Assembly (NCBI RefSeq): GCF_900101025.1
Contig: NZ_FMUH01000003.1
Span: 434,001 to 498,000 of the forward strand
DNA: 64,000 bases
DNA from: Klenkia marina
GTDB taxonomy: Bacteria; Actinomycetota; Actinomycetes; Mycobacteriales; Geodermatophilaceae
Direction of reading: 5' to 3'
The notes under the pieces: generated by a model
What the model saw: the letters and a program-made list of their open reading frames with translations, nothing else
The model's database searches: none
What the model was told of the DNA's origin: nothing
Position numbers and translations under genes: made by a program
Part shown: positions 1 to 64,000 of the stretch, piece by piece
Numbering within the stretch: position 1 is the first letter of the stretch
Layout: each line of letters starts with the position of its first letter

Positions 1-767
1 CCGACACCCACGAGGTGATGGCGTCGATGGCCGACGACCTCCCGGCGGCCGAGCCGTCCGAGGGGCTGCGCGAGCGGTTGCGGGCCGCGGTCGAGGAGAC
101 CGAGCAGGTGGTCGAGCCCACCCGGGCGCCCGAGGTCGCCGCCCGCGAGGTCACCGGGCACGAGCTGGGCAACGACGAGGTCACCGGCCGCCGGGTCACC
201 GCCGCCGAGGTCGGCGACGTCGTCGCCTTCCGCCCGGCCGGCACGACCGGGCGGCGGGCGGCTCGGCGCCGCGCGGGCACCTCGGGGTGGCGCCGGGTCG
301 CTCCGCGTGCGGTCCTGGCCGCCGGGGTCGCGGCGGTGCTGGGCCTCGGCGTCTGGAACGTCACGCTGGTGCGCGACCGGGACGCCGCCCAGGCCACCGC
401 GGCCAGCCAGTCGTCGATGATGTCGGCGCTGCTGTCCCCGGGGCGCATCACCGTCGCACCCATGGAGCACGACGGCCGCACGGTGGCCACCGTGGTCGCC
501 CGCGACGGCCAGGCGCAGGTGCTGGTCGACGGCATGACGCCCAACGACGTGGCCGACAGCACCTACGTGCTGTGGGGGGTCACCGCCGACGGCCCCGTCG
601 CGCTCGGGACGTTCGACGTGGTGGCCGACGGCACCGACCTGCGGACCGTAGGCTCCGACGCGACCGGGCTGGACGAGTTCTCCGCCTACGGCATCAGCAT
701 CGAGCCCGGTCGCAACGCGCCGTCGACCCCGACGGACATCGTCGCGAACGGACAGGTGACCAGTTGA
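1..767 (+). CDS. Anti-sigma factor, RskA-type, C-terminal part (5' end outside window)
   Basis: The reading frame is already open at base 3, so the gene starts upstream. The N-terminal zinc-binding anti-sigma domain is not in the window. What is visible is a charged cytoplasmic linker, one membrane helix (around AAGVAAVLGLGVWNVTLV) and an extracytoplasmic domain typical of anti-sigma-K factor RskA: a beta-rich segment with the pattern SPGRITVAPM, then LWGVTADGPVALGTF and a Pro-rich tail. By family, such proteins hold an ECF sigma factor of the SigK/SigL type at the membrane until proteolysis releases it. The partner sigma gene should lie just to the left. GTG15 and ATG18 are in frame but would give a protein without its sigma-binding domain, so I treat them as internal. 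The stop overlaps the next gene by four bases. Confidence 0.85.
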   Translation, partial: DTHEVMASMADDLPAAEPSEGLRERLRAAVEETEQVVEPTRAPEVAAREVTGHELGNDEVTGRRVTAAEVGDVVAFRPAGTTGRRAARRRAGTSGWRRVAPRAVLAAGVAAVLGLGVWNVTLVRDRDAAQATAASQSSMMSALLSPGRITVAPMEHDGRTVATVVARDGQAQVLVDGMTPNDVADSTYVLWGVTADGPVALGTFDVVADGTDLRTVGSDATGLDEFSAYGISIEPGRNAPSTPTDIVANGQVTS

Positions 768-1285
768 GCAGCAGCGGGTCCGGCACGTCGACCGTCCCGG
801 GCGGCGGCCGCCCCCGGGAGACCGGCGGCGGCCGCCGCCCCCGGGAGACCGGCCAGGAACGTCGTACCCGCTACGACAGCGACGAGGTCGACAGCCTGCG
901 CGAGCGCATCGGCCGCCGTCCGTGGCGCAGGCGCCTGGCGGCCAACAAGACCTTCGACACGGCCTACCGGGCCGGGGTCGGCGTGGTCGGCACCCTGCTG
1001 CTGGTCTTCGGGCTGATCACCATCCCGCTGCCGGGCCCGGGCTGGCTCACGGTCATCGCGGCCTTGTTCGTGCTGGCCACCGAGTTCACCTGGGCCGAGC
1101 GCCTGCTCGAGTTCACCAAGCGCAACGTGAAGCGCTGGACCGACTGGCTGGGTCGTCAGCCGGTCTGGGTCCGGGTGCTCGTCGCCCTGCTCACGGCCGC
1201 GTTCGTCTACGGCGTCATCGTCGTCGTGATGCACGTCCTCGGCGTCCCGTCCTGGGTGCCGGGGTGGGTGCCGATGTGGCGATGA
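764..1285 (+). CDS. TIGR02611-type PGPGW transmembrane protein
   Basis: A 173-residue membrane protein of unknown function. The start is TTG at 764, overlapping the upstream TGA as TTGA. No ATG or GTG follows in frame before the conserved part, so TTG is the only reasonable choice. Residues about 1-45 are a Gly/Arg/Pro-rich tail containing two near-identical nine-residue repeats (GGGRPRETG and GGRRPRETG). The conserved core follows: a membrane helix ending in LPGPGWLTV, a second hydrophobic stretch (IAALFVLATEF), the amphipathic WAERLLEFTKRNVKRW, and a final helix. This matches the actinobacterial TIGR02611/PGPGW family, which has no established function. Coupling to an anti-sigma factor may mean an envelope-stress context; that is inference. 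Confidence 0.8.
   Translation: MSSSGSGTSTVPGGGRPRETGGGRRPRETGQERRTRYDSDEVDSLRERIGRRPWRRRLAANKTFDTAYRAGVGVVGTLLLVFGLITIPLPGPGWLTVIAALFVLATEFTWAERLLEFTKRNVKRWTDWLGRQPVWVRVLVALLTAAFVYGVIVVVMHVLGVPSWVPGWVPMWR
810..852 (+). repeat. Two-copy in-frame direct repeat
   Basis: The 16-base sequence GCCCCCGGGAGACCGG occurs at 810-825 and again at 837-852, a 27-base period that duplicates nine residues in the N-terminal tail of the PGPGW protein. Confidence 0.8.
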
Positions 1286-1317
1286 GCGTCTGGCACACTG
1301 TTCCAGGCACCGCAGCC

Positions 1318-1392
1318 GGGCGATTGGCTCAGCGGTAGAGCGCTTCGTTCACACCGAAGAGGTCACTGGTTCGATCCCAGTATCGCCCACCA
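1318..1392 (+). tRNA. tRNA-Val, anticodon CAC, CCA end encoded
   Basis: A complete 75-base cloverleaf. The 7-bp acceptor stem is GGGCGAT with ATCGCCC, the D arm is GCTC..GAGC, and the anticodon stem CTTCG/CGAAG encloses the loop TTCACAC, giving anticodon CAC, which reads GTG. The T arm is ACTGG-TTCGATC-CCAGT, the discriminator base is A, and CCA is encoded at 1390-1392. A possible -10 (CACACT) lies at 1294-1299. The gene is alone and is followed directly by a strong hairpin. No integrase lies nearby. Confidence 0.97.
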
Positions 1393-1395
1393 CGA

Positions 1396-1425
1396 ACGGC
1401 CCCCGTCTCCGCGGACGGGGGCCGT
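1396..1425. terminator. Bidirectional terminator hairpin
   Basis: A perfect 12-bp stem ACGGCCCCCGTC / GACGGGGGCCGT with loop TCCGCG. It lies between tRNA-Val and the convergent reductase gene and can serve both. A mixed T-rich run (CGTCGTCC) follows on the plus strand. Confidence 0.85.
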
Positions 1426-1433
1426 CGTCGTCC

Positions 1434-1970
1434 TCAGGCGGGGCCGTGGACCAGGTGCACGACGCCGTTGCTGAGCTGGCTGACCCCCAGCAGCGTCAGC
1501 GGGGTGCGCGGCGCGCCCTCGGGGAACAGCCGGATCCCGCTGCCGACGGCGACCGGGTAGACGAACTGGTGCAGCTCGTCGACCAGGCCGTCGGCTAGCA
1601 TCGCCCGCACCAGCGTCGCGCTGCCGCTGACGTAGAGGTCGTGCTCGGCCTTCAGGGCCCGCAGCGCGTCGACGTCGTAGGGGAGCACGCTGGCCGGGCC
1701 CCACTGCGGGTCGGTGAGGGTGGCCGACACGACGTGCTTGGGGGTGTCGTTGAAGAACGGGGCGCCCGGGTCGTCCTCGACCGTGCGCGTGGACCACGCC
1801 GGGCCGAACATCTCGTAGGTGGTGCGGCCGAGCAGGATGCCGTCGGCGCCGGCGGTCAGCGTGCCGATGGCGGCGGCGAGGTCGTCGGGGAAGCCGTAGT
1901 CCATCGTCCACATCGGGGCGTCCACGACGCCGTCGACGGTGGTGAACTCGTGCACCTTGATGCTGCCCAT
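1434..1970 (-). CDS. Dihydrofolate reductase/RibD C-terminal family reductase
   Basis: A 178-residue cytoplasmic protein of the RibD C-terminal/DHFR-like superfamily, a group of NAD(P)H-dependent reductases mostly without assigned substrates. Family features seen are the opening strand IKVHEFTTVDGVVD, the nucleotide-site region GADGILLGRTTYEMF, and the dinucleotide-binding LYVSGSATLVRAMLADGLVDE near residues 115-135, followed by PVAVGSGIRLFPEG. The ATG at 1970 is preceded by GAGGAG at good spacing. It is transcribed alone, divergent from the HNH gene. It is not the housekeeping folA or ribD, so substrate and role are unknown. Confidence 0.8.
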   Translation of the reverse strand: MGSIKVHEFTTVDGVVDAPMWTMDYGFPDDLAAAIGTLTAGADGILLGRTTYEMFGPAWSTRTVEDDPGAPFFNDTPKHVVSATLTDPQWGPASVLPYDVDALRALKAEHDLYVSGSATLVRAMLADGLVDELHQFVYPVAVGSGIRLFPEGAPRTPLTLLGVSQLSNGVVHLVHGPA

Positions 1971-2037
1971 GGGGTGTCGCTCCTCGATCTGCGTGGTCGT
2001 CGCGGGGGAGCACCACCCCGCTCGCCAGGAATCATCG

Positions 2038-2433
2038 GTGCCGCGGGCGGACGATGGGGCGGTGACCTCCCAGCCCGACCGCGCCGCCCGGTTGGCGGCT
2101 GCGCTCGAGCGCGACGGGCCCACGTGCGTCTGGTGCGGGCGCGCCTTCGACCGCCACGTGCGACCGACCACCGAGCACGTGGTGCCGCGGGTGCGGGGCG
2201 GGCCGTCGTGGGCGGAGAACGAGGTCGCCGCGTGCGGTCGCTGCAACGGTGAACGCGGCCACCGCGGTGCCGTCGAGTGGTTGGCCGAGTGCCGGGCGCG
2301 GGGCTGGTCCCCGGACGCGCCCCGGGTGGCCCGGGCCCTGGAGTCGCTGGCCGCGGCGGTGGCCGAACGCGGCGGTCAGCGGCGGGCCCGGCCGCACCTG
2401 GACGCCCAGCTGCGACGACTGCGGGCCGGGTGA
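2038..2433 (+). CDS. HNH endonuclease family protein
   Basis: A small protein of about 131 residues built around one HNH/zinc-ribbon nuclease fold: CVWCGR, then [11 protein letters not shown] (the first catalytic His), [18 protein letters not shown] (the Asn, second CxxC pair and final His). Small single-domain HNH proteins of this kind are common in actinobacteria and usually uncharacterised; some act in DNA repair or restriction. I chose GTG 2038 because AGGA sits seven bases upstream. GTG 2062 ([11 protein letters not shown]) is a reasonable alternative start with a poor ribosome site. No methylase or other restriction partner is adjacent. Confidence 0.75.
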
Positions 2434-2489
2434 CCGCGCCGCGCGGCCGCACGGTGCCGAACTCGACCAGGTCGTGCAGCCGCGGCCCG

Positions 2490-2495
2490 TACCCT
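2490..2495 (+). promoter_or_regulatory. Candidate thrS -10 element
   Basis: TACCCT fits the actinobacterial TANNNT -10. Transcription would start near 2502, leaving a leader of about 35 bases that contains AGGAG at 2525-2529. There is no convincing -35, and no T-box-like structure fits in so short a leader. Confidence 0.4.
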
Positions 2496-2536
2496 CACGG
2501 TGTCCGTCCCCGCGCCGTCCCCCCAGGAGCAACCCC

Positions 2537-4576
2537 GTGCCAGCCGCGCCGCCCGCCCCCGCCCCCGCCGCCGTCCAGGTGCCGGGTGGGACCACGGCGA
2601 CCCAGGCGCTCAAGGACGCCGGGGTGCCGCTGAAGGGCCCCGACGCCGCGGTCGTCGTCCGGGTCGACGGGGAGCTCAAGGACCTCGCCTGGACCCCAGA
2701 GGTCGACACCGAGGTCGAGCCGGTCGTCGCCTCGAGCCCCGACGGCCGAGCAGTGATCCGGCACTCGACCGCCCACGTGCTGGCCCAGGCCGTCCAGGAC
2801 CTCTTCCCGGGCACCCGGTTGGGCATCGGCCCGCCGGTGGAGAACGGCTTCTACTACGACGTCGACCCCGAGAAGCCGTTCACGCCCGAGGACCTGCAGG
2901 CCATCGAGAAGCGCATGCAGGCGATCGTCAAGGCGGGCCAGTTCTTCGCCCGCCGCGAGATCAGCGACGACGACGCCCGCGCCGAGCTCGCCCACGAGCC
3001 CTACAAGCTCGAGCTGATCGGGCTCAAGGGCGGTGCTGCCGACGCCGCCGAGGGTGCCGACGTCGAGGTCGGCGGCGCGCAGCTGACCATGTACGACAAC
3101 CTCGACCCGCGCACCAAGGAGCGGGTCTGGACCGATCTGTGCCGCGGCCCGCACCTGCCGCGCACCTCGAGCATCCCGGCCTTCGCGCTCACCCGTGCCG
3201 CGGCCGCCTACTGGCGTGGCAGCGAGAAGAACCCGCAGCTGCAGCGGGTGTACGGCACCGCGTGGGAGTCCAAGGACGCCCTGAAGGCGCACCAGGAGCA
3301 GCTGGCCGAGGCCGAGCGACGCGACCACCGCCGGCTGGGCACCGAGCTCGACCTCTTCAGCTTCCCCGACCAGGTGGGCTCGGGCCTGGCCGTGTTCCAC
3401 CCCAAGGGCGGGATCGTCCGGCGCGAGATGGAGAAGTACAGCCAGCACCGGCACGAGCAGGAGGGCTACTCCTTCGTCAACACCCCGCACATCACCAAGG
3501 GGCAGCTCTTCGAGACCTCGGGGCACCTCGACTGGTACGCCGAGGGGATGTACCCGGCGATGCAGCTGGACGAGGAGCGCGACAGCGAGGGCCACGTCCG
3601 GCGGCAGGGGCAGGACTACTACCTGAAGCCGATGAACTGCCCGATGCACAACCTGGTGTTCGACTCGCGCGGGCGCTCCTACCGCGAGCTGCCGCTGCGG
3701 CTGTTCGAGTTCGGCACCGTGTACCGGTACGAGAAGTCCGGTGTCGTGCACGGCCTCACCCGCGCCCGGGGTTTCACCCAGGACGACGCCCACATCTACT
3801 GCACCCCGGAGCAGATGGCCGGCGAGCTCGGCACGCTGCTGGACTTCGTGCTGGGCCTGCTGGCCGACTACGGCCTCACCGACTTCTACCTCGAGCTGTC
3901 GACCCGCAACCCGGAGAAGTCGGTGGGCACCGACGAGAGCTGGGAGCGGGCCACCGAGGCGCTGCGCAGGGCCGCCCTCGACTCCGGGCTCGAGCTGGTC
4001 CCCGACCCGGGTGGCGCGGCGTTCTACGGCCCCAAGATCTCGGTGCAGGTCAAGGACGCCATCGGCCGCACCTGGCAGATGTCGACCATCCAGGTCGACT
4101 TCAACCTGCCCGAGCGGTTCGGCCTCGAGTACACCGCGGCCGACGGCACCCGCCAGCGTCCGGTCATGCTGCACCGTGCGCTCTTCGGCTCGATGGAGCG
4201 GTTCTTCGGCGTCCTCACCGAGCACTACGCCGGCGCCTTCCCGGCGTGGCTGGCCCCCGTGCAGGTGGTCGGCATCCCGATCACCGACGAGCAGGTGCCC
4301 TACCTGACCGACGTCGCAGCACGGCTGCGCGCCCGCGGCATCCGGGTCGAGGTCGACGACTCCGACGACCGGATGCAGAAGAAGATCCGCACCGCCTCCA
4401 AGCAGAAGGTGCCCTTCGTGCTCATCGCCGGGGCCACCGACGCCGAGGCGGGTGCGGTGTCCTTCCGCTACCGCGACGGCAGCCAGCGCAACGGCGTCCC
4501 CGTGGAGGACGCCGTCGAGGCGGTCGTCGCGTGGGTGACCGAGCGGCGCAACGACGACCCCACCGGGGCGCCGTGA
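2537..4576 (+). CDS. thrS: Threonine--tRNA ligase
   Basis: Charges tRNA-Thr with threonine in the cytoplasm. The protein has 679 residues, the usual actinobacterial length. A short TGS-like N-terminus is followed by the editing domain, whose HxxxH zinc motif starts at HSTAHVLAQ near residue 75. The class II catalytic core carries the zinc cysteine in MNCPMHN (about residue 366), motif 2 in VYRYEKSG...RGFTQDDAH, and motif 3 in [12 protein letters not shown]. The C-terminal anticodon-binding domain ends the protein. GTG 2537 has AGGAG seven bases upstream. It is the first gene of a five-gene overlapping run into phosphatidylinositol synthesis, an order also found in mycobacteria. Confidence 0.97.
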
Positions 4577-5109
4577 ACCCCGACGAGGACGGCCCCGGCT
4601 CGGTCTTCGAGCAGCTGTGGACCCCCTACCGGATGGCCTACATCCGGGGTGAGAACAAGCCGACCGGCGACCACGACTGCCCGTTCTGCCTCATCCCCGC
4701 GATGAGCGACGAGGACGGCCTGGTCGTGGCCCGCGGGGAGACCGTGTTCGCCGTCCTGAACCTGTACCCGTACAACGCCGGCCACCTGATGGTGGTGCCC
4801 TACCGGCACGTACCCGACTACACCGACCTCACCGTCGCCGAGGTGGCCGAGCTGGGCGCGTTCACCCAGACCGCCATGCGCACCGTGCGGGCGGTCAGCG
4901 GGGCGCACGGGTTCAACATCGGGATGAACCAGGGGTCGGTGGCCGGCGCCGGCATCGCCGACCACCTGCACCAGCACGCGGTGCCGCGCTGGGGCGGGGA
5001 CACCAACTTCATGCCGGTGCTCGGCCTCACCCGGGTGCTGCCGCAGGTGCTGCGCGAGACCCGCGGGCTGCTCGCGGACGCCTGGCCAGCGACGGGGCCG
5101 GCCGCCTGA
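4573..5109 (+). CDS. HIT-domain hydrolase/phosphorylase, AP4A phosphorylase-like
   Basis: A 178-residue histidine-triad protein. The catalytic motif [10 protein letters not shown] is intact, and the N-terminal CPFC is the metal-binding pair usual in this subfamily. The M. tuberculosis gene in the same position between thrS and pgsA1 (Rv2613c) is a diadenosine tetraphosphate phosphorylase, so breakdown of AP4A made by aminoacyl-tRNA synthetases is the likely role; this is by position and family. The GTG start overlaps the thrS stop as GTGA, and the stop overlaps pgsA as TGATG. Confidence 0.88.
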
Positions 5110-5723
5110 TGCTGGGGGTCAACCTCCGGCCCGCCGTGGCGCGGGTGTGGGCGCCGGTGGTGCGCACCCTGCTGCGGCTGGGGGTCACCGCCGACGCGAT
5201 CACCGTGCTGGGCACCGTCGGGGCGGTCGCCTCCGCCGTGTTCGTCATCGGCAACGGCGTGCTGTTCTGGGGTGCCGCGGCCGTCACCGTCTTCGTGCTG
5301 CTGGACATGCTCGACGGCGCGCTGGCCCGGGCCCGCGGGGGCGGCTCGGTGTTCGGTGCCGTGCTGGACTCCACCGGTGACCGCGCCGCAGACGCGGCGA
5401 TCTTCGCGGCGCTGGCGTGGTGGTTCTCCGGGCAGGGCGACAACCGCATGGTGGTCTGGCTGGCCCTGACCTGCCTCGTGCTGGGCGTGCTCACCTCCTA
5501 CGTCAAGGCCCGGGCCGAGGGCATGGGGCTGACCTGCGACGTCGGCCTGGTCGAGCGCACCGAACGGCTGATCCTGGTGCTGGTGGGCACCGGGTTCACC
5601 GGCCTGGGCATCCCGTACGCCCTGCAGGTCTGCCTCTGGCTGCTGCTCATCGGCAGCACCATCACGGTCGGCCAGCGGTTCGCGGCGGTCTACGGGCAGG
5701 CGAAGGGGCGCACCCTCCGGTGA
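5109..5723 (+). CDS. pgsA: Phosphatidylinositol phosphate synthase (CDP-alcohol phosphatidyltransferase)
   Basis: A 204-residue integral membrane enzyme with about six helices. The complete CDP-alcohol phosphotransferase signature is DMLDGALARA followed by FGAVLDSTGDR, that is D-x2-DG-x2-AR then G-x3-D-x3-D, near residues 65-95. In actinobacteria the orthologue in this neighbourhood joins CDP-diacylglycerol and inositol-1-phosphate to make phosphatidylinositol phosphate. That lipid is the substrate line for the next two genes, an acyltransferase and a mannosyltransferase. The ATG at 5109 shares its A with the upstream TGA, implying translational coupling. Confidence 0.93.
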   Translation: MLGVNLRPAVARVWAPVVRTLLRLGVTADAITVLGTVGAVASAVFVIGNGVLFWGAAAVTVFVLLDMLDGALARARGGGSVFGAVLDSTGDRAADAAIFAALAWWFSGQGDNRMVVWLALTCLVLGVLTSYVKARAEGMGLTCDVGLVERTERLILVLVGTGFTGLGIPYALQVCLWLLLIGSTITVGQRFAAVYGQAKGRTLR

Positions 5724-6634
5724 CCGGGCTGCGCGACCGGCTGGTCGACGCCGGCTACGCGGCCGGCTGGGGAGCGGTCAAGGCGCTGCCCGAGCCGCTG
5801 GCCCGCACGGCCTTCGACCGCGCCGGCGCCCGGGCCGCGGGCCGCGACGGAACGGGCGTGCGCCAGCTGCGCGCCAACCTGCGGGTGGCCACCGGGCTCG
5901 AGGGCACCGAGCTCGACGCACTCACCCGCGATGCCCTCCGCTCGTACGCGCGGTACTGGCTGGAGGCCTTCCGCCTCCCCACCCTCGGCACCGGGCGCGT
6001 GCTGCGGGACACCACCGTGCCCGGTCGCGAGCACATCGAGGCCGCCCGGGTGGCCGGTCGGCCGATCGTGCTGGCCCTGCCGCACAGCGGGAACTGGGAC
6101 GCCGCCGGGGTGTGGTTCGTCGACTGGCTGGGCGAACCGTTCATGACCGTCGCCGAGCGGCTGCGGCCCGAGCAGCTGTACCGGCGCTTCCTGGCCTACC
6201 GCGAGTCGCTGGGCTTCCGGGTGGTGCCGCTGACCGGTGGCGAGCGCCCCAGCTCGGCGCTGCTCACGGAGTGGTTGCAGGCCGGCCGGTCGGTCTGCCT
6301 GCTGGTCGACCGCGACCTGTCCGCGGCCGGCATCCCGGTCGACCTCTTCGGCCGCCGGAGCACCATGCCCGGGGGGCCGGCCCTGCTGGCCGCCCGCACC
6401 GGGGCGGTGCTGCTGCCCGTCGTCTGCACCTTCGACGGGCCCGGGTGGCGCCTGACGGTCCACCCCGAGGTCGACGTCCACGGCCCCGGCCGGCTGCGCG
6501 ACCGGGTGCGCGCCGGCACGCAGGGCATCGCCGACGCCTTCACCCGCGGCCTCGCCGAGCGACCGGTCGACTGGCACCAGCTGGGCCGCGTCTGGGCCGA
6601 CGTCCCACCCGACCCGCCCCGGGCGGGCCGGTGA
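5720..6634 (+). CDS. patA: Phosphatidylinositol mannoside acyltransferase
   Basis: A 304-residue membrane-associated acyltransferase of the LpxL/HtrB-like family. The catalytic HX4D motif is in LPHSGNWDAAG near residue 120, and CLLVDRDLSAAGIPVDLFG follows as in bacterial lipid acyltransferases. By family and position it acylates the mannose of phosphatidylinositol mannosides (PIM1/PIM2) at the inner face of the membrane. The GTG start overlaps the pgsA stop by four bases, and the stop overlaps pimA the same way, so lipid synthesis, mannosylation and acylation are encoded as one coupled unit. Confidence 0.92.
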   Translation: MTGLRDRLVDAGYAAGWGAVKALPEPLARTAFDRAGARAAGRDGTGVRQLRANLRVATGLEGTELDALTRDALRSYARYWLEAFRLPTLGTGRVLRDTTVPGREHIEAARVAGRPIVLALPHSGNWDAAGVWFVDWLGEPFMTVAERLRPEQLYRRFLAYRESLGFRVVPLTGGERPSSALLTEWLQAGRSVCLLVDRDLSAAGIPVDLFGRRSTMPGGPALLAARTGAVLLPVVCTFDGPGWRLTVHPEVDVHGPGRLRDRVRAGTQGIADAFTRGLAERPVDWHQLGRVWADVPPDPPRAGR

Positions 6635-7851
6635 GGATCGGCCTGGTCTGCCCGTACCAGTGGGACGTCCCCGGTGGCGTGCAGTACCACGTGCGCGACC
6701 TCGCCGAGACCCTGCGCGGGCTCGGGCACGAGGTCGAGGTGCTCACCCCGGCCGAGCACGAGGACAACCTGCCCGCCGAGCACGTCACCTGGGCCGGGCG
6801 GGCCAACCCGGTGCCCTACAACGGGTCGATGGCCAGCTGGCAGTTCGGCCCCGTGTCGGCCAACCGGGTGCGCCGCTGGCTGCGCGAGGGCCGCTTCGAC
6901 GTCGTCCACGTGCACGAACCGGCGCCGCCGTCGGTGTCCCTGCTGGTGTGCATGCTCGCCGACGGGCCCATCGTGGCGACCTACCACGCCGCCGCGGTCC
7001 GCTCGCTGTTCCTCTCCGCCTGGGGTCCGGTCGTGCGGCCCTGGCTGGAGAAGATCTCCGGGCGCATCGCCGTCTCGGACTTCGCCCGCCGGTTGCAGGT
7101 CGAGCACCTCGGCGGGGACGCGGTGGTCATCCCCAACGGCGTGCACGTCGGCGCCTTCGCCGAGGGACCCGAGCTGGCGGGGTACCGACGGGGGAGCGCG
7201 ACCCCGACCGTCGGCTTCCTGGGCCGCTACGACGAACCGCGCAAGGGCTTGCCGGTGCTGCTGGAGGCGATGCGCACCGTCGTCCGCGAGGTACCCGGTG
7301 CCCGGTTGCTGGTGGCCGGCCGCGGCGACCCCGACGAGCTGCACGCGCTGCTGGGGCCCGACCTCGAGCCGTCGGTCACGCTGCTCGGGGAGCTCACCGA
7401 GGCGGACAAGGCGGCGTTCCTGCGGGCGGTCGACGTCTACTGCGCCCCCAACCTCATGGGCGAGAGCTTCGGCATCGTGCTGGTGGAGGCGATGGCCGCC
7501 GGCGCCCCGGTGGTGGCCGCCGACCTCGACGCCTTCGCCCGCGTGCTCGAGGACGGCGCCGCCGGGGTGCTCGTGCGCCGCGGCGACGCCTCGGCGCTGG
7601 CCCGGGTGCTGGTCGACCTCCTCGGGTCCGCCGACCGCCGGGCCGAGCTGGCCGCGGCGGGCAGCCGACGTGCGGCGGACTACGACTGGGCGACGGTGGC
7701 CCAGCAGATCCTCGCGGTCTACGAGACGGTGGCGCCGGCGGGCGCCGGTCAGGTGACGGCGGGGGAGGACGACCCCGACGACGACCCCGCCGGTCCCGCC
7801 CGGGGCGAGTCCTTCCTCCCGCGGTGGCTGCGTCGAGGCCCCGCCGGCTGA
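6631..7851 (+). CDS. pimA: Phosphatidylinositol alpha-mannosyltransferase
   Basis: A 406-residue GT-B (GT4 family) glycosyltransferase that adds the first mannose from GDP-mannose to phosphatidylinositol at the cytoplasmic membrane face. Visible are the N-terminal GGVQYHVRDLAETL glycine loop, the acceptor-domain FDVVHVHEP, FLGRYDEPRKGLPVLLEA at the start of the donor domain, and the GT4 nucleotide-sugar motif ESFGIVLVEAMAAG with the EX7E glutamates near residues 275-285. A basic tail (LPRWLRR) follows an acidic Asp-rich linker at the C-terminus. GTG 6631 overlaps patA as GTGA. This is the last gene of the coupled thrS-to-pimA run. Confidence 0.94.
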   Translation: MRIGLVCPYQWDVPGGVQYHVRDLAETLRGLGHEVEVLTPAEHEDNLPAEHVTWAGRANPVPYNGSMASWQFGPVSANRVRRWLREGRFDVVHVHEPAPPSVSLLVCMLADGPIVATYHAAAVRSLFLSAWGPVVRPWLEKISGRIAVSDFARRLQVEHLGGDAVVIPNGVHVGAFAEGPELAGYRRGSATPTVGFLGRYDEPRKGLPVLLEAMRTVVREVPGARLLVAGRGDPDELHALLGPDLEPSVTLLGELTEADKAAFLRAVDVYCAPNLMGESFGIVLVEAMAAGAPVVAADLDAFARVLEDGAAGVLVRRGDASALARVLVDLLGSADRRAELAAAGSRRAADYDWATVAQQILAVYETVAPAGAGQVTAGEDDPDDDPAGPARGESFLPRWLRRGPAG

Positions 7852-7859
7852 GGCAGCGG

Positions 7860-7865
7860 TAGCGT
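7860..7865 (+). promoter_or_regulatory. Candidate -10 for a leaderless transcript
   Basis: TAGCGT lies eight bases before GTG 7874, and no ribosome binding site separates them. Transcription would begin at or within a base or two of the start codon. Confidence 0.45.
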
Positions 7866-7873
7866 CCTGCGGC

Positions 7874-8389
7874 GTGTCCCCTCCCGGCTCCACCCTCGTC
7901 GTGGTCGGGGTCGCCCTCCTCCTCCTGCTGGCCTGGGTCGCCTTCACGCTGACCCGGTTGCGCCGGCTCGACGGCCGGGTGACCCGGGCCTGGGACGTCC
8001 TCGACGGCGCCCTCGTCCGGCGCGCCGACCTCGCGGCGGCGGCCGTGCGCGAGCGCCCGGCCGACCTCGGGCCCGCCGGTGCCGCCCTCGCCGCCGCCGT
8101 GGAGCAGACCCGGCGCCCGCCCGGCGGGGACCGGGAGGGCGCGGAGAACGCGCTCGGCCGCGCCCTGCGCGACGTCCCCGTCGCCGACCCCGACCTCGAG
8201 GACGCCGGCTGGCGGGTCGGGCTGGCCCGGCGGTTCTACAACGACGCCGTGCGCGACACCCGTGCCCTGCGCCGCCGGCCGGCCGTGCGCGTGCTGCGGC
8301 TGCACGGGCGGCGGCCGGTGCCCCGCTTCTTCGACATCGACGACGGCCTGGACGCCGTGGTCGGGGCGGGGCCGACGACCGCGGGATGA
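7874..8389 (+). CDS. LemA-like membrane-anchored protein
   Basis: A 171-residue protein with an N-terminal helix (STLVVVGVALLLLLAWVAFTL) followed by a LemA-like alpha-helical domain: LDGRVTRAWDVLDGALVRRADL resembles the family's opening helix, and RFYNDAVRDTRALRRRPA resembles its closing YNDAV segment. The central coiled-coil region is shorter than in typical LemA proteins. In mycobacteria the gene after pimA encodes a LemA-like domain joined to a NUDIX domain; no NUDIX part is present here. LemA proteins have no agreed function beyond an envelope association. GTG 7874 fits a leaderless start. Confidence 0.65.
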   Translation: MSPPGSTLVVVGVALLLLLAWVAFTLTRLRRLDGRVTRAWDVLDGALVRRADLAAAAVRERPADLGPAGAALAAAVEQTRRPPGGDREGAENALGRALRDVPVADPDLEDAGWRVGLARRFYNDAVRDTRALRRRPAVRVLRLHGRRPVPRFFDIDDGLDAVVGAGPTTAG

Positions 8390-8397
8390 CACGCATC

Positions 8398-8403
8398 TAG
8401 CAT
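8398..8403 (+). promoter_or_regulatory. Candidate pdxS -10 element
   Basis: TAGCAT, with a predicted transcription start near 8410 and a leader of about 35 bases before ATG 8444. GTG 8408 is also in frame and would add 12 residues if used from a leaderless mRNA. Confidence 0.4.
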
Positions 8404-8443
8404 TGGAGTGCCCACAACCGAACCACCGCTGCGAGGCCGAGCC

Positions 8444-9358
8444 ATGTCCGAGAACGTCACCGCCGACGCCGACACCCCGAGCACCGGCACCGACCGCGTC
8501 AAGCGCGGCATGGCCGAGCAGCTCAAGGGCGGCGTCATCATGGACGTCGTCGACGCCGCGCAGGCCCGCATCGCCGAGGACGCCGGCGCCGTCGCGGTCA
8601 TGGCGCTGGAGCGGGTGCCCGCCGACATCCGCGCCCAGGGCGGCATTGCCCGCATGAGCGACCCGGACATGATCCAGGGGATCATCGACGCGGTCTCCAT
8701 CCCGGTCATGGCCAAGGCCCGCATCGGGCACTTCGTCGAGGCGCAGGTGCTGCAGTCCCTCGGCGTGGACTACATCGACGAGTCCGAGGTGCTCACCCCG
8801 GCCGACGAGGCGCACCACATCGTCAAGACCGGGTTCACCGTGCCCTTCGTCTGCGGCGCGACCAACCTGGGAGAGGCGCTGCGCCGCATCTCCGAGGGCG
8901 CGGCCATGATCCGCTCCAAGGGCGAGGCCGGCACCGGCAACGTCGTCGAGGCCACCCGGCACATGCGCGCGCTGCGCGCCGGCATCCGGGCCCTGGGCAC
9001 CCTCGACGAGACCGAGCTCTACGTGGCGGCCAAGGAGCTGCAGGCGCCCTACGACCTGGTCGCCGAGGTCGCCCGCACCGGCAAGCTCCCCGTCGTCCTG
9101 TTCACCGCCGGCGGCATCGCCACCCCGGCCGACGCGGCGATGATGATGCAGCTGGGCGCCGAGGGCGTGTTCGTGGGCTCGGGCATCTTCAAGTCCGGCG
9201 ACCCGGCCCAGCGCGCCGCGGCCATCGTGCAGGCCACCACCTTCCACGACGACCCGGCGGTCATCGCCAAGGTCAGCCGCGGGCTGGGCGAGGCCATGGT
9301 CGGGATCAACGTCGACACGCTGCCGGCCGACCAGAAGTACAGCTCCCGCGGGTGGTGA
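8444..9358 (+). CDS. pdxS: Pyridoxal 5'-phosphate synthase, lyase subunit
   Basis: A 304-residue TIM-barrel subunit of the DXP-independent vitamin B6 pathway. It condenses ribose 5-phosphate, glyceraldehyde 3-phosphate and ammonia to PLP. The two catalytic lysines are visible at about K91 (VMAKARIGH) and K159 ([11 protein letters not shown]), together with the phosphate-binding [12 protein letters not shown] and GSGIFKS. The length is normal for the family. ATG 8444 is chosen because the first 15 residues are a variable tail. pdxT overlaps the stop, and the two products form the 12+12 PLP synthase complex. Confidence 0.97.
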
Positions 9359-9960
9359 GCGCCCCGACCATCGGGGTGCTCGCGCTGCAGGGCGACGTCC
9401 GGGAGCACCGGGCCGTGCTCGAGCAGCAGGGCGCACGCACCGTCGCCGTCCGGCGGCCCGAGGAGCTCGAGCAGGTCGACGGCCTCGTGCTGCCGGGCGG
9501 GGAGTCCACGACCATCGCCAAGCTCGCCGACCGGTGGGGGCTGCTCGAGCCGCTGCGCGCCGCCCTCGGCGGCGGCCTGCCGGCGTACGGGTCGTGCGCG
9601 GGGATGATCCTGCTCGCCGACCGGCTCCTGGACGCCCCCGCCGACCAGCAGACCATCGGCGGTCTGGACGTCACCGTGCGCCGCAACGCCTTCGGCCGGC
9701 AGGTCGACAGCTTCGAGTCCGAGGTCGCGGTCCAGGGACTGGGCGGCCCACCCGTGCACGCGGTGTTCATCCGTGCGCCCTGGGTCGAGGAGGCGGCCGA
9801 CACCGTGCAGGTGCTCGGCCGGGTCTCCGGCGGACCGGCCGACGGTAGGATCGTCGCCGTCCGCCAGGGCGACGTCGTCGCCACCAGCTTCCACCCGGAG
9901 CTCACCGGCGACACCCGCATGCACCGGTTCTTCGTCGAGCTGGTGCGCGAGCGGTCCTGA
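9355..9960 (+). CDS. pdxT: Pyridoxal 5'-phosphate synthase, glutaminase subunit
   Basis: A 201-residue class I glutamine amidotransferase that supplies ammonia to PdxS. The nucleophile is C81 in AYGSCAGMI, the His/Glu pair is in SFHPEL near residue 180, and the oxyanion [11 protein letters not shown] matches the family. GTG 9355 overlaps the pdxS stop as GTGA; a second in-frame GTG at 9352 would add one residue. Co-translation with pdxS is expected because the two proteins act as a complex. Confidence 0.96.
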
Positions 9961-9991
9961 CGGACTCCCGATCTGCGAGCGAGGAGACAGC

Positions 9992-10744
<753 letters not shown>

Positions 10745-10752
10745 CGGGAGGG

Positions 10753-10789
10753 CCCGGCGTGCCGCCGGGGGATCGACCCCTGCGGGGTC
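10753..10789 (+). terminator. Two tandem hairpins after yebC
   Basis: CCCGGCG-TGC-CGCCGGG at 10753-10769 and GACCCC-TGC-GGGGTC at 10775-10789 are both perfect stems with the same TGC loop. They separate yebC from the ruvC promoter and probably terminate pdxST-yebC transcripts. Confidence 0.6.
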
Positions 10790-10812
10790 TACCCTCTCGA
10801 ACACACGTTCGT
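10790..10812 (+). promoter_or_regulatory. SOS (LexA) box and -10 of ruvCAB
   Basis: The sequence CGAACACACGTTCG contains a perfect GAAC-N4-GTTC palindrome at 10799-10810, the Gram-positive/mycobacterial LexA-binding consensus. It lies directly downstream of a candidate -10, TACCCT at 10790-10795, so bound LexA would cover the transcription start. The ruvC start codon is at 10826 behind a GAGGGGGAG ribosome site. DNA-damage induction of ruvCAB is therefore expected. Confidence 0.88.
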
Positions 10813-10825
10813 CCGAGGGGGAGCC

Positions 10826-11422
10826 ATGCGCGTGCTGGGCATCGACCCGGGGTTGACCCGGTGCGGGTGGGGCGTGGTCGACGGACGCCCCGGTGCCCGG
10901 CCGACCGCGGTGGGGGTGGGCGTGGTCCGCAGCGACCACACCCTGGCCCTGGAGCTCCGGCTGCTCGAGCTGCACACCGCGATCACCGCGCTGCTGCGCG
11001 AGCACCGGCCCGACGTCGTCGCCGTCGAGCGGGTCTTCCAGCAGAACAACAAGGGGACGGCGACGGGTACCGCCCAGGCCGCCGGTGTCGCCGCCCTCGC
11101 CGGGGCGCAGGCCGGGCTCGCCGTGCACTGGCACACCCCGAGCGAGGTCAAGGCCGCCATCTCCGGCAGCGGCCGGGCCGACAAGGAGCAGGTCACGCTG
11201 ATGGTCACCCGGGTCCTCGGGCTCGACACCCCGCCCAAGCCGGCCGACGCCGCCGACGCGCTGGCCCTCGCGGTCTGCCACGTCTGGCGCGGGCCGACCC
11301 AGCAGCGGCTGCGGGTCGCCGCGCTCGCCACCGGGGCCGGGGCCGCTCCCGCCCCGCTGTCGGTGGCCACCCGGTCGGCCGTGCGTCCCAGCCGCTGGCA
11401 GGGCATCGGGAGCGGTCGGTGA
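10826..11422 (+). CDS. ruvC: Crossover junction endodeoxyribonuclease RuvC
   Basis: A 198-residue Holliday-junction resolvase that nicks four-way junctions as a dimer. All four acidic catalytic residues are visible: D7 (GIDPG), E68 (VAVERVF), D141 and D144 (PADAADALALA), matching E. coli D7/E66/D138/D141. A C-terminal tail of about 40 residues exceeds the E. coli length. ATG 10826 has a strong GAGGGGGAG site. It is the first gene of ruvCAB, behind a LexA box, and it overlaps ruvA by four bases. Confidence 0.97.
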   Translation: MRVLGIDPGLTRCGWGVVDGRPGARPTAVGVGVVRSDHTLALELRLLELHTAITALLREHRPDVVAVERVFQQNNKGTATGTAQAAGVAALAGAQAGLAVHWHTPSEVKAAISGSGRADKEQVTLMVTRVLGLDTPPKPADAADALALAVCHVWRGPTQQRLRVAALATGAGAAPAPLSVATRSAVRPSRWQGIGSGR

Positions 11423-12066
11423 TCGCCAGCGTCGCCGGCCGGGTCGCCGCGGTGAGCCCCGACGGCGCGGTGGTCGAGGTCGGGGGGATCGGTCTGGCGG
11501 TGCAGTGCACGCCCGGCACGATCGCCCGGCTGCAGGTGGGGGAGTCGGCCCGGTTGGCGACCAGCCTGGTCGTCCGCGAGGACTCGCTCACCCTGTATGG
11601 CTTCGCCGACGACGACGAGCGGCAGCTGTTCGAGCTGCTGCAGACCGCCAACGGCGTGGGTCCCCGGCTGGCCCAGGCCGTGCTGGCCATCCACGCCCCC
11701 CGCGAGGTCCGTCGTGCGGTGAGCACCGGTGACCTCAAGGCCCTCATGCAGGTGCCCGGCATCGGCAAGAAGGGCGCCGAGCGGCTGGTGCTCGAGCTGC
11801 GCGACCGGCTGGGCGTGTCCGCAGGCGACGTCAGCCTCGACGCCGTCGCGGCGGCCGCCGGTGCCACCGGCTCGACCGTCGCCCCCGTGGCCCCGTGGCG
11901 GGACCAGCTCACCACCGCGCTGGTCGGCCTGGGCTGGTCGGTGCGCGAGGCCGAGGGCGCGCTGGACAAGCTCGCCCCCGTGGTCGACGAGCAGATCAGC
12001 GCCACCGGCTCGGTCGACGTCGCCATCCTGCTGCGGCAGGCCCTCCGTCTCCTGGGTCGATCGTGA
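11419..12066 (+). CDS. ruvA: Holliday junction branch migration protein RuvA
   Basis: A 215-residue junction-binding subunit that tetramerises on four-way DNA and loads RuvB. Visible are the N-terminal OB fold ([20 protein letters not shown]), two helix-hairpin-helix motifs ([17 protein letters not shown] and [18 protein letters not shown]), an Ala/Gly/Pro linker, and the RuvB-contacting C-terminal domain ([18 protein letters not shown]). The GTG start overlaps the ruvC stop as GTGA. Confidence 0.97.
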
Positions 12067-12076
12067 GGGGTCGGTC

Positions 12077-13150
12077 GTGAGCGAGTCCGACGCCTCGCCC
12101 TGGGCCGGCGACGAGGAGCGGGTCGTCGAGTCGGCACTGCGCCCGCACTCGCTGGCCGAGTTCGTCGGCCAGCCCAAGGTCGCCCGGCAGCTGGACCTCG
12201 TGCTCGAGGGCGCCAAGCGCCGGGGGCGGCCCCCGGACCACGTGCTCCTGTCCGGTCCGCCGGGGCTGGGCAAGACCTCGCTCGCGCTGATCATCGGCTC
12301 CGAGCTGGGCACCTCGGTGAAGATCACGTCGGGCCCGGCCATCGAGCGCTCCGGTGACCTCGCAGCGATGCTGTCCAACCTCGCCGAGGGCGACGTCCTG
12401 TTCATCGACGAGATCCACCGCATCGCCCGGCCCGCCGAGGAACTGCTGTACATGGCGATGGAGGACTTCCGGGTCGACGTCGTCGTCGGCAAGGGGCCCG
12501 GCGCCACCGCCATCCCGCTGGAGATCTCGCCGTTCACCCTGGTCGGCGCGACCACCCGCGCCGGGCTGCTCACCGGCCCGCTGCGCGACCGCTTCGGGTT
12601 CGTCGGGCAGATGGAGTTCTACTCGACCGAGGACCTGCAGTCGGTGCTGCGCCGCAGCGCGGACCTGCTCGGCGTCGCCATCGACACCGCGGGCTCGGCC
12701 GAGATCGCCTCGCGCTCGCGCGGCACCCCCCGCATCGCCAACCGGCTGCTGCGCCGGGTGCGCGACTACGCCGAGGTGCGCGCCGACGGCCGCATCACCG
12801 AGCCGGTGGCCCGTGCGGCGCTGGCGCTCTACGACGTCGACGAGCTGGGCCTGGACCGCCTCGACCGCGAGGTGCTGCACGCGCTGGTCGTGAAGTTCAA
12901 CGGCGGCCCGGTCGGTGTGGCGACGCTGGCCGTGGCGGTGGGCGAGGAGCCGCACACCGTCGAGGAGGTGTGCGAGCCCTTCCTCGTGCGCGCCGGCCTG
13001 CTGGCCCGCACCCCCCGCGGGCGGGTCGCGACCGAGGCCGCCTGGGCCCACCTGGGGCTCCCGGTGCCCGAGGGCCTGTGGTTGCGCGGGGGCATGCCGC
13101 AGGGCGCGTCCGGCGACCAGGCTGCACCCCCCACCCTGTTCGACGCCTAG
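12077..13150 (+). CDS. ruvB: Holliday junction branch migration ATPase RuvB
   Basis: A 357-residue AAA+ motor that drives branch migration with RuvA. Walker A is GPPGLGKTS near residue 60, Walker B is VLFIDEIHR, sensor 1 lies in LVGATTRAG, and the arginine finger region [12 protein letters not shown] is intact. A C-terminal winged helix follows. GTG 12077 lies ten bases after the ruvA stop. It is the last gene of the SOS-controlled ruvCAB unit and is followed by a hairpin. Confidence 0.97.
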
Positions 13151-13166
13151 ACTCCTCCGCGCTGGT

Positions 13167-13187
13167 GCGCCCACCTCTGGGTGGCGC
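13167..13187 (+). terminator. Hairpin after ruvB
   Basis: CCACC-TCTG-GGTGG with an outer GCG/CGC and one bulged C. It lies 16 bases past the ruvB stop. The 150-base gap to yajC holds nothing else I recognise. Confidence 0.55.
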
Positions 13188-13301
13188 GTGCCCTGCGCCG
13201 GTCGCGCCCACGGGTGCGCCGCAGCCGACGTCCCCGACGCGGTCGCCAGGCGGCGACCGCACAACCGCGCCGACCGGGTGCGGTGGAGAGGCACGACAAC
13301 C

Positions 13302-13658
13302 GTGGAGCAGTTCTTCCCGCTCATCCTGCTGGTGCTCGCGTTCGCCCTGCTCATCGTGCTGCCGGCCCGGCAGCGCAAGAAGATGGCGGCCAACGCGCAG
13401 GCCCTCCAGGAGCAGCTGGCCGTGGGTGTCCCGGTCATGCTGACCAGCGGCCTGCACGGCACGGTCGCCGCGCTGGGCGAGGGCACCGTCGACATCGAGA
13501 TCGCCCCCGGTGTGGTCGCCACCTTCGCCCGCCCGGCCGTCATGGAGGTCCGCACGCCGAACGGCGCGGTGCTCGACGCCCAGGCCGGCGAGGTCGTGCC
13601 GCCCGCCGACGAGCGCACGGGCACCGACGGCGACGACACCACCGACCGCAGGAACTGA
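13302..13658 (+). CDS. yajC: Preprotein translocase subunit YajC
   Basis: A 118-residue single-pass membrane protein. The N-terminal helix FFPLILLVLAFALLIVLPAR is followed by QRKKMAANAQALQEQL and the conserved LTSGLHGTVAALGEGTVDIEIAPGV domain, then a hydrophilic Asp/Thr-rich tail. It associates with SecDF at the Sec translocon. GTG 13302 has GGAGAGG about 12 bases upstream. The secD start lies two bases after the stop. Confidence 0.93.
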   Translation: MEQFFPLILLVLAFALLIVLPARQRKKMAANAQALQEQLAVGVPVMLTSGLHGTVAALGEGTVDIEIAPGVVATFARPAVMEVRTPNGAVLDAQAGEVVPPADERTGTDGDDTTDRRN

Positions 13659-13659
13659 C

Positions 13660-15465
13660 ATGGCATCGCGCCAGCTCCCGGCGTCCCGCTACTTCGGGGC
13701 GTTCGTCCTGATCGTGGCCGTCATGTACGGCCTCATCTTCTTCACCGGCTCGCAGCGCACCCCGCAGCTGGGCCTGGACCTGCAGGGCGGCACCACGGTG
13801 ACGCTCACCGCGCAGGTTCCCGGTGGCGGCACGCCCAGCCGCGAGGACCTCGAGCTGGCCCGGCAGATCATCGAGCAGCGGGTCAACGGCCTCGGCGTCG
13901 CCGAGGCCGAGGTGGTCACCGAGGGCGACTCGAACATCGTCATCTCGGTGCCCGGTGAGGACGGCGACCAGGCCCGCGAGCTGGGGCAGACCGCGCAGCT
14001 GCGCTTCCGACCGGTGGTCCAGGGCCCGGAGGCGGCCGGCGCGGCCGCCCCCACCGACCCCGCCGCCACCGACCCTGCATCGACCGACCCGGCATCGACC
14101 GACCCGGCATCGACCGACCCTGCCGCGACCGACCCGGCGGCCACCCCCACGGCCGACCCGTCGGCGGCGCCGACCAGCGCCGCGCCGGCCAGCAGCGCGC
14201 CGGCGCCGGACTCGCTCGCCGCCGACGACTCCACGTCCGCCGCCCCGACCTCCCAGGCGCCGACCTCGGCGGCCCCGACCTCCGGTTCGGGCGGGGACGG
14301 CGGCGCGGCACCCGCACCCGTCAGCCAGGAGCAGGCCGCGGCCGAGTACGCCACGCTGACCTGCTCGACCGACGAGAACGCGGCCGCCGACGTCGACCTG
14401 CCCGAGTCCTACCTGGCCGCCTGCTCCGAGGACGGCACCGCCAAGTACCTGCTCGGCCCGGCGGTCATCGAGGGCACCGACGTGACGTCGGCCAGCGCCG
14501 GCACGATGCAGCAGACCGGCGAGTGGATCGTCACGGTCGACTTCAACTCCTCGGCGTCGTCGACCTGGGCCGCCTACACCGCGCAGGCGGCCGCCGCCCG
14601 CAGCGCGGTGGCCATCGTGCTCGACGGCCGGGTGGTCTCCGCCCCGACGGTGCAGAGCGCCATCACCGGCGGCAGCACGCAGATCACCGGCAGCTTCACC
14701 CAGACCGACGCCGAGACGCTGGCCAACCAGCTCGAGTACGGCGCCCTGCCGCTGACCTTCACCCAGGCCACCGCGCAGACCATCACCACCGAGGTCGGCG
14801 CCGAGCAGTTGCGGGCCGGCCTCATCGCCGGCGCGATCGGCGTCGCCCTGGTGTTCCTCTACGCCCTGCTCTACTACCGCGCGCTGGGTCTGGTGATGAT
14901 CGCCAGCCTCGTGCTGTCCGCGGTGGTCGTCTACGCCAGCCTCGTGCTGCTCGGCCGGGAGATCGGGTTCACCCTGAGCCTGGCCGGCATTGCCGGGTTC
15001 ATCGTCAGCATCGGCATCACGGCCGACTCGTTCGTCGTCTACTTCGAACGGCTCAAGGACGAGATCCGCGAGGGCCGCACGCTGCGCAGCGCCGTCCCGC
15101 GGGCCTGGGTACGCGCCCGGCGCACCATCCTGTCGGCCGACGCGGTCAGCTTCCTGGCCGCCGCGATCCTCTACGTGCTCGCCATCGGCGACGTGAAGGG
15201 CTTCGCGTTCACCCTGGGTCTGTCCACGGTGCTCGACCTCATCGTGGTCTTCCTCTTCACCCACCCGCTCATGGCGGTGCTGAGCAGGTTCAGGAGCTTC
15301 GGCTCCAGCCGGTTCTCCGGCCTCGGCCGGGTCGACGTCACGCGCCGGGCAGCGTCCACGCCGCTGCCCGGGGCGCGTCCGGACAAGCGCGCGAAGGCCA
15401 CCTCGGGCAGCTCGGCGTCGACATCGGCGGCCGGCAGCGACACCAGCGACAGGAGCGACCGATGA
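13660..15465 (+). CDS. secD: Protein translocase subunit SecD
   Basis: A 601-residue RND-type subunit that uses the proton gradient to pull proteins out after SecYEG transport. The N-terminal helix is followed by GLDLQGGTTVTLTA (the conserved D1 motif), a large extracytoplasmic domain, and five C-terminal helices with FTLSLAGIAGFIVSIGITAD, which carries the conserved Asp of the proton path, then SFVVYFERLKDE. Inside the external domain, residues about 127-225 form a low-complexity Pro/Thr/Ala/Ser/Asp insertion that contains six DPA(A/S)T repeats. ATG 13660 has AGGAA upstream, and secF overlaps the stop by four bases. Confidence 0.96.
   Translation: MASRQLPASRYFGAFVLIVAVMYGLIFFTGSQRTPQLGLDLQGGTTVTLTAQVPGGGTPSREDLELARQIIEQRVNGLGVAEAEVVTEGDSNIVISVPGEDGDQARELGQTAQLRFRPVVQGPEAAGAAAPTDPAATDPASTDPASTDPASTDPAATDPAATPTADPSAAPTSAAPASSAPAPDSLAADDSTSAAPTSQAPTSAAPTSGSGGDGGAAPAPVSQEQAAAEYATLTCSTDENAAADVDLPESYLAACSEDGTAKYLLGPAVIEGTDVTSASAGTMQQTGEWIVTVDFNSSASSTWAAYTAQAAAARSAVAIVLDGRVVSAPTVQSAITGGSTQITGSFTQTDAETLANQLEYGALPLTFTQATAQTITTEVGAEQLRAGLIAGAIGVALVFLYALLYYRALGLVMIASLVLSAVVVYASLVLLGREIGFTLSLAGIAGFIVSIGITADSFVVYFERLKDEIREGRTLRSAVPRAWVRARRTILSADAVSFLAAAILYVLAIGDVKGFAFTLGLSTVLDLIVVFLFTHPLMAVLSRFRSFGSSRFSGLGRVDVTRRAASTPLPGARPDKRAKATSGSSASTSAAGSDTSDRSDR
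14056..14145 (+). repeat. 15-bp tandem repeat, six units, inside secD
   Basis: Six consecutive 15-base units start at 14056, 14071, 14086, 14101, 14116 and 14131. Each encodes Asp-Pro-Ala-(Ala/Ser)-Thr. The units at 14086 and 14101 are identical over 15 bases (GACCCGGCATCGACC), and that at 14071 differs by one base. This is a minisatellite that can change length without breaking the frame. Confidence 0.9.
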
Positions 15466-16820
15466 CCGGGACCCCCCGCGACGGCGAGCCGACCCCCGAG
15501 GTCGACCTCGGCGCCGGCGCCGTGGACGCCTCGACCGAGGACGCCGACGTCCGTCGCGACGCCGCGGCGGACGCCGACGACGACGCGCTGGCCGACGCCG
15601 GGCTGCCCGCGGAGGGCGAGGCCCCCACCCCGGCGGCGGGCCCGAAGAAGGCGTCGCTGGCGCACCGGCTCTACAACGGCGAGGCCGGGCTCGACGTCGT
15701 CGGCCGCAGCCGGTTCTGGTACAAGGTCACCGCGGTCGTGGTGCTGGTCTGCATCGCGTCGATGGTCTTCCGCGGGTTCAACTTCGGCATCGACTTCGAG
15801 GGCGGCAACAGCTTCCGGGTGCCGGCCACGTCGGCCGAGCTGACCCAGGTCCGCGAGGCGGCCGAGGAGGCAGGCGCGCAGGTCAGCACCGCGCAGATCG
15901 TGGGCGGCAACACCGTCCTGCTGCGCACCGGGGCGCTGGACAACGCCGGTGAGGCCACCGTGGCCGCGGCGGTCGCCGACGCCGCCGGGATCCAGCCGTC
16001 GGAGGTGACGGTGGAGTCCGTCAGCGCCGACTGGGGCAGCGACATCACCGACCAGGCGCTCATCGCCCTGGTGGTGTTCCTCGTCGCGGTCGTGCTGTTC
16101 CTGGCCGTCCGGTTCCAGCCCAAGATGGCGGTGGGCGCCATCGCCGCCCTCGTCCACGACATCGTGCTCACCGCCGGCGTCTACTCGCTGGTGGGGTTCG
16201 AGGTCACGCCGTCAACGGTGATCGGGTTCCTCACGATCCTCGGGTTCAGCCTCTACGACACCGTGGTGGTGTTCGACAAGGTCGACGAGAACGTCAAGGA
16301 CCTGGAGAAGGGCGCCCGCATGACCTGGGGCGAGGCGGCCAACCTCGCGGTCAACCAGACGCTCATGCGCTCGATCAACACCTCGGTCATCGCGCTGCTG
16401 CCCGTGCTCGGCCTGCTCGTCGTCGGCGTCGGCCTGCTGGGCGTCGGCACGCTCCAGGACCTCGCGCTGGTGCTGACCGTCGGCCTGGCCGCCGGCACCT
16501 ACAGCTCGATCTTCCTGGCCACCCCGATCCTCGCCGATCTGAAGGCGCGCGAGCCCGGCGTCCAGGCGCTGCGCAAGCGGGTGCTCGCCCGCCGCGCAGC
16601 GGACGCCCGCTCGGCCGGCGCCGTGGCGGCCGGACCGGTGGCGAGCGCCCGGCGGGCCCGCCCGGCCCGCGCGGCCGTGGCCGTCGCCGACCGCGAGGAG
16701 CTGCCCGAGCGACCCGAGGCCGTGGAGCAGGTCGAGTCGCCGGCGTCGGTGACCCGCACGGTCGCCGCGCCGAGGCCCGGCGCCCGGCCCCGGCGACCCG
16801 GGGGTGGCAAGCGCCGATGA
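15462..16820 (+). CDS. secF: Protein translocase subunit SecF
   Basis: A 452-residue partner of SecD. An acidic N-terminal extension of about 65 residues (rich in Asp/Ala) precedes the conserved RFWYKVTAV helix and the FNFGIDFEGGNSFRVP motif. Five further helices follow, including GFLTILGFSLYDTVVVFDKV, which carries the conserved transmembrane Asp, and a long basic Arg/Ala/Pro tail typical of actinobacterial SecF. The ATG overlaps the secD stop as ATGA, and the stop overlaps apt as ATGA. Confidence 0.96.
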   Translation: MTGTPRDGEPTPEVDLGAGAVDASTEDADVRRDAAADADDDALADAGLPAEGEAPTPAAGPKKASLAHRLYNGEAGLDVVGRSRFWYKVTAVVVLVCIASMVFRGFNFGIDFEGGNSFRVPATSAELTQVREAAEEAGAQVSTAQIVGGNTVLLRTGALDNAGEATVAAAVADAAGIQPSEVTVESVSADWGSDITDQALIALVVFLVAVVLFLAVRFQPKMAVGAIAALVHDIVLTAGVYSLVGFEVTPSTVIGFLTILGFSLYDTVVVFDKVDENVKDLEKGARMTWGEAANLAVNQTLMRSINTSVIALLPVLGLLVVGVGLLGVGTLQDLALVLTVGLAAGTYSSIFLATPILADLKAREPGVQALRKRVLARRAADARSAGAVAAGPVASARRARPARAAVAVADREELPERPEAVEQVESPASVTRTVAAPRPGARPRRPGGGKRR

Positions 16821-17389
16821 CCGAGCCCCCGATCGACGAGGTCATCGCCGCGATCGCGGTCGACATCCCGGACTTCCCCGAGCCCGGGGTGGTCTTCCGC
16901 GACCTCACGCCGGTCTTCGCCGACGCCGGTGCCTTCCGGCGGGTCGTCGAGGCCATCGCCGGCTCGGTGCTGGAGGACCCGCGGGTCGGCGCCCTCGGCG
17001 CCGGTCCCGGCGACCGCGGCTTCGACGTGGTCGCCGGGGTGGAGGCCCGCGGGTTCCTGCTGGCCTCGGCGGTCGCGCTGGCGGCCGGCACCGGCGTCGT
17101 GCCGGTGCGCAAGGCCGGCAAGCTGCCCCGTGCGCGGGTGTCGGCCGACTACGCGCTGGAGTACGGCACCGCCACCCTCGAGCTGCACACCGACTCCGTG
17201 GCCCCGGGCCAGCGGGTGCTGCTGGTCGACGACGTGCTCGCCACCGGCGGCACGCTGGAGGCCGCCGCGGGGCTCGTCGAGCAGGTGGGCGGCATCGTCA
17301 CCGCCATCTCCGTCGTGGTCGAGCTGCCCGCGCTCGGAGGACGCGAGCGGCTGCGGCCGCACACCGTGCACACCCTCTGGACGACGTGA
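16817..17389 (+). CDS. apt: Adenine phosphoribosyltransferase
   Basis: A 190-residue purine-salvage enzyme that makes AMP from adenine and PRPP. The PRPP-binding motif VLLVDDVLATGGTL is intact near residues 134-147. VEARGFLLASAVAL and RKAGKLP are the usual APRT elements. ATG 16817 overlaps the secF stop by four bases. The secDF-apt-relA order is conserved in actinobacteria and puts purine salvage beside (p)ppGpp metabolism, whose products inhibit several purine phosphoribosyltransferases. Confidence 0.95.
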   Translation: MTEPPIDEVIAAIAVDIPDFPEPGVVFRDLTPVFADAGAFRRVVEAIAGSVLEDPRVGALGAGPGDRGFDVVAGVEARGFLLASAVALAAGTGVVPVRKAGKLPRARVSADYALEYGTATLELHTDSVAPGQRVLLVDDVLATGGTLEAAAGLVEQVGGIVTAISVVVELPALGGRERLRPHTVHTLWTT

Positions 17390-17433
17390 AGCCCTTCACC
17401 CTCCCGGGCGGTCCGCAGGCCGGGGGGCGTGGC

Positions 17434-17439
17434 TAGCAT
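17434..17439 (+). promoter_or_regulatory. Candidate relA -10 element
   Basis: TAGCAT, with a predicted start near 17446 and a leader of about 30 bases that carries AGGAG at 17466-17470. The -35 is not clear. Confidence 0.4.
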
Positions 17440-17475
17440 GGTGGGGGTCCCGTCCCGCTAGGACCAGGAGCAGCC

Positions 17476-19890
17476 GTGGCATCCGAGGTGGCATCCGAGG
17501 TGGTGGCCCCCGAGCAGGCGGCGGCCGAGCCCCCACGGGCCGCCCTGCCCGAGCGCCCGGCCCTGCAGCTGCCCGCCCAGAAGGCCGTCCCGGCGCCCGA
17601 GCCGGCCGACAGCGGCACCGTGCTGGACACCGTGCCGCGCCGCCGCGTGCGCGACCGCCTGGCCCGCCGCATCGTGGCCGGCCAGCGGTCCACCGTGGTC
17701 CGGCCCGTCCTCGAGCCGCTCGCCGCGCTGCACCGGCAGAGCCACCCCAAGGCCGACCTCGCCCTGCTCCAGCGGGCCTACGACGTCGCCGAGGAAGCCC
17801 ACTCCAGCCAGAAGCGCAAGTCCGGCGACCCCTACATCACCCACCCGCTGGCGGTGGCCACGGTGCTCGCCGGTCTGGGCATGGACACCACCACGCTGGT
17901 TGCGGCCCTGCTGCACGACACCGTCGAGGACACCGGCGTCGGGCTGGAGACCATCACCGCCGACTTCGGCCCCGAGGTCGCCCACCTGGTCGACGGAGTG
18001 ACCAAGATCGACAAGGTGTCGTTCGGGGACGGCGCCCAGGCCGAGACCATCCGCAAGATGATCGTCGCGATGGCCCGCGACCCCCGCGTGCTGGTGATCA
18101 AGCTCGCCGACCGGCTGCACAACATGCGCACCCTGCGCTTCCTCCCGCCCGAGAAGCAGGAGAAGAAAGCCCGCGAGACGCTGGAGATCCTGGCTCCGCT
18201 GGCCCACCGGCTGGGCATGAACACCATCAAGTGGGAGCTCGAGGACCTCGCGTTCGCCACCCTCTACCCCAAGCGCTACGACGAGATCGTGCGCCTGGTC
18301 GCCGAGCGGGCCCCGTCGCGCGACACCTACCTCGCCGAGGTCACCAGCGCGGTCACCGAGCAGCTCAAGGGCGCCAAGGTCGAGGCGACGGTGACCGGCC
18401 GGCCCAAGCACTACTACTCGATCTACCAGAAGATGATCGTCCGCGGCCGCGACTTCACCGACATCTGGGACCTCGTCGGCATCCGCATCCTGGTCGACTC
18501 CGTGCGCGACGTGTACGCCGCGCTGGGCATCATGCACGCGCACTGGCAGCCCGTCCCCGGCCGCTTCAAGGACTTCGTGGCCATGCCGAAGTTCAACATG
18601 TACCAGTCGCTGCACACCACGGTCATCGGCCCGCAGGGCAAGCCGGTCGAGCTGCAGATCCGCACCCACGACATGCACCGCACCGCCGAGTACGGCATCG
18701 CGGCGCACTGGAAGTACAAGGAGAAGGCGCGCGGCGGCGGCCCCGTCACGCCCATGAAGCCCGGGTCCTCCGGGGACGACATGCTGTGGCTGCGACAGCT
18801 GCTGGACTGGCAGCGCGAGGCCCAGGAGCCCGGCGAGTTCCTCGAGACCCTGCGCTACGACCTGGGTCCGCAGGAGGTCTTCGTCTTCACGCCCAAGGGC
18901 GACGTCATCAGCCTCCCGGACAAGTCCACCCCGGTGGACTTCGCGTTCGCCGTGCACACCGAGGTCGGCTACCGCTGCATCGGCGCCCGGGTCAACGGGT
19001 CGCTGGTCTCCCTGGACAGCACGCTGTCCAACGGCGACGTCGTCGAGGTCTTCACCTCCAAGTCGCCGACCGCGGGGCCCAGCCGGGACTGGCTGGACTT
19101 CGTCGGCTCCTCCCGGGCGCGCACCAAGATCCGGCAGTGGTTCACCAAGGAGCGCCGCGAGGACGCCGTCGAGGCGGGCAAGGACGCCCTGACCAAGGCC
19201 ATGCGCAAGGCCGGCCTGCCCCTGCAGCGGCTCATGGGCGGCGACGCCCTGGCCACCCTGGCCGCCGACCTGCACCACCCCGACGTCAGCTCGCTGTACG
19301 CCGCCGTGGGGGAGAACCAGGTGTCGGCCGCCTCGGTGGTCGAGAAGCTGCTGGTCGCGCTCGGCGGCTCCGAGGGCGCCACCGAGGACATCGCCGAGAC
19401 CGCGATCCCCACCCGTCGCTCGGTGGCCCGCAGCGCCAGCGGCGACCCCGGCATCGTCGTCACGGACATGACCGACGTGTGGGCCAAGCTCGCCAAGTGC
19501 TGCACCCCGGTGCCCGGCGACGACATCCTCGGCTTCGTCACCCGGGGCGGCGGCGTCAGCGTCCACCGCACCGACTGCACCAACGCCGCCGACCTGCAGA
19601 GCAAGCCCGAGCGCCTGGTCGAGGTGTCCTGGGCCGCCCAGCCCGGGGCGGTCTTCCTGGTCGCCATCCAGGTCGAGGCCCTCGACCGGCACCGGCTGCT
19701 CTCCGACGTCACCAAGGCCCTCGCCGACGAGCGGGTCAACATCCTCTCGGCCTCGGTGCAGACCAGCCGTGATCGGGTGGCCGTCAGCCGGTTCACCTTC
19801 GAGCTCGCCGACCCCGCCCACCTGGGCGCCGTCCTGCAGACCGTCCGCAACGTCGAGGGCGTCTTCGACGTGGAGCGCGTCACCGCGTGA
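17476..19890 (+). CDS. relA: Bifunctional (p)ppGpp synthetase/hydrolase RelA/SpoT
   Basis: An 804-residue Rel enzyme that makes and degrades (p)ppGpp in the stringent response. After a variable Ala/Pro-rich N-terminus come the HD hydrolase domain (YITHPLAVA and LLHDTVEDT, about residues 115-155, so hydrolysis should be active), the synthetase domain ([10 protein letters not shown] near 333 and [13 protein letters not shown] near 368), a TGS domain ([20 protein letters not shown] near 470), the conserved-Cys segment [13 protein letters not shown] near 675, and a C-terminal ACT domain (from about 725). GTG 17476 has AGGAG five bases upstream. It is monocistronic by position, with hairpins downstream. 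Confidence 0.97.
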
Positions 19891-19894
19891 GGAG

Positions 19895-19916
19895 CGGGGG
19901 CCCGAAGGGTCCCCCG
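19895..19916 (+). terminator. relA terminator hairpin 1
   Basis: CGGGGGCCC-GAA-GGG(T)CCCCCG: nine base pairs with one bulged T, starting four bases after the relA stop. Confidence 0.7.
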
Positions 19917-19943
19917 ACGAAGGCGGGCTCCCTTCTCGACGAC

Positions 19944-19970
19944 GGGAGGGGTGAGGGACGAACCCCTCCC
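19944..19970. terminator. Second hairpin in the relA-cyclophilin gap
   Basis: A perfect 8-bp stem GGGAGGGG / CCCCTCCC with an 11-base loop, in the gap between convergent genes; it could act on either strand. Confidence 0.5.
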
Positions 19971-20024
19971 CGAGGAGAGAGCAGCCGCGCTCGCCGCAGC
20001 CGGGGTATGGCACGTGGCCGCGGT

Positions 20025-20041
20025 GCGATCCGGAGGATCGC
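20025..20041 (-). terminator. Hairpin after the cyclophilin gene
   Basis: GCGATCC-GGA-GGATCGC, a perfect 7-bp stem with a three-base loop, seven bases beyond the stop of the minus-strand cyclophilin gene. Confidence 0.6.
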
Positions 20042-20048
20042 GATGTGC

Positions 20049-20894
20049 TCAGCTGGGGGTGACCCCGGTGATGGTCACCGGGGTGGAGGGGGCGCCGTCC
20101 TGGCTGCCGTCGGCGGTGCCGGCGGCGGCGATCTGGTCGAGGACGCCGAGACCGGCCTCGTCGACCGTGCCGAAGACCGTGTAGTTCGGGTTGCCCTGCA
20201 GGCTGTCGCCGTAGACCAGGAAGAACTGGCTGCCGTCGGTGCCCTGCCCGCTGTTGGCCATCGCCAGGGTGCCCCGAGGATAGGTCTCCGTTCCCGACAC
20301 CGCCGTCGGGAACGAGTAGCCGGGGCCGCCGGCGCCGGTGCCCGACGGGTCACCGCACTGCAGGACCTCGAGCCCGGGGCTGGTGGTCAGGCGGTGGCAG
20401 ACGGTGCCGTCGAAGTAGCCCTGCGAGGCCAGCGTGGAGAAGCTGTCCGCGGCGCAGGCACCCAGACCCGAGTAGTCGAGCGTGATGCCGATGGCCCCGG
20501 CGCTGGTCGCGATGGTCTCGGCCTGGGTGCCGGTCGGCAGGTCGCCGGAGGGTGCGTCCACGGCGAACGTGCCGGAGCTGCCCTGCGCGTCGTAGGTGTA
20601 GGTGCACGACCCGGCCGCAGTGGTCTGGCCCGCACGCTCGGCGCCGGGACCCGGGGTGGGGGCGGCCGGGGCGCTGGTGGCGGCCGGCGACGAGCTGCTG
20701 GCCGTCGACGAGCTGTCGTCGTCACCACCGAGGTTGGTGATCAGGAGCGCGGCACCGACGACCACCACGACCGCCGCGACCGTGCTGCCGATCAGCAGGT
20801 TGCGGCGCCGGGCCCGCTGCTGGGCGGCCCGCCGCTCGAGCTGGCGCTGCAGGTGACGCTGGGCGGCTTGACGACGCTGCTTGTTGCTGACCAC
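20049..20894 (-). CDS. ppiB: Membrane-anchored peptidyl-prolyl cis-trans isomerase (cyclophilin type)
   Basis: A 281-residue protein. The cytoplasmic head is basic and Gln/Arg-rich (SNKQRRQAAQRHLQRQLERR), followed by one membrane helix (LLIGSTVAAVVVVVGAALLI), a Ser/Ala/Pro linker and an extracytoplasmic cyclophilin domain with YFDGTVCHRL, LAMANSGQGTDGSQFFLVYG and NYTVFGTV. GSQFF carries the usual Gln/Phe of the active site. It should assist folding of exported proteins. The GTG at 20894 is chosen because homologues start MSNKQRR or similar. The M. tuberculosis counterpart lies in the same place after relA. Confidence 0.9.
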   Translation of the reverse strand: MVSNKQRRQAAQRHLQRQLERRAAQQRARRRNLLIGSTVAAVVVVVGAALLITNLGGDDDSSSTASSSSPAATSAPAAPTPGPGAERAGQTTAAGSCTYTYDAQGSSGTFAVDAPSGDLPTGTQAETIATSAGAIGITLDYSGLGACAADSFSTLASQGYFDGTVCHRLTTSPGLEVLQCGDPSGTGAGGPGYSFPTAVSGTETYPRGTLAMANSGQGTDGSQFFLVYGDSLQGNPNYTVFGTVDEAGLGVLDQIAAAGTADGSQDGAPSTPVTITGVTPS

Positions 20895-20973
20895 GGGTGC
20901 GGAGTCTAGGCAAGCCTCCCTGGCTGCCTGCTGGGACCACGGTCGGGACGCAGCCCGTGTCGGACCCGGGACG

Positions 20974-20979
20974 TACCCT
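20974..20979 (+). promoter_or_regulatory. Candidate -10 for a leaderless MBL-fold gene
   Basis: TACCCT ends six bases before GTG 20986, so the mRNA probably begins at the start codon. Confidence 0.5.
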
Positions 20980-20985
20980 GCTCGG

Positions 20986-21687
20986 GTGCTCATCCGCTCG
21001 TTCCCCGCCGGCGCGTTCGGCACCAACTGCTACGCCGTGGCCACCGGGCCGCGGGCCGAGTGCGTCGTCGTGGACCCCGGCATGGACGCCGTCGAGCCGC
21101 TGGCCGAGATGCTGGCCGCCGACGGGCTCAAGCCCGTCGCCGTCGTGCTCACCCACGGCCACCTCGACCACACGTTCTCGGTCCTGCCGGTGTGCGACGG
21201 CTACGACATCCCCGCCTACCTGCACCCGGCCGACTCCGGCATGCTCTCCGACCCGGCCCGCTGGCACGGCCCGCAGCTGGCCCCGCTGATCTCCGGCGTG
21301 CGGCTGCCCGACCCCGCCGACGTGCTGAGCCTCGACGACGGCGCCGTGCTGTCGCTGGCCGGCGTCGACCTCACCGTGCGGCACGCCCCCGGGCACACCC
21401 AGGGCTCGGTCATGTTCTCCCTCGACCTCGACGACGCGCCCGGTCTGCTGGCCGGCGACGTGCTGTTCGCCGGCTCGGTGGGCCGGGTCGACCTGCCCGG
21501 CGGGTCCTGGGACTCCATGCTCGGCTCGCTGCGCGACGTCGTCCTGCCCCTGGACGACGCCACCGTCGTGCTGCCCGGGCACGGCCCGGCCACCACCGTC
21601 GGCCGGGAGCGAGCCACGAACCCCTACCTGGCCGAGGCAGCTGCGGCGCACCCCGGCACGGCGCCGACCCGGGGTCGCGGGCTGTGA
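20986..21687 (+). CDS. MBL-fold metallo-hydrolase, glyoxalase II-like
   Basis: A 233-residue protein of the metallo-beta-lactamase fold. The metal motif HGHLDH is near residues 64-69, the further ligands lie in HAPGHTQGS and LAGDVLF, and LPGHGPATT closes the site. FGTNCYAV at the N-terminus is typical of the glyoxalase II-like branch. By position it matches the gene between ppiB and hisS in mycobacteria (Rv2581c, annotated glyoxalase II-like). The actual thioester substrate is unknown and is unlikely to be glutathione in an actinomycete. It overlaps hisS by four bases. Confidence 0.88.
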
Positions 21688-22943
21688 GCGACATCCAGCG
21701 GGCACCCAAGGGCACCTTCGACCGGCTGCCCCCCGAGTCCGCCGCCTACCTGGCCGCCCGCGACACCCTCGTGGCCCCGCTGCTCACGGCCGGCTACGGC
21801 TACGTCGAGACCCCGGTCTTCGAGGAGACCGCGGTCTTCTCCCGGGGCGTGGGGGAGTCCACCGACGTCGTGTCGAAGGAGATGTACACGTTCGCCGACC
21901 GCGGCGGCCGCTCCCTCACCCTCCGGCCGGAGTTCACCGCGGGCGTCATGCGCGCCTTCATCGAGCACCGGCTGTACGCCGGGGCGCTCCCGGCCAAGCT
22001 GTGGACCGTCGGCTCCGCGTTCCGCTACGAGCGGCCCCAGGCCGGGCGCTACCGGCACTTCACCCAGGTCAGCGTCGAGGCCCTCGGGGTCGACGACCCG
22101 GCCCTGGACGCCGAGCTCGTGGCGCTGGCCGACGCCGGCTTCCGGGGCCTGGGCCTCGCCGACTACGACCTCCAGCTGACCTCGCTCGGCGACGCCACGT
22201 GCCGGCCGCAGTACCGCGAGCTGCTCACCTCGTTCCTGGCCGGCCTGGACCTCGACGAGGAGACCCGCCGCCGCGCCGGGATCAACCCGCTGCGGGTGCT
22301 CGACGACAAGCGACCCGAGGTGCAGGCCCAGCTGGTCGACGCCCCCCTGCTGGTCGACCACCTCTCCGACAGCACGAAGGCGCACTACGACGCCGTCCGC
22401 CAGCACCTCTCCGACCTCGGTGTCACCTGGGTCGAGGCACCGCGGCTGGTGCGCGGCCTCGACTACTACACGAAGACGACCTTCGAGTTCGTGCACCGCG
22501 GGCTGGGCGCCCAGGCCAGCATCGGGGGCGGCGGTCGCTACGACGGCCTGTCCGCCGCGCTGGGCGGGCCCGACGTGTCGGGCATCGGCTACGCCGTCGG
22601 CGTCGACCGCACGATCCTGGCCGCCCAGGCCGAAGGCCTCGACATCGCCGTCACCTCGGGCATCGACGTCTTCGTCGTGCACCTCGGGGAGGAGGCCAAG
22701 CGGTTCGCCGTCGGCCTCGTCGGGCAGCTGCGGGCCGCCGGGGTCGCCGCGGACACCGTCTACGGCGGCCGCGGGCTCAAGGGCGCCATGAAGGCCGCCG
22801 ACCGGTCCGGGGCCGCCCGCGTGGTCGTCGTGGGCGACCGCGACCTCGCCGAGGGCGTCGCCCAGGTGAAGACGATGGCCACCGGCGAGCAGGTCGCCGT
22901 CCCCCTGACCGAGCTGGCCGACTCGTTGCGTGCGAGCGTGTGA
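21684..22943 (+). CDS. hisS: Histidine--tRNA ligase
   Basis: A 419-residue class II synthetase that charges tRNA-His. Motif 2 is in [16 protein letters not shown]. The histidine-specific segments are [15 protein letters not shown] and GGGGRYDGL. Motif 3 is [10 protein letters not shown], and the C-terminal anticodon-binding domain includes [16 protein letters not shown]. The GTG start overlaps the upstream hydrolase stop as GTGA. There is no room for a T-box leader. Confidence 0.96.
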
Positions 22944-22945
22944 GC

Positions 22946-23929
22946 ATGGAACAGCGACCTCTCGGCCGTACCGGCGCATCCGTCTCCGTCGTCGGGCTGG
23001 GCACCTGGCAGCTCGGCGCCGACTGGGGCGACGTGGACGACACCACCGCCCGGCAGGTGCTCGACACCGCGCTCGACGCGGGCGTCACGCTGCTGGACAC
23101 CGCCGACGTCTACGGCGACGGCCGCTCCGAGCAGCGCATCGCCGCCGCCCTCGCCGACCGGGGCGGCGACCGCCCCTTCGTGGCCACCAAGGCCGGCCGC
23201 CGGGCCGACCCGTTCGTCGCCGAGACCTACACGCCCGACAACCTCCGGGCCTGGGTCGACCGCTCGCGCCGCAACCTCGCGGTGGACACCCTCGACCTGG
23301 TGCAGCTGCACTGCCCGCCCCCGGCCGTGTACTCCGACCAGCGGGTGTACGACACCCTCGACGGGTTCGTCGCCGACGGCTCGATCGCCGCCTACGGCGT
23401 CTCGGTGGAGACGGTGCAGGAGGGGCTGACCGCGCTCGAGCACGAGGGCGTGCAGTCCATCCAGGTGATCCTCAACGTCTTCCGCCGCAAGCCACTGGAG
23501 GAGCTGCTGCCCGCCGCGGCCGCCGCGCAGGTGGGCATCCTGGCCCGCGTGCCGCTGGCCTCGGGCCTGCTCACCGGCCGGTTCGGCGAGGACACCACCT
23601 TCGCCGCCACCGACCACCGCAACTTCAACCGCAACGGCGAGGCCTTCGACGTCGGCGAGACGTTCGCCGGCGTGCCCTACGAGGTCGGCGTGGCCGCTGC
23701 CCGCGAGTTCGTCGAGCTCTGCGGTGACCGCACACCCGCCCAGGTCGCCCTGCGCTGGGTCGTGCAGCAGGCCGGCGTCACCTCCGTGATCCCCGGTGCG
23801 AGCAGCGTGCGCCAGGCCCGGGGCAACGCCGACGCCGCCGACCTGCCGCCGCTCACCGACGGCGAGCTCGCCGACCTCGAGCGGCTCTACGACGAGCGCA
23901 TCCGCACCCACGTCCACTCCCGCTGGTAG
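22946..23929 (+). CDS. Aldo/keto reductase
   Basis: A 327-residue (alpha/beta)8 NADPH-dependent oxidoreductase. The catalytic tetrad Asp-Tyr-Lys-His can be read in [19 protein letters not shown] and LVQLHCPP, and the NADP-binding [14 protein letters not shown] is near the C-terminus. ATG 22946 lies two bases after hisS. The in-frame GTG at 22940 would overlap the hisS stop as GTGA and is a reasonable alternative adding two residues. Substrate unknown. It sits between hisS and aspS, suggesting only read-through transcription. Confidence 0.88.
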
Positions 23930-23973
23930 TCCCTGCCCCGCCCAGCCACCCCGCCCTCTCGAAAGGCAGCACC

Positions 23974-25722
23974 GTGCTCCGCACCCACGACGCCGGCACC
24001 CTCCGGGCCGCCGACGCCGGCACCACCGTCACCCTCGCCGGCTGGATCGCCCGCCGCCGTGACCACGGCGGGGTGGTCTTCCTCGACATCCGCGACGGGT
24101 CGGGCTACGCCCAGGTCGTCGTCCGCGAGGAGGAGGCGCACGCGCTGCGCAACGAGTTCTGCGTCCTCGTCACCGGCGACGTGCAGCGGCGTCCCGAGGG
24201 CAACGAGAACCCCGAGCTGCCCTCGGGCGAGATCGAGGTCGTCGCCTCGACGCTCGAGGTGCTCTCGACCTCGGCGCCGCTGCCCTTCCCGATCGAGACC
24301 GCGCAGGCCGCCGGGGACGACGTCCGGTACGCCCACCGTTACCTCGACCTGCGCCGTCAGGGGCCGGCCACGGTCATGAAGCTGCGCAGCGAGGTCAACC
24401 GGGTGGCCCGCGGGGTCATGGCCGGCCTCGGGTTCACCGAGGTCGAGACGCCCTCGCTGACCCGTTCCACCCCCGAGGGGGCGCGTGACTTCGTCGTCCC
24501 CGTCCGGTTGCAGCCCGGCTCCTGGTACGCCCTGCCGCAGTCCCCGCAGCTGTTCAAGCAGCTGCTGATGATCGGCGGGCTCGAGCGCTACTACCAGATC
24601 GCGCGCTGCTTCCGCGACGAGGACTTCCGCGCCGACCGCCAGCCCGAGTTCACCCAGCTGGACTTCGAGATGAGCTTCGTCGACCGCGACGACGTCCTCG
24701 ACGTCGCCTCGGCCGTGGTCACCGAGCTGTGGCGCGAGCTGGCCGACCACGAGGTCGGCGAGATCCCGCGGATGACCTACCGCGAGGCCATGGACCGCTT
24801 CGGGTCCGACAAGCCCGACACCCGCTTCGGCGTCGAGCTCACCGAGCTGACGTCGTTCTTCGCCGACACCCCGTTCCGCGTCTTCCAGTCGCCGTACGTC
24901 GGTGCCGTCGTGATGCCCGGGGGTGGGTCGCAGCCGCGGCGCACCTTCGACGCCTGGCAGGACTGGGCCCGCTCGCGCGGGGCCAAGGGCCTGGCCTACG
25001 TCACGGTCGCCGAGGACGGCACGCTCGGGGGGCCGGTCACCAAGAACATCTCCGACACCGAGCGCGAGGGCCTGGTCGCCGCGGTCGGCGCGCAGCCCGG
25101 GGATTGCATCTTCTTCGCCGCCGGGCCCCGCCGTCCGGCCCAGGAGCTGCTGGGCGCCGCCCGCAACGAGATCGCCAAGCGCCTCGAGCTGGTGCCCGAG
25201 GGCTCGTGGTCGTTCCTGTTCGTCGTCGACTTCCCGATGTTCGAGGAGACCGAGGACGGCGGCTGGACCTTCATGCACCACCCGTTCACCTCGCCCACCC
25301 CCGAGTGGCGCGAGCGGTTCGCCGAGGACAAGGGTGCGGCGCTGTCCGACGCCTACGACCTGGTGATCAACGGCAACGAGTGCATGTCCGGCTCGGTCCG
25401 CATCCACGACGCCGCGCTGCAGGAGCGGGTGTTCGAGACCCTCGGCATGTCCCGCGAGGAGGCCCGCGAGCGGTTCGGCTTCTTCCTCGAGGCCTTCGCC
25501 TACGGCCCGCCGCCGCACGCCGGTGCGGCGCTGGGCTGGGACCGCCTGACGGCTCTGCTGGCCGGGGTCGACTCGATCCGCGAGGTCATCGCCTTCCCGA
25601 AGACCGGCGCCGGCTACGACCCGCTGACCGGTGCCCCGACGCCGATCAGCGACGCCCAGCGCAAGGAGGCCGGCATCGACGCCGACCGCGCCCCGGCGAA
25701 GGCTGCCGCGCAGGAGTCCTGA
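23974..25722 (+). CDS. aspS: Aspartate--tRNA ligase (Asp/Asn type not resolved)
   Basis: A 582-residue bacterial-type class II synthetase. The N-terminal OB-fold anticodon domain ([15 protein letters not shown]) is followed by LDLRRQGP, the aspartate-binding [11 protein letters not shown], motif 2 ([18 protein letters not shown]), the bacterial insertion domain (GAD), and motif 3 ([15 protein letters not shown]). GTG 23974 has GAAAGG upstream. Many actinobacteria have a non-discriminating AspRS working with GatCAB; the sequence alone does not let me decide. Confidence 0.96.
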
Positions 25723-25747
25723 CCGGCCGGCCGTGGTCCGGGCTGGG

Positions 25748-25753
25748 TAACGT
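25748..25753 (+). promoter_or_regulatory. Candidate -10 for a leaderless aminotransferase transcript
   Basis: TAACGT ends seven bases before ATG 25761, with no ribosome binding site between. Confidence 0.45.
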
Positions 25754-25760
25754 GCGCCAC

Positions 25761-26846
25761 ATGCTGCGCGCTCGCACCCTGCTCGGACCCGGCCCCTGCA
25801 ACCCCTACCCGGAGGCCACGGTCGCCCTCGGGCAGCCGCTGCTGGGTCACCTCGACCCGATGTTCCTCGAGGTGCTCGACGAGACCTCCGACCGCCTGCG
25901 CACGGTCTTCGGCACCGGGAACCGCCGCACCCTGCCGCTGTCGGCCACGGGCTCGGCCGGCATGGAGGCCGCGTTCGTCAACACCCTCGGCCCCGGCGAC
26001 GTGGCGGTCGTGGCGGTCAACGGGCTGTTCGGCCAGCGCATGGTCGACGTCGCCTCGCGCACCGGCGCCGAGGTGGTGGCCGTCGAGCACGAGTGGGGGC
26101 AGCCGGTCGACGCCGACCGCGTGCTCTCGGCGCACCCTGCGCCCAAGGTCATCGCGGCGGTGCACGCCGAGACCTCGACCGGCGTCGAGTCCGACATGGC
26201 CGCGCTCGGCGCCGGCAAGGGCGACGCGCTGCTGGTCGCCGACTGCGTGACGTCGCTGGGCGGCATCCCGGTGGCTCTCGACGAGTGGGGCGTGGACATC
26301 GCCTACTCGGGCTCGCAGAAGTGCCTGGGCGTCGCTCCCGGGCTCGCCCCGTTCACCATCTCCGACCGGGCCTGGGAGCGGCGCATCGAGAAGCCGCAGT
26401 CCTGGTACCTCGACCTGGGCATGCTCGGTGGCTACGCGGGCGAGGCCGCGGGCTCCGGTGGGCGCACGTACCACCACACCGCCCCGACGGGCATGGTCGT
26501 CTCGCTGCACGCCGGCCTGGGCCGGGTGCTGGAGGAGGGGTTGCCCGCCGTCCACGCCCGGCACGCCGCCGCCGGTGGCGCGCTGCAGGCCGGTCTGGTC
26601 GAGCGCGGGATGCGTCTGTTCGCCGCCGAGGGCCACCGGCTGCCCGAGCTCACCACGGTCTGGGTGCCCGAGGGCGTCGACTCGGCCGCGGTGCGCAAGC
26701 GTCTGCTCGACGAGTTCTCGATCGAGATCGGCGGCGGGGTCGGCCAGTACGCCGCGACCGTCTGGCGCATCGGGATGATGGGCCACAACGCCCGACCCGA
26801 CACGGTGGCCACGGTGCTCGCCGCGCTGGACGCCGTCCTCGCCTGA
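25761..26846 (+). CDS. Alanine--glyoxylate aminotransferase family protein
   Basis: A 361-residue class V PLP-dependent aminotransferase. The N-terminal LLGPGPCNPYPEA and GHLDPMF match the alanine-glyoxylate/serine-glyoxylate family. SATGSAGMEAAFVN binds the cofactor phosphate, and VADCVTSLGGIPV carries the PLP-ring Asp. The Schiff-base lysine is in YSGSQKCLGVAPG near residue 190. Which amino donor it prefers cannot be told. ATG 25761 fits a leaderless start; GTG 25752 is in frame three codons upstream. It is followed by the palindromic element at 26892. Confidence 0.87.
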   Translation: MLRARTLLGPGPCNPYPEATVALGQPLLGHLDPMFLEVLDETSDRLRTVFGTGNRRTLPLSATGSAGMEAAFVNTLGPGDVAVVAVNGLFGQRMVDVASRTGAEVVAVEHEWGQPVDADRVLSAHPAPKVIAAVHAETSTGVESDMAALGAGKGDALLVADCVTSLGGIPVALDEWGVDIAYSGSQKCLGVAPGLAPFTISDRAWERRIEKPQSWYLDLGMLGGYAGEAAGSGGRTYHHTAPTGMVVSLHAGLGRVLEEGLPAVHARHAAAGGALQAGLVERGMRLFAAEGHRLPELTTVWVPEGVDSAAVRKRLLDEFSIEIGGGVGQYAATVWRIGMMGHNARPDTVATVLAALDAVLA

Positions 26847-26891
26847 GGGGCCCCGGCTTCCCTCGCCCGGGCCCAGTCGCCCCGGCCCACT

Positions 26892-26949
26892 GTGCAGTTG
26901 CGGTCGCCGACACCCGTCGGCGCGCTGAGGCAGGCAACCGCAACTGCAC
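26892..26949. repeat. Nested palindromic intergenic element
   Basis: A perfect 13-bp inverted repeat, GTGCAGTTGCGGT (26892-26904) and ACCGCAACTGCAC (26937-26949), encloses a second perfect 7-bp hairpin CGCCGAC-ACCC-GTCGGCG (26905-26922). It lies between two convergent genes, so it may terminate both. Its A/T-containing outer arms are unlike the surrounding GC-only hairpins and suggest a REP- or MITE-like dispersed element. Confidence 0.75.
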
Positions 26950-26976
26950 GCTCGCGCCCCGGACGGGGCGGGAGGG

Positions 26977-27852
26977 TCAGGGGGTCGTGTTCAGCCTCGC
27001 GAGCTGTTCGTCGCTCAGCCGGACGTGGGTGGCGGCGGCGGAGTCGATGATCGAGCGCGGCTTGCTGGCACCCGGGATCGGGATGACGACGTCGGCCTGG
27101 GCCAGGTGCCAGGCCAGTGTGACCTGGTAGACCGACACGTCCAGTTCCTCGGCCACGGCGGCGAACTCGGCCGCCGTCTCGGCCAGCGACCCCGCACCGC
27201 CCATGCCGCCGAAGGGGCTCCACGGGAACCAGGCGATGCCGTGCGCGGCGCAGTGCGCGAGCTCGTCGGCCGAGGAGCGGAAGCCGGGGGAGAACTCGTT
27301 CTGCACGCTGACGAACGCGTCGCCGCAGATCGCCCGGGCCTCGTCGATCTGCGCGACGGTCGCGTTGGAGACGCCCACCATGCGCACCTTCCCCGCGTCG
27401 TACAGGTCCTTCAGCGCGCCCATCGACTCCGCCCACGGGGTCTGCGGGTCGGGCCGGTGGAACTGGTAGAGCCCGATGGCGTCGACCCCCAGGGCCTGCA
27501 GCGAGGCGTCGCAGGCGCGTCGCAGGTACGCAGGGCTGCCGTCGAGGCCCCACTCCTTCCCTTCGCGGGTGTGCCCGCCCTTGGTGGCGATGAGCACGTC
27601 GTCCGAGCCGCCCCACGACCGGACGGCGGCGGCGACCGTGCGCTCGTTGTGGCCCATCTCGGTGGCGTCGAGGCAGTAGGCGTCGGCGGTGTCGACGAGC
27701 CGGACGCCGGCGTCGAGCGCAGCGTGCACCACGGCCTCGGCCGCCTCGGGGGAGGGGCGCTGCGGGGTGATGGACAGGGGCATGGCGCCCAGGCCGATGG
27801 CCGAGGTGGTCACGCGGCCGACGACGTCGTTGCCGATGGTGCGGTGCTGCAC
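26977..27852 (-). CDS. Aldo/keto reductase
   Basis: A 291-residue NADPH-dependent oxidoreductase unrelated in detail to the one at 22946. The catalytic residues are in [20 protein letters not shown] and YQFHRPD, and the cofactor site is in [12 protein letters not shown]. The gene reads [21 protein letters not shown] at the start. GTG 27852 has GAGAGGA seven bases upstream. It is monocistronic, divergent from rarA with 65 bases between. Substrate unknown. Confidence 0.87.
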
Positions 27853-27904
27853 AGGAGGTCCTCTCGACGGGTTCGGGTCTGCCGGGACTGTCTGCCCCCG
27901 GCGG

Positions 27905-27910
27905 TAGCGT
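27905..27910 (+). promoter_or_regulatory. Candidate -10 for leaderless rarA
   Basis: TAGCGT ends seven bases before GTG 27918, without a ribosome binding site in between. Confidence 0.5.
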
Positions 27911-27917
27911 CGCAAGC

Positions 27918-29252
27918 GTGAGCACCCTGTTCGACCCGGACCCCGACGAGCGCGCCGCCGCGGTCGACCCGGGCGCGCCGCTGGCCGTGCGCATGCGGCC
28001 GCGCGGGCTGGACGAGGTGGTCGGCCAGAAGCACCTGCTCGGCCCCCGCGCACCGCTCCGGCGGCTGGTCGAGGCCGACGAGCCCATGTCGCTGGTGCTC
28101 TACGGCCCGCCCGGCACCGGCAAGACCACGCTGGCGCACGTCATCTCGCTGGCCACCAAGCGCAAGTTCGTGCAGCTCTCGGCCCTCGACGCGGGGGTCA
28201 AGGAGGTGCGGGCGGTCATCGCGGCGGCCAAGAACGAGCTGGTGCACGGCAACCGGCGCACCGTGCTGTTCATCGACGAGGTGCACCGCTTCTCCAAGAC
28301 CCAGCAGGACTCCCTGCTGTCCGCGGTGGAGGACCGCATCGTCAGCCTCATCGCGGCCACCACCGAGAACCCGTTCTTCTCCGTGGTGAGCCCGCTGCTG
28401 TCCCGCTCGCTGGTGCTCGCGCTGCAGTCGCTCTCCGACGACGACGTCCGCGAGGTGCTGCACCGGGCGATCGCCTCCGACCGCGGTCTCGACGGCGCCG
28501 TCGCGCTGGCCGCCGACGCCGAGGAGCACCTGCTGCGGGTGGCCGGCGGCGACGCGCGCAAGGCCCTGACGGCGCTGGAGTCCGGTGCCGGCGCCGCGCG
28601 GGCCGCGGGGGTCGACGTCCTCGACCTGGCCACGCTCGAGACCGCCGTCGCCCAGGCGGCGGTCCGCTACGACCGCGCCGGCGACCAGCACTACGACGTC
28701 GCCAGTGCGCTCATCAAGTCCATCCGGGGCTCGGACGTCGACGCGGCCATGCACTACCTGGCCCGCATGGTCGAGGCGGGGGAGGACCCCCGGTTCATCG
28801 CCCGCCGGCTGGTCATCAGCGCCAGCGAGGACATCGGCATGGCCGACCCCACCGCGCTGCAGGTCGCCGTGGCCGCGGCCGACGCGGTCGCCTTCATCGG
28901 CATGCCCGAGGGCCACTTCGCCCTCGCCCAGGCCGTCGCCCACCTGGCCACGGCGCCGAAGTCCAACGCGCTCACGGTGGCCATCTCCGAGTCGGTGGCC
29001 GACGTCCGTGCCGGGTTGGCCGGGCCGGTGCCGCCGGGCCTGCGCGACGCGCACTACGCCGGGGCGAAGAAGCTCGGGCACGGCGCCACCTACGCCTACC
29101 CGCACGACCACCCCGACGGCGTGCTGGCCCAGCAGTACCCGCCCGACGCCCTGGTCGGTCGCGACTACTACCGGCCCACCGGCCGCGGTGCCGAGGCCGC
29201 GATCGGTGCCCGACTGGCCAAGCTCCGGGCGATCGTGCGGCGGCGCCGTTGA
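27918..29252 (+). CDS. rarA: Replication-associated recombination protein RarA (MgsA)
   Basis: A 444-residue clamp-loader-like AAA+ ATPase that acts at stalled replication forks. Walker A is [12 protein letters not shown] near residue 60, Walker [11 protein letters not shown], sensor 1 [10 protein letters not shown], and the C-terminal tetramerisation domain contains [17 protein letters not shown] and [12 protein letters not shown]. The length is normal. GTG 27918 fits a leaderless start. The rarA-small membrane proteins-alaS order is conserved in actinobacteria. Confidence 0.95.
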
Positions 29253-29275
29253 GCCTCGGACCCCGCGGATAGGGT
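29249..29275 (+). promoter_or_regulatory. Candidate promoter of the DUF948 gene
   Basis: TTGAGC (29249-29254) and TAGGGT (29270-29275), 15 bases apart. It overlaps the end of rarA and would give a leader of about 60 bases before GTG 29346. Confidence 0.45.
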
Positions 29276-29345
29276 GACCCCGACCTGGAGACAGCCGGGG
29301 CCGCCGTTCCACCAGTCGAAGTTCCACGAGCAGGGGAGTCACCAC

Positions 29346-29771
29346 GTGTCCGCAGGAGAGATCGCCGGCCTCATCGCCGCCGGCGCACTGGTGCTGTTGG
29401 TGGTGCTGCTGGCCGTACCGCTGGTCAAGCTCGGCCGCACGCTCGACGAGACCACGCTCACCATCCGCCAGGTCCGCGAGCAGAGCCAGCCGATCCTGAG
29501 CCAGGCCTCCACCACGGTCACCCACGTCAACGCCAACCTCGAGCGCGTCGACGACATCACCGGCAACGCCGCGAACGTCTCCAGCAACGTCGCCGCGCTC
29601 ACCAGCGTCTTCGCCGCCACCCTGGGCAGCCCGCTCATCAAGGCCGCGGCGTTCAGCTACGGCGTGCGCAGCGCGGTCGGCAAGAAGCGCGAGGGCCAGG
29701 CCCTGGCATCCGCCCAGCGCGACCAGAAGGCCGAGCGCCGCGCGCGCCGGGCCGCCCGGCGGGCCGGCTGA
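29346..29771 (+). CDS. DUF948-type small membrane protein
   Basis: A 141-residue protein with one N-terminal membrane helix (AGLIAAGALVLLVVLLAVPLVKLG), a helical, probably coiled-coil segment of the DUF948 pattern (LDETTLTIRQVREQSQPIL and VNANLERVDDITGNAANVSS), and a strongly basic C-terminus. It resembles proteins annotated as general-stress or chemotaxis-like DUF948 members; function unknown. GTG 29346 has GGGGAG upstream. Its stop shares a base with the next ATG, and the two small proteins probably act together. Confidence 0.75.
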   Translation: MSAGEIAGLIAAGALVLLVVLLAVPLVKLGRTLDETTLTIRQVREQSQPILSQASTTVTHVNANLERVDDITGNAANVSSNVAALTSVFAATLGSPLIKAAAFSYGVRSAVGKKREGQALASAQRDQKAERRARRAARRAG

Positions 29772-30076
29772 TGCGCCGCGTGTTCTGGCTGGCGATGGGC
29801 GTCACCATCGGGGTCCTCGTCGTCCGCAAGATGTCCGCTGCCGCCGAGCGGCTCACCCCGCAGTCGGTGGCCGGCCAGCTGGCCGACGGCCTGCGCGACC
29901 TCGGCGACGCGATCGCCGACTTCGGCGCCGACGTCCGCGCCGCCGCCGCCTCCCGCGAGGACGAGCTGCGCGCCGGCACGGGTCTCGACGCCCCGCTGCC
30001 CACCCGCGACGAGGCCACTGCCGGCGGCCAGGCCGCCCTGCAGGCCCGCCGCGGTGCGCACGCCGCCGACTCCTGA
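29771..30076 (+). CDS. DUF6167-like small membrane protein
   Basis: A 101-residue protein: a short N-terminal helix (MRRVFWLAMGVTIGVLVVRK), then a predicted amphipathic region AERLTPQSVAGQLADGLRDLGDAIADFGADVRAA, and an Asp/Ala-rich tail. I recognise the pattern of a small actinobacterial family (DUF6167) that is found just upstream of alaS; no function is known to me. It is coupled to the DUF948 gene by TGATG. Confidence 0.7.
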   Translation: MRRVFWLAMGVTIGVLVVRKMSAAAERLTPQSVAGQLADGLRDLGDAIADFGADVRAAAASREDELRAGTGLDAPLPTRDEATAGGQAALQARRGAHAADS

Positions 30077-30141
30077 CCTGCACCACCCCGAGCAGTCACC
30101 ACCCCGGGCGCCCCACCGGGCCCGATCGAGAACGAGCTGAG

Positions 30142-32811
30142 ATGCAGACCGCCGAGATCCGTCGCCGTTTCCTGGAGCACTTCGAGAAGCGCGGGCACAC
30201 CGTGGTGCCCAGCGCCTCGCTGGTCTCGCCCGACCCGTCGCTGCTGTTCACCGTGGCCGGCATGGTGCCGTTCATCCCGTACCTGACCGGTCGCGAGCCC
30301 GCGCCCTACCCGCGGGCCACCAGCGTGCAGAAGTGCGTGCGCACCCTCGACATCGAGGAGGTCGGCAAGACCACGCGGCACGGCACGTTCTTCCAGATGA
30401 ACGGCAACTTCTCCTTCGGCGACTACTTCAAGGAGGGCGCCATCGAGGCGGCGTGGTCGCTGATCACCACGCCCGTCGACGAGGGCGGCCTGGGCATCCC
30501 GACCGAGAAGATCTGGGTGACGGTCTACCTCGACGACGACGAGGCGGCCGAGGCGTGGGCCCGCATCTCGGGCCTGCCCGAGGAGCGCATCCAGCGGCTG
30601 GGCAAGGACAGCAACTACTGGTCCACCGGCGCCGCCGGACCGGCCGGGCCGTGCTCGGAGATCTTCTACGACCGCGGGCCCGAGTACGGCCCCGACGGCG
30701 GCCCGCTGGTCGACGAGGCCGGCGACCGGTTCCTGGAGTTCTGGAACCTCGTCTTCATGCAGTACGAGCGCGGCGACGGCGAGGGCAAGGAGTTCCCGAT
30801 CCTCGGCGAGCTGCCGAAGAAGAACATCGACACCGGCATGGGCATGGAGCGCGTCGCGTTCCTGCTCCAGGGCGTCGACAACATGTACGAGATCGACGAG
30901 GTGGCGCCGGTCCTGCACCGGGCCGCCGAGCTCGCCGGCATCCGCTACGGCGCCGACCACGACGCCGACGTGCGGCTGCGGGTGGTGGCCGACCACGTCC
31001 GCTCGGCGCTGATGATCATCGGCGACGGCGTCACCCCGGGCAACGAGGGCCGCGGCTACATCCTGCGGCGGCTGCTGCGCCGCGCGGTGCGCTCCATGCG
31101 CCTGCTGGGCGTCGACGGCGCCGTGCTGCCCACGCTGCTGCCGGTCAGCCGCGACGCGATGAGCCCCAGCTACCCCGACCTGGCCACCGACTTCGAGCGC
31201 ATCTCCTCGGTCGCCTACGCCGAGGAGGAGGCGTTCGCCCGCACCCTCACCGCCGGCACCGCGCTGCTGGACACCGCGGTCACCCAGCTCAAGCAGGCCG
31301 GCACCCCGCAGCTGCCCGGCGCGCAGGCCTTCCAGCTGCACGACACCTACGGCTTCCCGATCGACCTGACGCTGGAGATGGCGGCCGAGCAGGGCGTCAG
31401 CGTCGACGAGGCCGGGTTCCGCGCGCTCATGACCGAGCAGCGCGACCGCGCCCGGGCCGACGCCCGCGCCAAGCGCAGCGGCGGCGTCGACGTCAGCCGG
31501 TTCTCCGAGCTGCTCGCCCAGCACGGCCCCACCGACTGGCGGGCCTACGAGACGCTGCGCACCGAGTCCCGCGTGCTGGGCGTCGTCGGCGACGCCGAGG
31601 TCGCCGGCCCCGGCGAGCTGACCCGCGTCGTCCTCGACGCCACGCCCTTCTACGCCGAGTCCGGCGGCCAGGTCGCCGACGCCGGCCACCTGGTCTGGGA
31701 CGGCGGCCGCGCCGAGGTCGTCGACGTCCAGCGGCCGGTCAAGGGCCTGGTGTCCCACCAGGTGCGCATCCTCGAGGGCGAGCTGCGCGAGGGCGCCGAG
31801 CTCGCCGCCGAGGTCGACCTCGAGTGGCGCCGCTCGGCCTGCCAGGCGCACTCGGGCACCCACGTGGTGCACGCCGCACTGCGCCGGGTGCTCGGCCCGC
31901 AGGCGCTGCAGGCCGGTTCCTACAACCGGCCGGGCTACCTGCGGCTGGACTTCGCCTGGCAGGGCGCGCTGACCACCCAGCAGCGCGCCGACATCGAGGA
32001 CGTCGCCAACGCCGCGGTCCGCGAGGACCAGGCCGTCCGCGCGCTGTGGATGACCTTGCCCGAGGCCCGCGAGTTCGGGGCCCTGGCGCTGTTCGGCGAG
32101 ACGTACGGCGAGCAGGTGCGCGTCGTGGAGATCGGCGGCGAGTGGTCCCGCGAGCTCTGCGGTGGCACCCACGTGCGCGGCAGCGCCCAGATCGGCACCC
32201 TGGCCCTCACCGGCGAGAGCTCGGTCGGTTCCGGTTCGCGCCGCGTCGAGGCCGTCGTCGGTCTCGAGGGCTTCCGCTACCTCGCCCGCGAGCGCGACCT
32301 GGTGCGACAGCTGTCCGACCTGCTCAAGACGCCGCAGGACGGTCTGGTCGAGCGGGTCAGCGGCATGCTGTCCCGCCAGCGCGACGCCGAGCGCGAGCTG
32401 GCCGAGCTGCGCGGCGCCCAGACGCTGGCGGCAGCCGGCGACCTGGCGGCGTCGGCCCGCGCGGTCGGCGACGTGCAGCTGGTCACCGGGGCACCGGGCG
32501 GGCTGTCCGGCGGGGACCTGCGCACGCTCGCCCTCGACGTCCGGGGCCGGTTGGGCACCGAGCAGCCCGTCGCCGTCGTCCTCGCCTCGGCCGCCGACGG
32601 CAAGGTCGCGCTGCTCGCGGCGCTGAACCCGGCCGCCCAGGAGCGCGGGCTCAGCGCGAACGACCTGCTGCGTGCCGCGGCCGGGCCGGTGGCCGGGCGC
32701 GGGGGCGGCAAGGCCGACGTCGCCCAGGGCGGTGGCACCGACCCGGCCGGCATCCCCGCCGCGCTCGCCGCCGTGGAGCAGGCCCTGACCGGGGCGGTCG
32801 GCGCCGCGTGA
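30142..32811 (+). CDS. alaS: Alanine--tRNA ligase
   Basis: An 889-residue class II synthetase. The catalytic core begins [20 protein letters not shown] and contains motif 2 ([15 protein letters not shown]) and motif 3 ([15 protein letters not shown]). The editing domain has HSGTH near residue 571 and CGGTHV near 673, which bind zinc and remove mischarged Ser/Gly. The C-terminal DHHA1-like domain ([12 protein letters not shown]) is complete. ATG 30142 is the only start that preserves the conserved [10 protein letters not shown]. The stop overlaps ruvX as GTGA. Confidence 0.97.
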
Positions 32812-33269
32812 CGTCGCCGCAGGCGCCGGCCTGGGTCCCGGGCCGACGCCTGGGGATCGACGTCGGCACGGTGCGGGTGGGCGTGGCGATGTCCGACCCG
32901 ACCGGGTTCCTGGCCTCGCCGCTGGAGACGCTGCGTCGTGCCAAGGACGAGTCCGATCTCGACCGGTTGGCCGCTCTCGTCGTGGAACACGAGGTGGTGG
33001 AGGTGGTGGTGGGGGACCCGAGGCACCTGTCGGGTGCGTCCGGGGCTTCCGCCGCCGATGCAGGCGCCTACGCTGGTTCACTGGCCACGCGGATCGGGGA
33101 CGTCCCGGTGCGCCTCGTCGACGAAAGGCTGTCCACCGTGACCGCAGCCAGTCACCTCCGGGCCCGCGGGATCGACGCCCGCCGGCAGCGCGCGGTGATC
33201 GACCAGGCAGCGGCCGTGGTCATCCTGCAGAGCCATCTGGACCGCGGGCGTGCCGCGGGCGGCCGGTGA
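32808..33269 (+). CDS. ruvX: Holliday junction resolvase-like protein RuvX/YqgF
   Basis: A 153-residue RNase H-fold protein. [17 protein letters not shown] gives the first catalytic Asp, [13 protein letters not shown] and [13 protein letters not shown] the second acidic site, and the final Asp is in [12 protein letters not shown]. YqgF proteins were proposed as resolvases and are also linked to 16S rRNA 5'-end processing. The GTG start overlaps alaS by four bases, and mltG begins four bases after the stop. Confidence 0.93.
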
Positions 33270-33273
33270 GCGC

Positions 33274-35016
33274 ATGAGCGACGACGACCGCGACACCGGC
33301 CGCCGGCGGCGCCGCCACGACGGCGAGGGTCGGGCCGCCTCGGACTTCCTCGCCGAGTGGCACACCGGCGAGTTCCCCGCGATCCAGGACGAGCCCACCG
33401 GCCCGCTCACCGGGGGGCGCCGGGCCCGCCGCATCGCCGCCGAGCAGGAGGCCGCCCGCGGGCGTGCCGTCCCCCCGCCGGCGCCCGCGACCGACGCGAC
33501 CGTCCGCACCCCCCTGGTCCCCGGCGCCCAGCCGCGCGGCCGCACGCCCCAGGTCCCGGGCACGCCGCCGCGGCCCCCGCGTCCTCCGGTGTCCGCGCTG
33601 TCCGGTCTGGTGCTCGGCACCACGGGCGAGACCCCGGCCCAGCGGGCCACGCCGGCGTGGGACACCGAGTCCACCGACGAGCACCCCCGCTACGCCGGGG
33701 ACCCCCAGCACGACGCGCCCCACGACCCCGAGCACGACGGGCACCACGACGACGTCGAGCAGGTCGACGACCGCCTCGACCGCTACCCGGCCAGCGACGA
33801 GCTGCCCGCGCAGCGCCGGGCCGCCGGCGCGCGAGCGGCCTCCGGTGACCACCCGGCCTCCGGGGAGCACCCGGTCTGGGACCAGACCGGTGGGCTCGAG
33901 GTCATCGGCGCCGACGTCGAGGAGGAGCGGGGGCGTCGTGGCCGCCGCCGTGGTGGGTCCGGCGAGCGACCCCGCCGGCGCAAGCGCCGGCCGGTCACCG
34001 TCGTCCTCTCGCTGCTGGTCCTGGCCGGTCTCGTGGTCGGCATCGTGCTCGGTGGGCAGTGGCTGATCGACAAGGTCAACCCCACCGCTGCCGACTACAC
34101 CGGCTCCGGCAGCGGTGAGGTGCAGGTGCGGGTGGAGGACGGCGACTCCCTGACCGCGATCGCCAACACCCTCGTGGGCAACGACGTCATCGCCTCCACC
34201 GGGCCGTTCGTCGACGCGGCGTCGGCGAACCCCGCCGCTGCCGGCATCCAGCCCGGCGTCTACTCGATGTCCCTGCAGATGAGCGGACAGGCCGCGCTGG
34301 ACCGGCTGCTGGACCCCGCGTCCCGGCTCTTCGCCCGGGTGACCCTGCCCGAGGGCCTGCGGGTCGAGGCCGCCCTGCAGCGCATCGCCGACAACTCCGA
34401 GATCCCGCTCGCCGACCTGCAGGCCGCGGCGGCCGACCCGGCGCAGCTGGGCCTGCCCGCCTGGGCCAACGGCCAGCTCGAGGGTCACCTGTTCCCGGCC
34501 ACCTACGACGTCCAGCCCGGCGAGACCGCCGCCCAGGTGCTGAGCGCGATGGTCGCCCGGGCCGAGCAGACCTTGGACTCGCTCCAGATCCCCGAGGCCG
34601 ACCGGCTGCGGGTGCTCACCGAGGCGAGCCTGGTGCAGGCCGAGGCGGCCACCACCGAGGACATGGCCAAGGTCGCCACCGTCATCGACAACCGGGTCGC
34701 GATCGGCCAACCGCTGCAGTTCGACACCACGGTCAACTACGCCACCGGCAAGAGCGGCATCACCACCACCAGCGACGACCGGCAGATCGACTCGCCGTAC
34801 AACACCTACCGGTACGCAGGGCTGCCGCCGGGGGCCATCGACAGCCCGGGCGAGGAGGCGCTGCAGGCGGTCCTGAACCCGACGCCGGGCGACTGGCTGT
34901 ACTTCGTGGTGGTCAACCCCGACACCGGCGACACCCGCTTCGCCGCGACGCTCGAGGAGCACAACGCCAACGTGGCGCTGTTCCAGCAGTGGCTGCGCGA
35001 GAACCCGAGTGACTAA
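33274..35016 (+). CDS. mltG: Endolytic murein transglycosylase MltG
   Basis: A 580-residue enzyme that cuts nascent peptidoglycan glycan strands at the outer face of the membrane. The cytoplasmic N-terminus of about 240 residues is disordered, with Arg-, Pro- and His/Asp-rich stretches, and is much longer than in E. coli. One helix (VTVVLSLLVLAGLVVGIVLGG) follows, then a LysM-like segment and the YceG domain. The catalytic motif reads ASLVQAEA: by alignment with E. coli ASIVEKET the catalytic second Glu (E218) is kept, while the first Glu is Gln. YNTYRYAGLPPGAI is also intact. ATG 33274 follows ruvX by four bases. Confidence 0.94.
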   Translation: MSDDDRDTGRRRRRHDGEGRAASDFLAEWHTGEFPAIQDEPTGPLTGGRRARRIAAEQEAARGRAVPPPAPATDATVRTPLVPGAQPRGRTPQVPGTPPRPPRPPVSALSGLVLGTTGETPAQRATPAWDTESTDEHPRYAGDPQHDAPHDPEHDGHHDDVEQVDDRLDRYPASDELPAQRRAAGARAASGDHPASGEHPVWDQTGGLEVIGADVEEERGRRGRRRGGSGERPRRRKRRPVTVVLSLLVLAGLVVGIVLGGQWLIDKVNPTAADYTGSGSGEVQVRVEDGDSLTAIANTLVGNDVIASTGPFVDAASANPAAAGIQPGVYSMSLQMSGQAALDRLLDPASRLFARVTLPEGLRVEAALQRIADNSEIPLADLQAAAADPAQLGLPAWANGQLEGHLFPATYDVQPGETAAQVLSAMVARAEQTLDSLQIPEADRLRVLTEASLVQAEAATTEDMAKVATVIDNRVAIGQPLQFDTTVNYATGKSGITTTSDDRQIDSPYNTYRYAGLPPGAIDSPGEEALQAVLNPTPGDWLYFVVVNPDTGDTRFAATLEEHNANVALFQQWLRENPSD

Positions 35017-35818
35017 CCGGGCCGCCGTCCTGGGGCGACCCGTCACGCACTCGCTGTCGCCGGTGCTGCACCGGGCCGCCTACGCCGCGCTGGGTCTGCA
35101 CGACTGGACCTACGAGGCCCTCGACCTCGGCGCCGAGGACCTGCCGGTGCTGCTCGCCGGGCTGGACGACGAGTGGCGCGGCTTCTCGGTGACCATGCCG
35201 TGCAAGCAGGCCGCGGCGGCGTTCGCCACCGAGTCCGACCCGCTGCCCCGGCTGCTGGGGGCGGCGAACACCCTGGTGCGGGTGCCGGGCGGGTGGCGGG
35301 CGGAGAACACCGACGTCACCGGGGTCGGCCTGGCCCTGCAGGTGGCCGGCGTGCAGCAGGTGGGGCACGCGGCGATCCTCGGGGCGGGGGGCACGGCGAG
35401 CGCCGCAGCCGTCGCGCTGGCCAGCCTCGGCGCCCAGACCGTCGACGTCGTGGTGCGCGAGCCGAGCCGCGCGGCCGGGGTGCTCGCCGTCCTCGACGCC
35501 CTCGAGGTGACCGCGCGGGTGGCCCGCTTCGAGACCACCCCCGAGGTGTCCGCCCCCGTGGTGGTGAGCACCGTCCCCGTCGACGGCCAGACCACGGTCG
35601 CCGGGTTGCACTGGTCGGCCGGGCAGACCGTGCTCGACGTCCTCTACGACGGCTGGCCGACCCCGCTGGCTGCCGCCGTCGCCGCCGTGGGCGGCACGCC
35701 CGTGCACGGGGCAGAGGTGCTGTTCTGGCAGGCCACCGTGCAGGTCGAGCTGATGACCGGGCACCCCGCGCCGATCGAGGCGATGCGCACCGCCCTGGAC
35801 GCTGCCCTCGCCCGCTGA
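35009..35818 (+). CDS. aroE: Shikimate dehydrogenase
   Basis: A 269-residue enzyme that reduces 3-dehydroshikimate to shikimate with NADPH. The substrate-binding motif SLSPVLHRAAY is near residue 15, the catalytic Lys is in VTMPCKQAA, NTDVTG follows, and the nucleotide site is AILGAGGTASAA. The usual VTxPHK reads VTMPCK, with Cys in place of His. GTG 35009 overlaps mltG by eight bases. It is the first of the shikimate genes on this strand, separated from the others by a prepilin peptidase gene. Confidence 0.92.
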   Translation: MTNRAAVLGRPVTHSLSPVLHRAAYAALGLHDWTYEALDLGAEDLPVLLAGLDDEWRGFSVTMPCKQAAAAFATESDPLPRLLGAANTLVRVPGGWRAENTDVTGVGLALQVAGVQQVGHAAILGAGGTASAAAVALASLGAQTVDVVVREPSRAAGVLAVLDALEVTARVARFETTPEVSAPVVVSTVPVDGQTTVAGLHWSAGQTVLDVLYDGWPTPLAAAVAAVGGTPVHGAEVLFWQATVQVELMTGHPAPIEAMRTALDAALAR

Positions 35819-35820
35819 CC

Positions 35821-36504
35821 GTGCTGCCGCTGGCTGCGCTGCCCACCGCTGTGCTCCCGCTGGCCGCGGGTCTGCTGGGCGCAGCGCTCGGCCCGTGGCT
35901 GGCACGGGCCACCGTGCGGTTGGCCACCCGCGACCGGACCGCCGGCGCGGGCCGGGTGCGCACGCTGGTCACGACCGTCCTGACGGCCGCACTGCTGGCC
36001 GGGGGCGCGGCACTGGTCGGCCCGCGACCGGCGCTCGGGGGCGTGCTGTGGCTGGCCGCCGCGGGCGTCGTGCTGGCCGGCGTCGACCTCGCCACCCACC
36101 GGCTGCCCGACGTGGTGACCCTGCCCGCCCTCGCGGTGCTGGTCGCCGCGACGGCGGTCGACGCGCTGGTCACCGGCGACGGGGCGCGGGCGCTGCACGG
36201 CGTGCTGCTCGGGGCGGCCGCCTTCGGGGTGGCCGCGGCCCTCCGGCTGGCCGCCCCGGCCGGGCTCGGGTTCGGCGACGTCAAGCTGCTGGCCCCGCTC
36301 GGCGTGCTGCTGGGCTGGGTGGGCGGCGGCACCCTGGTCGTCGTCGGGGTGTTCCTGGGGTTGGTCGTCGGCGCGGTGGCCAGCCTCGTCCTGCTGGCCA
36401 CCGGGCGGGCCGGGTGGCGGTCGGCGGTGCCGTTCGGACCGCCTCTGCTGGCGGGTGCGGCCCTGGCCTGCGCGCTGGCCCCGGGCCTGACCGGACCGCT
36501 CTGA
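35821..36504 (+). CDS. A24-family prepilin peptidase-like membrane protease
   Basis: A 227-residue very hydrophobic protein with about six to seven helices. The two catalytic aspartates of the A24 family are visible: GVDLATHRLPD and the GxGD motif in LGFGDVKLLAPLG. The N-terminal methyltransferase domain of classical PilD is absent, so it is the short, peptidase-only form. No pilin or tad genes lie in this window. The same position between aroE and aroC is used in mycobacteria (Rv2551c), so it is a conserved neighbour whose substrate is unknown. GTG 35821 is two bases after aroE. Confidence 0.85.
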   Translation: MLPLAALPTAVLPLAAGLLGAALGPWLARATVRLATRDRTAGAGRVRTLVTTVLTAALLAGGAALVGPRPALGGVLWLAAAGVVLAGVDLATHRLPDVVTLPALAVLVAATAVDALVTGDGARALHGVLLGAAAFGVAAALRLAAPAGLGFGDVKLLAPLGVLLGWVGGGTLVVVGVFLGLVVGAVASLVLLATGRAGWRSAVPFGPPLLAGAALACALAPGLTGPL

Positions 36505-36540
36505 GCAGACCTGTCGGACCCGGCTGGCACACTCAGGCCC

Positions 36541-37722
36541 ATGTTGCGCTGGCTGACTGCCGGTGAGTCGCACGGTCCGCAGCTCACCGCCATCCTCGAA
36601 GGTCTCCCCGCCGGCGTGGAGGTGCAGACCACCGACATCGACGCCCAGCTCGCCCGCCGTCGCCTCGGGCACGGTCGTGGTGCCCGCATGGCGTTCGAGC
36701 AGGACGTCGTCACCCTGACCGGTGGCGTGCGGCACGGCCGCACCCAGGGCGGGCCCATCGCGGTCCAGGTGGGCAACACCGAGTGGCCCAAGTGGACGAC
36801 GGTCATGGCCAGCGACCCGGTCGACCCCGAGCTGATCGCGAACCGGGCCCGCAACGCGCCGCTCACGCGTCCGCGCCCCGGCCACGCCGACCTCGCGGGC
36901 ATGCAGAAGTACGGGTTCGACGACGCCCGGCCGGTGCTCGAGCGCGCCAGTGCCCGCGAGACGGCGGCCCGGGTGGCCCTGGGCGCCATCGCCGGGCAGT
37001 TCCTGCACCAGGTGCTCGGTGTGCGCGTGGTCAGCCACGTCGTCGGCATCGGGGCGGTGACGGCCCCCGACGGCCTGGTCCCCGGGCCCGACGACAACGA
37101 CGCCCTCGACGCCGACCCGGTGCGCTGCGCCGACCCGGCCACCAGCGAGCGCATGCAGGCCGAGATCGACGACGCCCATGACTCCGGCGACACCCTGGGC
37201 GGGGTCATCGAGGTGGTCGTGCACGGCCTCCCGCCGGGCCTGGGCAGCCACGTGCACTGGGACCGGCGGCTGGACAGCCGGCTGGCCGGTGCGCTCATGG
37301 GCGTGCAGTCGGTGAAGGCGGTCGAGGTCGGCGACGGCCTCGAGACCGCCCGCCGGCGCGGCTCCGTCGCCCACGACGAGATCGACGTCACCGGCCCCGG
37401 CACCGTCGCCCGGCGCACCGACCGCGCCGGCGGCATCGAGGGCGGCATGACCAACGGCGAGGTGCTGCGCGTGCGGGCGGCCATGAAGCCGATCAGCACC
37501 GTGCCCCGTGCGCTGGCCACGCTCGACACCACCACCGGCGAGGCCGCCGTGGCCATCCACCAGCGCAGCGACGCCTGCGCGGTGCCCCGCGGGTCGGTCG
37601 TGATGGAGGCGATGGTGGCCCTCGTGCTGGCCGACGCGGTGCTGGAGAAGTTCGGCGGCGACTCGGTGCCCGAGACCCGCCGCAACGTCGCGGGCTACCT
37701 CGACGGGCTGGTCTGGCGGTGA
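36541..37722 (+). CDS. aroC: Chorismate synthase
   Basis: A 393-residue FMN-dependent enzyme converting 5-enolpyruvylshikimate 3-phosphate to chorismate. The family signatures [29 protein letters not shown] and the C-terminal [19 protein letters not shown] are present. ATG 36541 is preceded by a possible weak -10, CACACT, at 36528-36533 only seven bases away. The stop overlaps aroK as GTGA, starting the aroC-aroK-aroB-aroQ block. Confidence 0.96.
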
Positions 37723-38261
37723 GCTCGGCCGGCCTGCCGGTGGTGCTCGTCGGGCCGCCGGCGTCGGGGAAGACGACCGTCGGCAGGCAGCTGTCCGCCG
37801 CGCTGGGGCTGCCGTTCCGGGACACCGACCACGACGTCGAGGCCGAGACCGGCACCTCGGTCGCCGACCTGTTCGTGACCCGCGGCGAGCCGCACTTCCG
37901 GGCCCTCGAGGAGCGGGCCGTCGCCCGCGCCCTGGCCGAGCACGAGGGCGTGCTCGCCCTCGGTGGCGGGGCCCCCACGAGCGCGGCCACGCGGGCGCTG
38001 CTCGTCGCGCACGGCCGGGCCGGCGGCACGGTCGTCTGGCTCGACGTCGACCTGGCCAGCGCCGCGAAGCGGGTGGGGCTCTCCCGCGACCGGCCGATCC
38101 TGGGCGTGAACCCGCGGCAGATGCTGCGGCAGATGCTCGACACCCGCGCACCCCTGTACCGCGAGGTCGCCACGCTGCACCTGACCACCGATGACCGCTC
38201 CGTCGACGAGGTCGTCGCCGCGGTTGTCGCGGCCCGCCCGGCCGTGGGCAGCACGTCGTGA
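37719..38261 (+). CDS. aroK: Shikimate kinase
   Basis: A 180-residue P-loop kinase that phosphorylates shikimate at O3. Walker A is [12 protein letters not shown], the shikimate-binding [13 protein letters not shown] follows, and ALGGGAPT and the lid segment RDRPILG are intact. GTG 37719 overlaps the aroC stop, and the stop overlaps aroB, both by four bases. Confidence 0.95.
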
Positions 38262-39328
38262 CCGCACGCATCACGGTCGCCGGTGACCGGCCCTACGAGG
38301 TCGTCATCGGTGCGGGTGTGCGCGCCGAGCTGGCGCTGCTGCCGGGCACCGCCCTGGCGGGCGCCACCCGGGCCGCGGTCGTGCACACCGCCTCGGTCGC
38401 CGCGCTGGCCGGTGAGGCGGTCGCCGCGCTGCAGACCGCGGGCCTGGCCGCCGAGGCCCTCGTCGTCCCCGACGGGGAGGCCGGCAAGACCGCCGAGGTC
38501 GCCGCCGGGCTGTGGGCCGAGCTGGGCCGGCTGGGCCACACCCGCACCGACGCGGTCGTGGGCGTCGGCGGGGGAGCGGTCACCGACCTCGCCGGTTTCG
38601 TCGCGGCGACGTGGCTGCGGGGGGTGCGCGTGGTGCACGTGCCCACCAGCCTGCTGGGCATGGTCGACGCCGCGGTCGGGGGCAAGACCGGGATCAACAC
38701 CGCGGCCGGCAAGAACCTGGTCGGCGCGTTCCACCCGCCCGCCGCCGTGCTCGTCGACACCGAGGTCCTCGACGGGCTGCCGCCCGCGGACTTCCGCGCC
38801 GGGCTGGCCGAGGTGGTCAAGTGCGGGTTCATCGCCGACGGCGCGATCCTCGACCTCCTCGCCGCCGACCCCACCGGCCGCTCGGCGACGCCCGAGCTCA
38901 TCGGCCGTGCCGTCCAGGTCAAGGCCGACGCCGTCGGCGAGGACCTCCACGACACCGGCCGTCGCGAGTTCCTGAACTACGGGCACACGCTGGGCCACGC
39001 CATCGAGAAGGCCGAGGACTTCGGCTGGCGGCACGGCGACGCCGTCGCGGTCGGCCTGGTGTTCGCCGCCGAACTGGGGGTGGCCGCCGGTCGGCTGTCC
39101 CGCGCGGAGGCCGACCGGCACCGCGAGCTGCTGGTCGCCATGGGGCTGCCCGTGCGCTACGCCGGCGACTTCGCCACCCTGCGGTCGGCGATGGCCGTGG
39201 ACAAGAAGGCCCGCGGCTCGTCGCTGCGGTTCGTCGTCCTCGACGGCCTGGGCTCGCCCGGCATCCTGACCGACCCCGACGAGGCCTGGCTGCGTGCTGC
39301 CTGGGCCGCTGTGGAGGAGACCTCGTGA
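38258..39328 (+). CDS. aroB: 3-dehydroquinate synthase
   Basis: A 356-residue NAD- and metal-dependent enzyme that makes the first carbocyclic intermediate of the shikimate pathway. [25 protein letters not shown] and [20 protein letters not shown] are the usual nucleotide and substrate motifs, and metal ligands lie in LAEVVKCGF and [14 protein letters not shown] 38258 overlaps aroK as GTGA. Confidence 0.96.
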
Positions 39329-39759
39329 GCATCCTCGTGCTGAACGGCGCCAACCTGGGCCGGTTGGGCACCCGTGAACCGGCCACCTACGGCACCACCA
39401 CCTACGCCGACCTGGTCGCCCGCATCGAGGCCGTCGCCGCCGAGCTCGGTCAGCAGGTCTCGGTCCGGCAGACCGACAGCGAGGCCGAGCTGCTGGGCTG
39501 GGTGCACGAGGCCGCCGACACCGGGGCCGCCGTGGTGGTCAACCCGGCGGGCTGGACGCACACCTCGGTGGTGCTGCGCGACGCGCTGGCCCAGGTCGAC
39601 GGGCCGGTGGTCGAGGTGCACATCAGCAACGTGCACACCCGCGAGGCCTTCCGTCACCACTCCTTCGTCTCGGCGGTGGCCACCGGGGTCGTCGCCGGGC
39701 TGGGCGTCTTCGGGTACGAGGCCGCGCTGCGCTTCCTCGCCGACCAGGGGGTCCGGTGA
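39325..39759 (+). CDS. aroQ: 3-dehydroquinate dehydratase, type II
   Basis: A 144-residue dodecameric dehydratase of the type II class. The N-terminal [17 protein letters not shown] carries the catalytic Tyr of the mobile loop, [16 protein letters not shown] and [12 protein letters not shown] carry the catalytic Asn and His. The family's usual NGPNLNLLG and NPGAYTHTS appear here as NGANLGRLG and NPAGWTHTS, a modest divergence. The GTG start overlaps aroB, and the stop overlaps pepQ. Confidence 0.94.
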
Positions 39760-40841
39760 CGTCCCGCATGGACCACGCCGGCCGGCGCGAGCGCCTGCGT
39801 GCGGTGGCCGCCGAGCGCGGGCTCGACGCCGTGCTGGTCACCGACCTGCTCAACGTGCGCTACCTGACCGGGTTCACCGGCTCGAACGGGGCCTTCCTGC
39901 TGCGCACCGACGGCACCGACCTCTTCGGCACCGACGGCCGCTACACCACCCAGGCCGGCACGCAGGTGCCCGACGTCGAGCTGGTCGTCGACCGCTCCAC
40001 CGTGGCGGCGCTGGCCGGGGCCGCGGCCGGCGTCGGTCGGCTGGGCTACGAGTCGCACGTGGTGACGGTCGACGGGCTGCGGGCGCTCGAGCAGGCGGCC
40101 GAGGGCGTCGAGCTGGTCAGCGTCCGGCGGGCGGTCGAGGCGCTGCGCGCGGTCAAGGACCCCGACGAGGTCGAGGCACTGCGCCGGGCCTGCACGGTGG
40201 CCGACCAGGCCCTGGCCGAGCTGGCCGCCGAGGGTGCGCTGCGCCCCGGGCGCACCGAGCTCGCCGTCGGCCGTGAGCTCGACGCCCGCATGCTGGCGCT
40301 GGGCGCCGAGGCCCCGTCGTTCGAGACGATCGTGGCCGCCGGGGCGAACTCCGCCATCCCGCACCACCGGCCCGACGGCACCGAGCTGCGCGGCGGCGAC
40401 TTCCTCAAGCTCGACTTCGGCGCGACCGTCGACGGCTACCACTCCGACATGACCCGCACCGTCGTCCTGGGCCACCCCGCCGCCTGGCAGACCGAGGTCT
40501 ACGCGCTGGTCCGGGAGTCCCAGGCCGCCGGCCGGGCGGCCCTGGCGGTGGGTGCCGACGTGACCGCGGTCGACGCCGCCTCGCGCGACGTCATCGCCGC
40601 CGCCGGGCACGCCGAGCACTTCACGCACGGCCTCGGGCACGGGGTGGGGCTGGAGATCCACGAGGCTCCGGGAATCTCCGCCCTGGGCGCAGGTACCCTG
40701 GCCGCTGGCATGGCCGTCACCGTGGAACCCGGGGTCTACCTCCCGGGGCACGGCGGTGTCCGGATCGAGGACACGTTGATCGTGACCGATGGCGAGCCCG
40801 AGTTGTTGACCCTCACGAGCAAGGAACTGCTGGTCCTCTAG
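39756..40841 (+). CDS. pepQ: M24 Xaa-Pro aminopeptidase
   Basis: A 361-residue two-domain metallopeptidase of the creatinase-like N-terminus plus pita-bread fold. Metal ligands are visible in [16 protein letters not shown] (two Asp), [12 protein letters not shown] (His), [11 protein letters not shown] (Glu) and [12 protein letters not shown] (Glu). It removes N-terminal residues before proline. It directly precedes efp, whose start codon follows its stop without a gap, an arrangement conserved in actinobacteria and suggestive of a shared link to proline-containing proteins. Confidence 0.94.
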
Positions 40842-41402
40842 ATGGCTACCACCAACGACCTCAAGAACGGCATCGTCCTCAAGCTGGACGGTCAGCTGTG
40901 GACCGTCACCGACTTCCAGCACGTGAAGCCGGGCAAGGGCGGCGCCTTCGTGCGCACGACCCTGAAGAACGTGCTCAGCGGCAAGGTGGTCGACAAGACC
41001 TTCAACGCCGGGCTCAAGGTCGAGACGGCCACCGTGGACAAGCGGAACATGACATACCTGTACAAGGACGGCGCCGACTTCGTCTTCATGGACGGCGACA
41101 CCTTCGACCAGATCCCCGTGTCCGAGGCGACCGTGGGCGACGCGGCGAACTACCTGCTGGAGAACACCGAGGCCATGGTCGCGGTGCACGACGGCGTGCC
41201 GCTGTTCATCGAGCTGCCGGTCTCCATGGAGCTCGTGGTGGCCCACACCGACCCGGGCCTGCAGGGCGACCGCTCCACCGGTGGCACCAAGCCCGCGACG
41301 CTGGAGACCGGCGCCGAGATCCAGGTGCCGCTGTTCATCACCACCGGCGAGAAGCTCAAGGTCGACACCCGCGACGGTCGGTACCTGGGCCGGGTCAGCT
41401 GA
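40842..41402 (+). CDS. efp: Elongation factor P
   Basis: A 186-residue tRNA-shaped factor that rescues ribosomes stalled at consecutive prolines. Three beta-barrel domains are recognisable, with the conserved [15 protein letters not shown] in domain I. The functional Lys at the loop tip is K32 in PGKGG. Mycobacterial EF-P has PGKGP, so the last residue of the loop differs. None of the known EF-P modification enzymes is visible in this window. ATG 40842 follows the pepQ TAG directly, so translation should be coupled. Confidence 0.96.
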
Positions 41403-41405
41403 CCC

Positions 41406-41813
41406 GTGGCCGCCCGATCCAAGGCGCGCAAGCGTGCGGTCGACGTCCTCTACGAGGCCGACCTGCGCGGCGGCGACGTGCTGCCGTTGCTGCGCGAGCG
41501 CATCGCCGACGGCCACCCGCCGATCGGTGAGCACACGGTGCGGCTGGTCGAGGGAGCGGTCGAGCACTCCGCCGACATCGACCGGCTGATCTCCGAGCAC
41601 GCGCAGGGCTGGACGCTCGACCGGTTGCCCGACGTCGACCGCGCGATCCTGCGCATGGCGGTGTTCGAGCTGCTGTGGGTCGACGACGTCCCCGACGCGG
41701 TGGTCATCGACGAGGCCGTCGAGCTGGCCAAGACGTTGTCCACCGACGACTCGGCGTCCTACGTCAACGGCGTGCTGTCCGGCATCCTCAAGGCCCAGAT
41801 CCCCACCGTCTGA
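41406..41813 (+). CDS. nusB: Transcription antitermination factor NusB
   Basis: A 135-residue all-helical RNA-binding factor that works with NusE on rRNA antitermination. KARKRAVDVLYEADLRG, LPDVDRAILRMAVFELLW and VVIDEAVELAKTLSTDDSASYVNGVL match the family; the basic N-terminus contacts boxA RNA. GTG 41406 is three bases after efp. It ends the shikimate/pepQ/efp run at a strong terminator. Confidence 0.95.
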   Translation: MAARSKARKRAVDVLYEADLRGGDVLPLLRERIADGHPPIGEHTVRLVEGAVEHSADIDRLISEHAQGWTLDRLPDVDRAILRMAVFELLWVDDVPDAVVIDEAVELAKTLSTDDSASYVNGVLSGILKAQIPTV

Positions 41814-41818
41814 GGCTC

Positions 41819-41865
41819 GAACGCGAACGGCCCACTCCGATCACCGGAGTGAGCCGTTCGCGTTC
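41819..41865. terminator. Strong bidirectional terminator between nusB and bldD
   Basis: GAACGCGAACGGC / GCCGTTCGCGTTC (13 bp) continues through one C-A mismatch into CACTCCG / CGGAGTG (7 bp), with a five-base loop. It lies between convergent genes, only seven bases from the bldD stop. Confidence 0.85.
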
Positions 41866-41872
41866 ACAGCTC

Positions 41873-42412
41873 TTACCGCGGGGTGCGGCGGCGGTCGCCC
41901 CAGCCGGCGTCGTCGTCGACGTCGGCGTAGATGCTGCCGTCGGCGCCGGGGGAGAGCACCCCCCACTCGATGAGCCGGGTGGTGAGCTCGTCGGGGCTCA
42001 TGTCGTAGATGATCGCCAGGGACTTGAGGTCCTCGGTGCGGATCGAGAGCACCTTGCCGTTGTAGTCGTGGCGCTGCGCCTGGATGGTGGAGGCGTAGCG
42101 GGCCAGCGGCCCGGCCTCGTCGGCGGGCAGCGAGCCCAGCGACTCGAGGTTGAGCACGATCTTGGTGGACTTGGTGATGGCCGAGCTCGGGCGGGGGTCG
42201 GGCAGCAGCTCGGCGACCGGCACGCCGTAGAAGACGGCCAGCTCGGACAGGCGCTGCACGGTCACCGCGCGGTCGCCGCGCTCGTAGGACCCGACGACGA
42301 CGGCCTTCCAGCGGCCGTGCGACTTGTCCTCCACCCCCTGCAGCGAGAGACCCTGCTGGTTGCGGATCGCCCGCAGGCGGGCGCCCAGCGCGCGGGAGTA
42401 GTCGGTGCTCAT
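41873..42412 (-). CDS. bldD: BldD-type c-di-GMP-responsive transcriptional regulator
   Basis: A 179-residue regulator. The N-terminal XRE-type helix-turn-helix is LGARLRAIRNQQGLSLQGVEDKS..GSYERG. The C-terminal domain carries the c-di-GMP signature RxD-x8-RxxD exactly: R114-H-D116 and R125-T-E-D128, the same positions as in Streptomyces coelicolor BldD. In Streptomyces, tetrameric c-di-GMP dimerises BldD, which then represses sporulation genes; in non-sporulating relatives its targets are largely unknown. The ATG start is at 42412, divergent from pyrR. An EAL-domain gene at the right edge could influence its ligand. Confidence 0.95.
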   Translation of the reverse strand: MSTDYSRALGARLRAIRNQQGLSLQGVEDKSHGRWKAVVVGSYERGDRAVTVQRLSELAVFYGVPVAELLPDPRPSSAITKSTKIVLNLESLGSLPADEAGPLARYASTIQAQRHDYNGKVLSIRTEDLKSLAIIYDMSPDELTTRLIEWGVLSPGADGSIYADVDDDAGWGDRRRTPR

Positions 42413-42460
42413 CGTGTCTGCTCACTCAGGGTCGTCGGATGGGGCGGCTTCTGGTCACGC

Positions 42461-42466
42461 AGAGTA
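42461..42466 (-). promoter_or_regulatory. Candidate bldD -10 element
   Basis: TACTCT on the minus strand, giving a leader of about 40 bases. AGTGAG between it and the start codon resembles a BldD half-site and may allow self-repression; weak evidence. Confidence 0.3.
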
Positions 42467-42547
42467 CGCGGTGCTGGTGGGCCGCAGCATGTCGAGCACC
42501 CCGGTCGGGTGAGATCGGCACGGTGCAGGTCACACCGGGCCGTGCGC

Positions 42548-42553
42548 TAGCGT
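42548..42553 (+). promoter_or_regulatory. Candidate pyr operon -10 element
   Basis: TAGCGT, with transcription expected to start near 42560 and a leader of about 60 bases before pyrR. Confidence 0.5.
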
Positions 42554-42571
42554 CTGCGCCGGAACGAACCA

Positions 42572-42610
42572 CTTCCTTTAACGACCCGTCCCGTGAGGCG
42601 GGGAAGGAGG
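42572..42610 (+). promoter_or_regulatory. PyrR-binding RNA hairpin overlapping the ribosome site
   Basis: The leader contains CCCG (42585-42588) paired with CGGG (42599-42602) around the loop TCCCGTGAGG, which matches the PyrR-binding consensus TCCNGNGAGG. CTTCC at 42572-42576 can pair with GGAAG at 42602-42606, which is the start of the pyrR ribosome site GGAAGGAGG (42602-42610). PyrR bound with UMP would hold the ribosome site closed, as proposed for mycobacterial pyr operons. There is no attenuator terminator, so control is probably translational. Confidence 0.8.
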
Positions 42611-42620
42611 CTTGATCGTC

Positions 42621-43178
42621 ATGCCGGAACCACAGCGGTTGCTGACCGCCGACGACGTCACCCGCGTCGTCGACCGCATGGCCCACCAGCTCATCGAGCG
42701 GGCCGCGAGCTCCACCACCGAGGGCGACGGCCTGTCCGACCTCGTGCTCGTCGGCATCCCCACCCGCGGCGCCCCGCTGGCCCGCCGGCTGGCCGCCCGC
42801 ATCGAGGCCTTCACCGGCACCCCGGTCGACGTCGGCACCGTGGACATCACCCTCTACCGCGACGACCTGCGCACCCGCGGCGTCCGCGCGCTGGAGGAGA
42901 CCCGGCTGCCCGACTCCGGGGTCGACGGCCGCCTGGTGGTACTGGTCGACGACGTCCTCTTCTCCGGCCGCTCGGTGCGGGCCGCCCTCGACGGCCTGCG
43001 CGACGTCGGCCGCCCCCGCGCCGTCCAGCTCGCCGTCCTGGTCGACCGCGGCCACCGCGAGCTGCCGATCAAGGCCGACTTCGTCGGCAAGAACGTGCCC
43101 ACCGCCCGCACGCAGCAGGTGAAGGTGCGGCTGGCCGAGGTCGACGGCGAGGACGGGGTGACCATCACCGATGCCTGA
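42621..43178 (+). CDS. pyrR: Pyrimidine operon regulator PyrR / uracil phosphoribosyltransferase
   Basis: A 185-residue PRTase-fold protein that binds pyr mRNA when UMP is high and has weak uracil phosphoribosyltransferase activity. The PRPP loop is [33 protein letters not shown] and DITLYRDDL are the PyrR-specific segments, and the C-terminal [20 protein letters not shown] is the RNA-binding edge. ATG 42621 lies ten bases after GGAAGGAGG; TTG 42612 is in frame but too close to that site. pyrB overlaps the stop by eight bases. Confidence 0.96.
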
Positions 43179-44103
43179 CGCCCTGAGGCACAAGCACCTG
43201 CTCGAGGCCGCCGACCTCGACCTCGACGACGCCACCCTGGTGCTGGACACCGCCGCGCAGATCGAGTCCGCGCTGGCCGGCCGCGAGGTCAAGAAGCTGC
43301 CCACCCTGCGTGGGCGCACGGTGGTCAACCTCTTCTTCGAGGACTCCACCCGCACCCGGATCAGCTTCGAGCTGGCCGCCAAGCGGTTGAGCGCCGACGT
43401 CATCAACTTCTCCGCCAAGGGGTCCAGCGTCTCGAAGGGCGAGAGCCTCAAGGACACCGCGCTGACCCTGGAGGCCATGGGCGCCGACGGCATCGTCGTC
43501 CGGCACTCGGCGTCGGGGGCGCCGCACCGGCTGGCCACCTGGGTGGCCGGCAGCGTGGTCAACGCCGGCGACGGCACCCACGAGCACCCCACCCAGGCGC
43601 TGCTGGACGCCTTCACGATCCGCAAGCGGTTGGGCCGGCTCGAGGGCGTGCGGGTGGTGATCACCGGCGACGTGCTGCACAGCCGGGTGGCCCGCTCGAA
43701 CGTGCGGTTGCTGCACACCCTGGGCGCCGAGGTCACCCTGGTCGCCCCGCCCACCCTGCTCCCGGTGGGCATCGGGTCGTGGCCGGTCACGGTGTCCTAC
43801 GACCTCGACGCCGTGCTGCCCACCGCCGACGTGGTGATGATGCTGCGCGTGCAGGCCGAGCGCATGAACGCCTCGTTCTTCCCCTCGGCCCGGGAGTACA
43901 GCCGCCGCTACGGCCTGGACGCCGACCGCATGGCCCGGCTGGCCGACGACGCGATCGTCATGCACCCGGGTCCGATGGTCCGCGGCATGGAGATCGCCGC
44001 CGACGTCGCCGACTCGGCCCGCTCCACCATCGTCGAGCAGGTCGGCAACGGCGTCAGCGTGCGCATGGCCGTCCTGTACCTGCTGCTCGGAGGCAACGCA
44101 TGA
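43171..44103 (+). CDS. pyrB: Aspartate carbamoyltransferase catalytic subunit
   Basis: A 310-residue enzyme that joins carbamoyl phosphate and aspartate. The carbamoyl-phosphate site is FEDSTRTR, with [29 protein letters not shown] and [12 protein letters not shown] complete the active site. No pyrI regulatory subunit is present. ATG 43171 overlaps pyrR by eight bases, and pyrC overlaps the stop as ATGA. Confidence 0.96.
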
Positions 44104-45386
44104 CCACCCTGCTCATCCGGGGCGCCCGCCCCTACGGCGAGGACGCCGTCGACGTCCTGGTGAAGGACGGCGTGGTCGCCGCGATCGGCACCGACCTGTC
44201 CAGCACCGCCGAGACGATCGACGCGACCGGGCTGGTGCTGCTGCCCGGCCTGGTCGACCTGCACACCCACCTGCGGGAACCCGGCCGCGAGGACACCGAG
44301 ACGGTGCTCACCGGGTCGCGGGCCGCGGCGCTGGGCGGCTACACGGCCGTCCACGCCATGGCCAACACCGACCCGGTGGCCGACACCGCCGGCGTCGTCG
44401 AGCAGGTGTGGCGGCTGGGCCGCGACGCCGGGCTGGTCGACGTCGTCCCGGTCGGTGCGGTGACCGTCGGTCTGGCCGGCGAGCGGTTGGCCGAGCTCGG
44501 CGCGATGGCCGACAGCGCCGCCCGGGTGCGGGTGTTCTCCGACGACGGGAAGTGCGTCGCCGACCCCGCGCTCATGCGCCGGGCGCTGGAGTACACCAAG
44601 GCCCTCGACGGGGTGGTCGCCCAGCACGCCGAGGAGCCCCGGCTGACCGTCGGTGCCCAGATGCACGAGGGCGACCGCTCGGCCCGGCTGGGTCTGACCG
44701 GTTGGCCCGCGGTCGCCGAGGAGGCGATCATCGCCCGCGACGTGCTGCTGGCCGAGCACGTCGGCGCCCGGCTGCACGTATGCCACGTGTCCACCGCCGG
44801 GTCGGTGGAGCTCATCCGGTGGGCGAAGTCGCGCGGGGTGCAGGTCACCGCCGAGGTGACCCCGCACCACCTGCTGCTCACCGACGCGTGCGCCGAGGGC
44901 TACGACGCCACGTTCAAGGTGAACCCGCCGCTGCGCACCGCCGAGGACGTCGCGGCCCTGCGGGCCGGGCTGGCCGACGGCACGATCGACGCCGTCGCCA
45001 CCGACCACGCCCCGCACGCCGCGGAGGACAAGGAGGTCGAGTGGGCGCAGGCCCGCCCCGGCATGCTCGGCCTCGAGCAGGCGCTGTCGGTGGTCGTCGG
45101 GACGATGGTCGAGACCGGCCTGCTCACCTGGCGGGAGGTCGCCGACCGCATGTCGGTCCGCCCGGCCGCCATCGGCCGGCTCGCCGGCCACGGCCGCCCG
45201 GTCGCGGTGGGGGAGCCGGCGAACCTCGTGCTCGTCGACCCCGGGGCCCGATCGGTCGTCGACCCGGCGGCGCTGGCCAGCAAGAGCCGCAACAGCCCCT
45301 ACGCCGGCCGTGAGCTGCCGGCGCGTGTCGTGCACACGTTGCTGCGCGGAGAACTGTCGGTGCGCGACGGGAAGGTCCAGGAATGA
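44100..45386 (+). CDS. pyrC: Dihydroorotase
   Basis: A 428-residue type I (long-form) zinc amidohydrolase that closes carbamoyl aspartate to dihydroorotate. The first metal motif is [12 protein letters not shown], and the remaining ligands lie in [22 protein letters not shown] and ATDHAPHA. The residue bridging the metals in many type I enzymes is Asp of SDDG rather than a carboxylated Lys, as seen here. ATG 44100 overlaps pyrB, and carA overlaps the stop, both as ATGA. Confidence 0.95.
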
Positions 45387-46481
45387 GTGAGGCGCTGCTC
45401 GTGCTCGAGGACGGCCGCACGTTCCGCGGCGAGTCCTACGGGGCCACCGGGACGACGGTCGGCGAGGCCGTCTTCTCCACCGGCATGACCGGTTACCAGG
45501 AGACGTTGACCGACCCCAGCTACCACCGCCAGGTGGTGGTGATGACCGCGCCGCACATCGGCAACACCGGGGTCAACGACGAGGACGACGAGTCCCGCCG
45601 CATCTGGGTCGCCGGCTTCGTGGTGCGCGACCCCGCCCGGCGTCCGGCGAACTGGCGGTCCACCGGCACCCTCGACGACGAGCTGGTCGAGCACGGGGTG
45701 GTGGGCATCAGCGGCATCGACACCCGGGCGCTGACCCGGCACCTGCGCGACCGGGGCGCCATGCGGGTGGGCATCTCCACCGAGCTCGACGCCGACGCCC
45801 TGCTGGCCCGGGTGCAGGCCGCGCCGTCGATGGCCGGGGCCGACCTCGCACCCGAGGTCACCACCGAGCAGGCCTACACCGTCTCGGCGGTGGGCGAGAC
45901 CAGGTACCGCATCTCGGCCCTCGACCTGGGCATCAAGGCGGCCACGCCGCGGCACCTGGCCGAGCTGGGGGTCGAGACCCGGGTGCTCCCGGCCACCGCC
46001 ACGGCGGCCGAGCTGCTCGAGGCCGGGCCCGACGGGGTGTTCCTGTCCAACGGCCCGGGCGACCCGGCCGCCTCGGACTACGCCGTCGAGGCCGTCCAGG
46101 GCGTGCTCGACGCCCGCCGGCCGCTGTTCGGCATCTGCTTCGGCAACCAGATCCTGGGCCGGGCGCTGGGCCTGGGCACCTACAAGCTGCCCTTCGGCCA
46201 CCGTGGGCTCAACCAGCCGGTGCTCGACCGCGTCACCGACTCGGTGCGCGTCACCAGCCAGAACCACGGCTTCGCCGTCGACGCCCCGCTCGACCGGGCC
46301 ACCGACACCCCCTACGGGCGGGTCGAGGTCAGCCACGTCGGGCTCAACGACCAGGTCGTCGAGGGGCTGCGCTGCCTCGACGTCCCTGCGTTCAGCGTGC
46401 AGTTCCACCCCGAGGCCGCCGCCGGCCCGCACGACGCCGCCCCGCTCTTCCAGCGCTTCGTCGACCTCATGGAGGACTCCC

Positions 46482-46495
<14 letters not shown>
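45383..46495 (+). CDS. carA: Carbamoyl phosphate synthase small (glutaminase) subunit
   Basis: A 370-residue glutamine-hydrolysing subunit that passes ammonia to CarB. The N-terminal CPSase domain ([18 protein letters not shown]) is followed by the class I amidotransferase domain with nucleophile Cys in [16 protein letters not shown] and the His/Glu pair in [13 protein letters not shown]. The FGNQ form of the usual LGHQ motif is known in actinobacteria. Its stop overlaps carB by 14 bases. Confidence 0.96.
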
Positions 46496-49783
<3,288 letters not shown>

Positions 49784-49787
<4 letters not shown>

Positions 49788-50767
49788 GCCAGGACGACGG
49801 CGCGACCCGCATGGTCTCCCTGCCCACGGGTGAGCGCGTGCTGCCCCCTGTGCCGGGCTCGGGCACCGGGTTGCTGGGCCAGCCGGCCCCGCCGGCCGAG
49901 CACCCGCCGGTGCAGGGCCTGGCGGTGGTGGTGGGCTCCCGCCCGGTCAGCGCCTACACCGAGCTGACCCTCGAGGCCCCCGACATCGCCGAGGCCGCCC
50001 GGCCCGGGCAGTTCGTCGCCTTCGCCGTCGGCGGGCCCACCTCGGCCATGCTGCTGCGCCGGTCGATCGCCATCGCCGGGGTCGGCGGCGGCCGCTTCTC
50101 CGTGGTGGTCAGCGCGAAGGCCGCCGGGTCCACCTGGCTGGCCGGCCTGCGCCCCGGCGACGAGGTCGACGTCGTCGGCCCGTTGGGCAGGCCCTTCCCG
50201 CTGCCGCCGCCCGGCACCCCGGCGCTGCTGGTCGGCGGGGGCTACGGCGCCGCAGCCCTCGTCGGGCTGGGCGGGCTGCTGCGCTCGCGCGGGCACGAGG
50301 TGGCCGCCGTGGTCGGCGCCGGCGACGAGGACCGGTTGTGCTCGGTCGAGGACCTCTCGGCGGTCGCGGCGCCCTTCGTGGTCACCACCGACGACGGCAG
50401 CGCCGGGCGGGCGGGCCGGGTCACCGGACCGGTCGCCGAGCTGGTCAGCGGCGCCGGGGTGGTCTACGCCTGCGGCCCGATGCCCATGCTGGCCGCCGTC
50501 GCCCAGCTCGCCACCGACCGCGGCGTGCCCTCGTGGGTGGCCGTCGAGGAGTCGATGGCCTGCGGGGTGGGCGTCTGCATGACGTGCGTGCTGCCGGTCG
50601 TCGGTGCCGACGGCCGGTCCCGGTTCGCCCGCTCGTGCACCGACGGCCCGGTGTTCGCCGGCGACCGGGTGCGCTTCGCCGACGTCGGCACGCTGCCGCC
50701 GGACCTGCTGGGCGCCGACGCGATGACCCTGGCCCACACCCCCGCCGGAGAGGGCGAGACGCCGTGA
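49784..50767 (+). CDS. pyrK: Dihydroorotate dehydrogenase electron-transfer subunit PyrK
   Basis: A 327-residue FAD and 2Fe-2S protein of the ferredoxin-reductase family that lets class 1B PyrD use NAD+. The flavin-binding [11 protein letters not shown] and [10 protein letters not shown], the nucleotide-binding [12 protein letters not shown] and YACGPMPML, and the cluster cysteines [13 protein letters not shown]...RSCTDGPVF are all present. An N-terminal tail of about 45 Pro/Gly-rich residues makes it longer than the roughly 260 residues usual for PyrK. It is coupled to carB and pyrD by four-base overlaps. Confidence 0.94.
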
Positions 50768-51747
50768 CCATGCTGCCCGAGGTCGAGCTGCCCAGCGTCG
50801 ACATGCAGGCCTCCCTCGGCGGGGTGCCGATGGTCAGCCCGGTGCTCACCGCGTCGGGCTGCGCGTCCTTCGGCCGCGAGCTCGACCCGTTCTTCGACCT
50901 CACCTCCATCGGCGCGGTGGTCACCAAGTCGGTGCAGCTGCGCCCGCGCTCGGGCCGGGCCACCCCGCGCATGGCCGAGACCCCCAGCGGCATGATCAAC
51001 TCGATCGGGCTGCAGGGGCCGGGGATCGACGGCCTGCTGGCCGACGAGCTGCCCTGGCTGGCCGAGCGCGGCGTCCGGTCGCTGGTGTCGATCGCCGGGG
51101 CCCGCACCGAGGACTTCGCCGAGCTGGCCGAGCGGCTGCGCGGCGCGCCCGGGGTGCTGGGCATCGAGGTCAACATCTCCTGCCCCAACGTCGAGAGCCG
51201 GGGCGAGGTGTTCGCCTGCAACCCCGACGCCTCCGCCGCGGTGGTCGCCGCCGTCCGGGCCGCCGCCGACCCCGCGCACCCGGTCTACGCCAAGCTCACC
51301 CCCGACGTCACCGACATCGTGTCGGTGGCCCGGGCCTGCGCCGACGCCGGCGCGAACGGGCTGTCGATGATCAACACGCTGCTGGGCCTGGTCATCGACC
51401 CGGACACGATGCGCCCGGTGCTCGGCGGGGTCACCGGCGGGCTGTCGGGCCCGGCGATCCGCCCGGTGGCGCTCCGGTGCGTCTGGCAGGTGCACGCCGC
51501 GCTGCCGAACGTGCCGATCCTGGGCATGGGCGGCATCCGCACCGGTCTGGACGCCCTGCAGTTCATCCTGGCCGGGGCCGGTGCGGTCTCGGTCGGCACC
51601 GCGGTGTTCAACGACCCCTCGGCCCCGGCCCGCATCCACGCCGAGCTCGCCGACGCGTTGGGGGAGCGGGGCTTCGGCCGGCTGGCCGACGCCGTGGGCT
51701 ACGCCCACCGCGCCCCCGACGAGGGCTCGCCCGGGCGGCACCGGTGA
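50764..51747 (+). CDS. pyrD: Dihydroorotate dehydrogenase, class 1B catalytic subunit
   Basis: A 327-residue FMN-dependent TIM-barrel enzyme oxidising dihydroorotate. The catalytic Cys of class 1 enzymes is in IEVNISCPNVESRG. PVLTASGCASFG and GMGGIRTGLDALQFILAGA bind substrate and FMN. There is no N-terminal membrane helix as in class 2 enzymes. Together with PyrK it should be a cytosolic NAD+-linked enzyme. GTG 50764 overlaps pyrK; ATG 50770 is a close alternative. Confidence 0.95.
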   Translation: MTMLPEVELPSVDMQASLGGVPMVSPVLTASGCASFGRELDPFFDLTSIGAVVTKSVQLRPRSGRATPRMAETPSGMINSIGLQGPGIDGLLADELPWLAERGVRSLVSIAGARTEDFAELAERLRGAPGVLGIEVNISCPNVESRGEVFACNPDASAAVVAAVRAAADPAHPVYAKLTPDVTDIVSVARACADAGANGLSMINTLLGLVIDPDTMRPVLGGVTGGLSGPAIRPVALRCVWQVHAALPNVPILGMGGIRTGLDALQFILAGAGAVSVGTAVFNDPSAPARIHAELADALGERGFGRLADAVGYAHRAPDEGSPGRHR

Positions 51748-52658
51748 CGACGGCCGGTGTCCCCGCCGGTCCCGCGCACCCGGCCCGGTTCGGGGCCCGG
51801 CTGGCCGCGGCCGTGGCCGCGCGCGGCCCGCTCTGCGTGGGCATCGACCCCCACCGCGAGCTGTTGACCTCATGGGGGCTGGACGACGACGTCGACGGCC
51901 TGCGCCGGTTCACCGACGCCGTCGTCGAGGCGCTGGCGGGCACGGTGGCCGTGCTGAAGCCGCAGTCGGCGTTCTACGAGCGGCACGGCTCCCGCGGGCT
52001 GCTGGTGCTCGAGGACGCCGTCGCGCGCTGCCGCGACGCCGGCGCCCTGGTGCTGCTGGACGCCAAGCGCGGCGACATCGGCTCGACCATGGCCGGGTAC
52101 GCCGACGTCCTCACCGCCGGTCACCCGATGCAGGTCGACGCCCTCACGGTCAGCCCCTACCTGGGGCCCGACTCGCTCGCCCCGGCCGTGCGCACCGCCC
52201 GCGACCACGGGGCCGGTCTGTTCGTGCTGGCCCGCACCTCCAACCCCGACGCCGCCACCTTCCAGCACGCCCGGCTGGCGGACGGTCGCACCGTCGCCCA
52301 GGCCGTGGTCGACCAGGTGGGGCGCTGGAACGCCCCCGACCGGATGCTCGACGACCCCGCACCCGACCCGGGAGCGGATGTCGACCGGCAGGGCCGGTGG
52401 AGCGCGGACACCGGCTCCTTCGGCGTCGTGGTGGGTGCCACGCTCGCCGAGCTCGACGTCGACCTCGCCGGCCTGCGCGGACCGGTGCTGGCCCCCGGCC
52501 TGGGCGCCCAGGGCGGGACCCCGGCCGACCTGGGGCGCCTGTTCGGCGGGGGTCGAGCCGTGGTGCCGACGGTCTCCCGCGACGTGCTGGCTGCCGGTCC
52601 CGATGCTGCAGCCCTGCGGGCGGCGGCCGAGCGCTGGGCTGCTGACCTGGCCCGATGA
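51744..52658 (+). CDS. pyrF: Orotidine 5'-phosphate decarboxylase (type 2)
   Basis: A 304-residue TIM-barrel enzyme making UMP. The catalytic LLDAKRGDIGSTMAGYA contains the Lys-Asp network, CVGIDPHREL opens the barrel, and LAPGLGAQGG binds phosphate. The long type 2 form is the one found in mycobacteria. GTG 51744 overlaps pyrD as GTGA. It ends the operon; no pyrE is present, so orotate phosphoribosyltransferase must be encoded elsewhere. Confidence 0.95.
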   Translation: MTTAGVPAGPAHPARFGARLAAAVAARGPLCVGIDPHRELLTSWGLDDDVDGLRRFTDAVVEALAGTVAVLKPQSAFYERHGSRGLLVLEDAVARCRDAGALVLLDAKRGDIGSTMAGYADVLTAGHPMQVDALTVSPYLGPDSLAPAVRTARDHGAGLFVLARTSNPDAATFQHARLADGRTVAQAVVDQVGRWNAPDRMLDDPAPDPGADVDRQGRWSADTGSFGVVVGATLAELDVDLAGLRGPVLAPGLGAQGGTPADLGRLFGGGRAVVPTVSRDVLAAGPDAAALRAAAERWAADLAR

Positions 52659-52666
52659 CCGGGCGT

Positions 52667-52688
52667 GACCTTAGCGGGGCGTAAGGTC
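52667..52688 (+). terminator. Inverted repeat after pyrF
   Basis: GACCTTA-GCGGGGCG-TAAGGTC: a perfect 7-bp stem with an eight-base loop, eight bases after the pyrF stop. It is probably the operon terminator, but it is AT-richer than others here and could be an operator for the mihF side. Apart from this and a candidate -10, the gap 52659-52872 shows nothing recognisable. Confidence 0.5.
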
Positions 52689-52758
52689 CACGAGTCGAAG
52701 CACACCGACGGCACTGCGCGGGCACCGGGGTCCGGTGTCCGCTGTCGTACCGGGTGAC

Positions 52759-52764
52759 TAGGTT
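52759..52764 (+). promoter_or_regulatory. Candidate mihF -10 element
   Basis: TAGGTT, with a predicted start near 52771 and a leader of about 100 bases before GTG 52873. TTGACC at 52763-52768 overlaps it and could be a -35 for a second promoter, but no matching -10 follows. Confidence 0.3.
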
Positions 52765-52872
52765 GACCGCCAGGCTCGAGCAGGCGGGCCACCGTCCGCC
52801 CCGCTCGTCCCCCACACACCGAGATCCGCCCCGTCGGCCACCGCCGACGCCACGAGAACGATTGGGTTCCCC

Positions 52873-53199
52873 GTGCCCCTCCCTCAGCTCACCCCCGAAC
52901 AGCGCGCCGCCGCCCTCGAGAAGGCCGCTGCCGCCCGCAAGGTCCGTGCCGAGCTCCGCGAGAAGCTCAAGGGCAAGGGCACCACCGTCGGCGACGTCCT
53001 CAAGCAGGGCGAGACCGACGAGGTCATCGGCAAGATGCGCGTGTCCGCCGTCCTGGAGTCCCTGCCCGGTGTCGGCAAGGCCCGCGCCGCCAAGATCATG
53101 GAGCGGCTCGAGATCTCCCCGACCCGTCGCGTCCGCGGTCTCGGCGCCAACCAGCGCAAGGCGCTGGAGGCCGAGTTCGCCGGCGAGCAGCCCGCCTGA
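52873..53199 (+). CDS. mihF: Integration host factor, actinobacterial type (mIHF)
   Basis: A 108-residue DNA-binding nucleoid protein specific to actinobacteria and unrelated to the enterobacterial IHF. The N-terminal basic helix ([23 protein letters not shown]) precedes a helix-two-turn-helix (H2TH) domain, with [20 protein letters not shown] and the basic [18 protein letters not shown]. It bends DNA and in phage systems supports integration. GTG 52873 gives the length of the experimentally defined mycobacterial protein. It is the first gene of mihF-gmk-rpoZ. Confidence 0.93.
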
Positions 53200-53245
53200 C
53201 CCGCCGCCGACCACCGTCCCCACCCACGTCCGAGGTCTGCCCGCA

Positions 53246-53815
53246 GTGACCGTGTCGCCCGCCCGGTTGACGGTGCTGTCCGGCCCCTCGGGCGTGGGGA
53301 AGGGCACGGTGGTCGCCGAGGTGCGCCGCCGGCACCCCGAGGTGTGGGTCTCGGTCTCGGTCACCACCCGCCGTCCCCGCCCGGGCGAGGTCGACGGCGA
53401 GCACTACCTGTTCGTCGACCACGAGCACTTCGACTGGCTGGTCGCGAACGACGGCCTGCTCGAGTGGGCCGAGTACGCGGGCAACCGCTACGGCACCCCG
53501 CGCGGCCCGGTCGAGGAGCAGCTGGCCCAGGGGCTGCCCGCCCTGCTCGAGATCGAGATGCAGGGCGCCCGCCAGGTCCGGGCGAGTGCACCCGACGCCC
53601 AGCTGGTGTTCCTGGCGCCCCCGTCGTTCGAGGTGCTGGCCTCCCGCCTGACCGGTCGCGGCTCCGAACCCGCCGACGTCATCGCCCACCGGCTGGACAT
53701 CGCCCGGGCCGAGATGGCCGCCGTCGGCGACTACGACGTGGTCGTGGTGAACGACGACCTCGCCCGCGCCGCGGACGAGTTGGTACTCTTGCTGACTGCG
53801 CCACCCGCAGGCTGA
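53246..53815 (+). CDS. gmk: Guanylate kinase
   Basis: A 189-residue enzyme phosphorylating GMP to GDP. The P-loop is GPSGVGKGT near the N-terminus. [17 protein letters not shown] and [15 protein letters not shown] (read as LLEWAEYAG here) bind GMP, and the lid is in [14 protein letters not shown] 53246 is chosen with CGAGG upstream; GTG 53252 is an in-frame alternative two codons later. The neighbouring rpoZ links it loosely to (p)ppGpp physiology; both follow mihF as in mycobacteria. Confidence 0.94.
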
Positions 53816-53861
53816 CGCCCCGCCCGCAGCGCATCCGATCTACCGAGGAGCTCAACAGCCC

Positions 53862-54125
53862 GTGTCCGGAGTCGCACCTGCCCCCGAGGGCATCACCAAC
53901 CCGCCGATCGACGAGCTGCTCGAGCGCACCAGCAGCAAGTACGGCCTGGTCATCTACGCGGCCAAGCGGGCGCGCCAGATCAACGCCTACTACAGCCAGC
54001 TCTCCGAGGGCCTGCTCGAGTACGTCGGCCCGCTGGTCGACACCGCCCCCCAGGAGAAGCCGCTCTCGATCGCGCTCCGCGAGATCAACGAGGGCCTGCT
54101 GACCCACACGGCGGGCGAGAACTGA
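53862..54125 (+). CDS. rpoZ: DNA-directed RNA polymerase subunit omega
   Basis: An 87-residue subunit that helps beta-prime fold and assemble. [34 protein letters not shown] and [18 protein letters not shown] are the conserved omega segments. GTG 53862 has GAGGAG about 13 bases upstream, a slightly long spacing. It is followed by one of the best intrinsic terminators in the window. Confidence 0.95.
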
Positions 54126-54141
54126 ACCCCATGTGATGACG

Positions 54142-54166
54142 ACCCCCGGCCCTGGTGGCCGGGGGT
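54142..54166 (+). terminator. rpoZ terminator
   Basis: A perfect 10-bp stem ACCCCCGGCC / GGCCGGGGGT with loop CTGGT, followed by TTCGTCGTCCTT, the nearest thing to a T-tract in this window. Confidence 0.88.
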
Positions 54167-54181
54167 TTCGTCGTCCTTGGG

Positions 54182-54187
54182 CAGGAT
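54182..54187 (+). promoter_or_regulatory. Candidate -10 for leaderless coaBC
   Basis: CAGGAT ends six bases before ATG 54194. It lies right after the rpoZ terminator, with no ribosome binding site. Confidence 0.35.
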
Positions 54188-54193
54188 GGGCGC

Positions 54194-55408
54194 ATGAGCC
54201 GGATCGTGCTGGGGGTCGGTGGCGGGGTCGCCGCCTACAAGTCGGCGCTGCTGCTGCGTGCCCTGACCGAGCGCGGGCACGACGTCCGGGTGGTGCCCAC
54301 CGCCTCGGCGCTGCGGTTCGTCGGCGCGGCGACCTTCGAGGCGTTGAGCGGCAACCCGGTGAGCACCGAGGTGTGGGACGACGTCCCCGAGGTCGCCCAC
54401 GTGCGCATCGGCCAGACCGCCGACCTGGTGGTCGTGAACCCGGCCACCGCCGACCTGCTGGCCCGCGCCGCCGCCGGGCGGGCCGACGACCTGCTGACCG
54501 CCACGCTGCTCGCCACCGGTGCCCCGGTGCTGTTCGTGCCGGCCATGCACACCGAGATGTGGCAGCACCCGGCCACCCAGGACAACGTCGCCACCCTGCG
54601 CCGCCGCGGTGCGCTGGTGCTGCCCCCGGCCGTGGGTCGGCTCACCGGCCCCGACTCCGGCCCCGGGCGACTGCCCGAGCCGCACGACGTCGCCGCGCTC
54701 GTGGACGTCGTGCTCGGGGGCGGCTCGCTCCAGCAGGACCTCGCCGGCACCCGGGTGCTCATCAGCGCCGGCGGCACCCGCGAGCCGCTGGACCCGGTGC
54801 GCTACCTGGGCAACCGGTCCTCCGGCCGGCAGGGCTGGGCCCTGGCCCGCACGGCAGCCGCGCGCGGCGCGGAGGTCACCCTGGTCGCGGCCAACGTCGA
54901 GGACGCCGCCCCCTTCGGCTGCACGGTGGTGCCCGTGGGGTCCGCGGCCGAGCTCCACGCCGCGATGACCGCCCGCACCGGGGACGCCGACGTGGTGGTC
55001 ATGGCCGCTGCTGTCGCGGACTTCCGGCCCACCGAGGTCGCGGCCGACAAGCTCAAGAAGGGCAGCAGCAGCGAGCCCACGGCGGTCGCGCTCACCCGCA
55101 ACCCCGACGTCCTGGCCGACCTCGTGGCCGCCCGGCGCGCCGGTCAGCTGGTCGTGGGATTCGCCGCCGAGACCGGTGACGCCGACGACGACGTGCTCGG
55201 GCACGCCCGGGCCAAGCTGGCCCGCAAGGGCTGCGACCTGCTGGTGGTCAACGACGTCTCGGCTGGTCAGGTCTTCGGCCGACCGGACAACGCCGTCACC
55301 GTGCTGGCCGCCGACGGCGCCGTCACCGAGGTCGCGGCGGCCGGCAAGGACACCGTCGCGGCCGCCGTCTGGGACGTCGTGGTCCCACGCCTGGGCAGTC
55401 GCCGGTAA
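54194..55408 (+). CDS. coaBC: Phosphopantothenoylcysteine decarboxylase / phosphopantothenate--cysteine ligase
   Basis: A 404-residue bifunctional coenzyme A enzyme. The N-terminal CoaC flavodoxin-like domain has [11 protein letters not shown] and the substrate motif [13 protein letters not shown] (His replaces the Asn of E. coli PAMN, as is usual in actinobacteria). The C-terminal CoaB domain has [30 protein letters not shown] and [15 protein letters not shown] 54194 fits a leaderless start. It lies between rpoZ and metK as in mycobacteria. Confidence 0.95.
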
Positions 55409-55440
55409 CCTGGTCCGCCGGGCGTGCGCGAGACGCGCGC
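55406..55440 (+). promoter_or_regulatory. Candidate metK promoter and leader hairpin
   Basis: TAACCT at 55406-55411 overlaps the coaBC stop codon and fits a -10, giving a metK leader of about 90 bases. A hairpin GCGCG-AGA-CGCGC, extended by a T-G and a G-C pair, lies at 55424-55440 near the expected 5' end. I do not recognise any known SAM riboswitch class in it. Confidence 0.35.
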
Positions 55441-55508
55441 CCCGTCGAGGTCGGGCGAGGATCGCCGGCCCGTCCGCACCCCGCAGTCCACACACCTGGG
55501 AGTCCCGA

Positions 55509-56714
55509 GTGGCACGTCGCCTGTTCACGTCCGAGTCGGTCACCGAGGGGCACCCCGACAAGATCGCCGACCAGATCAGCGACGCCATCCTCGACGAGAT
55601 GCTGACGCAGGACCCGCGCAGCCGGGTCGCCGTCGAGACCATGATCACCACCGGCCAGGTGCACATCGCCGGCGAGGTGACCACGGGCGGCTACGTCGAC
55701 ATCGCCTCGATCGTCCGCGAGACCATCCTGCGCATCGGCTACGACTCCTCGCGCAAGGGCTTCGACGGCGCCTCGTGCGGCGTCAGCGTCTCCCTCGGCG
55801 CCCAGTCGCCCGACATCGCCCAGGGCGTCGACGTCGGCTACGAGGCCCGCACCGGTGCCGCCGACCGCGCCGCCGCCGCCGAGGACCTCATCGCCAAGCA
55901 GGGCGCCGGCGACCAGGGCCTCATGTTCGGCTACGCCAGCGACGAGACCCCCGAGCTCATGCCGCTGCCGATCGCGCTGGCCCACCGCCTGTCCAAGCGG
56001 CTCTCGGCCGTGCGCAAGGACGGCTCCGTGCCCTACCTGCGTCCCGACGGCAAGACCCAGGTCACCGTCGTCTACGAGGACGGCCGTCCGGTCGGCGTCG
56101 ACACCGTCGTGGTGTCCTCCCAGCACGCCGAGGACATCTCGATCGAGACGCTGCTGACCCCCGACATCGAGGAGCTCGTGGTCCAGCCCGAGCTCGCCGC
56201 GCTCGGCCTGCCCACCACCGGGCACCGCCTGCTGGTGAACCCCACCGGCAAGTTCGTGATCGGTGGCCCCATGGGCGACGCCGGCCTCACCGGCCGCAAG
56301 ATCATCGTCGACACCTACGGCGGCATGGCCCGCCACGGTGGCGGCGCCTTCTCCGGCAAGGACCCGTCGAAGGTCGACCGCTCGGCGGCCTACGCGATGC
56401 GCTGGGTGGCCAAGAACGTCGTGGCCGCGGGCCTGGCCCGTCGCTGCGAGGTGCAGGTGGCCTACGCGATCGGCGCCGCGAGCCCGGTCGGCCTCTTCGT
56501 CGAGACCTTCGGCACCGGCACGGTGGCCGACGACCAGCTCGAGAAGGCCATCGCGAACGTCTTCGACCTGCGCCCCGGCGCGATCGTGCGCGACCTGGAC
56601 CTGCTGCGCCCCATCTACGGGCCCACCGCGGCGTACGGCCACTTCGGCCGCACCGACCTCGACCTGCCCTGGGAGAAGACCGACCGCGTCGAGGCCCTCA
56701 AGGCCGCGGTGTAG
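55509..56714 (+). CDS. metK: S-adenosylmethionine synthase
   Basis: A 401-residue enzyme making SAM from methionine and [23 protein letters not shown], the signature [12 protein letters not shown] near residue 137, and the phosphate-binding [16 protein letters not shown] are intact. GTG 55509 has GGGAG seven bases upstream. SAM made here would serve, among others, the methyltransferase RsmB encoded 5 kb downstream. Confidence 0.97.
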
Positions 56715-56745
56715 TCCTGTCGTACCCACCGGGCACGATGTCCCG

Positions 56746-58698
56746 GTGAAGGTCGCCAGGGTCGTCGTCGACGTACCGCTGGCGCACCTGGACCGTCCGT
56801 TCGACTACGCCGTCCCCGAGGAGCTCGGGGACGGCGTCGTCGTCGGGTGCCGGGTACGGGTGCGCTTCGCCGGCCGGCTCGTCGACGGCGTCGTCCTCGA
56901 CGTCGGGACGACGACCGAGCACACCGGGAAGCTCGCCCCGCTGGCCAAGCTCGTGTCCAGCGAGCCCGTGCTCACCCCCGAGGTGGCCGAGCTTGCCCGG
57001 GTGGTGGCCGACCGGTACGCCGGCAGCCTCACCGACGTCCTGCGGCTGGCGCTCCCCCCGCGGCGGGGCGCCCCCGAGAAGCGGCCTGCGCTCGACCCAC
57101 CTGCGCCGCCTCCGCCCCCCGACCCGGCGGGGTTCGCCCGGTACCCGACGGGCCCGGAGTTCCTGGAGGCGCTCGCGCTGGGCCGCACGGTGCGCGCGGT
57201 CTGGACCGCACTGCCCGGGGAGGACTGGCCGACCCGGCTGGTCGAGCTGTGCCGGGCTGCGCTGTCGGGTGGGCGCGGGGCGCTCGTGGTCGTCCCCGAC
57301 GGCAAGGACCTCGACCGGCTGGCCGCGGCCGCCGCCGCGCAGCTGCCGAAGGACGCCGTCGCGGTGCTGCGGGCCGACTCGGCGCCCGATACCCGGTACG
57401 GCCGGTTCCTTTCGGTGTCCCGCGGCACGGCGCAGGTGGTGCTGGGCACCCGGGCGGCGATGTTCGCCCCGGTGCGCGACCTGGGCCTGGTGGTCGTCTG
57501 GGACGACGGCGACGACCTGCACGCCGAGCCCCGCGCGCCCTACCCGCACACCCGCGACGTGCTCGTGCAGCGCGCCCACCTGGCGGGTTGCTCGGCCGTG
57601 GTGGCGGCGACCGCCCGCACCGCCGAGGCCGCGCTGCTGGTCGAGTCGGGCTGGGCGCACGAGCTGGTCGCCGACCGCCCCGTGCTGCGCGCCGCGGCGC
57701 CCCGCGTGCAGGCGCTGGGCGCGGACTCCGAACTGGCGCGCGACCCGGCCGCGCGCAGTGCCCGGCTGCCCTCGCTGGCCTTCCGGGTGGCCCGCGAGGC
57801 CCTGGCAGCCGGTGCGCCGGTGCTGGTGCAGGTGCCCCGGTCCGGGTACGCGCCCGGTCTGGTCTGCGACCGCTGCCGGGCGCCGGCGCGGTGCGTGCAC
57901 TGCGCGGGGCCGCTGGGGGTCGCCGCGGCACCGGGGCCCGGTGGTCAGCGGGTGGCCGCCTGCCGCTGGTGCGCCCGGCCCGCGGCGGTCTTCGACTGCC
58001 CGCACTGCCACGGCACCAAGCTGCGGGCATCGGTGGTGGGCTCGGCGCGCACCGCCGAGGAGCTCGGCCGGGCCTTCCCGGGGGCCGCGGTGCGGGTGAG
58101 CGGTCGGGGGTCGGTGCTGGCCTCGGTCGGCGACGCGCCGGACATCGTGGTGGCCACACCCGGCGCCGAACCGGTGGCCGAGGGCGGCTACGGCGCCGCG
58201 CTGCTGCTCGACTCCTGGGCGCTGCTGGGCCGGGCCGACCTCCGGGCGGGGGAGGAGACGCTGCGCCGCTGGCTCAACGCGGCGGCCCTCGTGCGCCCGG
58301 CCCCCGCCGGTGGCCAGGTGGTGGTCACCGCCGACGCCGCGCACCCGGTGGTGCAGGCACTGGTGCGCTGGGACCCGGCCGGGCTGGCCGCCCGCGAGCT
58401 GGCCGAGCGGCGCGAGCTGGGCTTCCCGCCGGCCACCCGCATGGCGGCGCTGTCGGGCTCGCCGGCGGCGCTGGCCGACTTCCTGGAGCTGCTGCGCCCA
58501 CCGGCCGGCGCCGAGGTGCTCGGCCCGGTGCCCGAGCCCGCGCGGCCCGGGCACGAGGCCGGTGAGCGGTTCCTGGTGCGCACCGCACGGGCCGACGGCG
58601 TGGCGCTGGCCCGTGCCCTTGCCGACGTCCAGGGGGTCCGGTCGGCGCGCAAGGCCCCCGAGCACGTGCGGGTGCAGCTGGACCCCGACCAGCTGTAG
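56746..58698 (+). CDS. priA: PriA-like primosomal protein N', helicase motifs lost
   Basis: A 650-residue replication-restart protein. The N-terminal fork-binding domain (VARVVVDVPLAHLDRPFDYAVP) and the zinc-binding region (CDRCRAPARCVHC, CRWCARP, FDCPHCHG, from about residue 374) are intact. In the ATPase core the Walker A GxxxxGKT is missing, replaced by ordinary sequence around TALPGEDWPTRL, and the DEEH box reads WDDGDDLH. It is therefore probably a helicase-dead PriA, as known for actinobacterial homologues annotated 'probable primosomal protein N''. GTG 56746 lies six bases after CACGAT, a possible -10. Confidence 0.92.
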   Translation: MKVARVVVDVPLAHLDRPFDYAVPEELGDGVVVGCRVRVRFAGRLVDGVVLDVGTTTEHTGKLAPLAKLVSSEPVLTPEVAELARVVADRYAGSLTDVLRLALPPRRGAPEKRPALDPPAPPPPPDPAGFARYPTGPEFLEALALGRTVRAVWTALPGEDWPTRLVELCRAALSGGRGALVVVPDGKDLDRLAAAAAAQLPKDAVAVLRADSAPDTRYGRFLSVSRGTAQVVLGTRAAMFAPVRDLGLVVVWDDGDDLHAEPRAPYPHTRDVLVQRAHLAGCSAVVAATARTAEAALLVESGWAHELVADRPVLRAAAPRVQALGADSELARDPAARSARLPSLAFRVAREALAAGAPVLVQVPRSGYAPGLVCDRCRAPARCVHCAGPLGVAAAPGPGGQRVAACRWCARPAAVFDCPHCHGTKLRASVVGSARTAEELGRAFPGAAVRVSGRGSVLASVGDAPDIVVATPGAEPVAEGGYGAALLLDSWALLGRADLRAGEETLRRWLNAAALVRPAPAGGQVVVTADAAHPVVQALVRWDPAGLAARELAERRELGFPPATRMAALSGSPAALADFLELLRPPAGAEVLGPVPEPARPGHEAGERFLVRTARADGVALARALADVQGVRSARKAPEHVRVQLDPDQL

Positions 58699-58703
58699 GC
58701 CGG

Positions 58704-59213
58704 TCAGCTCTGGCGGTCGACCTCGGCCAGCTCGGCCTCCCAGGCGGCGACGTCGGCGTCCTCGCGGGTCCGTCGCTCGTCGTCGATGATGCGCACCGTC
58801 GCCCGGCGCCACCACAGCGGCAGGGTCGTCGCGGTGGCCAGCGCGCCCGCCGCCAGCCCCACCAGCCGGTGCGGCCGGACGACGCCGCGGCGGGCCAGCG
58901 CACGGGTCAGCGGGCCGTCGACGGCACTGGCGAGCAGGCCCCAGCCGACCGAGACCAGCCCGGCCGCCATCGACAGCTGCTGCTCGGCCGGGGCGACCGG
59001 TCGCGGCGGGCGACCGGCGGCGATGGCCTGCACGGTGGGCAGCTCGTCGGCCGCGGCGTGTGCGAGCACGAGGGCGCCCACGCCGAGGTGGGTGCGCCGC
59101 CGGGCGGCGGAGCGGCGGGGGTGGTCGAGGGCCGCCTCGCCCAGGCCCACGACGACGCCGTCGAGGACGCTGCTGACCACTGCGCGGGCACGGTGCCGGG
59201 TGCCGTTGTCCAT
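58704..59213 (-). CDS. Hypothetical membrane-associated protein
   Basis: A 169-residue protein I do not recognise. It has an N-terminal amphipathic part (ARAVVSSVLDGVVVGLGEAALDHP), a first hydrophobic stretch around VGALVLAHAAADELPTVQAIA, two clearer helices (LSMAAGLVSVGWGLLASAVDG and LVGLAAGALATATTLPLWW), and an acidic, charged C-terminus. It converges on priA with only five bases between the two stops. ATG 59213 follows TACGGT (minus strand, 59219-59224) by five bases, suggesting a leaderless mRNA. Confidence 0.7.
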   Translation of the reverse strand: MDNGTRHRARAVVSSVLDGVVVGLGEAALDHPRRSAARRRTHLGVGALVLAHAAADELPTVQAIAAGRPPRPVAPAEQQLSMAAGLVSVGWGLLASAVDGPLTRALARRGVVRPHRLVGLAAGALATATTLPLWWRRATVRIIDDERRTREDADVAAWEAELAEVDRQS

Positions 59214-59218
59214 ACCGC

Positions 59219-59224
59219 ACCGTA
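59219..59224 (-). promoter_or_regulatory. Candidate -10 for leaderless minus-strand gene
   Basis: TACGGT read on the minus strand, five bases before the ATG at 59213. Confidence 0.4.
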
Positions 59225-59286
59225 CCCACGACGACCCCCCGCGCGGGAGTCCTGGCGGGCCCGGACCGCACGACGCCCGGACGTGG

Positions 59287-59292
59287 CACGGT
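59287..59292 (+). promoter_or_regulatory. Candidate -10 for leaderless racemase gene
   Basis: CACGGT ends six bases before GTG 59299. Confidence 0.35.
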
Positions 59293-59298
59293 GGCGGG

Positions 59299-60000
59299 GT
59301 GCGGACGATCGGGTTGCTGGGCGGCATGAGCTGGGAGAGCAGCGCGCTCTACTACCGGTTGCTGAACGAGGGCGTGCGCGAGCGGTTGGGTGGCCTGCAC
59401 AGTGCACGGTGCGTGCTCCTGTCGGTGGACTTCGCCGGCATCGAGGAGCTGCAGGTGCGGGGGGAGTGGGACGCAGCCGGCGAGCTGCTGGCCCGCGACG
59501 CCGCCGCCGTGCAGGCGGCCGGGGCCGACCTCGTGCTGCTGTGCACCAACACCATGCACCGGGTGGCCCCGGCCCTGGAAGCGGTGCTCGACGTCCCGTT
59601 GCTGCACATCGCGGACGTCACCGCCGCGGCGGTGCGGGCCGCCGGGCTCACACGGGTGGGTCTGCTGGGCACGGCGTTCACGATGGAGCAGGCGTTCCTG
59701 CGCGACCGGCTGGCCGCCGGGGGGCTCGAAGTGGTGGTCCCCGGTGCCGTCGACCGCGCCGAGGTGCACCGGGTCGTCTACGAGGAGCTCTGCCGCGGGG
59801 TGGTCGAGCCGGGGTCGCGGCGCCGCTTCGTCGAGGTCGTCGGTCGCCTCGTCGGTGACGGCGCCCAGGGCGTGGTGCTCGGCTGCACCGAGATCGAGCT
59901 GCTGCTCGGTCCCGACGACGTCGACGTCCCGGTGTTCGCGACGACCGCACTGCACGTCGACGCGGCCCTGGACGCCGTCCTCGGTCCGGCCCCCCGGTAG
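59299..60000 (+). CDS. Aspartate/glutamate racemase family protein
   Basis: A 233-residue cofactor-independent racemase. The N-terminal IGLLGGMSWESSALYYRLLNE is typical of aspartate racemase-like proteins (YgeA type), and the two catalytic cysteines are in LLCTNTMH and VLGCTEIELL. The substrate could be aspartate, glutamate or another amino acid. GTG 59299 gives exactly the conserved N-terminus (VRTIGLLGG). It is alone between a divergent gene and def. Confidence 0.9.
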   Translation: MRTIGLLGGMSWESSALYYRLLNEGVRERLGGLHSARCVLLSVDFAGIEELQVRGEWDAAGELLARDAAAVQAAGADLVLLCTNTMHRVAPALEAVLDVPLLHIADVTAAAVRAAGLTRVGLLGTAFTMEQAFLRDRLAAGGLEVVVPGAVDRAEVHRVVYEELCRGVVEPGSRRRFVEVVGRLVGDGAQGVVLGCTEIELLLGPDDVDVPVFATTALHVDAALDAVLGPAPR

Positions 60001-60050
60001 GGCCCGGTCGGGAGCTCGCGAGCGGCCGGGGGACCGGGGGGTCCTTCCCC

Positions 60051-60056
60051 TAGACT
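60051..60056 (+). promoter_or_regulatory. Candidate -10 for leaderless def
   Basis: TAGACT ends six bases before GTG 60063, with no ribosome site between. One of the clearest leaderless arrangements in the window. Confidence 0.55.
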
Positions 60057-60062
60057 CCACGG

Positions 60063-60620
60063 GTGAGCGTCACCCCGATCCGGATCATGGGCGACCCCGT
60101 GCTGCGCACCCCCGCCGCGCCGGTCGTCGACTTCGACGCCGAACTGCGCCGGCTGGTCACCGACCTGACCGAGACCATGCACGCCGCCGGCGGCGCCGGC
60201 CTGGCCGCGCCCCAGATCGGCGTCGGCCTGCGGGTGTTCACCTGGTACGTCGACGGCGAGGTCGGCCACCTGGTCAACCCCGACGTCGTGCCGGTGGGCG
60301 AGGAGACCGAGGAGGACGCCGAGGGCTGCCTGTCGATCCCCGGTTTCCGGTTCGACTGCCGCCGGCACCTGTACGTCGCGGCCAGCGGGTGGAACATGCA
60401 CGGCGAGCCGGTCCGGGTCGAGGGGTCGCACAAGCTGGCCCGCGCCATCCAGCACGAGACCGACCACCTCGACGGCGTCCTGTTCGTCGACCGGCTCGAC
60501 GCGCAGGCCCGCGAGGCCGCGCTCTCCGTGCTGGCCGACGCCGAGTGGCAGGGCCACCAGGCATGGGTGCCGCAGGGTGAGCCGACGCCGCCCCCCGTCG
60601 TGAAGGTGAGCCCGCACTGA
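60063..60620 (+). CDS. def: Peptide deformylase
   Basis: A 185-residue metalloenzyme that removes the formyl group from nascent proteins. All three motifs are intact: [19 protein letters not shown] (Cys ligand) and QHETDHLDG (HEXXH). GTG 60063 fits a leaderless start. It forms a natural unit with fmt, which adds the formyl group, and its TGA stop overlaps the proposed CTG start of fmt as CTGA. Confidence 0.96.
60603..60619 (+). promoter_or_regulatory. Ribosome site and CTG start of fmt
   Basis: AAGGTGAG (60603-60610) resembles AAGGAGG and lies six bases before CTG 60617-60619. This site supports initiation at the CTG, since no ATG, GTG or TTG is in frame between the upstream stop (60578-60580) and residue 28 of the conserved protein. 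Confidence 0.7.
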
Positions 60621-61546
60621 AGCTGCTCTTCGCCGGTACGCCGGCGCCCGCCGTCCCGTCGCTGGAGGCCCTGCTGGCCAGCGACCACGAGGTCGTCGCG
60701 GTGCTCACCCGGCCCGACGCCCGCGCCGGGCGGGGGCGTCGCGAGGTGCGCTCGCCGGTCGCCGTCCGGGCCGACGAGGCGGGCATCCCCGTGCTGCAGC
60801 CGCCGTCGCCGCGCGACCCGGCGTTCCTCGAGCAGTTCGCCGCGCTCGGCGTCGACTGCGCACCCGTCGTGGCCTACGGCGCGCTGGTGCCGCCGGCGGC
60901 GCTGGCGGTCCCGCAGCACGGCTGGGTCAACCTACACTTCTCGTTGCTGCCCGCGTGGCGCGGTGCCGCTCCGGTGCAGCACGCGGTGATGGCCGGCGAC
61001 GAGGTCACGGGCGCGGCGACCTTCCGGCTCGAGCAGGGCCTGGACACCGGCCCGGTGTACGGCGTCGTCACCGAGCCGGTCGGCCCGCGCGACACCGCCG
61101 GCGACCTGCTCGACCGGCTCGCGGTCAGCGGCGCCGGCCTGCTGGTGGCCACCCTCGACGGCGTCGCCGACGGCTCGCTGCAGCCCGTGCCGCAGCCCGC
61201 CGAGGGCGTCTCGCTGGCCCCGAAGGTCGAGACCGCCGACGCGGCCGTCGACTGGTCGCTGCCGGCCCACGTGGTCGACCGCCGCGTCCGCGGGGTGACC
61301 CCGGCCCCCGGGGCCTGGACGACGTGGCGCGGCGACCGCCTGCGGCTGGGGCCGGTCGAGCCGCTGCCCACGTCGCTCGGCCTCGAGCCGGGGCAGCTGT
61401 CGGTGGGCCCCAGCGGGGTGCTGGTGGGCACCGGCCGCGGCTCGGTGCGGCTGGGCCAGGTGCAGCCGGCCGGCAAGAAGATGCTCCCCGCGGCCGACTG
61501 GGCGCGCGGCGCCCGGCCCGCGGACGGCGAGAGGGTGGGCGCGTGA
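60617..61546 (+). CDS. fmt: Methionyl-tRNA formyltransferase, apparent CTG start
   Basis: Formylates initiator Met-tRNA. The reading frame from CTG 60617 encodes (M)[19 protein letters not shown], the conserved Fmt N-terminus. The first ordinary start in frame, GTG 60701, would remove these 28 residues including the first strand and FAGTP loop of the formyl-folate domain. The catalytic Asn-His are in [16 protein letters not shown] and the Asp in [10 protein letters not shown]; the C-terminal OB-fold tRNA domain is complete. With the CTG start the protein has 309 residues, the normal length. The start overlaps def by four bases (CTGA), and the stop overlaps rsmB (GTGA). Confidence 0.9.
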
Positions 61547-63039
61547 CGCAGGGCCAGGGCCAGGGTGGCCGAGCACAGGGTGGCCCAGGACAGGGTGGCC
61601 GCGGGCAGGGTGGCCGACGACCGGCGCCGGCCGGGCGCCGCGGGCCGACCGGGCGACCGGCGGGTCCGCGCACGGTGCAGCACCGGCCCGAGAGCCGCCG
61701 GGGCGCCCCGGTCCTCGACGGCGCCCGGTTGACCGCCTACGACGTGCTGCACGGGGTCTCCTCCCGCGACGCCTACGCCAACCTGCTGCTGCCCCAGCTG
61801 CTGCGCGAGCGGGCCGCCGACCTGTCGCCCCGCGACGCCGCGTTCGCCACCCAGCTCACGTACGGCACGCTGCGGGCCACCGGCACGCTCGACGCGGTCC
61901 TGGCCGGGCTGGTGTCCCGCCCGCTCGGTGAGCTCGAGCCCGAGCTGCTGGACCTGCTGCGGCTGGGCGCCTACCAGGTCATCGACCTGCGGGTGCCGGC
62001 GCACGCCGCGGTGGACACCACGGTGGCCCTGGCCCGGGCGATCGTCGGCACGGGTGCGTCCGGCCTGGTCAACGCGGTGCTGCGCAAGGTCGCCGACGGC
62101 GGCGACCGGGCGGCGTGGGTGCAGGCGCTGGGCGCCACCGGTGACGAGCGGCTCTCGCTGCTCACCGACCACCCGCAGTGGATCATCGACGCGTGGCGCG
62201 GCGCGCTGGGATCCGACGCCGAGCTCGAGGACGCGCTGCTGGCCGACGACGAGGCCCCCGAGGTGCACCTGGTGGCCCGCTCGGTCGACCGGGCCACGCT
62301 CATCGCCTCCTCCGACGGCCTGCCCGGCCCCTGGTCGCCGTACGCGGTGCGCCTGGAGGGCGGCGACCCCGGCCTGCTGCCCGAGGTGCGCTCGGGCTCG
62401 GCGGGGGTGCAGGACGAGGGGTCTCAGGTCGCCGCGCTCGCGCTGGTGCGCGCCCCGCTGGACGGGCCGGACGCCGCGTGGCTGGACATGTGCGCCGGGC
62501 CCGGCGGCAAGGCCGCGCTGCTGGCAGCGGTCCGTCCCGAGGGCGTGCGGCTGACCGCGGCCGACCGCTCGGAGCACCGGGTGGGTCTGGTCGCGTCGGC
62601 GCTCCGGGACGCCGAGGACGTCGAGGTGCTGGTGACCGACGGCCGCACGGGTCCGTGGGAGGCCGGGTCGTTCGACCGCGTGCTGCTCGACGCGCCCTGC
62701 ACCGGGCTGGGCGCGCTGCGCCGGCGGCCCGAGGTGCGCTGGCGGCGCACGCCGGAGGACGTCGCCCCGCTGGCCGAGCTGCAGCGCGAGCTGCTCGACG
62801 CGGCGCTGGTCGCCGTCCGGCCCGGGGGCGTGGTGGCCTACGTGACCTGCTCCCCGCACACGGCCGAGACCGTCGACGTGGTGGCCGGGGTGGCCGACCG
62901 CGACGACGTCGAGGTGCTGCCGGTGGCCCCGCTGTTCCCCGGGGTCCCCGACGCGGCCCGGGGCGACGGTCTGCAGCTGTGGCCGCACCGGCACGGCACC
63001 GACGCGATGTTCGTCGCCCTCCTGCGCCGCCGCTCCTGA
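61543..63039 (+). CDS. rsmB: 16S rRNA (cytosine(967)-C(5))-methyltransferase RsmB
   Basis: A 498-residue SAM-dependent RNA methyltransferase. An unusual Gly/Gln/Arg-rich N-terminus of about 50 residues ([15 protein letters not shown]) is followed by a NusB-like RNA-binding domain ([20 protein letters not shown]) and the Rossmann domain: [14 protein letters not shown] binds [21 protein letters not shown] and [10 protein letters not shown] hold the two cysteines of the m5C mechanism. GTG 61543 overlaps fmt. It is the last gene of def-fmt-rsmB. Confidence 0.94.
61561..61615 (+). repeat. 15-bp periodic repeat at the 5' end of rsmB
   Basis: CAGGGTGGCC occurs four times at exact 15-base spacing (61561, 61576, 61591, 61606), each encoding Gln-Gly-Gly-(Arg/Pro)-x. 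It produces an RGG-like basic tail and can vary in copy number without a frameshift. Confidence 0.88.
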
Positions 63040-63058
63040 CGCCGGCGGGATGTCCGCG

Positions 63059-63136
63059 CGGGGGTGGCCGGACATCCCCCACGGCGGCCGGCCGTTGCCC
63101 GGTGCGCGGACCGTCAGCGATGTCCGGCCACCCCCG
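63059..63136. repeat. 18-bp perfect inverted repeat with 42-bp spacer
   Basis: CGGGGGTGGCCGGACATC (63059-63076) and its exact reverse complement GATGTCCGGCCACCCCCG (63119-63136). A third partial copy, GATGTCCG, lies just upstream at 63049-63056. The right arm extends into the last codons of the minus-strand gene. It may be a convergent terminator or a dispersed palindromic element. Confidence 0.8.
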
Positions 63137-63746
63137 GCGCTGCGCCGTGCGAGGCCAGCCACCGCCGGGCCGCTCGCCGTCGGCGCAGTCCGCGGACGCC
63201 ACCGACCCCGGCGAGCACCACCCACACCGCGGCGAAGTACCACGGGACGCCGCGGTCGGGGTCGGCTCGGTGCGCCAGGACGAGCCCCGCGGCCACGACC
63301 GCGTAGAACGGTGCGACCCACAGCAGTGAACGGCCCTCCCGCGCCCAGCGGTCGGCCAGGCCCTCCACGCGCGCCCGGCCGCCCGGCGGCGGGGGAGAGC
63401 AGGTGCGCAGGGCGACTTCGGCGCGGGCGTCGTCGAGCTCCTCGCCGGTGAACCGGCCGGAGTCCGCACGCCCGCGGTGCAGGTCGGCCACCGACTGCCC
63501 GGCGCTCCGCTCAAGCCACCACCACCCGAGCGCGACGCCGCCGCCGAGCAGGACGACCAGGACGACGGCGGACGCGTCGGGTGCACCGTCGTCCCAGCCG
63601 GACACCACGAACCAGGCCAGCAGGACGGCGGGGACGAAGGCGAGCCCGGCGCGGCGTCCGCGGCGTCGGCGGCGGGCCAGCCGCAGCACGGACTGCTCGG
63701 CGTCGTCGCCGACGCCGCTGCCGTCCACCCGGTCCCTCTCGTCCAT
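63114..63746 (-). CDS. Hypothetical membrane protein
   Basis: A 210-residue protein I do not recognise. The N-terminus is acidic then strongly basic ([14 protein letters not shown]). Two helices follow (LAFVPAVLLAWFVVSGW and ASAVVLVVLLGGGVALGWWWL), then a soluble segment with RFTGEELDDARAEV and VEGLADRWAREG, and a second helix pair (LLWVAPFYAVVAAGLVLA, WYFAAVWVVLAGVGGV) ending in an Arg-rich tail. ATG 63746 is preferred because GAGGGCGG precedes it; ATG 63785 and GTG 63791 are in frame but lack a ribosome site. Its last residues are encoded by the inverted repeat arm. Confidence 0.65.
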   Translation of the reverse strand: MDERDRVDGSGVGDDAEQSVLRLARRRRRGRRAGLAFVPAVLLAWFVVSGWDDGAPDASAVVLVVLLGGGVALGWWWLERSAGQSVADLHRGRADSGRFTGEELDDARAEVALRTCSPPPPGGRARVEGLADRWAREGRSLLWVAPFYAVVAAGLVLAHRADPDRGVPWYFAAVWVVLAGVGGVRGLRRRRAARRWLASHGAAPGVAGHR

Positions 63747-63828
63747 CTGCCGCCCTCGTCCACCACCGGTGCCGGTCGGGCCCATGATCACGGACCAGGG
63801 GCCTGCTGTCGCGCCGAGGACGGCGTGC

Positions 63829-64000
63829 TCAGCCGGTGCGGGGTGCCGGCACCAGGCTGGTCTCCAGGCCGAAGACCTCGCCGGCGCCGGCAGCGGTGAG
63901 CGGCCGGGCCATGAGGTACCCCTGGGCGTGCTGGCACCCCTCGGCCAGCAGCGCGGCGAGGTCCTCCGGCCGCTCGACGCCCTCGCCCACGACGGTCATC
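63829..64000 (-). CDS. EAL-domain protein, C-terminal end (continues beyond window)
   Basis: Only the last 56 residues are inside the window. VVGEGVERPEDLAAL, then GCQHAQGYLMARPL, is the diagnostic end of an EAL domain (the EGVE and GYL..RP motifs). EAL domains hydrolyse cyclic di-GMP or act as its sensors; whether this one is active cannot be seen. A 30-residue tail follows. It is of interest because BldD at 41.9 kb carries an intact c-di-GMP site. The gap from 63747 to 63828 shows nothing recognisable. Confidence 0.88.
   Translation of the reverse strand, partial: MTVVGEGVERPEDLAALLAEGCQHAQGYLMARPLTAAGAGEVFGLETSLVPAPRTG

Follow-up and report, generated by a model that had tools for sequence, protein, structure and literature searches.

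Non-Canonical Start Codons in Genes of Translation Initiation

The gene infC, which encodes initiation factor IF3, begins with a rare AUU, AUC or AUA start codon and is known for autoregulation through that codon. Like infC, the fmt gene described here belongs to translation initiation and has retained a poor start codon across a lineage, in this case a CTG carried by at least 103 of the 112 genomes compared in the family Geodermatophilaceae. However, the codon and the gene are different, and autoregulation, a feature of infC, is only conjectural for fmt.

Natural bacterial CUG starts share their codon with this fmt. According to one study, CUG makes up 0.024% of bacterial initiation codons and reaches 0.86% of the efficiency of AUG; in CUG complexes formed with a mutant initiator tRNA, the positioning of the mRNA is restored by IF2 (PMC11497404). 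In a second report, covering closely related genomes, a switch from AUG to CUG was recorded in 2 of 61,358 ancestral AUG starts (PMC5622118). A selection performed in mycobacteria gave no enrichment of CTG, even with a Shine–Dalgarno (SD) site in front of it (PMC4633059), and this failure counts against a CUG start of fmt. Work on E. coli describes other tRNAs joining initiation when Fmt is low (PMC7949028). In comparison with the natural CUG starts, fmt is a core gene whose CTG is shared by most of a family and appears again in further families of its order. Since CUG is nearly absent among bacterial starts and very inefficient in published tests, its retention by a core gene in more than 100 genomes suggests that bacteria can use it stably as a natural start.

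Coupled def–fmt pairs with NTGA overlaps provide the third comparison. In them the fmt start overlaps the def stop by three bases, as it does here, but the overlapping codon in this case is CTG and not ATG or GTG. No description of a CTG/CUG start of fmt, or of a formyltransferase, was found among the papers listed from a library with few subscription journals. Translation genes that naturally begin at a non-canonical codon are already known; the CTG of fmt adds to them and is not a new kind of system.

The def–fmt Locus of Klenkia marina

The window, that is, the whole stretch of DNA analysed, comprises 64,000 nucleotides of K. marina (assembly GCF_900101025.1, contig NZ_FMUH01000003.1, positions 434,001 to 498,000). 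The peptide deformylase gene def occupies 60063..60620 on the plus strand (PF01327, 1.4e-42; NF001159, 180.3 bits against a cut-off of 125), and its final codon CAC is followed by TGA (60618-60620). Immediately upstream of def, at window 59365-59997, lies a gene of the Asp/Glu/hydantoin racemase family (PF01177).

The proposed start codon of fmt, CTG at 60617..60619 on the same strand as def, overlaps the def stop as CTGA (60617-60620), a start/stop overlap as expected of a translationally coupled pair. From this codon, fmt runs over 60617..61546 of the plus strand, with 309 codons and a TGA at 61544-61546. Six bases before the CTG, within def codons, stands the SD-like site AAGGTGAG (60603..60610, plus strand). 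Upstream, the fmt frame is closed by a plus-strand TGA at 60578..60580, present at the same place in one of 81 distinct family loci. The twelve codons from this stop to the CTG (GCC GAC GCC GCC CCC CGT CGT GAA GGT GAG CCC GCA) contain neither ATG, GTG or TTG nor the infC-type ATT, ATC or ATA, and the next canonical codon after the CTG is the plus-strand GTG at 60701..60703, 28 codons in. The coordinates given in the preliminary description (TGA 60578-60580, CTG 60617 and GTG 60701) and its six-base spacing were confirmed. A gene finder limited to ATG, GTG and TTG cannot place the fmt start correctly in this genome.

The product read from the CTG is identified as Fmt by TIGR00460 (206.4 bits against an equivalog cut-off of 201.5) and has both formyl transferase domains, N-terminal (PF00551, 2.8e-31) and C-terminal (PF02911, 3.8e-22). 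The Formyl_trans_N match begins at profile position 8 when translation is read from the CTG and at position 34 when it is read from GTG 60701. No second near full-length Fmt was found in the genome (4.2 Mb, 14 contigs), where the two other matches are partial, 32-35% identical, with E values of 4e-8 or worse. The Fmt proteins of Klenkia relatives, the nearest named ones, are 92-94% identical to that of the window.

Downstream of fmt, an rsmB-like gene (61543..63039, plus strand; PF01189 and PF01029) has a likely GTG start that overlaps the fmt stop as GTGA; its scores for NF011494 (238 bits) and TIGR00563 (235.9 bits) are both below cut-off. Near its start, at window 61550-61620, a G-rich repeat of CAGGGTGGCC units gives a Gly/Gln-rich leader.

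Conservation of the CTG in Geodermatophilaceae

Relatives were searched with a pattern consisting of CTG plus the conserved Fmt N-terminus, and the same pattern reversed, used as a control, gave 0 matches. The pattern was found in 102 of the 112 family genomes and in 92 of the 96 of good quality. One further genome, G090, reads CTG and was missed owing to a Phe to Leu change, which raises the counts to at least 103 of 112 and 93 of 96; the former is a lower bound, five genomes (G022, G102, G103, G117 and G119) being counted as negative on the pattern alone. Two genomes, G049 and G095, carry TTG at the fmt start and G012 carries ATG. In another genome of the family (G015, 95% complete) there is no clear fmt (best match E 5.3e-6): either the gene is truly gone or the assembly is incomplete there.

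The preliminary description had fmt apparently beginning at CTG and proposed that the base at 60617 be compared in relatives. Its assignment is the best reading, and a sequencing error at 60617, the main refuting option that it had named, is excluded by the conservation.

A finer comparison took in 112 family loci; one (L065) had been missed by the pattern though it reads CTG, and the remainder reduced to 81 distinct stretches, 80 with CTG and one with TTG. The sequences share kinship, and locus counts are not numbers of independent events. From the CTG onward, residues are mostly fixed and base changes fall mainly at third codon positions, while residues of the fmt frame upstream of about −24 are variable. 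The approximately 18 bases just before the CTG are also nearly fixed, because def ends there and the ribosome site lies among them, so the coding boundary rests on the pattern of changes and not on conservation alone.

Six of the 81 loci, including that of the window, have no canonical start between the in-frame stop and the CTG. In the other 75, either a canonical in-frame codon occurs further upstream or the locus ends before any stop. As many relatives have an upstream in-frame GTG, over-extension of the gene start is as likely an annotation error there as truncation. The CTG at 60623 (third codon) was tried as a start and rejected, with CTC at that position in 63 of the 81 loci.

An SD match of at least five bases to the anti-SD complement, counted at a fitting distance from the codon, is present at 58 of 61 family CTG loci, versus 111 of 1129 internal CTG codons. 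The def valine codon in the SD core is GTG in 78 of the 81 loci, GCG in 2 and GTC in 1; over the last 150 codons of def, valine is encoded by GTC 776 times versus 613 times by GTG. In both TTG genomes (loci L171 and L172, which belong to two genera) this valine is encoded by GTC and not by GTG. The stronger start codon TTG goes with the weaker SD site, as if the former called for the latter, although n = 2.

Candidate CTG Starts in the Order and Class

In the order, the CTG pattern was found in 102 of 397 genomes, 72 of them from Geodermatophilaceae (75 sampled) and 30 from outside the family. All 30 non-family matches were read at the site (29 loci, plus genome G037 as L022); one, L169, is cut by its contig. 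The CTG overlaps the def stop at ten non-family loci (L022, L142, L145, L146, L147, L162, L166, L167, L168 and L170), which belong to families f14, f9, f13, f5, f7, f12 and f10. A def gene, sought by motifs and tblastn in approximately 0.9 kb upstream, is absent at 13 CTG loci of the genus g15 and at L163 and L165.

In genus g15, the homologous fmt start codon is CTG in 13 of 17 genomes, ATG in 3 and GTG in 1, a CTG count that includes the ambiguous L155, L158 and L160, which have a canonical codon at −9 to −12. SD matches of at least four bases are present at 13 of the 13 CTG loci and of at least five bases at 9, compared with 65 and 15 of 210 internal CTG codons used as a control. In our view, no other sequence evidence speaks as strongly for CTG being a start as this interchange of CTG, ATG and GTG at a single homologous codon. 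Counting against a CTG start, only 2 of 13 CTG loci outside the family and g15 have an SD match of at least four bases, so coupling would have to carry initiation at the overlapping ones.

No canonical codon separates the stop from the CTG at ten non-family loci (L142, L147, L149, L150, L153, L157, L159, L163, L165 and L167), and in L150 and L159 the in-frame stop is 15 bases from the CTG. Set aside as clear CTG starts were L143, L144 and L164, with a canonical codon 6-12 bases upstream, and L161, with GTG at −21 and one of two matches in its genome. In family f10, the same fmt codon reads ATG, GTG or TTG (L246-L248, L250, L252-L259, L263 and L264) beside the CTG of L166-L170; some of these starts overlap the def stop and others lie some bases past it, with CTAGTG at the fmt start of L254, L259, L263 and L264.

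In the class, the pattern was found in 4 of 388 genomes, namely the window and three others (L268-L270), which were rejected as clear CTG starts, having GTG or ATG 6-9 bases upstream. Stripped of its first base, the pattern matched 309 of 394 class genomes and 376 of 397 order genomes, and so was not blind in the class.

A quick tree of 75 selected Fmt proteins, drawn without the three ambiguous g15 rows, requires the CTG/canonical label to change at least 16 times, 2 of them inside g15; 31 of the 72 inner branches are open, and gains are indistinguishable from losses. This shows only that the fmt start codon, as read from these sequences, changed repeatedly around lineages keeping CTG. The preliminary description had presented the CTG as an oddity of one gene in one genome. 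The CTG start stands, and on firmer ground than first stated, but the single-genome scope does not: it is a lineage trait with two arrangements, one in which the putative start overlaps the def stop and one free of def, mostly behind an SD-like site of its own.

Proposed Mechanism and Alternative Explanations

Translation of fmt from CUG 60617 is considered highly probable. Coupling to def, the SD site or both would assist it, and the output of Fmt would be low. Ribosomes finishing def would meet the fmt start one base before the def stop, and AAGGUGAG would hold these terminating ribosomes there. Re-initiation at CUG would follow, probably with fMet-tRNA, the initiator tRNA pairing with CUG despite the mismatch at the first position. 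The poor codon would keep Fmt output low and tied to the translation of def. The weak start may be either harmless under coupling and simply inherited, or favoured since little Fmt is needed.

A simpler account, according to which the CTG is an unselected by-product of def ending in histidine and coupling hides its weakness, is possible but is given less than even weight. All 81 family loci end def with CAC or CAT followed by TGA, and histidine is encoded in def by 636 CAC versus 11 CAT; the first base of the fmt start is the third base of this last His codon and therefore stays C or T. However, tblastn finds no def in the roughly 0.9 kb upstream of the 13 CTG loci of g15, and families f7, f9, f10, f12 and f14 have Leu, Arg or Thr as the last def residue, so that GTG would be reachable there by a silent change. 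As fmt in g15 has no def before it in that stretch and yet keeps CTG in most genomes, the overlap alone does not explain the CTG. The constraint is compatible with re-initiation at CUG, and both may hold.

The remaining alternatives place initiation elsewhere or dispense with it. GTG 60701 is the earliest canonical codon in frame, but translation from it is hardly credible: Fmt would be 28 residues shorter, losing positions 8-33 of Formyl_trans_N and many residues that are invariant in the 81 family loci, where most of the variation affects third codon positions. A start further upstream, inside def, with an extended Fmt, would be permitted by an in-frame GTG in many relatives; a canonical codon occurs at −48 in 39 of the 81 loci. 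Such a start is impossible in the window, where TGA 60578 closes the frame, and at no position in the 24 codons before the CTG do more than 39 of the 81 loci have a canonical codon, with variable residues beyond about −24, which makes this reading very unlikely. The meeting of the def and fmt frames at CTGA could also suggest a −1 frameshift at the def stop, yielding a Def–Fmt fusion without separate initiation. This is scarcely more plausible than the GTG 60701 start, considering that the site has no slippery run, that the SD GTG is kept in 78 of 81 loci and that g15 has CTG without def upstream.

Initiation at CUG might have a further role. Fmt makes the formyl mark used by initiation, which raises a question of feedback that is approachable by one base change. 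Selection could have made the CUG start a sensor of formylation, with a response to scarce fMet-tRNA that differs from that of AUG, a speculative idea that we regard as improbable on the sequence data. CUG would be used more if open P sites admitted Leu-tRNA and others (negative feedback; PMC7949028), or less if it depended on the recognition of formyl-Met by IF2 (a switch; PMC11497404). If the sensor were real, a start codon would couple Fmt to the very product that it makes, throughout a bacterial lineage.

Translation Machinery and Start Codons in the Same Genome

An unusual initiator tRNA or ribosome was considered as the cause of the CTG and rejected, the tRNA-Met genes and the two 16S stretches examined being ordinary. 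Two tandem tRNA-Met genes, which we take to be initiators by their sequence, have the anticodon CAT and keep the GGG/CCC anticodon stem intact. The 16S 3´ end GGATCACCTCCTTTCT is present in the genome; in the search for an unusual ribosome, nothing odd was found in this 3´ end or in the 16S stretch GGAGTCGCTAGTAATCG, whose place within the 16S is presumed.

In a coding scan, the 458 kb surrounding the window were set against 400 kb from each of the genomes G010 and G005. Among 425 candidate ORFs, 202 had a coding pattern of changes, 87 of them in both comparisons, and 154 could be tested because sufficient codons were aligned ahead of their first canonical start. An upstream coding signal was detected in 7 of the 154, and fmt alone gave it in both comparisons; the scan misses short extensions and spans about a tenth of the genome. 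The six other candidates are weak, each in one comparison only, and five were judged by eye; for one of the weak candidates (window 1436-2246, minus strand) no NCBIfam match was found. Earlier versions of the scan were noisy, and one candidate list did not include fmt.

Just beyond the window, the infC gene of this genome (G000:C5:558046, locus L267) has no ATG, GTG or TTG between an in-frame TGA and the conserved N-terminus. Its start is most likely an ATC behind AGAGGAG.
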